Source: Pigoraptor vietnamica (Eukaryota; Opisthokonta; Filasterea). Taken from it: a stretch of DNA of 24,422 nucleotides. The notes under the pieces are model-generated. The model searched no databases. It worked only from the letters and a program-made list of their open reading frames with translations, and was not told the DNA's origin. How positions within the stretch are numbered: the first letter of the stretch is position 1; every line of letters starts with the position of its first letter. This document shows positions 1 to 24,422 of the stretch, in pieces. The position numbers and the translations under genes are program-made. Where the stretch lies: NCBI GenBank assembly GCA_943704525.1, contig CALSCQ010003375.1:1-24422 (forward strand). The letters run 5' to 3'.

Positions 1-116
<116 letters not shown>

Positions 117-147
117 GCCGCACGTCGCAAGAGGCTTCGCCACCCAC

Positions 148-3100
148 CGCCACAAACTTCCTCAGTGCCTTGTATATCGGGTCGTCCTCGGGAATGCCTT
201 TCGCACGCGCGCGCGCAAGGCTCGCCTCAAAGAACGCAAGCTCGTGCCCCTCCGTCGTCGGCGTCGCCTGCATCTGCTCACGTATCGCGGCCGCCAGCAG
301 CGCCGCCCCATCCGTCGGCGCCGGTGCCAATACCGCGCCCATCGGTCCGCCGACGGCCGGCAGTGGCTCCATGAGGGGCGCAAACCGCTCCAACATCGCC
401 TGAAGAGATGCTGCGCTGCGTGTGCAAAACTCGTCCGCCACACCCCCCGCACGGCCGTCCCCTTGGGCACGGTAGGGCGGCGCCGGCGGTGCGCCCGCCT
501 CTTCCTCGCTCAGAGGCGGGGGAGGGGGAGGGGCAACGTCCGTGGACTGTGGGGCGTGTCCGGTGCCCGCATCCGTTGAGTGCGGGTGGGGAGCGTGCGC
601 GTGCGCGTGGAAGTGGGACGTTGCGTGTGCGTGAGCGTCGCGTGCATGCGCCTGTTCGGAAGGCTCGTCCCTGCGCTTGCCGTGCCTTTGCGAGTTGTGG
701 AGGCGGTAGAGACGGCGCGGGTCCGTCAGTCGCCGTGCGGTGGTCCAGCGCGCAACGACTATGCCAATTTCGCGCTGAAACTCCGTGTAGCGAGCGAGAA
801 TGTACGCCTCGTCCCCCTTGTGCATATGCGTGTGCGCAAACCCGTGACCGTTCGAAGCGTCCGCGCGCTCGGCGGGTGTCGGCGGGACGGCCGCAGTCCC
901 CGTCTCGTTCGAGCTCTCGGGCTGGTTGAGATCGAGAGGCACCTCAGCCGCGGCGCCACCCTGTAAGAGACAGTTATGCACAAGTCGAGTGAGCAAGGGT
1001 GGCGACAGGTGGAATAATGATGGAGAGATACAACACACGCACACACACGCCACAAATGCAGAACACACACCGACCCGCACAAAAACTCGGCCACGACTAC
1101 GCCCGCCACGACCAATCTCGCCGCGCAGAACCAACCTTGGCCTCGACGGGATTGCCGTTTGCGGCGCGGCGCAGGACGGCCTTCATCCGGGGTATCGCAG
1201 CCTGGACAATCTTGTCGCCAAAGATGGCGTCCACGAAGAGGCTACGGCAGTGGTCCGTCCAGCTCATGGCCGTGAGGGGCTCGATGTAGGCCTCCTCAAA
1301 CGCATCGATCAGCTCGCAGATGCTGTTTTGCGTGTGTGTTTGTGTGTGTGTGTGTTTGTGTGTGTGCGTGTGTTTGGGGGGGGGGGGGGGGAGGGGTGGT
1401 GTTGAGTGATTGAGAGAAAGAAAGAGAGATGTCGGATCAGCTCAAATCATAGACGTATGTCCATCGACTCCACGCAAAGCCGGTTCACGTGCAAAGCATA
1501 TTGCAACAGAGAGCTGACTGGACTCGGGAGATACCCACCGAGCTGCCTTCGCCTTGCACTCGGCGTAAGAATTCATCAGCCCAAGCATAAACTCGCGCGC
1601 GCGCGCCGTGCCAGGTCGCCGCCACAGCTGTACGTGACAGAGCAGCACGAGAGAGTGTCAGCGAACCAGTTCGCTTGTGGCTCTTGATCAAACAGAGATG
1701 AATTCGCATACGAACAGAAAAAAAAAAGAAGAAAAAAAAAATCTGCGCAGAATGGTTTCTTGTTCGAACAAAGATATAATTCACACACATGGGCGGCATT
1801 GTGTGCACATCTGTCGAGTGCGCATTTCGTGCGTGCGTGCGTTGGTGGGTGCGGCGCGACAGGGCCTTTACCGCGCCTCACAAACTATCAAAGACGCCAT
1901 TCACCTGGTCCACCAGCTTGGCGCGTAGCTCAATGAGCCAATCGCGCGTCTCTTGCTCGAGGCGCTTGAAGAGGCCCGCGGCATCGCGCGCAGAGAGCCT
2001 ACAAGACGAGGATCAAAGCACACCGAATCAGCATAAAATAAGAGACGACGCGGCCAATCGACTCCACGGCCAATAATGGAAAGGCAAGCAAGCACACGAG
2101 GAGAAGGCTCGGGCGCATACAAGGCGTGCACAACATCCACGCCACGCGCGCGCGCGCGCACACACACACAGAAGCAATACGTTACGCCGCACGCACCACA
2201 CATGCAACCCCAACTCTTTGCAAACAATAACGCACGCGCGATCCGCAGCACACAGTTCCGCAACGCACAAGCCCCGCGCACCTCTCCACAATGGCGTCCA
2301 TCTCCTCGGGAGTGAGCAGCCACACGGCGCTGTCGAGCTCCTGCGGTGAGCGCGCGCGAAACACCGACCGCAGGACGTCCCTCAGCAGAAGCCACGCCAG
2401 GTGCATGCGGTGGTCTTCGTCAGGCACCTCCTCCACCGCGTACATCGCAAGCGACCGCTGTGGCTGCGGCGGGGGGGCCGAGACGCCCGCGTGCGCCAAG
2501 AGTGGATGATGCGCCTCCCGCACCACGGCATCCACCACTGCTTGTGCCTGTGCAGACAGTGGCGCGTGCGCATGCGGCGCCGCGGGGGTCGTGCCGGTGC
2601 CGGCACCCATGCCGCCCGCAGAGTCAATGTCCGACGGCCGGTAGACAAATGGCGGCGGGTAGTGGTCGGGCCCTTCCCCGTCGTCGTCGTCGTGTGAAGG
2701 GGTATCGACCTCCATGTGAGCGACGCCGTCAAAGCGAGTGAATGCGCCGCTCATGATCGCCTCGCGCACGTCTTGCTGGTGCATGAGCCGCTCGTCCGCG
2801 CGCGCACGGGGCGACGAGGGGGGAAGCTTCGGCACGGGAGGCACGTGGGGTGCGCCGCGCGAGGCCGCGGGTCCCATCCCCGATGCCGCATTGGCCGCCT
2901 TCGCAGCGCTCGCAAAGAGGCCGTCATCGCCCTGAATCAGCGTCTGGCACCGCACGCACACGGCGGCAGACGACGGCGGGGCGACGCCGGCGACCGTCGG
3001 GCGCACGTTCTCGGCGCCGCACACGATGCAGAACTTTTGCGTGCCGTACGTGCTCGCGAGGAACGCCTCGATGGCAGGCCAACTCGTCTTACCAGCCGCC

Positions 3101-3465
3101 GCCGCCGCCGCCTGCTGCGCCGGCGTCGCGGGAAGCGTCGTCGGGGCGGCGGTGGGCGAAGGGACAGAGCCGTCAAAGTGCGGTGGCTGCGGGCCGAGCA
3201 TGCTCTGAAGAGAGATGCGCGCCGACATGAACTCGCTGTAGCCCTCAAACTGTCGGACGAGGTGCTCGCGACGAGAGAGGCCGCAGCGGCAGTTGAGCGC
3301 GAACGTGCACACTTCCCCGCGCGGTGCCTGTGTCTGAGCGGACGCCGACGTCGTCTGCGCGACGACGGGCGGAGGCGTCCCTGACGCTGTCTGTGTGGGT
3401 GTCGGTGCGGGCGTTGGCGGCGCCGGCGAGAGACCGGAGAGGTCTTTCGCGGGGGCCGCGGACAT
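148..3465 (-). CDS. Unrecognised protein with zinc-ribbon-like CxxC pairs and His-rich tract; 5 exons, 3' part off the left edge
   Basis: I do not recognise the family. Exons on the minus strand: 3465-2282, 1998-1905, 1627-1539, 1322-1136 and 960-148. They join in phase to 789 codons with no stop, and the last exon ends at a GTGGGT donor before the (CA)n tract, so the gene continues beyond the window. The start at 3465 (MSAAPAKD) is the first Met after an in-frame stretch that looks like leader. Visible features are a Pro/Ala/Thr-rich N-terminus, Cys at 53/59/61, and two CxxC pairs (C146/C149 and C170/C173) that could form a zinc ribbon. An acidic run (HDDDDGEG) follows, then predicted helical stretches at about 370-515. 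A mostly helical segment at about 565-615 (EAYILARYTEFQREIGIVVA) precedes a His/Ala-rich tract at about 623-646 and a Pro run. Exon 2 could instead read through to a TGA at 1881-1879; phase agreement with three further exons argues for splicing. It is probably nuclear or cytosolic, since no signal peptide is seen. Confidence 0.72.
1331..1391. repeat. GT-rich microsatellite plus G16 run in an intron
   Basis: Alternating GT with TTT interruptions is followed by 16 consecutive G (1376-1391). On the transcribed (minus) strand this reads C16 then CA repeats directly before the 3' splice site at 1323-1324 of the unrecognised gene. Homopolymer length may be unreliable. Confidence 0.9.
1431..1475 (-). 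repeat. Copy 1 of a 45-bp interspersed intron sequence
   Basis: It lies in intron 3 of the unrecognised minus-strand gene. It matches 17456-17500 at 38 of 45 positions without gaps. The end reading TCCATCGACTCCACGC on the plus strand is identical in both. On the transcribed strand the copy ends with CTGAT, which resembles a branch point, followed by a pyrimidine/CA-rich stretch. Confidence 0.8.
2024..2067 (-). repeat. Possible diverged copy 3 of the 45-bp intron sequence
   Basis: It lies in intron 1 of the unrecognised gene. It shares, in order, ATCAGC, AGACG and ATCGACTCCACG with copy 1, with a few single-base gaps. On the transcribed strand CTGAT lies about 25-30 nt before the 3' splice site at 1999-2000, a normal branch-point distance. 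The match is weaker than that between copies 1 and 2. Confidence 0.5.
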
Positions 3466-4104
3466 CCTCCGCAACTGTGTGGGAAGATGGGGAGCGTTGT
3501 AGTGAGAACGCTGTTTTCGCACGCGAGTGCATGCACGCGCACACACGTACACGTGTACGTGTACGCACAGCCTGGGAACACGGGAATAGACCACACAAAC
3601 ACGCACCATGCTAGTCTGCTCATCGGTCTCCACGACAGCACTCACCAACAGATTAATTTGCTAGTGGCAACACCGCATGGCAGTCCAACTGTTCACTGCG
3701 CGGCACGCGACAAAGGCAAGAGCATGAGGGAGGGAACGCAATCAACCGTCAACGTGCGCGAGCGGCAGAGTCGCACCAACACGGTACATACAGAAGCAAA
3801 CAGTTGCGCTGAGTTGCGTTCACACACGGCCCGTTGGAACCGTTACAGACAAAAAACAGCCTCGGGAATTCACAAGCGCCACACGCGCGACACGGCGAGG
3901 GATAACCGCGACGCAATTCCAACCAACCCAAGAAAAATGTGAGGCCCGCAGTGATGAAGCTATGAGTCAAAAGGACCCACCCCTCGAATAAGATGACACG
4001 AGCGACCACGTGCGGCGACTGTGTAAGAGCTTCGTCACGGATAGGGTGAGGCAGAGCGCACCCCTCGTGTGAAGCACTTGGCGTGCCCGTAATGCCGCAC
4101 GCCA

Positions 4105-4115
4105 ATATAAGCGAG
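4105..4115 (+). promoter_or_regulatory. TATA-like element upstream of the SR gene
   Basis: CAATATAAGCGAG is the only clear TATA-like sequence in the GC-rich part of the leader. Transcription starting about 30 bp downstream would place the candidate 5'-UTR intron (4259-4467) inside the leader. The same 11 bases, ATATAAGCGAG, occur at 12277-12287 with no plus-strand gene after them, so chance is possible. Confidence 0.3.
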
Positions 4116-4258
4116 AAAGGTGCTGTCCTGCGGAGAGATCAGTTTGCGTGCGCGCGTGTGTGTGTGCAAGCGAGCGTGTGCGGTCACGATAGTCGATATA
4201 GGACTGCCCTGTAAGGTAATCAGTTTCCAAACTTATTATTAATATAGTAACAGTCCAG

Positions 4259-4467
4259 GTAAGGTCATATAATGGGAGATTTGTTACTTAAAAGGAAAAT
4301 TGGTGCGGAAGATGAAGTACTAATGGGGTATATATACGGAAAAATGGGTTTATGTTATATATAAATGGAGATACGGACATCTTTTAAGAACTAAATTTAC
4401 CTTATATACATATCAATAGGAATATTAGCCATATAAGGTTATTTCAATCCCTCACTTCTCTTAACAG
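4259..4467 (+). other. Candidate 5'-UTR intron of the SR protein gene (AT-rich)
   Basis: A consensus donor CAG|GTAAGG begins at 4259. A good acceptor, CCTCACTTCTCTTAACAG, ends at 4467. The 209 bp between are about two-thirds A+T, unlike the GC-rich flanks, which fits intronic rather than leader sequence. It would leave a leader of about 204 bp before the ATG at 4672. No transcript evidence is available here. Confidence 0.5.
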
Positions 4468-4671
4468 GAAGCCATCGCGTCACGCACATGTGACAACGAG
4501 AGACGTTCGCCCGCCACACCGAACACGCACTCTCTCGCACATCTCTCTCTCCCAGCGAACCCTTTCTTCATCGCAGTTTCTCTCAAACAAGGCACACCGT
4601 TTCATCCGTCGGTTTTTCCCCCTTCGTCGTTTTCTTTGTCGTTGGTCTGATCGGCGATCTCCTTCGTCACG

Positions 4672-6416
4672 ATGTCTCTCTTCATCGGTCGCCTCTCGCA
4701 GTCGACGCGCACGTCGGACCTCGAGTCCATCTTCACCCGTTATGGCAAGATCACCCGCTGCGACGTCAAGTCGGGCATGAACCACTGCTTCGGGTTCGTC
4801 GAATACGAGGACAAGCGGGACGCCGAGGTTGGCCATCCATCACATCCCATCAGCCCATGACCCGCGTGAAATGACTGCATCCGCCCACCCCTCTGTGTGC
4901 CTCGAGCCTGGCCCTTCCGCCGAGCGAGCTCTGTGTCCGCCGCGTTTTTGTGAAGAGAAAGCCAGCGCGATTTGTGCCACGATTGAGCCTGCACCGCCCC
5001 TCTGCCCACTGTACCGCCTGCCGCGAGTGACTGTCCGTGCCGGGCTGTGGCCTAAGTCGGTGCTTTGTGTGTATGGGTGTGCGTGTCGTTTTGCGCTTGA
5101 ATATAGGCGTGATGTGTGCGCGATCTATGTGGCTGCGTGCGCGCCCTTGCTCTCCTTCCTTTTTGCGTTAACCACCGCTTTCTCTTATCTCAGGACGCGA
5201 TGAAGAGCGAGAACGGGCGCGAGCTGAATGGCTCCCGCATGGCCATTGAGTGGGCCAAGGGCCCTGGCCGCCGTGACTCAGACGACTGCTTCCGGTGAGT
5301 GTCTTGTCTTTCTGCCAGTATTGCCTCGTCCGCTTCTTTTCTTGCGCGCACGCCCTCCTCCTTCTCTCTTCATTCCGATTCTTTGTATCATTCGCCATCA
5401 CCCACGTCTTTGGCACGCCCTCCTCCTTCTCTCTTCATTCCGATTCGTTAGTGCCTTTTAGTGTCCGTGACGTGTTAATGCCGTGTGCTGTGCGTGCCTT
5501 GCCGGGGTTTCATGCATGTCGGTCAAATGTCGCCCAGGGAGGTGCACTGTCTTCCCAATTTTCTCCCACTCTACTTTTTCCCCTTCTTTTTTCTTTTTTT
5601 TCCCCTTCCTTTTTTCTCCTTTTGGGAATCGCTTACTATCATCCACTCATTTCTTTTGTCCCATTTCTCCTCTCGCAGGTGCGGCCGCACGGGTCACTGG
5701 GCCCGCGACTGCCCCGGGGGCGACTCGCGCGACCGCGATGGCCGCGACAGCCGCGACCGCCGTCGCTCTCGGTCGCGGTGAGTCTTGTTCTTCATGTCTT
5801 CATGGGGTTGAATTGTTTTTCACGTTGAGTTGTTCGTGTTTGACTGTTGACTCTCTGCGTCGTTTTTGTGGTCTCGATTGCTGCGAAGTGCGCAGGTGTG
5901 CTTGTGCGCTGCTGCGTGGATGTCTGCTAATCATCCCGCTCGCTACAGGTCGCCCCGTCGCCGCTCTCGCTCGCGCAGCCGCTCTCCTCCGCGCCGCTCT
6001 TCCCGCCGGAGCCCCTCTCCCGACGCGCGCCGCAGGTGTGCAGGAAACGGAAAAACACGCCCTTGGGAGTGATTGGAATGCCATGTGTTTTCTTTCTTCC
6101 CCCCCTTTTCCCCCTCAGTTGCTGACTGCGACGGTTCATTTGCACTTTCAGGAGCCCCTCGCCGCGCAGGAAGGACGACTCGCCTCGCCGCTCGCCCTCG
6201 CCGCGCCGCCGGTGGGTCCATTGCTCGATGCACATATACTCTGCACACACACGCATACACGCACACACGTACACACTCCACATCCACACACACACACACA
6301 CATACACACACACACACACCGATACACACACACACTGCATACATAGTCATTTGTTGTACTATTATACTCATCTGACAGAGGGAGCGTTTCGAATCTATTT
6401 ACGCAGGGATGACTGA
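4672..6416 (+). CDS. SR splicing factor: RRM + CCHC zinc knuckle + RS domain (SRSF7/RSZ22-like)
   Basis: Exons 4672-4827, 5194-5294, 5679-5777, 5949-6035, 6152-6211 and a short terminal exon join in phase to about 170-178 residues. The RRM covers about residues 3-75, with RNP2 LFIGRL (3-8) and RNP1 CFGFVEYE (39-46). A zinc knuckle C84-x2-C87-x4-H92-x4-C97 (CFRCGRTGHWARDC) follows, then an Arg/Ser domain with repeated RS and SPRRR blocks. This order is that of animal SRSF7 (9G8) and plant RSZ21/22 proteins, nuclear factors that bind exonic enhancers, recruit the spliceosome and assist mRNA export. The first two knuckle cysteines are split by intron 2. The last exon has two possible acceptors: AG at 6377-6378 gives a tail ending SNLFTQG with stop 6410-6412, and AG at 6405-6406 gives RDD with stop 6414-6416. 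SR genes commonly regulate themselves by intron retention; retaining intron 1 here gives an early stop at 4858-4860. Confidence 0.93.
5348..5446. repeat. 34-bp direct repeat in SR intron 2
   Basis: A 34-bp pyrimidine-rich sequence beginning GCACGCCCTCCTCC occurs at 5348-5381 and again at 5413-5446, 65 bp apart, apparently identical. It is a partial tandem duplication in a C/T-rich intron and could affect pyrimidine-tract choice. Confidence 0.85.
6243..6336. repeat. CA-rich microsatellite in SR intron 5
   Basis: Imperfect (CA)n with GCATAC and GATAC interruptions, between the donor after 6211 and the terminal-exon acceptors at 6378 or 6406. Confidence 0.9.
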
Positions 6417-7608
6417 GCGATTGACTGGGCGAGTTGCGTACGGCCACAAGCCCGCGTATCTCACGTAATACATTGCCCTTTTCAAAGTTGCTTGCCCAGA
6501 ATTGCGCTCTGTTTTCTATGCGAGAATTTGGGTGCTCAAAACGAGCCAGTAGCAAACTCAACCGCACCCAAAAGAACAACAGTCACTGAGAGTACCTCCG
6601 GCCAACTCCATCGAGGCGTCAATTGCACGACCCAAGTTGCAGTTCACCATGTTCCAAGCATTCACGACTCTTCATTCCAGTCGCAAATTCGCCATGCACA
6701 GGCGTCCAAGTTTTCACGATGCACGGCTCTCTAGTCTCAATGGGAAGAAGACTGACGCGAACACGATAAGCAAGCTTCCGACCTTGATCAAAGGTAACTC
6801 TAACCCTACATTACATCGTAACATCCACCTACAGCCCTCGAGAACCCTCACCCTATCTCACACCGGGATTATTGGGTGTCCGTTGCTAGGGTACGCCTCT
6901 ATCCGGTGCCCTTCAATACGGGTCCGTTGTCCCATTATTTGGGTTTTGTTTCACTATGAAAAATGTATGGGAACGCAAAATTATTTTGCCGATCGCTTGC
7001 GGTAGTGACGGCTCGTTTCTGACTCGCACAAGTTGAGCGCACACACACGACACACACACACACACGCGCACACACACACACTTCTCTCTCGCCATACTCT
7101 CCCTTAAAGTAGAGGTCGGACTCCTCCCTCTTTTCTATCGCATCTTTCATTCGTGTGTGTTGTGTCTTACGTTTGCGCATTCGCACATATACGGTCGAGA
7201 CTCGGGAGGTAATTGGCCGGCAGTCTGCCGAGAAACGCTGTGCGCGGGACAATCAACACACTTCGCCATTCTTCGCTCAGCGTACCTTTGAACAACAACG
7301 GCGATCGCGTTCTCGCTCACACGTTTGTGACTTGTGAGGGCCTTCTGGTTTATCAAACGCTGTGCTGCTCGCGACGTCGCGGAATCGTGCACATCGCCGC
7401 ATTTTTCGACCTCGACGATCACTTTGCGAGGTGCTCCTTCCTCGCCGCTTACTCACAACGAATGGCGTGGGCTTGTGGCCACTTTCGCCCTGTCGGGTGA
7501 CGGCAGAGCCCATCGTTTGCCCTATACTTTGTCACATACAATCGCCGCCGATAAGTGCTCGTCGTGTATTGTCTTGTCGAGTGCGATCGCGACTCCCAAA
7601 TCGACACC
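6417..7608. other. Intergenic / PDE upstream region
   Basis: No gene is supported. Codon-like G/C bias is lost between about 6420 and 7000, and short open frames there show no recognisable domains. A (CA)n tract lies at 7040-7081. The last few hundred bases should include the promoter and leader of the phosphodiesterase gene. An open frame at 7334-7717 overlaps the PDE start in another frame and is not convincing. Confidence 0.55.
7040..7081. repeat. (CA)n microsatellite
   Basis: CA repeats with CG interruptions in the spacer upstream of the phosphodiesterase gene. Confidence 0.9.
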
Positions 7609-8705
7609 ATGGGCGCGCACTCTCGTTGCTACGACGTGGGAGGTGATGCCCTCTCAAGCGATCGCCAACGAAGGCGAAACCGAAGGCGCTTTAACTCGCC
7701 GTCCACGTCCTCTTTAGTCGCGGCCGCCCTCGTGCTCGTCGGGTTGCTATGTGCAGGTGCGCTTGCGACGCCGACTTTTAAAGTGGGACTCCTCCTTCCC
7801 TTCCACGTGGTGAGCGACCCTTCGATCGATGTCTACGCTGCCGAGATGGGCGACATTGCGGACATGGCGGCGGAGCTCATCAACAATCGATCGACGCCGC
7901 TCGTCCGCTCCCTCCTCGCGACGAACATCACGCTGAACGTCGTACGACGCAATGAGGGGTCGGACCAGCAGGTCGCGCTCTTTTCCGCGATAACTCTCCA
8001 CCAGCAAGACGCCGTGGACGTCGTCGTGGGCGCTGACTGGTCCGCGTGCTCGATGCTCACGCAGTTTTACTTTTCGGGAACGGGCATTCTCCAGATATCG
8101 GCGAGTTCGACGAGCGCCGCGCTGTCCAACCGGCAGCTTTACCCTACCTTCATGCGTCTTCCCCCTTCGGACGCGCAGCAGGGCGCGGCGCTCGCGAGCA
8201 TCGTACGATATCTCGGCTGGGACAACGTCGCGACGATATCGGCCGACGACGATTACGGCAAGCCTCTCGCGACGAAGTTCAGGGAGATGGCGACGTCCCT
8301 AAACGTGTCCGTCGTGCAGTCGCTGCAGCTCGGGCGTCTCGACAACCCGGCTGCGACGGTGCGGGTTGTGAAGGCCTCGGGCGCGAAGATCATTGCGCTG
8401 ATGTGCTTCACGGATCTCGCGATGGCGCTGCTGACCGAGTTTGCGGCGGCGGGAATGGCGACGAAGGAGTACGTTTACCTCGGCGTCGATGCGTGGCTGT
8501 GGCCGACGTCGTTCCAGGTGTACGGTGCGTACGTTGTTTGCAGCGATAGGAAGTGTTTGCATAATATGGTGTGCTTGCTGTGGTGTGCTTATTCACGTGG
8601 ATGTTCGCGAAAGTCATCCGTCAAGCGAAGCCAAACCTGACGTGCAATTGTCCTTCCCCCCAACCACCGCACACACTCGCACACGCACACATACACACGC
8701 GCACA

Positions 8706-8747
<42 letters not shown>

Positions 8748-9191
8748 GCGCGCGCACGCACGCACACACACTCTCACACGCACACACACAACAGGCAAGA
8801 CGAGCTTTGCCGGCGGCGTCCTCGGCGTCAATCCGTTCTACGGGGGCGCGGGGGCGTTTCAGGACATGCTGGACCAGATGACGGCGTACAAGGCGGCGAA
8901 CGCGAGCCGTTTCGCGCAGTTCAACCCTACCACGCGCGCGCTGTACAACGGCTACGAGGCGTATCTCTACGACACGTTCATGACGCTCGCTGGCGGCCTG
9001 TCGGCGTTTGCGGCGGCTGGACACTCGCTGCCGCAGGACGTGATGAAGCTGTATGCCATCATGAACAAGTGAGTGCCCTATCGCATTTATCACGCTCTCT
9101 GTGCGCGCACATGTGTGTGTGCGTGTGTGCGCGCGTACGCCCTGTGTGTGTGTGTGTGTGTGTGTGTGTGCATGTGTGCGCGCGTACGCCC

Positions 9192-9261
<70 letters not shown>

Positions 9262-11731
9262 TATGTCTATGTGTGCGCGCGTCCCATTGATTGGATGGAG
9301 GACGACACATACTACTCAAGCAGATGCATCTCTTCGCACGCCACCCCTTCCCTCTCCCTCTCTTGTCACAGCCCTGAACCCCACCCCATCCCACAGCGTG
9401 ACCTTCAGCGGCACTACCGGCCTCGTGAAATTCACCGCCGGCGAGCGTCTCGGCCGCTACATCATCGTCAACCGGCCGCCGGGCGCCACGCAGACCGTGT
9501 CGGTCGGAAGCGTCGACGCCGCCAACAACTTTGTCACCGTGCTCGACCCCCTCGCTCATATTGTGTGGGGGGAGGGGTCGTCGACCATTCCGTCGGATGC
9601 CATTTGCACGCCGCCGTGCACTGCGCCAGGAGGGACGTGCGTGAAGTCGGGAACCGCGTCTGTGTGCCGGTGTGCTTCGGGCTGGACGGGGTCGACGTGC
9701 GGCGACCTCCTCTTGACATACGATTCTTCGAGTAAGAACATCACGCCGATTGTCGCGCCTGTCGTCGTCGTGTGCGGGACGCTCATCATCGCCGCGATTG
9801 CGGGCGCCCTGTATGCGTTCCACTACGCGCGGAAGGTCGCCGCCGCGCGTGTGAGCGTTGCGCCGGCGCTCGACCTCGAGTCACCGATGGCGAAGGCGAT
9901 GAAGGTGATTGAGAACATTCGCCAGAACAAGCTCAAGGGGGAAGCGCTCGAAGCCGAGCTGAAGATCGTCGAGGACGCGCTCATCGCGAACAACATGTAC
10001 CAGCCGGAGATGGAGCCCGAGGTCGTCCACCAGAACATTGGACTCGAGACGGTCCAATTTCTCGACAATCTCCTGATGACGCGGCTGATGCCGGAACGCA
10101 AGACGAGCCGAAAGCCACGCCGGCCCTCGGCGTTCAAGGACCAGAGCATGGCCAGCATGAGCCACACGGGGTCGATGGGGGAGCGCGTGCGGTCGGACTC
10201 TACGAACGTGGAGGCGCGCGAGGTCGCGACGGTGCTCGAGTCTCTTGCGCGGTGGGACTTTAACATCTTCTCGCTCGAGGCGCTCACGATGGGTCACCCG
10301 CTGTGCGCGCTGACGTTCGAGGTGATGTGGAAGCTCGGCCTGTTCGAGGCGTTCCCGATCGACCAAGCGCAGCTCAAGCGCTTCCTCCTCGCGATGGAGA
10401 GCGGCTACATGAACCACAACGCCGTGTACCACACGTCGACGCATGCCGCGGACGTGCTCCACGCCATGTTTGTGTTTCTGCAGAACGGGCAGTTCCGCAA
10501 CCTCTTCTCTCCGAGAGAGATGCTCGCCGCGTGCCTCGCGTGCGTCGCGCACGACCTCGACCACCCGGGCGTCACGAACAGCTTCATGATTGCGACGGGC
10601 CACGAACTCGCGCTGCTATACAACGACACGGCCGTCCTCGAGAACCACCACAGCGCGACGTTCTTCAAGCTCCTCCAGGACCCCGACACGAACATTCTCC
10701 GCACGCTCGACCCCGTCGACTTTCGCCACGTGCGCAAGCTCATCTGCCAGCTCATTCTGTCGACGGACGTCGCGCAGCACTTTGAGCACCTCGCGAAGTT
10801 CAAGACGCGGACGAGCTCGGGGCTGCTGCAGATGGACAACGACGGCGACCGCTCCCTCCTGCTGATCATGGCCATCAAGTGCGCGGACGTGAGCAACCCC
10901 ACGCGGCCGAAGCACTTGTACGATGGGTGGACGGCGCGAATCATGGAGGAGTTTTACCGGCAGGTGCGTGCCGTTGCACTGTGGTGTTTGTTGTGTGCGT
11001 GCCGTTTTGGTGTTTGATGTGTGTGCGGCCGTTGTGTAGTGCGTGTGTGCGGCGTGTGTGTGCTATGCGCGTGCGCGCCGGCCAGCTGTATTGCGCAGTG
11101 AATTCGTGGCATGCGCGCGTTTCTTGCAAATCCTGCGTGCTTTCAGACGTCACTTTACGCCCTTCCTTCTACTCACGCCACTCTTGTCTCCGCACACCAC
11201 AGGGCGACCGCGAGCGCGAGATGGGGATGCCCGTGTCGATGTTCATGGACCGCCTCAACCCGTGCGTCGCCAAGTGCCAGAACGGCTTCATTGAAGTCAT
11301 CGTGTCGCCCCTCTTCAAGGCCTTCACCGAATTTGTCGGTTTTGAGGGTGCGTGTTGGGCATCCGCCGTATGTGCGTGCGCACGGGACGTGTCTGCGAGG
11401 GCGCCTGCCTGCGCGCCGGCTTGTTTCTGTAAGCGGCAGTCATCAATGCGCTGCGTACATGGGTCGCACGTTTGTCTTGCTGTCTACACTCATCTTCGTC
11501 TCTGTTCCCTTTTTTTTTGGCATCCTTTCTCTGCTTCTCAACTTTCCCACCGTCTTCGCCTGGCTCCTTTTTCTCCCACCCGCAGAGCCGTTCGTCAATG
11601 TGACGCGCAACCACCGCTACTGGAAGAGGCAGCTCGACGGTAGCATCGGTGCAGACGCCGCGCTCGATGTCCCGTCGACGCAGGGCTCGCTTCGACAGGG
11701 GCGAGCCACGAGCGTGTCGTCGATGGTCTGA
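7609..11731 (+). CDS. Receptor-type cyclic nucleotide phosphodiesterase (PBP/ANF-like ectodomain + EGF-like + TM + PDE)
   Basis: Exons 7609-8524, 8795-9068, 9397-10963, 11203-11347 and 11586-11731 join in phase to exactly 1015 codons plus TGA. The start ACCATGG at 7609 is a strong initiation context; an in-frame ATG at 7555 is weaker. Residues 36-53 are hydrophobic (signal peptide or anchor). About 55-450 resembles a type I periplasmic-binding/ANF-receptor ligand domain ([36 protein letters not shown]). An EGF-like module spans C467-C498 with six cysteines ending [11 protein letters not shown] membrane span lies at about 512-537. The class I PDE domain (about 685-970) has H742 and H746, [12 protein letters not shown] (782-793) with metal ligands H782/D783, D894 in KCADVSNP, and Q945/F948 for purine binding. 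It would hydrolyse cAMP and/or cGMP at the inner membrane face under control of an outside ligand. Which nucleotide and which ligand cannot be read from sequence. Confidence 0.93.
8669..8792. repeat. (CA)n microsatellite in PDE intron 1
   Basis: A long CA tract, pure over 8706-8745, with CG-rich interruptions, runs to the 3' splice site CAACAG at 8794. No pyrimidine tract separates it from the exon. Confidence 0.95.
9111..9261. repeat. (GT)n microsatellite in PDE intron 2
   Basis: GT repeats with two GCGCGTACGCCCTGTG interruptions, suggesting local duplication. The tract lies soon after the donor at 9069. Confidence 0.93.
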
Positions 11732-11882
11732 GTGGGCGGTGTGTCCGCGGAACACGCCACGAGCGCGTCATCGATGGTCTGAGTGGGCGGTGTGTCCGCG
11801 GAACACGCCACGGGCGCGTCGTCGATGGTCTGAGTGGGCGGTGTGTCCGTGTCGCACATGCGCGTCGTGGATGGTCTGAGTG
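11705..11882. repeat. 51-bp minisatellite spanning the PDE stop codon, about 3.5 copies
   Basis: Units begin at 11705, 11756 and 11807 (period 51), followed by a shortened unit whose ATGGTCTGA lies at 11871. The first unit contains the last codons and TGA of the PDE gene, so SSMV-stop or a close variant is repeated in frame in the next units downstream of the true stop. Confidence 0.95.
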
Positions 11883-12655
11883 TGTCACGTGGCTGTCACG
11901 GGCGGTTTTACTCGACACATGCGTTTGTCTGAAGCGGCTGAGATGGACGTGGGAGTCAAGTCTTTTGTGCTTTGCGCCTAGTTCCGCTTGTCGTTGCGTT
12001 ATTTCTCCGTTTGCGTATTTTGTCGTTACGTTTTGCGTTCCCTGCGTTGCCTGCGCCTCTGCGTCTAAGTGCGTTTTGCGAACATAAAATATCGGCCACC
12101 GAAAGGTATATGAACAAGAGTGCTGGGCCACTTCAACTGGCCTTACCCCCCCGGCACAGCACAAACAAAACCTGCCAGTGCCGTTGAGTAAAAAGTTACG
12201 CGCCGAGTTTTCATTGCGTTTGTTTGGCGCAACCGGCATCTCGACGCAATAAAAAAAAGAATAGTTAATTTACTGTATATAAGCGAGGGATAGCGGACGA
12301 TGAATGGACGGCAAACCGAAACAGTTGACGGCCGCGTGGGCCGGACTGTAACGCTAACGCCGCCCGGCCGCCGTTACAGTTGAGTAACCGGGCCAGAGCC
12401 GTCGACGACTCACAGCCAACAATCCGGCCGATAATAGCACCGGATGTCCCGCGTCGCAAACAAAAATTCTCGTGACCCGCGCGCACGTCGCGTACAGTTA
12501 GTGACTGAGTGTGCGGTCACGTTGTGCTTGTTGACTGACACGACGAGTCGCGCGAAGGCAGAGCCGAGATCTAAACCCTTGAGCCGGATCTCAGTGACAA
12601 TCGAATGTGAACGGTCTATCGACGGCCGACAGTTCCGCAGATCTACTGACGACCG
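11883..12655. other. Convergent spacer between PDE and glycosyltransferase genes
   Basis: No coding region is supported. It must hold both 3' ends. A possible plus-strand poly(A) signal AATAAA lies at 12248-12253. A TATA-like ATATAAGCGAG is at 12277-12287. An inverted repeat CTGTAACG...CGTTACAG (12346-12353 and 12372-12379, 18-nt loop) could form a hairpin. Confidence 0.55.
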
Positions 12656-14905
12656 CTAGAACGGGTTGTAATTGACCGACTTGTCGTTGCCGAAGTTCTG
12701 GCGAATGCGGCGCCGGTAGATTGTGCGGTACTGCGGCGTGGGCGGGCGCGGGGGCGTCTCACCGACAGCGACGACGTCGCGAATGACCTCAAAGTGAGGG
12801 CGGACGGCGACGCGCTTCTCGAGGTACGCGCCAATTTCGAACGCGCCCTCGGCAAAAAACTGCCGCAGAGACTGCGCCACGTACCTCTCCGCCCACTCTT
12901 CGTCGCCGCCAAATTGCGCTTCCTCGTCAAACAGGCCCACGTCCCGCAGAACCGATCGCCGCCCGACAACCGTTCCGAGATCCACCCTCGACCCGCTCGC
13001 GCCGCAGCACAAGCGGTCGCGAGCGTCGCCCTTTCCGGCCCCGGCATGGGGGAACACGGCACGTATCGTGGCATCGAACACGGCGGTTCCGTTCGCGGCC
13101 TGCGCGGCGGCCGCACCCGAGTGCCCCGGCGGCAGGCGCAGCGAGTACGCAAATGTGACGTCCGCCCTGTTGTCCACGATCGGCTGGAGCTGCAGCTCGA
13201 TCCTATCCGGCGACGCAATGTCTCCCACCGTGTGCAGGGCCCACACGTCCCCGTCGCATTGCCGCAGTGCCTCGTTGCGTGCCGCATAGGGACCGTGGCC
13301 GGCTTCGTTGTGGACGACCTTCACGCGCGAGTCGCCGACACTCATCGCAAGAGTGGAGGCGGCCGAAGTGTCCGTCACCACCACGATTTCGAAATTCGCG
13401 TACGTCTGTGCAACCAGCGAGCGAAGCGTCGACAAGAGCGCCGGCGCGTGAGTGGCTTTGGTCGCGTGCAGGACGACGCACACCTTCGGAAGGGGCTCGG
13501 GGGTGCTCGACGCGTCGACGTAGTCCTCGAGCGTCCAGCGGAACTGGTTCGCGATGGCCGTCACATTGCGCGGCCCGCGAATGAGGCTCTGAGAGACGTC
13601 GGCGATAACGAGATTGGGAAAAAAGACGAACGAGGCGAGGTGGTGTGCCACGAGCACCGCGCGCAGCGCACCGGAATCGAACGTGTGGACCTCCTTGCTG
13701 ATCTCGAACGCGATCAGCTCAAACACCGAAGCGTCAATGCCCACGGCGAACGAGCCGTCGGTTACGAGCGGGTGGTAAAAGTCGCGCGACTCGTCCGTCC
13801 ACGTGAGCGACCGGACACCCCAGTTGTACTGGCTCGCGCCGAGGTAGAGGAGCTTCCAATCGCCGCGGATCGCGCGCACCTTGCGGTCAAACTCGGACGC
13901 GAACTGGGCGTGAAAGCGCACGTCGTCGTCGAGGAGGAGGATGCGCCGGTAGTTCCGCGCGCGCGCCGTCCCTATCACCTTCTCGCACGTTTTTAGGTAC
14001 GCAAACGCCCCTTCGCTCTTCAGCAACTTGTTCCCCCCGCGCCGTCGCTCGTACGGTCCGATCGGGCGCGACATGTAGCTCCTGTACTGCGCCTTGAGTT
14101 CCCCGGGCGTGAGGGCGGGATAGCGCTCGGCGACGATCCCCGCAGAACGCAGCGACGCGCGCATGGTGTCGCGTCTTCCGGTCTCGGCATTGACGTTGAC
14201 GTAGAACACGCGGTCAAAGTATTCGTTGACGGTGATGACGCCGTCTCCGTCCCGGTCGTACTGTGCCACGAAGGGGTCCGCGGGCGCACGATCCCTCGCG
14301 AACACAGGCGGTTCGTTCGCACCCCCAGCGCTGTGTGCTCCGTCGGCGTCCCCACTCTCCTCCTCTGGTGGGTCTCCCGCTTGAGAGAGCGTCGGATCGT
14401 CCGCTGTGGCATCGCCAAATGCGGTACCGTCCCGCCGCTCGATCGGGCCACGACCTCCGGGTCCGAGCCTTATTCGGTCCTGGTACGTCCGCATCCTTCC
14501 CCATGTGGCCACGTTCAGGCAGCACATGCCCAAAATGACAATGAGCAGCACATTGCCGCGTCCAAACGAGCGCGCCGAGCGACAGCGGCGAGCGGCCGCA
14601 CTCATCAGCGTCCCAAAAGCGCGTTCCACGTGTGAGAAGGCCATCGCCGCCGATTGCGCCCTCTGTTGCTGCGCATTGAGGCTGCTTGTCGGCACTGCAT
14701 CGGAACGAACGCCGCAAGGCGACGGCAGGCGCAACGGCGTGGTCGCGGACTGCGGGGCATTCGAGGACGCCACGGGTACTTGCACCGTAACCGACGACCC
14801 CGGCGGTGCATCGGCAGCGCCCGCGGTGTTCGAGGCAACTGCGACACCGGCGGCGGACGAAGAGGCAGCCGCCGCCGAGCGACTTGTGGGTAAGTCCGAC
14901 ATCAT
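12656..14905 (-). CDS. Golgi-type bifunctional glycosyltransferase: TM + EF-hand + GT25-like + GT2-like
   Basis: A single open frame of 749 residues starts at MMSDLP (14905) and stops at 12656-12658. The Ala/Ser/Pro-rich N-terminus contains one hydrophobic segment at about 118-134 (GNVLLIVILGMCCLNVATW), giving a type II membrane topology typical of Golgi transferases. A canonical EF-hand loop D217-D219-D221-T225-E228 (DRDGDGVITVNE) runs directly into a GT25/LPS-type domain: DRVFYVNVNAETGRRDTM (231-248), SEGAFAYLKTC, and LLLDDDVRF (323-331), whose acidic triad should bind metal and nucleotide sugar. From about 473 a second GT-A domain of GT2 type begins (PKVCVVLHATKATHAPALL; SLVAQTYANFEIVVV), ending with FGGDEEWAERYV (665-676), where the acidic pair could act as base. 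The usual GT2 DxD is replaced by HTVGD (558-562). Sugar donors and acceptors are unknown; GT25 members include collagen galactosyltransferases. The lack of introns is unusual beside its neighbours. Confidence 0.85.
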   Translation of the reverse strand: MMSDLPTSRSAAAASSSAAGVAVASNTAGAADAPPGSSVTVQVPVASSNAPQSATTPLRLPSPCGVRSDAVPTSSLNAQQQRAQSAAMAFSHVERAFGTLMSAAARRCRSARSFGRGNVLLIVILGMCCLNVATWGRMRTYQDRIRLGPGGRGPIERRDGTAFGDATADDPTLSQAGDPPEEESGDADGAHSAGGANEPPVFARDRAPADPFVAQYDRDGDGVITVNEYFDRVFYVNVNAETGRRDTMRASLRSAGIVAERYPALTPGELKAQYRSYMSRPIGPYERRRGGNKLLKSEGAFAYLKTCEKVIGTARARNYRRILLLDDDVRFHAQFASEFDRKVRAIRGDWKLLYLGASQYNWGVRSLTWTDESRDFYHPLVTDGSFAVGIDASVFELIAFEISKEVHTFDSGALRAVLVAHHLASFVFFPNLVIADVSQSLIRGPRNVTAIANQFRWTLEDYVDASSTPEPLPKVCVVLHATKATHAPALLSTLRSLVAQTYANFEIVVVTDTSAASTLAMSVGDSRVKVVHNEAGHGPYAARNEALRQCDGDVWALHTVGDIASPDRIELQLQPIVDNRADVTFAYSLRLPPGHSGAAAAQAANGTAVFDATIRAVFPHAGAGKGDARDRLCCGASGSRVDLGTVVGRRSVLRDVGLFDEEAQFGGDEEWAERYVAQSLRQFFAEGAFEIGAYLEKRVAVRPHFEVIRDVVAVGETPPRPPTPQYRTIYRRRIRQNFGNDKSVNYNPF

Positions 14906-15589
14906 CGTGCCAGGTCGATTCCCTCGACGGCAACGGCCGAAGCGGCCTCAGTGAACACCAATGCGGGCTGCCGTCCCGCGCACAATTTCAATACCCCGCA
15001 GTCGAATTGGCGGTCGCTTACGCCATCAAACCCAAATAGAGCGCGGAATAACGATGAGGAAGCGCGGAATAGCGCGGGGCCGAGCGGAAAGGAAGACGAC
15101 CCAATTTGAATTCAAAAGCCGGCGTGAGAGCCGCCCGGCCCGGCAATTAATCTTACGGTGATGATGTGTCTGGATGCGAAGGCTTAGCGCGCGCGAGAGA
15201 GAAAGAGAGTTACACGCACATGCACATACGCACGCATGCACAACACCGGCCCTCAAACGCGCGCGAGTGGCGTATGCTGTCCTACGCGGTAAAATTTTCT
15301 CGAAATTTTGACATGGTTTTGACAGTGCTTGACAGAACCCCGGATGTAGGGTCCAGATGCGGTCTGGCAACAATAGTCCGGACACTATTGGGCCAAATTC
15401 GGCCGTGGAAAAGATCCGGTCGGATGGCAAGTACCGGCGGAACTGCCCCGGCTTCAGTTTCGATAGGACCGGGACCGAGATCGGATTAATGCCGGGCGTG
15501 GCAATTGATTGAACACATACACGCCGCAACTATCCGGCGAGCGCCGCGGCCCCTCAGACCACCGGCAGGCGCCATGGGTGCCGGTGGTT
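14906..15589. other. Spacer upstream of the glycosyltransferase gene
   Basis: No gene is supported. On the minus strand this is the promoter/leader of the glycosyltransferase and the downstream flank of the sterol reductase. It holds a short inverted repeat CAATAGT-CCGGAC-ACTATTG (15371-15390) and a near-duplicate AGCGCGGAATA at about 15040 and 15061. A minus-strand frame over 15026-15529 has no recognisable domain and lacks the window's codon bias. Confidence 0.5.
15371..15390. repeat. Short inverted repeat
   Basis: Seven-base arms CAATAGT and ACTATTG flank a 6-base centre CCGGAC. It could be a dimeric protein site or a small hairpin. It lies about 470 bp upstream of the glycosyltransferase start and about 200 bp past the sterol reductase stop. 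Confidence 0.6.
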
Positions 15590-18500
15590 TCAATAGATGA
15601 AGGGGATGATGCGGCTGGGCACCGCGGCGGTGTACTCGGCCCACACCTTCTCGCCATACTGCTTGCGGCAAAGTGCGCCGTCCGAAATCTATCAAAGAAT
15701 AAGGTCAGAGACTGAAGGCTCATGATGTGAAAGTCGCCAAAACGACAACCATGAGAAGGGATAGTGGCAATGAAGGGTGCAGAGGCGAACAACAGGCAAG
15801 CAGAAGGAAAACAAGCCGAGCCGAATGTCGCTCATGATGCGGCCCAGACACGCGCAGAGATCTATTCGCACCTCGCGGGGGATGAGAAGAGCGGCCATGT
15901 AGACGGGATACAACCACGGCCACGGCTGGCCGAAGCCGCACGGGAGGGTGAGTGCGACGGCAGCGAGAATCTCCCCAAAGTAATTGAAGTGCCTGTTCGA
16001 TGCGAGGCGAAGGAAGAGCCGAACGTGCATTAGCCACAGATGCCATGCTGGAGTGGCGTACATGGGCAAAAAAAAAGCGCTTGCGTGTACGAACTCGAAC
16101 TGACGTACGTGAGTGTGCGCACGCGTGCGTGTGCGCGAGTGCCGGTGGGCGTGTGCGTGTGCGGTGCGGGTGTTCGCGCGAGACACAAGGATTTATGGTG
16201 CTTGTGAACGCGGATTACGCGTACAAACAGCAAGACTTCTCTCCCGGTCAGCAATGCGCCCATGCGTAACACACGCTGCACTCTGTTTGTCTCCCACCTT
16301 GCCGCGCCCCAGAAACCGGAGCAGAGAAGGCGGCCGTTGGCCACCGTTTTTGGCTTAAAAATGCCGAGATATGCGGCCTTGGGATCGACTTTGAAGAGGT
16401 ATTTCTGCACAGTAAAAGAGGGGTGCGCATGTAGGCGAGAGTGCGTGTGAGTGAGTGAGTGTTACGTTTGTGTGTTTCTTTGTGTGCGCACCAACACACC
16501 CACACCCACCTACACACACCCCACCCACCCACACACATACACGCACAGGGGAGCACGCTGATCCGCAATAAGCAAAGCACGCAATAGGACACAGCTGCTG
16601 ACCTGGTTGTTCGCGCCACGGAAAATGCAGTAGGCGACTGCGTAGAGGGCGACACACGCGACAGCAAGGTGCGGGTTCGCGTCCAAATACCTGCAAAAGT
16701 TCAAGGGGGAGGCTTCTGAGTATTGTACTTATGGCGCAGTTGTCGTGGGAGAGTGGTGTCGTGTGAATTTCTAGCGTGACAGCACAGCAAGTCGATTGTG
16801 CGTGTGTGAGTGTGCGAGCGTCAATGTATGAGGGTATGTGACTGTGGTGTGTGTGCGTGTTGTGTGTGTGTGTGTGTGTGCGTGTGTGTGTGTGTGTGTG
16901 TGAGTGTGTGTGAGTGTTAGTGAGTAAGTGTGTGCGTGCGTGTGTGTGAGTGTACGTGTATGTGCATGCGTATGGGCATACGTGCGTACAGGCAAGTGAG
17001 TAAAAGCGCAGTTCCATTACGAAGCCGCGACACCCACTTGACGTTGTCCGCGGACGGATCAAGCGTGAACCACGCGTGCATCGAGTAAACAAACGGGTAG
17101 AAGACCATCTGTCCCCACACAAGCTTCCAGCCGAGATGCTCCGCCTTCACGTCGTATGTGTACAACTGCACGCGTTCGTTGAAGAGGTAATCGAGGACGA
17201 ACCACGTGTTGCACGCCACGTGCGCGGCCATCGCGGCTGAGACACCGAGGAAAGGAGAGGGAGAGACGCCCTCCATGCCAGCGCTGCAAGAACGGCAAGA
17301 GCATTTGAATTAAGAAAAAAAAGACGACACTTGAAAAAACGTATGTGTGTGTATATCTTGTGTTTGCGATTGTGTGCATGTGTGTGCGTGTGTTTGCGAT
17401 TGTGTGCATGTGTGTGCGTGTGTGTGCGTGTGTGTGTGTGTGTGTGTGGATGGAAGTCGGATTAGTGTAAATTATAAACGTGTGTCCATCGACTCCACGC
17501 TTTAGGTGTTCGCCATGAGGCGTGTGCTGTGCGTGTGATGTGACACATATGCGCACACAAGTGTACGGATAATCTTCTGCCGCGGGTGAGCCTTACGTGT
17601 GCGCGTACACAAGGTGCACAAAGGACGTACGCACGCACCGCCTGTCCCTGTGTTCGTACGCTAGCGAGAGAACGACGAGAAGCAGCAGCACACAGCCGGC
17701 CTTCGGGAAGAACATCTTGAGGTCAAAGTGGCGCCCAAAGCGCGGGTTGAGCTCGCACCCCTCGACGTAATCAAGCGCGGCGTTTCCGTTGTGCGCGCTC
17801 TCGCCCTTCATGCGGCCCTTTCGCAAATTGGGAGGACATGTCGGATTAGAGGGATAAATACATGAGGCGCACACAGACACTGACGCCAAACATTGCAAGC
17901 ACACACAAGCAGCACACACAAGCACTACCACAAGCGCACCCTACTCGCACGGGATGGATAGGCGCCCACGGACAGACGACAGCTCGTTCACTGCATGCAC
18001 ACGTGCACAAAACAATTGCGCACACGCTCCGAAGAAGGGAACGGCAGCCACACAGTCACAGCACACCTTGACGAGAAGGACGGCGGCGAAGGCGAACCCG
18101 AGCACATTGCTAACGATAACAATGCTCCTGAACTCCTCGTAAATCAGATTGCCGGGCAGCACACCCGCGGCCACGAGGGCGGCCCAGGCGAGTAACACGG
18201 CGACGCCCACGCGGAAGCCGTTGAGTTTGTACTGCAGCGTTTTGCCCTGCGAATAAAGCGAAGCGATGGGATGAGGGTTGTGGACAGTGGAGATGATGAG
18301 ATGCAAGAGGAACGGGCGCGTTTTTTTACGGTTCACTGGACACTCACGCGCACATAACACGCGCCCATGGCACTTGCATGGGCCACACAACACTTGCATA
18401 ACACACAGGCAACATACACGCGCGCACAACACGCGCCCATGGCACTTGCATGGGCACACACACAGAACTTATAACACACAGACAACACACACGCGCGCAC

Positions 18501-18796
18501 AACACGCGCCCATGGCACTTGCATGGGCACACACAGCACTTGCATAACACACAGATATGACACCTGCACACACACGCTTCACCAGCACACCCTCACAGCC
18601 CATACCACACACACACGGCCGCACGCACAGCCCACAACACACATGCACGCACCTTCGAGTCCTTGAAGTAGCCCTGAACAATCTGTCCCGGCATCAGCAC
18701 CACGCCGAGTGCGAACGCGGCGTAATACGCGATGACAAACGCCGCACCCGTCGCAGTGGGGCGCAGCAGTGCCCAATCAAAGTCGGCGAGGGCCAT
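15590..18796 (-). CDS. Sterol reductase, ERG4/ERG24 family (probably delta-14)
   Basis: Eight minus-strand exons (18796-18653, 18246-18067, 17817-17639, 17283-17038, 16690-16603, 16404-16298, 15992-15872, 15688-15590) join in phase to 387 residues, within the family range. The enzyme is an ER multi-pass NADPH-dependent reductase of a sterol double bond. Hydrophobic segments lie at about 14-34, 61-78, 85-107, 148-162, 182-202, 222-240 and 257-273. Family marks are GCELNPRFGRHFDLK (128-142), IFRGANNQK (272-280), LLCSGFWGAARHFNYFGE (305-322) and the C-terminal EYTAAVPSRIIPFIY. The FRGANNQK and HFNYFGE forms look closer to delta-14 (TM7SF2/FACKEL) or delta-7 than to the C24(28) enzyme; this is by eye. 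The usual HR..RDE..C before the C-terminal K-Y-G is changed to PREISDGALCRKQYG. Exon 3 has two in-frame donors (GTGCGT after 17639, GTAAGG after 17597); the first matches homologues better. The start at 18796 is the first Met of the frame. Confidence 0.9.
16803..16975. repeat. GT-rich microsatellite in sterol reductase intron 4
   Basis: Long imperfect GT tract with GTGAGTG and GTGCGT interruptions, in the intron between exons 17283-17038 and 16690-16603; CA-rich on the transcribed strand. Confidence 0.92.
17341..17448. repeat. GT microsatellite with a 30-bp tandem unit in sterol reductase intron 3
   Basis: Two exact 30-bp units containing TTTGCGATTGTGTGCATG lie at 17361-17390 and 17391-17420, followed by purer GT to 17448. 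Copy 2 of the 45-bp intron sequence begins 8 bp later. Confidence 0.92.
17456..17500 (-). repeat. Copy 2 of the 45-bp interspersed intron sequence
   Basis: It lies in intron 3 of the sterol reductase gene, in the same orientation relative to transcription as copy 1 (1431-1475), matching at 38 of 45 positions. On the transcribed strand it ends in CTAAT, a branch-point-like pentamer, then passes into CA repeats. Confidence 0.8.
18347..18578. repeat. 72-73-bp minisatellite in sterol reductase intron 1, about 3 copies
   Basis: GCGCCCATGGCACTTGCATG recurs at 18361, 18433 and about 18506, separated by CA-rich filler. Each unit holds an inverted repeat GCCCATG-GCACTTG-CATGGGC that can fold into a 7-bp hairpin. 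Confidence 0.93.
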
Positions 18797-18922
18797 CTTC
18801 TTGTGTGACAAGAGCCACAAGCGCACGCAAACTGAACGAAGTATTATCGAGAGATGAGTAGTTTTTGGTGCTGAGTGGGTCAGTGTGTTGGCGCGCATGT
18901 GCGCCAATGTTACCCACTGCCA

Positions 18923-18938
18923 TGTTGTCCAGACAACA
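18923..18938. promoter_or_regulatory. Near-palindrome upstream of the sterol reductase gene
   Basis: TGTTGTC-CA-GACAACA has 7-bp arms around a 2-base centre. It lies about 130 bp upstream of the sterol reductase start codon at 18796, where a dimeric transcription factor could bind. No known motif is claimed. Confidence 0.35.
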
Positions 18939-19015
18939 GTGCAAGTTGCGGTGATCCCTGGAGTCGCGTGATGCAGTGTCTGCGCACCGAACTGCTCGGA
19001 GCCGTCTTGTGGGCC

Positions 19016-19189
19016 TCTCAGTCACAGTCGAGTGAGAGAGCCCTCGGTTAGAGAGTTGCCGCCAGAGTTTGCATCTCAGTCACAGCCGAGTGAGAGAGCC
19101 CTCGGTTAGAGAGTTGCCGCCAGAGTTTGCATCTCAGTCACAGCCGAGTGAGAGAGCCCTCGGTTAGAGAGTTGCCGCCAGAGTTTGCC
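19016..19189. repeat. 58-bp minisatellite, 3 copies
   Basis: Three near-identical head-to-tail units start at 19016, 19074 and 19132, each with CGAGTGAGAGAGCCCTCGG. The first differs from the others by one base (GTCGAG versus GCCGAG), so the expansion is recent. Confidence 0.97.
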
Positions 19190-19340
19190 CGCAAACCACA
19201 CGCGTCCCAGCACAGGGGGGACATCTCGCCGTCATAAGCACGTGCATGTGACACCTCCCGCACTTTCAATGTTATCCAATTTAAATTCATTTGCAAAAAT
19301 GGCAATAAATCAGAAAGGCAATATTTACACACAAAAAAAT

Positions 19341-19370
19341 ACGGCGCTTCACCGACGGAATCGAACCCGC
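19341..19370 (-). other. Pol III B-box-like sequence followed by a T7 run
   Basis: On the minus strand GGTTCGATTCC (19357-19367) matches the eukaryotic B-box consensus exactly, and TATTTTTTT follows about 17 nt later, like a Pol III terminator. However, no cloverleaf could be built: the flanking T stem has two mismatches and no partner for an acceptor stem was found upstream. It could be a tRNA relic, a tRNA-derived repeat end or chance. Confidence 0.3.
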
Positions 19371-19408
19371 GACGCCCGCAAAACGCAGAAAAGCACACAG
19401 CATGGCCT

Positions 19409-21466
19409 CTACCGCCGCTTCGGGGGCGGGCCTGCCTTGGCCTTGATGCTCTGGCACTTTGGAATGTGTCGCTCTGCCGCCGCCTCGTTGAACTTGCGGC
19501 CGCAGTGCGGGCACGGCACGTAGTCGGGGTTCTCGGTGGGCGGCGGAGGGGGAAGGTCCGCGAGCTTGCCGCCGTTGGCCACGTGCTCCGACATCTCCTT
19601 CGCCGCGCGCACCGTCGCGATAAAGTTCTCGTGCTGCGTGCGCCACGACGCCTTCTGCTTGCGCCGCTCCACCTCCCGCTCGCGCTTCTCCGCCTCCCGC
19701 TTGGACCCCTTGAACTCCTCGAGTTCGGTGCCCTCGCGCCGCATCTTGCTTGCGTCAAACACCTTGCGCTTCTTTTTCGACGCCTTCGCGCACACATTCT
19801 GGTGCTTCGCGAGCCGGTCCAGCGCAAACCGCCGCCCGCACACGCTGCAGGGGCCCATCTCCCCGACTTCCTCCTGTTCCGCGGGAACCCCCTCGTCGTC
19901 GTCCCCAGCTGCCGCCGCAGCCGCCGCAGCCGCGCGCTCCTCGCGACGGCGCCGCTCTTCCTCCTCCTTCTGCTTGGCGGCCTGCGCCTGCTTTCGCTTC
20001 TGCTCCTTCGCGCGCTGCTCTGCCTCGCGTGCGTCGGCGTCCTCCTTCTCGCGCGCCCTCCTCTCTTCCTCCTCCTGTTGTTGCCTCTGCCGAGCCTCGC
20101 GTTGCCGCCGGTCCTCCTCCTCCTTCTGTTGCTTCGCCATCCGCTTGCGCTTCAGCTCCTTGATGCGCGCGAGCTCAGACGCGTCCGGCGCGTCGTCGTC
20201 CGCGGGTGCCTCGGCGCTCTCGGCCTCCCTCTCCCTCTCTTCCCTCCGCCGCCTCTCTTCGTCGTCGCGCTGCTTGGTGGCCGCCTGCTTGCGCTTTTGC
20301 TCCTTGATGCGGGCGAGCTCACTGGCCTCCCGCTCAAGCAAGTCCTTCAGCTCGGCCTCTTTCCGCGCGAGTTCCTCCATGCGCAAGCGGTCCGCGTCCG
20401 CCGCGCCGTCGTCCTCCTCGGTCTCGACGTGCCTCGCCTTCTTGCGGGAGGCCTTCTTCGGCGGCGGCACGGGCGGCTCCTCCTGCTGATCGTCGTAATC
20501 GTCTGCAGGGGGCGGCGGCGGAGGGGCCACCTTCTTCGCGCGCTTTGGCGGGGGCGGCGGCGGCGGCGCCTGCTCCTCGGCGTCCACGTCGTCGTCTTGA
20601 GGGGGCGGCGGTTGGGGCACGCGCCGCCGGGCGACGCGCTTGGGAGGCGGGCCCGGGGGTTCCTCGGGTTCGACGTACTCGTCCTGTGCTGGCGGCGGCG
20701 GCTGTTCCTTCTTACGCGACCGCTTTGCCGGGGGCGGCTGCGGCGGTGGCTGCGCGTCGTCGTACTGCGGGTCGTCATAGTGCGACTGCGGCTGGTTGAG
20801 GTTGCTGTAGCGCGTGTTGCGATGGCCCGCGCTGCCGCTGGGGGAAGGGGCGCCGATGGAGGGGATCACGCTGCGCTGCTTTGTGGAGGGCTCAAAGCGC
20901 GCCTTGGACGGGAGCGATTGCACGCGCTGGGCCTGCGCGTCGTACTGCTGCTGCTGTTGGGGCTGCTGTTGGGGCTGTGGCGGGGGAGGTGTGGAGTAGT
21001 CGCCCTGGTGCATTGACTGCTGCTGCTGAACGCGGCGGTAGTGGTGCTCGATCGGGGGGAGGTTCTTGTCGCCCTGCTGCTCACGCGCACGGCGCTCGCT
21101 GAAGAACGACCGAAGCGTCCCGCCGTTGGGAGGGCGCGTCGCGACGGGGATTCCAGCACCCCTCGACGCGACCGGGTGGCTCAGCACCTGGGGCGCCCCG
21201 TAGCCCCCCTGCTGTGTTTGATAGTGCTGCTGGGCGCCCATCTGCCGGTCGTACATCTCGCTGAGCCGGCGCTCCTTCTCCAAGAGAATTTTTCGCTGCA
21301 GCTGTTGCTGCATGAGCACGAGCCGCGAAGGCCGCTCGGCCCCCGCTCCATCGTCGTCGTACTGCGCACCCCCGCCGTACTGACCACGGGGCATGTACTG
21401 CGCGGTCGCTGCCATCCCCCCGTAGTGTTGCTGCTGTACGTGGCGAGGCATCGAGACGGCCGCCAT
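19409..21466 (-). CDS. ZC2HC1-like protein: disordered Q/P-rich N-terminus, charged coiled coil, two C2HC zinc fingers
   Basis: A single frame of 685 residues runs from MAAVSMPRHV (21466) to TAG at 19409-19411. Residues 1-200 are rich in Q, G, Y and P. Around 215-330, Pro runs alternate with KKxxRK and acidic D/E patches. Residues 340-525 are an almost uninterrupted R/E/K/Q coiled-coil-like stretch (ELARIKEQKRK recurs). Two ZC2HC fingers follow: C540-x2-C543-x12-H556-x3-C560 (CSVCGRRFALDRLAKH) and C652-x2-C655-x12-H668-x3-C672 (CPHCGRKFNEAAAERHIPKC), numbering within a residue. The second strongly resembles the metazoan ZC2HC1 finger. Family members are conserved in many flagellated protists and animals but their function is poorly known; a ciliary or cytoskeletal role is only a guess. 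No introns are seen, and repetitive coding DNA may allow length polymorphism. Confidence 0.87.
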   Translation of the reverse strand: MAAVSMPRHVQQQHYGGMAATAQYMPRGQYGGGAQYDDDGAGAERPSRLVLMQQQLQRKILLEKERRLSEMYDRQMGAQQHYQTQQGGYGAPQVLSHPVASRGAGIPVATRPPNGGTLRSFFSERRAREQQGDKNLPPIEHHYRRVQQQQSMHQGDYSTPPPPQPQQQPQQQQQYDAQAQRVQSLPSKARFEPSTKQRSVIPSIGAPSPSGSAGHRNTRYSNLNQPQSHYDDPQYDDAQPPPQPPPAKRSRKKEQPPPPAQDEYVEPEEPPGPPPKRVARRRVPQPPPPQDDDVDAEEQAPPPPPPPKRAKKVAPPPPPPADDYDDQQEEPPVPPPKKASRKKARHVETEEDDGAADADRLRMEELARKEAELKDLLEREASELARIKEQKRKQAATKQRDDEERRRREEREREAESAEAPADDDAPDASELARIKELKRKRMAKQQKEEEDRRQREARQRQQQEEEERRAREKEDADAREAEQRAKEQKRKQAQAAKQKEEEERRRREERAAAAAAAAAGDDDEGVPAEQEEVGEMGPCSVCGRRFALDRLAKHQNVCAKASKKKRKVFDASKMRREGTELEEFKGSKREAEKREREVERRKQKASWRTQHENFIATVRAAKEMSEHVANGGKLADLPPPPPTENPDYVPCPHCGRKFNEAAAERHIPKCQSIKAKAGPPPKRR

Positions 21467-21640
21467 TGCGCTCCGCGTTTGCGCGTGACTATGTCCCCCT
21501 CACCCGAAAAATCCGCGACAAACAGATTTCGGATGTGGCGATAGGTCGCCGCGACAGCGCGACCCTCACAAAATTGCACAAAGTACTATGAGAGATGCAC
21601 TTGAAGGGAGTTTGATGGTGCATGCGTTATTCGCATTTGC

Positions 21641-21664
21641 GTGTGTGTGTGTGTGTGTGTGTGT
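21641..21664. repeat. (GT)n microsatellite
   Basis: Twelve GT units about 175 bp upstream of the ZC2HC gene's start codon. Confidence 0.95.
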
Positions 21665-22012
21665 TGCGTGGGTAGTGTGAGTGCCTTGCACAGCGCGGAA
21701 GTGGAACACACTGGCATCAATCGCCACATTGCTGAGTCGCGAGATTCGACTTATTGCTCAAGTGTTCTAAGTATGGAATTGTATGGGATTTGAGGTCGAT
21801 TTACACTGTGTGTTTCACCAAAAGAAGTAGAGACGTCCAACCATAAATGTCCACTCGAAATCTCAACTTATTCGCACTTTTTGTGAACATTCGTCTTTGT
21901 GATTTATGCTTCTATTCTTGTTTTTGTCGAATTCTGGGATAAAGTAGTAAATCGATTGTCCACATTCCAATTTTGGTGGCGTCATTTTGTTACCTGGGAG
22001 ATTCACTCGAAA

Positions 22013-22083
22013 TGACGTCTATATGCGGTCATGTCAACGTGTTACAATATGTTACTCTGCATTATGTGACGTCCGTATGACGT
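22013..22083. promoter_or_regulatory. Cluster of three CRE-like TGACGT motifs
   Basis: TGACGTC occurs at 22013-22019 and 22067-22073, and TGACGT at 22078-22083. In animals and fungi TGACGT(CA) is the core bound by bZIP proteins of the CREB/ATF type. The cluster lies 230-300 bp upstream of the Exo70 start. Function in this organism is inferred only. Confidence 0.3.
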
Positions 22084-22313
22084 GTGTTTTGATGCGCCGA
22101 TTGCAAGTAAACTGTGTGTGCAACTGTGCGCATGACACATATAGCACACATATACTGCGTGGGTTTGTGTGCATGGTTTGTTCGTGTCGCGTACAGACGC
22201 GCGAGTCTCTTTTGTTTCGAGGCAGTCCCTTTCAACCCCTCGGATTGCCACACTTCACTGCATTTGCGCCGCCTGTCGGCGTTAAGTAACGTGGCGAGGT
22301 CGAAGCGTTCGCC

Positions 22314-24350
22314 ATGGCCGCCGTCGGCGCAAAAACGGCCGCAACGTACGTGTTAAAGAAGAAGACATGCATTGCTTTGTGTCTCTGAATCGCTCACGTA
22401 TTGACGGTAAAACGTGTCCGCTGAAGACATACATTGCTTTGTGTCTCTGGGTCGCTCATGTGTTGACGGTGCATCCCTTCGTGACGTGGCAGGGCCGTTG
22501 CGCTGAGCACGGAGGGCATCGCCGAGCGCAAGATGCAGATTGAAGCCAAGTTGCACAGCGACGAACAGAACATTCTCTTTCTCAAGGAGAGCTTGGAGCG
22601 ATCCGGGCGAACGACAAAAGCCATGGTGCGTGTACGGCATGGGAGTACCGTGTGTGTTATATGGGTGTGCGTGCGCGACGTATGGATCGCATGCGGGACA
22701 TTTGAGTGTGCGTGCGTGGGGTGGGTGTGCGTGTGTGGCGCATGTGTGCGTGCGCGTTGTCGGTGCTTGGTGACGTAAATGCGCGTGTGCGTTAAAAAAC
22801 GGATGCCGCACGAAGTGAACGTGTACTCCGATCATGTCCGCTGTGCGCGTTATTTTGTGTGTCCTTTTTGTGTGCGTAATGCGACGTGTTCGTATGGCTG
22901 TTTGAGATGCGTGCACTGACAGCGTCTCCCTGCTCAGCTCGACCTCCTCTCGTCGTTTGAAGAGCGGCTGTTGACACTGGAGGCTTCCATTCGACCGATC
23001 CACCTGGACACGCTGTCGCTTACGCGCGCGCAAGAGAGTATCCGCCAGCGCGCACGTGTTGAATCCCATGCACACACGCATGTTTGTACCCGCGTATGCA
23101 GTCGCATAGGGTCCCGCACGCACGATAGAACCGCTGCCACACGAACACCACGTGCGCACCGCATTCCGCACTACTCACGGCCCACACATACTCTGCGTGC
23201 GTGTTAATCGGCGTACGCATCGCGCTTTTTATTGTGCCCTCTGTTGCGTTAATATTGCGCCTTGACGGCATTTCGGCAGACATCATCACGACCGTCAAGG
23301 GCATCGATGGCGTCCTCGCCTATTACGATGTGCACAACGAGGTCAAGGCAACCGTGGAGAGGGGGTGCGCATTTGTGTCGACGTGTGCGCGCGTGTCTGC
23401 ATATTCGCGTGTTCGCGTGCGCTTGTGTCCTTGTGTGCTTGTGTGTGTGTTGCCTTCTGGATTGTGCGTATGTGTGTTTTGTGTATCGAAAATTATGTGT
23501 TTCTGCGTAAGGGAGGGCGCGAGTGATGCGTGGTTCGAGTGCATGTTTCTGCGTGGCTGTGCGTAGGTGCGGCTGAGTGTGATCCCTCGCAGCGTCCAAG
23601 CGCAACTCCACAGTTACATCGACAGCATGGAGCGCATCGCAAAGGCATTGCAGTACTTTCAACGCGCGGCGCCGCTCGGCGCAGACAAGACAATCGCGAA
23701 GCTGGTGATTACACCCATTCCCCCTTCACACGCAGACATACACACACAACCACCCACCCGCCCACACACACACACACACACACACACACGCGTGCGCGCA
23801 CGCACGCGCAGATGCACAGTCAACTGCAGGTGTAGTCCCTTGTTGTCGAGTGCACGTGGCAGTCGCGAAATTGGATCACAAGCGCATTGACGCTTCGCAC
23901 ACATGCTCCCGCCGCACGATGCACGCTTCCTATTTATGCTGAGCATGTCTGCGCGTGTGTGCGTGTCTGTGCCTCGCAGAAGGGACTTTTCGAGCAGGGC
24001 GTGTCCAATTTGGAGGGCGAATTCAAAACGGTGCTTCTCACAAACAGCAAGGCAGTCGATGTCGGCGGCCTGTTGGAAATGGGTAGGTCACTGTGCTGAC
24101 TTGTGTGGGTCTCTATCAGTGCGTGTGTGTACCTACATTTCTGTGGTTATTGATTGTGCAAGAGATGTACTTGAGCGCTGTTGTGTGCTTGTGCGCGTGT
24201 GCGAATGCTTCGCGTGCAACGTGCCACTGCGAGCACGTGACTTACCGACATGTCTCCAACAGAGTCTGGTGCCGAACTTCCGAGTGCAATGGAAGACGCC
24301 GTTGTGGAACGCCTGGCGAACATTGCGGACTGGCTCTGCCGCGTCAACAA
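22314..24350 (+). CDS. EXO70: Exocyst complex component Exo70, N-terminal part (7 exons; continues past right edge)
   Basis: Exons 22314-22345, 22493-22625, 22938-23037, 23280-23364, 23578-23704, 23980-24082 and 24263-24350 join in phase to 222 codons plus two bases. Exo70 helps tether secretory vesicles to the plasma membrane, binding PI(4,5)P2 and Rho GTPases. Start context GCCATGG at 22314 is strong. The order of N-terminal landmarks follows the family: a coiled-coil start (LLSSFEERLLTLEASIRPIH), ENIITTVKGIDGVLAYYDV, SYIDSMERIAKALQYF (compare EYLGSMAKIQKAVEYF in animals), then KGLFEQGVSNLEGEFKTVL, where family members have a similar ERG..LE.EF block, and LANIADWL. The acceptor of exon 5 is chosen at 23576-23577 because the alternative at 23565-23566 breaks phase with the exon 4 donor. 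The C-terminal membrane-binding helical bundles lie outside the window. Confidence 0.92.
22361..22470. repeat. 62-bp tandem duplication in Exo70 intron 1
   Basis: GAAGACAT(G/A)CATTGCTTTG begins at 22361 and again at 22423. The two copies differ at only a few positions over about 48 bp and fill most of the 147-bp intron. Confidence 0.93.
23756..23800. repeat. (CA)n microsatellite in Exo70 intron 5
   Basis: CA repeats merging into CG-rich alternating sequence, between exons 23578-23704 and 23980-24082. Confidence 0.92.
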
Positions 24351-24362
24351 GTGGGTGTCGGC

Positions 24363-24363
<1 letters not shown>

Positions 24364-24422
<59 letters not shown>
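24364..24422. repeat. (CT)n microsatellite at right edge
   Basis: Uninterrupted CT repeat to the end of the window, starting 13 bp into Exo70 intron 7 (donor GTGGGT at 24351). It probably marks a contig break. Confidence 0.97.

Follow-up and report, generated by a model that had tools for sequence, protein, structure and literature searches.

A predicted single-pass Venus-flytrap receptor with an intracellular class I phosphodiesterase in Pigoraptor vietnamica

Enzyme-linked receptors are textbook makers of cyclic nucleotides. Receptor guanylyl cyclases and trypanosome receptor adenylyl cyclases combine a Venus-flytrap (VFT) ectodomain, one membrane span and a cyclic-nucleotide enzyme inside, with two VFTs in most trypanosome cyclases, and their activation is dimer-based (PMC6027212). 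Venus kinase receptors (VKRs) share the single-pass VFT design but have a tyrosine kinase as effector; they occur in animals and, putatively, in choanoflagellates, their amino-acid binding is predicted from the same five positions that we consider below, and activation of a recombinant VKR by L-arginine has been described (PMC2680970, PMC4026697).

Sensors joined to a phosphodiesterase (PDE) have also been described. In RhoPDE of the protists Salpingoeca rosetta and Choanoeca flexa, an eight-span light sensor and a class I PDE share one chain, so that the stimulus directly changes cyclic-nucleotide breakdown; the S. rosetta enzyme (SrRhoPDE) degrades both cGMP and cAMP (PMC8774190). The available excerpt of PMC6033456 describes oomycete GPCR-PDE bigrams as seven-span receptors with a C-terminal PDE on one chain and an activity described as predicted, mentions no VFT, and counts them in a set whose effectors comprise TKL kinases, cyclases and PDEs, as in the genome studied here.

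The gene described here lies in the window, the whole 24,422-nt stretch of DNA that was analysed. It is predicted to join a VFT, through a single span, to a class I PDE probably acting on cAMP, and would break down the messenger that receptor cyclases make. The first-pass annotation knew of no well-described animal or fungal PDE with this architecture. A single-pass VFT-PDE is not among the published systems named above, but sensor-PDE fusions (PMC8774190, PMC6033456) and single-pass VFT receptors with kinase (PMC2680970) or cyclase (PMC6027212) effectors were already published. Among the open-access matches listed, judged by titles and abstract starts, none reported a VFT-PDE or a chemical ligand directly controlling cyclic-nucleotide destruction via a single-pass receptor.

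Gene model and domain order

The gene occupies positions 7609-11731 of the plus strand, its five exons joining into 1015 codons and a stop. The predicted product comprises, in order, a signal-like N-terminus, an ANF-type VFT, a six-cysteine EGF-like module, one span, a linker and a class I PDE.

7609-8524, + strand: exon 1, with start codon, signal-like N-terminus and bulk of the VFT ectodomain
8795-9068, + strand: exon 2, VFT lobe continued; tblastn match to paralogue C1238
9397-10963, + strand: exon 3, a single open frame with VFT end, EGF module, span, linker and most of the PDE
9605-9700, + strand: six-cysteine EGF-like module, residues 467-498 (sub-threshold in Pfam)
9734-9826, + strand: membrane span, within residues 510-540, by hydrophobic run
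9839-10276, + strand: juxtamembrane linker, residues 545-690, conserved with paralogue C165
10427-11337, interrupted by intron 10964-11202, + strand: PDEase_I catalytic domain, residues 741-964, by Pfam
11203-11347, + strand: exon 4, PDE part with purine-binding Gln (Q945) and clamp Phe (F948)
11586-11731, + strand: exon 5, C-terminal tail and stop

All four introns are GT...AG under the predicted splicing. Junctions were picked by site appearance, homology and frame, and alternative choices also keep some of them open. Introns 1 and 2 lie at matching places in the model of C1238, a VFT receptor with a kinase inside, and introns 3 and 4 in C165; in a third paralogue, C10, the position of intron 4 is matched and that of intron 3 is not. 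Because intron positions recur in these paralogues, they back the five-exon model. The GC content of the spliced frame at codon positions 1, 2 and 3 (0.60/0.45/0.85) looks like that of coding DNA, and dN stays below dS in each of four comparisons, of which two cover the PDE; dS values of 0.59-1.16 make the dN/dS test rough. No tRNA was found by ARAGORN in the 24,422-nt window, and Rfam gave no match at gathering scores.

Hydrophobic runs occur at residues 30-59 and 510-540, with a weaker one at 257-280 within the VFT, so that the product has one strong span apart from the N-terminal signal-like run. By reading, a candidate AxA-type signal cleavage site falls between AGALA and TP. The first-pass annotation had expected Pfam to find binding-protein, EGF and PDE domains in the 1015-residue product; ANF_receptor, Peripla_BP_6 and PDEase_I all appeared, while the EGF module, with its six cysteines present, stayed sub-threshold (hEGF, 14.7 bits, under the cut-off of 29.3). 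The corresponding module scores 20.8 bits against a cut-off of 22.1 in C1238 (EGF_2) and 30.9 bits, above the cut-off of 27, in C10 (EGF_DL_JAG). A DLESP-like linker start can also be made out by eye in C10 and C687, the latter a multi-span PDE.

Several other identities were rejected. The product has no Guanylate_cyc match and no kinase match at E <= 1, which sets aside a receptor guanylyl or adenylyl cyclase and a VKR, respectively; with one strong span and neither a rhodopsin nor a seven-span match, it is not a rhodopsin phosphodiesterase, a GPCR or a GPCR-PDE bigram. The open frame, intact catalytic residues and dN below dS speak against a pseudogene. Bacterial contamination is ruled out by the four spliceosomal-type introns and by the lack of a prokaryote match to exon 3, which, as a single-protein query reaching close relatives only, gave 14 pattern matches on prokaryote contigs and 0 confirmed.

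Ectodomain and amino-acid contact positions

The ANF_receptor profile (PF01094) matches residues 104-422 with an E value of 5e-47 (161.1 bits against a cut-off of 25.4), extending over positions 20-349 of 353 and both lobes. Peripla_BP_6 matches residues 79-411 of the spliced product (E 2e-21), and the best PDB matches of the ectodomain are the calcium-sensing receptor (CaSR), followed by metabotropic glutamate receptors. These matches place the ectodomain specifically in the ANF / class C group. A single-sequence structure model of residues 54-305 (exon 1) alone reached a pLDDT of 33.5, too low to be usable.

The class C five-residue motif is, in mGlu1 numbering, S165, T188, D208, Y236 and D318 (PMC2680970). 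By alignment to CaSR, the window receptor has the following alpha-amino-acid contact positions.

8041-8490, + strand: the five alpha-amino-acid contact positions
8041-8043, + strand: S145, contact position
8110-8112, + strand: T168, contact position
8170-8172, + strand: D188, contact position
8254-8256, + strand: Y216, contact position
8488-8490, + strand: D294, contact position

The five residues are complete in the window receptor, C1238 and C10, and mGlu4 aligned directly to C10 has the identical five letters. We surveyed 22 loci under 17 labels. They cover C165 and 15 of the 32 ANF contigs, one of which enters as two separate places; no row came from C902b or C165. Among the 15 labels with a readable VFT, including the three receptors just named, nine show the complete signature in one or both of two query alignments, four agree at the positions that can be read (in one of them Glu replaces the last Asp) and two differ. 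For C942 and C902a the two alignments give different first residues (S or V and S or D, respectively). Because so many of the VFTs read here carry it, the signature indicates at most a class of ligand. It points to no particular amino acid, side-chain contacts (e.g. mGlu1 Lys409) lying outside the five positions. The C165 ectodomain has 0/5 contact residues, on an uncertain alignment to CaSR, a hint that amino-acid sensing may not be common to all receptor PDEs.

Phosphodiesterase domain and related genes

PDEase_I (PF00233) is matched at E 1.6e-82 (277.3 bits against a cut-off of 24.8). As the first-pass annotation had read, the catalytic residues are intact: H742, H746, H782, D783 and D894, which we take to be the metal ligands (HxxxH, HD, D), and Q945, presumably the invariant purine-binding Gln. 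In the PDB, PDE4D and other PDE4s come closest to this domain, with PDE8A lower in the match list. PDE4D shares with the window PDE the metal ligands, the Gln, the Phe clamp and the Asn-Pro after the last metal Asp; this Asn, at 897, we take as a hint of cAMP preference. Together with the PDE4D best match, it makes cAMP the most likely substrate. Mammalian PDE4 and PDE8 carry UCR or PAS regulators and, to our knowledge, are not single-pass receptors.

At least three genes of the genome link a binding-protein-type ectodomain through a span to a PDE: the window gene, C10 and C165. C10 has the order VFT-EGF-FN3-span-PDE (ANF, E 4.4e-71; fn3; EGF; PDE, E 1.7e-71), and C165 has a diverged binding-protein ectodomain (Peripla_BP_6, E 1.8e-12), fn3 and a PDE (E 4e-82). 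The five-exon model and Pfam bear out the layout first proposed, one gene with a binding-protein-type ectodomain, a span and a complete class I PDE, and the existence of two or more other genes of this layout makes the case stronger than it first was. The three receptor PDEs form one group in an unrooted FastTree tree of 18 rows (support 0.923), within which the window and C165 PDEs pair (0.999); PDE4D, the sole outside sequence, is placed with weak support (0.764). Most rows of this tree are pasted exon pieces; C624, which fills 73 of the 318 columns, was dropped, as were tblastn pieces with E > 0.05, and C554 is left out although it is among the PDE search matches.

The two halves of the product resemble different relatives. 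Residues 61-510 are 42-67% identical to C1238, and residues from 511 on are 53-85% identical to C165, the identity profile switching at the inner edge of the span; residues 1-60 are 37% identical to C1238 (49 aligned) and 39% to C165 (38 aligned). The fall-off in C1238 identity beyond residue 630 reflects lack of data, as the C1238 model stops soon after the kinase start. The window gene is thus a domain mosaic, with an ectodomain and span like those of a VFT-kinase receptor and a cytosolic part like that of the receptor-PDE lineage. C1238 itself has a VKR-like layout with a kinase reading as TKL-like, its later kinase exons having no clean join, and C91 is a canonical-looking VFT-kinase homology-cyclase gene. 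By reading, kinase starts also follow the VFT in C942, C125 and possibly C95 and C314; Pfam does not confirm them, giving for the C942 piece a sub-threshold STAS match instead. The kinase search scored the best 134 of 718 candidates and lists part of its matches, so kinases adjoining VFTs are under-counted. Paralogue searches were run exon by exon with the best candidates scored, which makes contig counts lower bounds, and one ORF set is limited to ORFs of at least 70 aa that are not of low complexity.

A receptor for direct control of cAMP breakdown

The locus is best explained, and we think probably, as one gene for a type I single-pass amino-acid-type VFT receptor that would directly control cAMP breakdown, with gating, direction and substrate predicted. 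The VFT would close around an alpha-amino acid, or a compound closely derived from one, and rearrange a receptor dimer; span and linker would relay the change to paired PDE domains, altering their rate, most likely on cAMP. An outside amino acid would thereby directly set the rate of messenger destruction near the membrane. The ligand could as well switch breakdown off as on.

A receptor PDE might instead respond to a peptide, sugar, ion or protein partner, or use its VFT mainly for dimerisation or adhesion. The VFTs of natriuretic peptide receptors bind peptides, and in C165 an inner half closely related to that of the window receptor goes with an ectodomain whose uncertain alignment shows none of the contact residues; yet these residues are intact in the window receptor, C1238 and C10, and the best PDB match, CaSR, itself also binds amino acids, so we consider this reading rather unlikely. 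PDEs are often controlled by location, and the ectodomain could simply place a constitutively active enzyme in a membrane domain such as the flagellum. In SrRhoPDE, dark activity is considerable and light enhances it only about twofold (PMC8774190), which would suit such anchoring, but simple anchoring does not require the conserved ligand-pocket residues and linker seen here, and we judge it improbable. A third reading, in which two adjacent genes or an assembly join were mistaken for a single gene, with a fragment of a VFT receptor kinase lying beside a PDE gene, would fit a splicing model that is predicted and a protein whose resemblance changes sharply from one lineage to another. This switch, however, sits mid-way in an unbroken 1567-base exon; exon 3 alone runs from the VFT end through EGF module and span into the PDE, which makes two genes unlikely. 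The same domain order recurs on two other contigs, codon bias is continuous through all five exons, and we regard a misreading as very improbable.

Beyond the single amino-acid-type receptor PDE that we favour, it is possible, and we propose it tentatively, that the genome encodes a family of amino-acid-gated single-pass PDEs, acting directly on the rate of cAMP destruction and built with interchangeable halves, closely related VFT sensors driving a kinase or a PDE and other VFT receptors a guanylyl cyclase. If true, this family would be the mirror image of receptor cyclases. The mosaic of C1238-like and C165-like parts offers natural chimaeras for studying the control of different enzymes by a VFT through one span, and the receptor could be a template for chemically gated cAMP-lowering tools, a chemical counterpart of RhoPDE. 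If gated, it would shorten the chain of GPCR, G protein and PDE to one molecule.

Gene model and domain layout

The gene under study and two other Pfam-matched frames of the window are as follows.

7609-11731, + strand: predicted receptor phosphodiesterase (PDE) gene
12656-14947, - strand: 763-residue frame, glycosyltransferase family 2 (E 7e-17)
19409-21499, - strand: 696-residue frame, C2HC-type zinc fingers (zf-C2HC_2, E 7e-19)

By predicted splicing, the PDE gene comprises five exons with GT-AG at every junction and encodes 1015 residues, bearing out the model of the first-pass annotation. The spliced product matches Pfam families ANF_receptor at residues 104-422 (E 5e-47) and PDEase_I at residues 741-964 (E 1.6e-82), with a hydrophobic N-terminal run at residues 30-59 and one strong membrane span at residues 510-540. 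A weaker hydrophobic run, residues 257-280, falls within the Venus-flytrap (VFT) ectodomain; its simplest reading is a segment buried in that domain. Of the layout originally proposed, the PBP/ANF-like ectodomain, single span and PDE stand by Pfam and hydrophobicity; for the EGF-like module, six cysteines are present within residues 467-498, with the Pfam EGF models under cut-off. GC content is 0.85 at third codon positions vs 0.45 at second positions.

The same annotation had allowed for two separate genes. A break between them would have to fall within exon 3 (9397-10963), whose single open frame comprises 522 whole codons. This frame runs from the last part of the VFT through EGF module, span and linker into the PDE, as far as residue 919; 7609-11731 is therefore very probably one gene. 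The gene is real and, by sequence, intact, and it is a member of a small family.

A (CA)n array lies in intron 1 (8670-8790) and a (TG)n array in intron 2 (9143-9259), so that base pairing between these introns, one on either side of exon 2, would be possible in the pre-mRNA. Their duplex is predicted at -272 kcal/mol, compared with an average of -151 across 30 mononucleotide shuffles; because such shuffling removes the repeats, the control is weak. Exon 2 is 274 bases long, a number not divisible by three, and its skipping would disrupt the reading frame. A 51-base tandem repeat at 11705-11882 (2.8 to 3.6 copies; 95% matches over 11705-11849, 89% over 11705-11882) starts among the final codons and takes in the stop codon, which suggests that the end of the gene and its 3' flank were duplicated recently. 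By reading, the glycosyltransferase frame also has a hydrophobic segment and a loop, DRDGDGVITVNE, that resembles an EF-hand. A 592-residue frame on the strand opposite the zinc-finger frame, overlapping it, is without a Pfam match.

Predicted ligand pocket and active site

The closest solved ectodomain is that of the calcium-sensing receptor (CaSR; E 6.6e-19, residues 105-340 matched), with metabotropic glutamate receptors also close. In class C receptors, alpha-amino and carboxyl groups are held by residues equivalent to mGlu1 S165, T188, D208, Y236 and D318 (PMC2680970). The window protein has S145, T168, D188, Y216 and D294 at these places. The mGlu1 numbers were mapped through CaSR S147, S170, D190, Y218 and E297, which we take to be equivalent positions. 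All five residues occur in C10, a paralogous receptor PDE, and in C1238, which pairs a twin of the window VFT with a kinase; the second paralog, C165, has none of the five by an uncertain alignment. Aligned directly to C10, mGlu4 shows the same five letters. As a within-genome control, 15 VFT labels, the window, C1238 and C10 among them, were read through two query alignments. Nine have all five residues by at least one alignment, four agree where read (one with Glu last), and two differ, namely C1191 (S, S, N, V, S) and C474 (Phe in place of Tyr). For C942 and C902a, the first position reads differently by the two queries. Many of the VFTs read in this genome therefore carry the signature, but not all of them. 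Amino-acid binding has also been predicted from these positions for Venus kinase receptors (VKRs), with the four residues besides Ser165 less conserved, and one recombinant VKR was activated by L-arginine (PMC2680970, PMC4026697).

In the PDB, the enzyme half matches PDE4D best (E 7e-72), followed by other PDE4s, two chains labelled simply Phosphodiesterase, and PDE8A. Aligned with PDE4D, it has identical residues in the columns of H742, H746, H782, D783, D894, N897, Q945 and F948, which include the metal ligands, the purine-binding Gln and the clamp Phe. The last metal Asp is followed by Asn-Pro, as in PDE4D, from which a preference for cAMP might be guessed.

Predicted receptor phosphodiesterases in the genome and a probable mosaic origin

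The genome holding the window (32.5 Mb, 1395 contigs) is evidently eukaryotic, because it has introns and eukaryote-type receptors. By exon-wise profile search, PDEase_I occurs on at least 18 contigs and ANF_receptor on at least 32; among the matches listed, both occur on two, the window and C10. The C10 model (six exons, 1174 residues) comprises ANF (E 4.4e-71), EGF-like modules, fn3, span, linker and PDE (E 1.7e-71), in that order. That of C165 (1027 residues) comprises Peripla_BP_6 (E 1.8e-12), fn3, span, linker and PDE (E 4e-82); its Peripla_BP_6 domain exceeds the cut-off only in spliced form, and C165 had no match among those listed in the exon-wise ANF_receptor and Peripla_BP_6 searches. 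The genome thus has at least three predicted receptor PDEs with a binding-protein-type ectodomain. At a further locus, L039:3021-5636 (C687), a frame of 872 residues has a PDE domain preceded by four or more strongly hydrophobic segments. This multi-span PDE and the window protein have, by eye, the same DLESPxxK start of the linker.

The C1238 ectodomain is 57% identical to the window protein over residues 46-307. After its ectodomain, EGF and span (loci L010, L047) comes a protein kinase, not a PDE. Two pieces of it match PK_Tyr_Ser-Thr, one above the cut-off (E 1.1e-11) and one below (E 4.4e-4); the VFT twin is joined to a TKL-like kinase in a VKR-like layout. In 60-residue windows, identity to C1238 is 42-67% over residues 61-510 and drops to 28% and 17% in the two windows covering 511-600; identity to C165 is 16-27% over residues 31-510 and 53-85% from 511 onward. 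In the alignment, the switch lies at the inner edge of the span. In keeping with two halves, introns 1 and 2 are also found in C1238, and introns 3 and 4 in C165. An unrooted tree covered 18 PDE rows, namely PDE4D and 17 rows of this genome that were mostly joined from exon pieces. In it, the window protein and C165 are sisters (support 0.999), joined by C10 (0.923) and then PDE4D (0.764). The simplest history would be a single receptor-PDE lineage with an exchanged ectodomain, the exchange running in either direction.

Related sensors, known systems and proposed working

By reading, C91 (L024, L048) is an animal-like receptor guanylyl cyclase, with a VFT, span, kinase homology domain, helix and a cyclase in which the E and C residues typical of guanylyl cyclases are present. 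On C121, pieces of a VFT, a kinase and a cyclase follow one another on the same strand; VFT and cyclase pieces also share a strand on C650 and C803. The 10 contigs listed for 7tm_3, the class C GPCR family, and the 32 listed for ANF_receptor do not overlap. As the contigs are short and the comparison covers listed matches, this is no more than a hint that VFTs of this genome are seldom part of class C seven-span receptors.

Known sensor-PDE fusions include rhodopsin phosphodiesterase (RhoPDE; PMC8774190) and oomycete GPCR-PDE, whose set also has TKL and cyclase effectors, a parallel with this genome (PMC6033456). Known VFT single-pass receptors include VKRs (PMC2680970, PMC4026697) and trypanosome cyclases (PMC6027212). 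A VFT-PDE receptor was not found in the open-access literature, judged by titles and abstract starts among the matches listed, and an unremarked database entry may exist; the most direct search led to a paper on a plant potassium permease.

The sequence shows the layout, an intact pocket signature, an intact active site and a conserved linker. We infer that the window protein would act as a dimer in which an amino acid closes the VFT; the movement would be passed on by span and linker, and the PDE rate would change, in either direction and by a small or a large amount. In the nearest sensor-PDE with activity data among those cited here, Salpingoeca rosetta RhoPDE, activity increases only about twofold upon illumination (PMC8774190). 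With its function predicted, the window protein would be a new variation on the enzyme-linked receptors. The C91 and C121 layouts indicate that, in this genome, makers and breakers of cyclic nucleotides alike carry related sensors.
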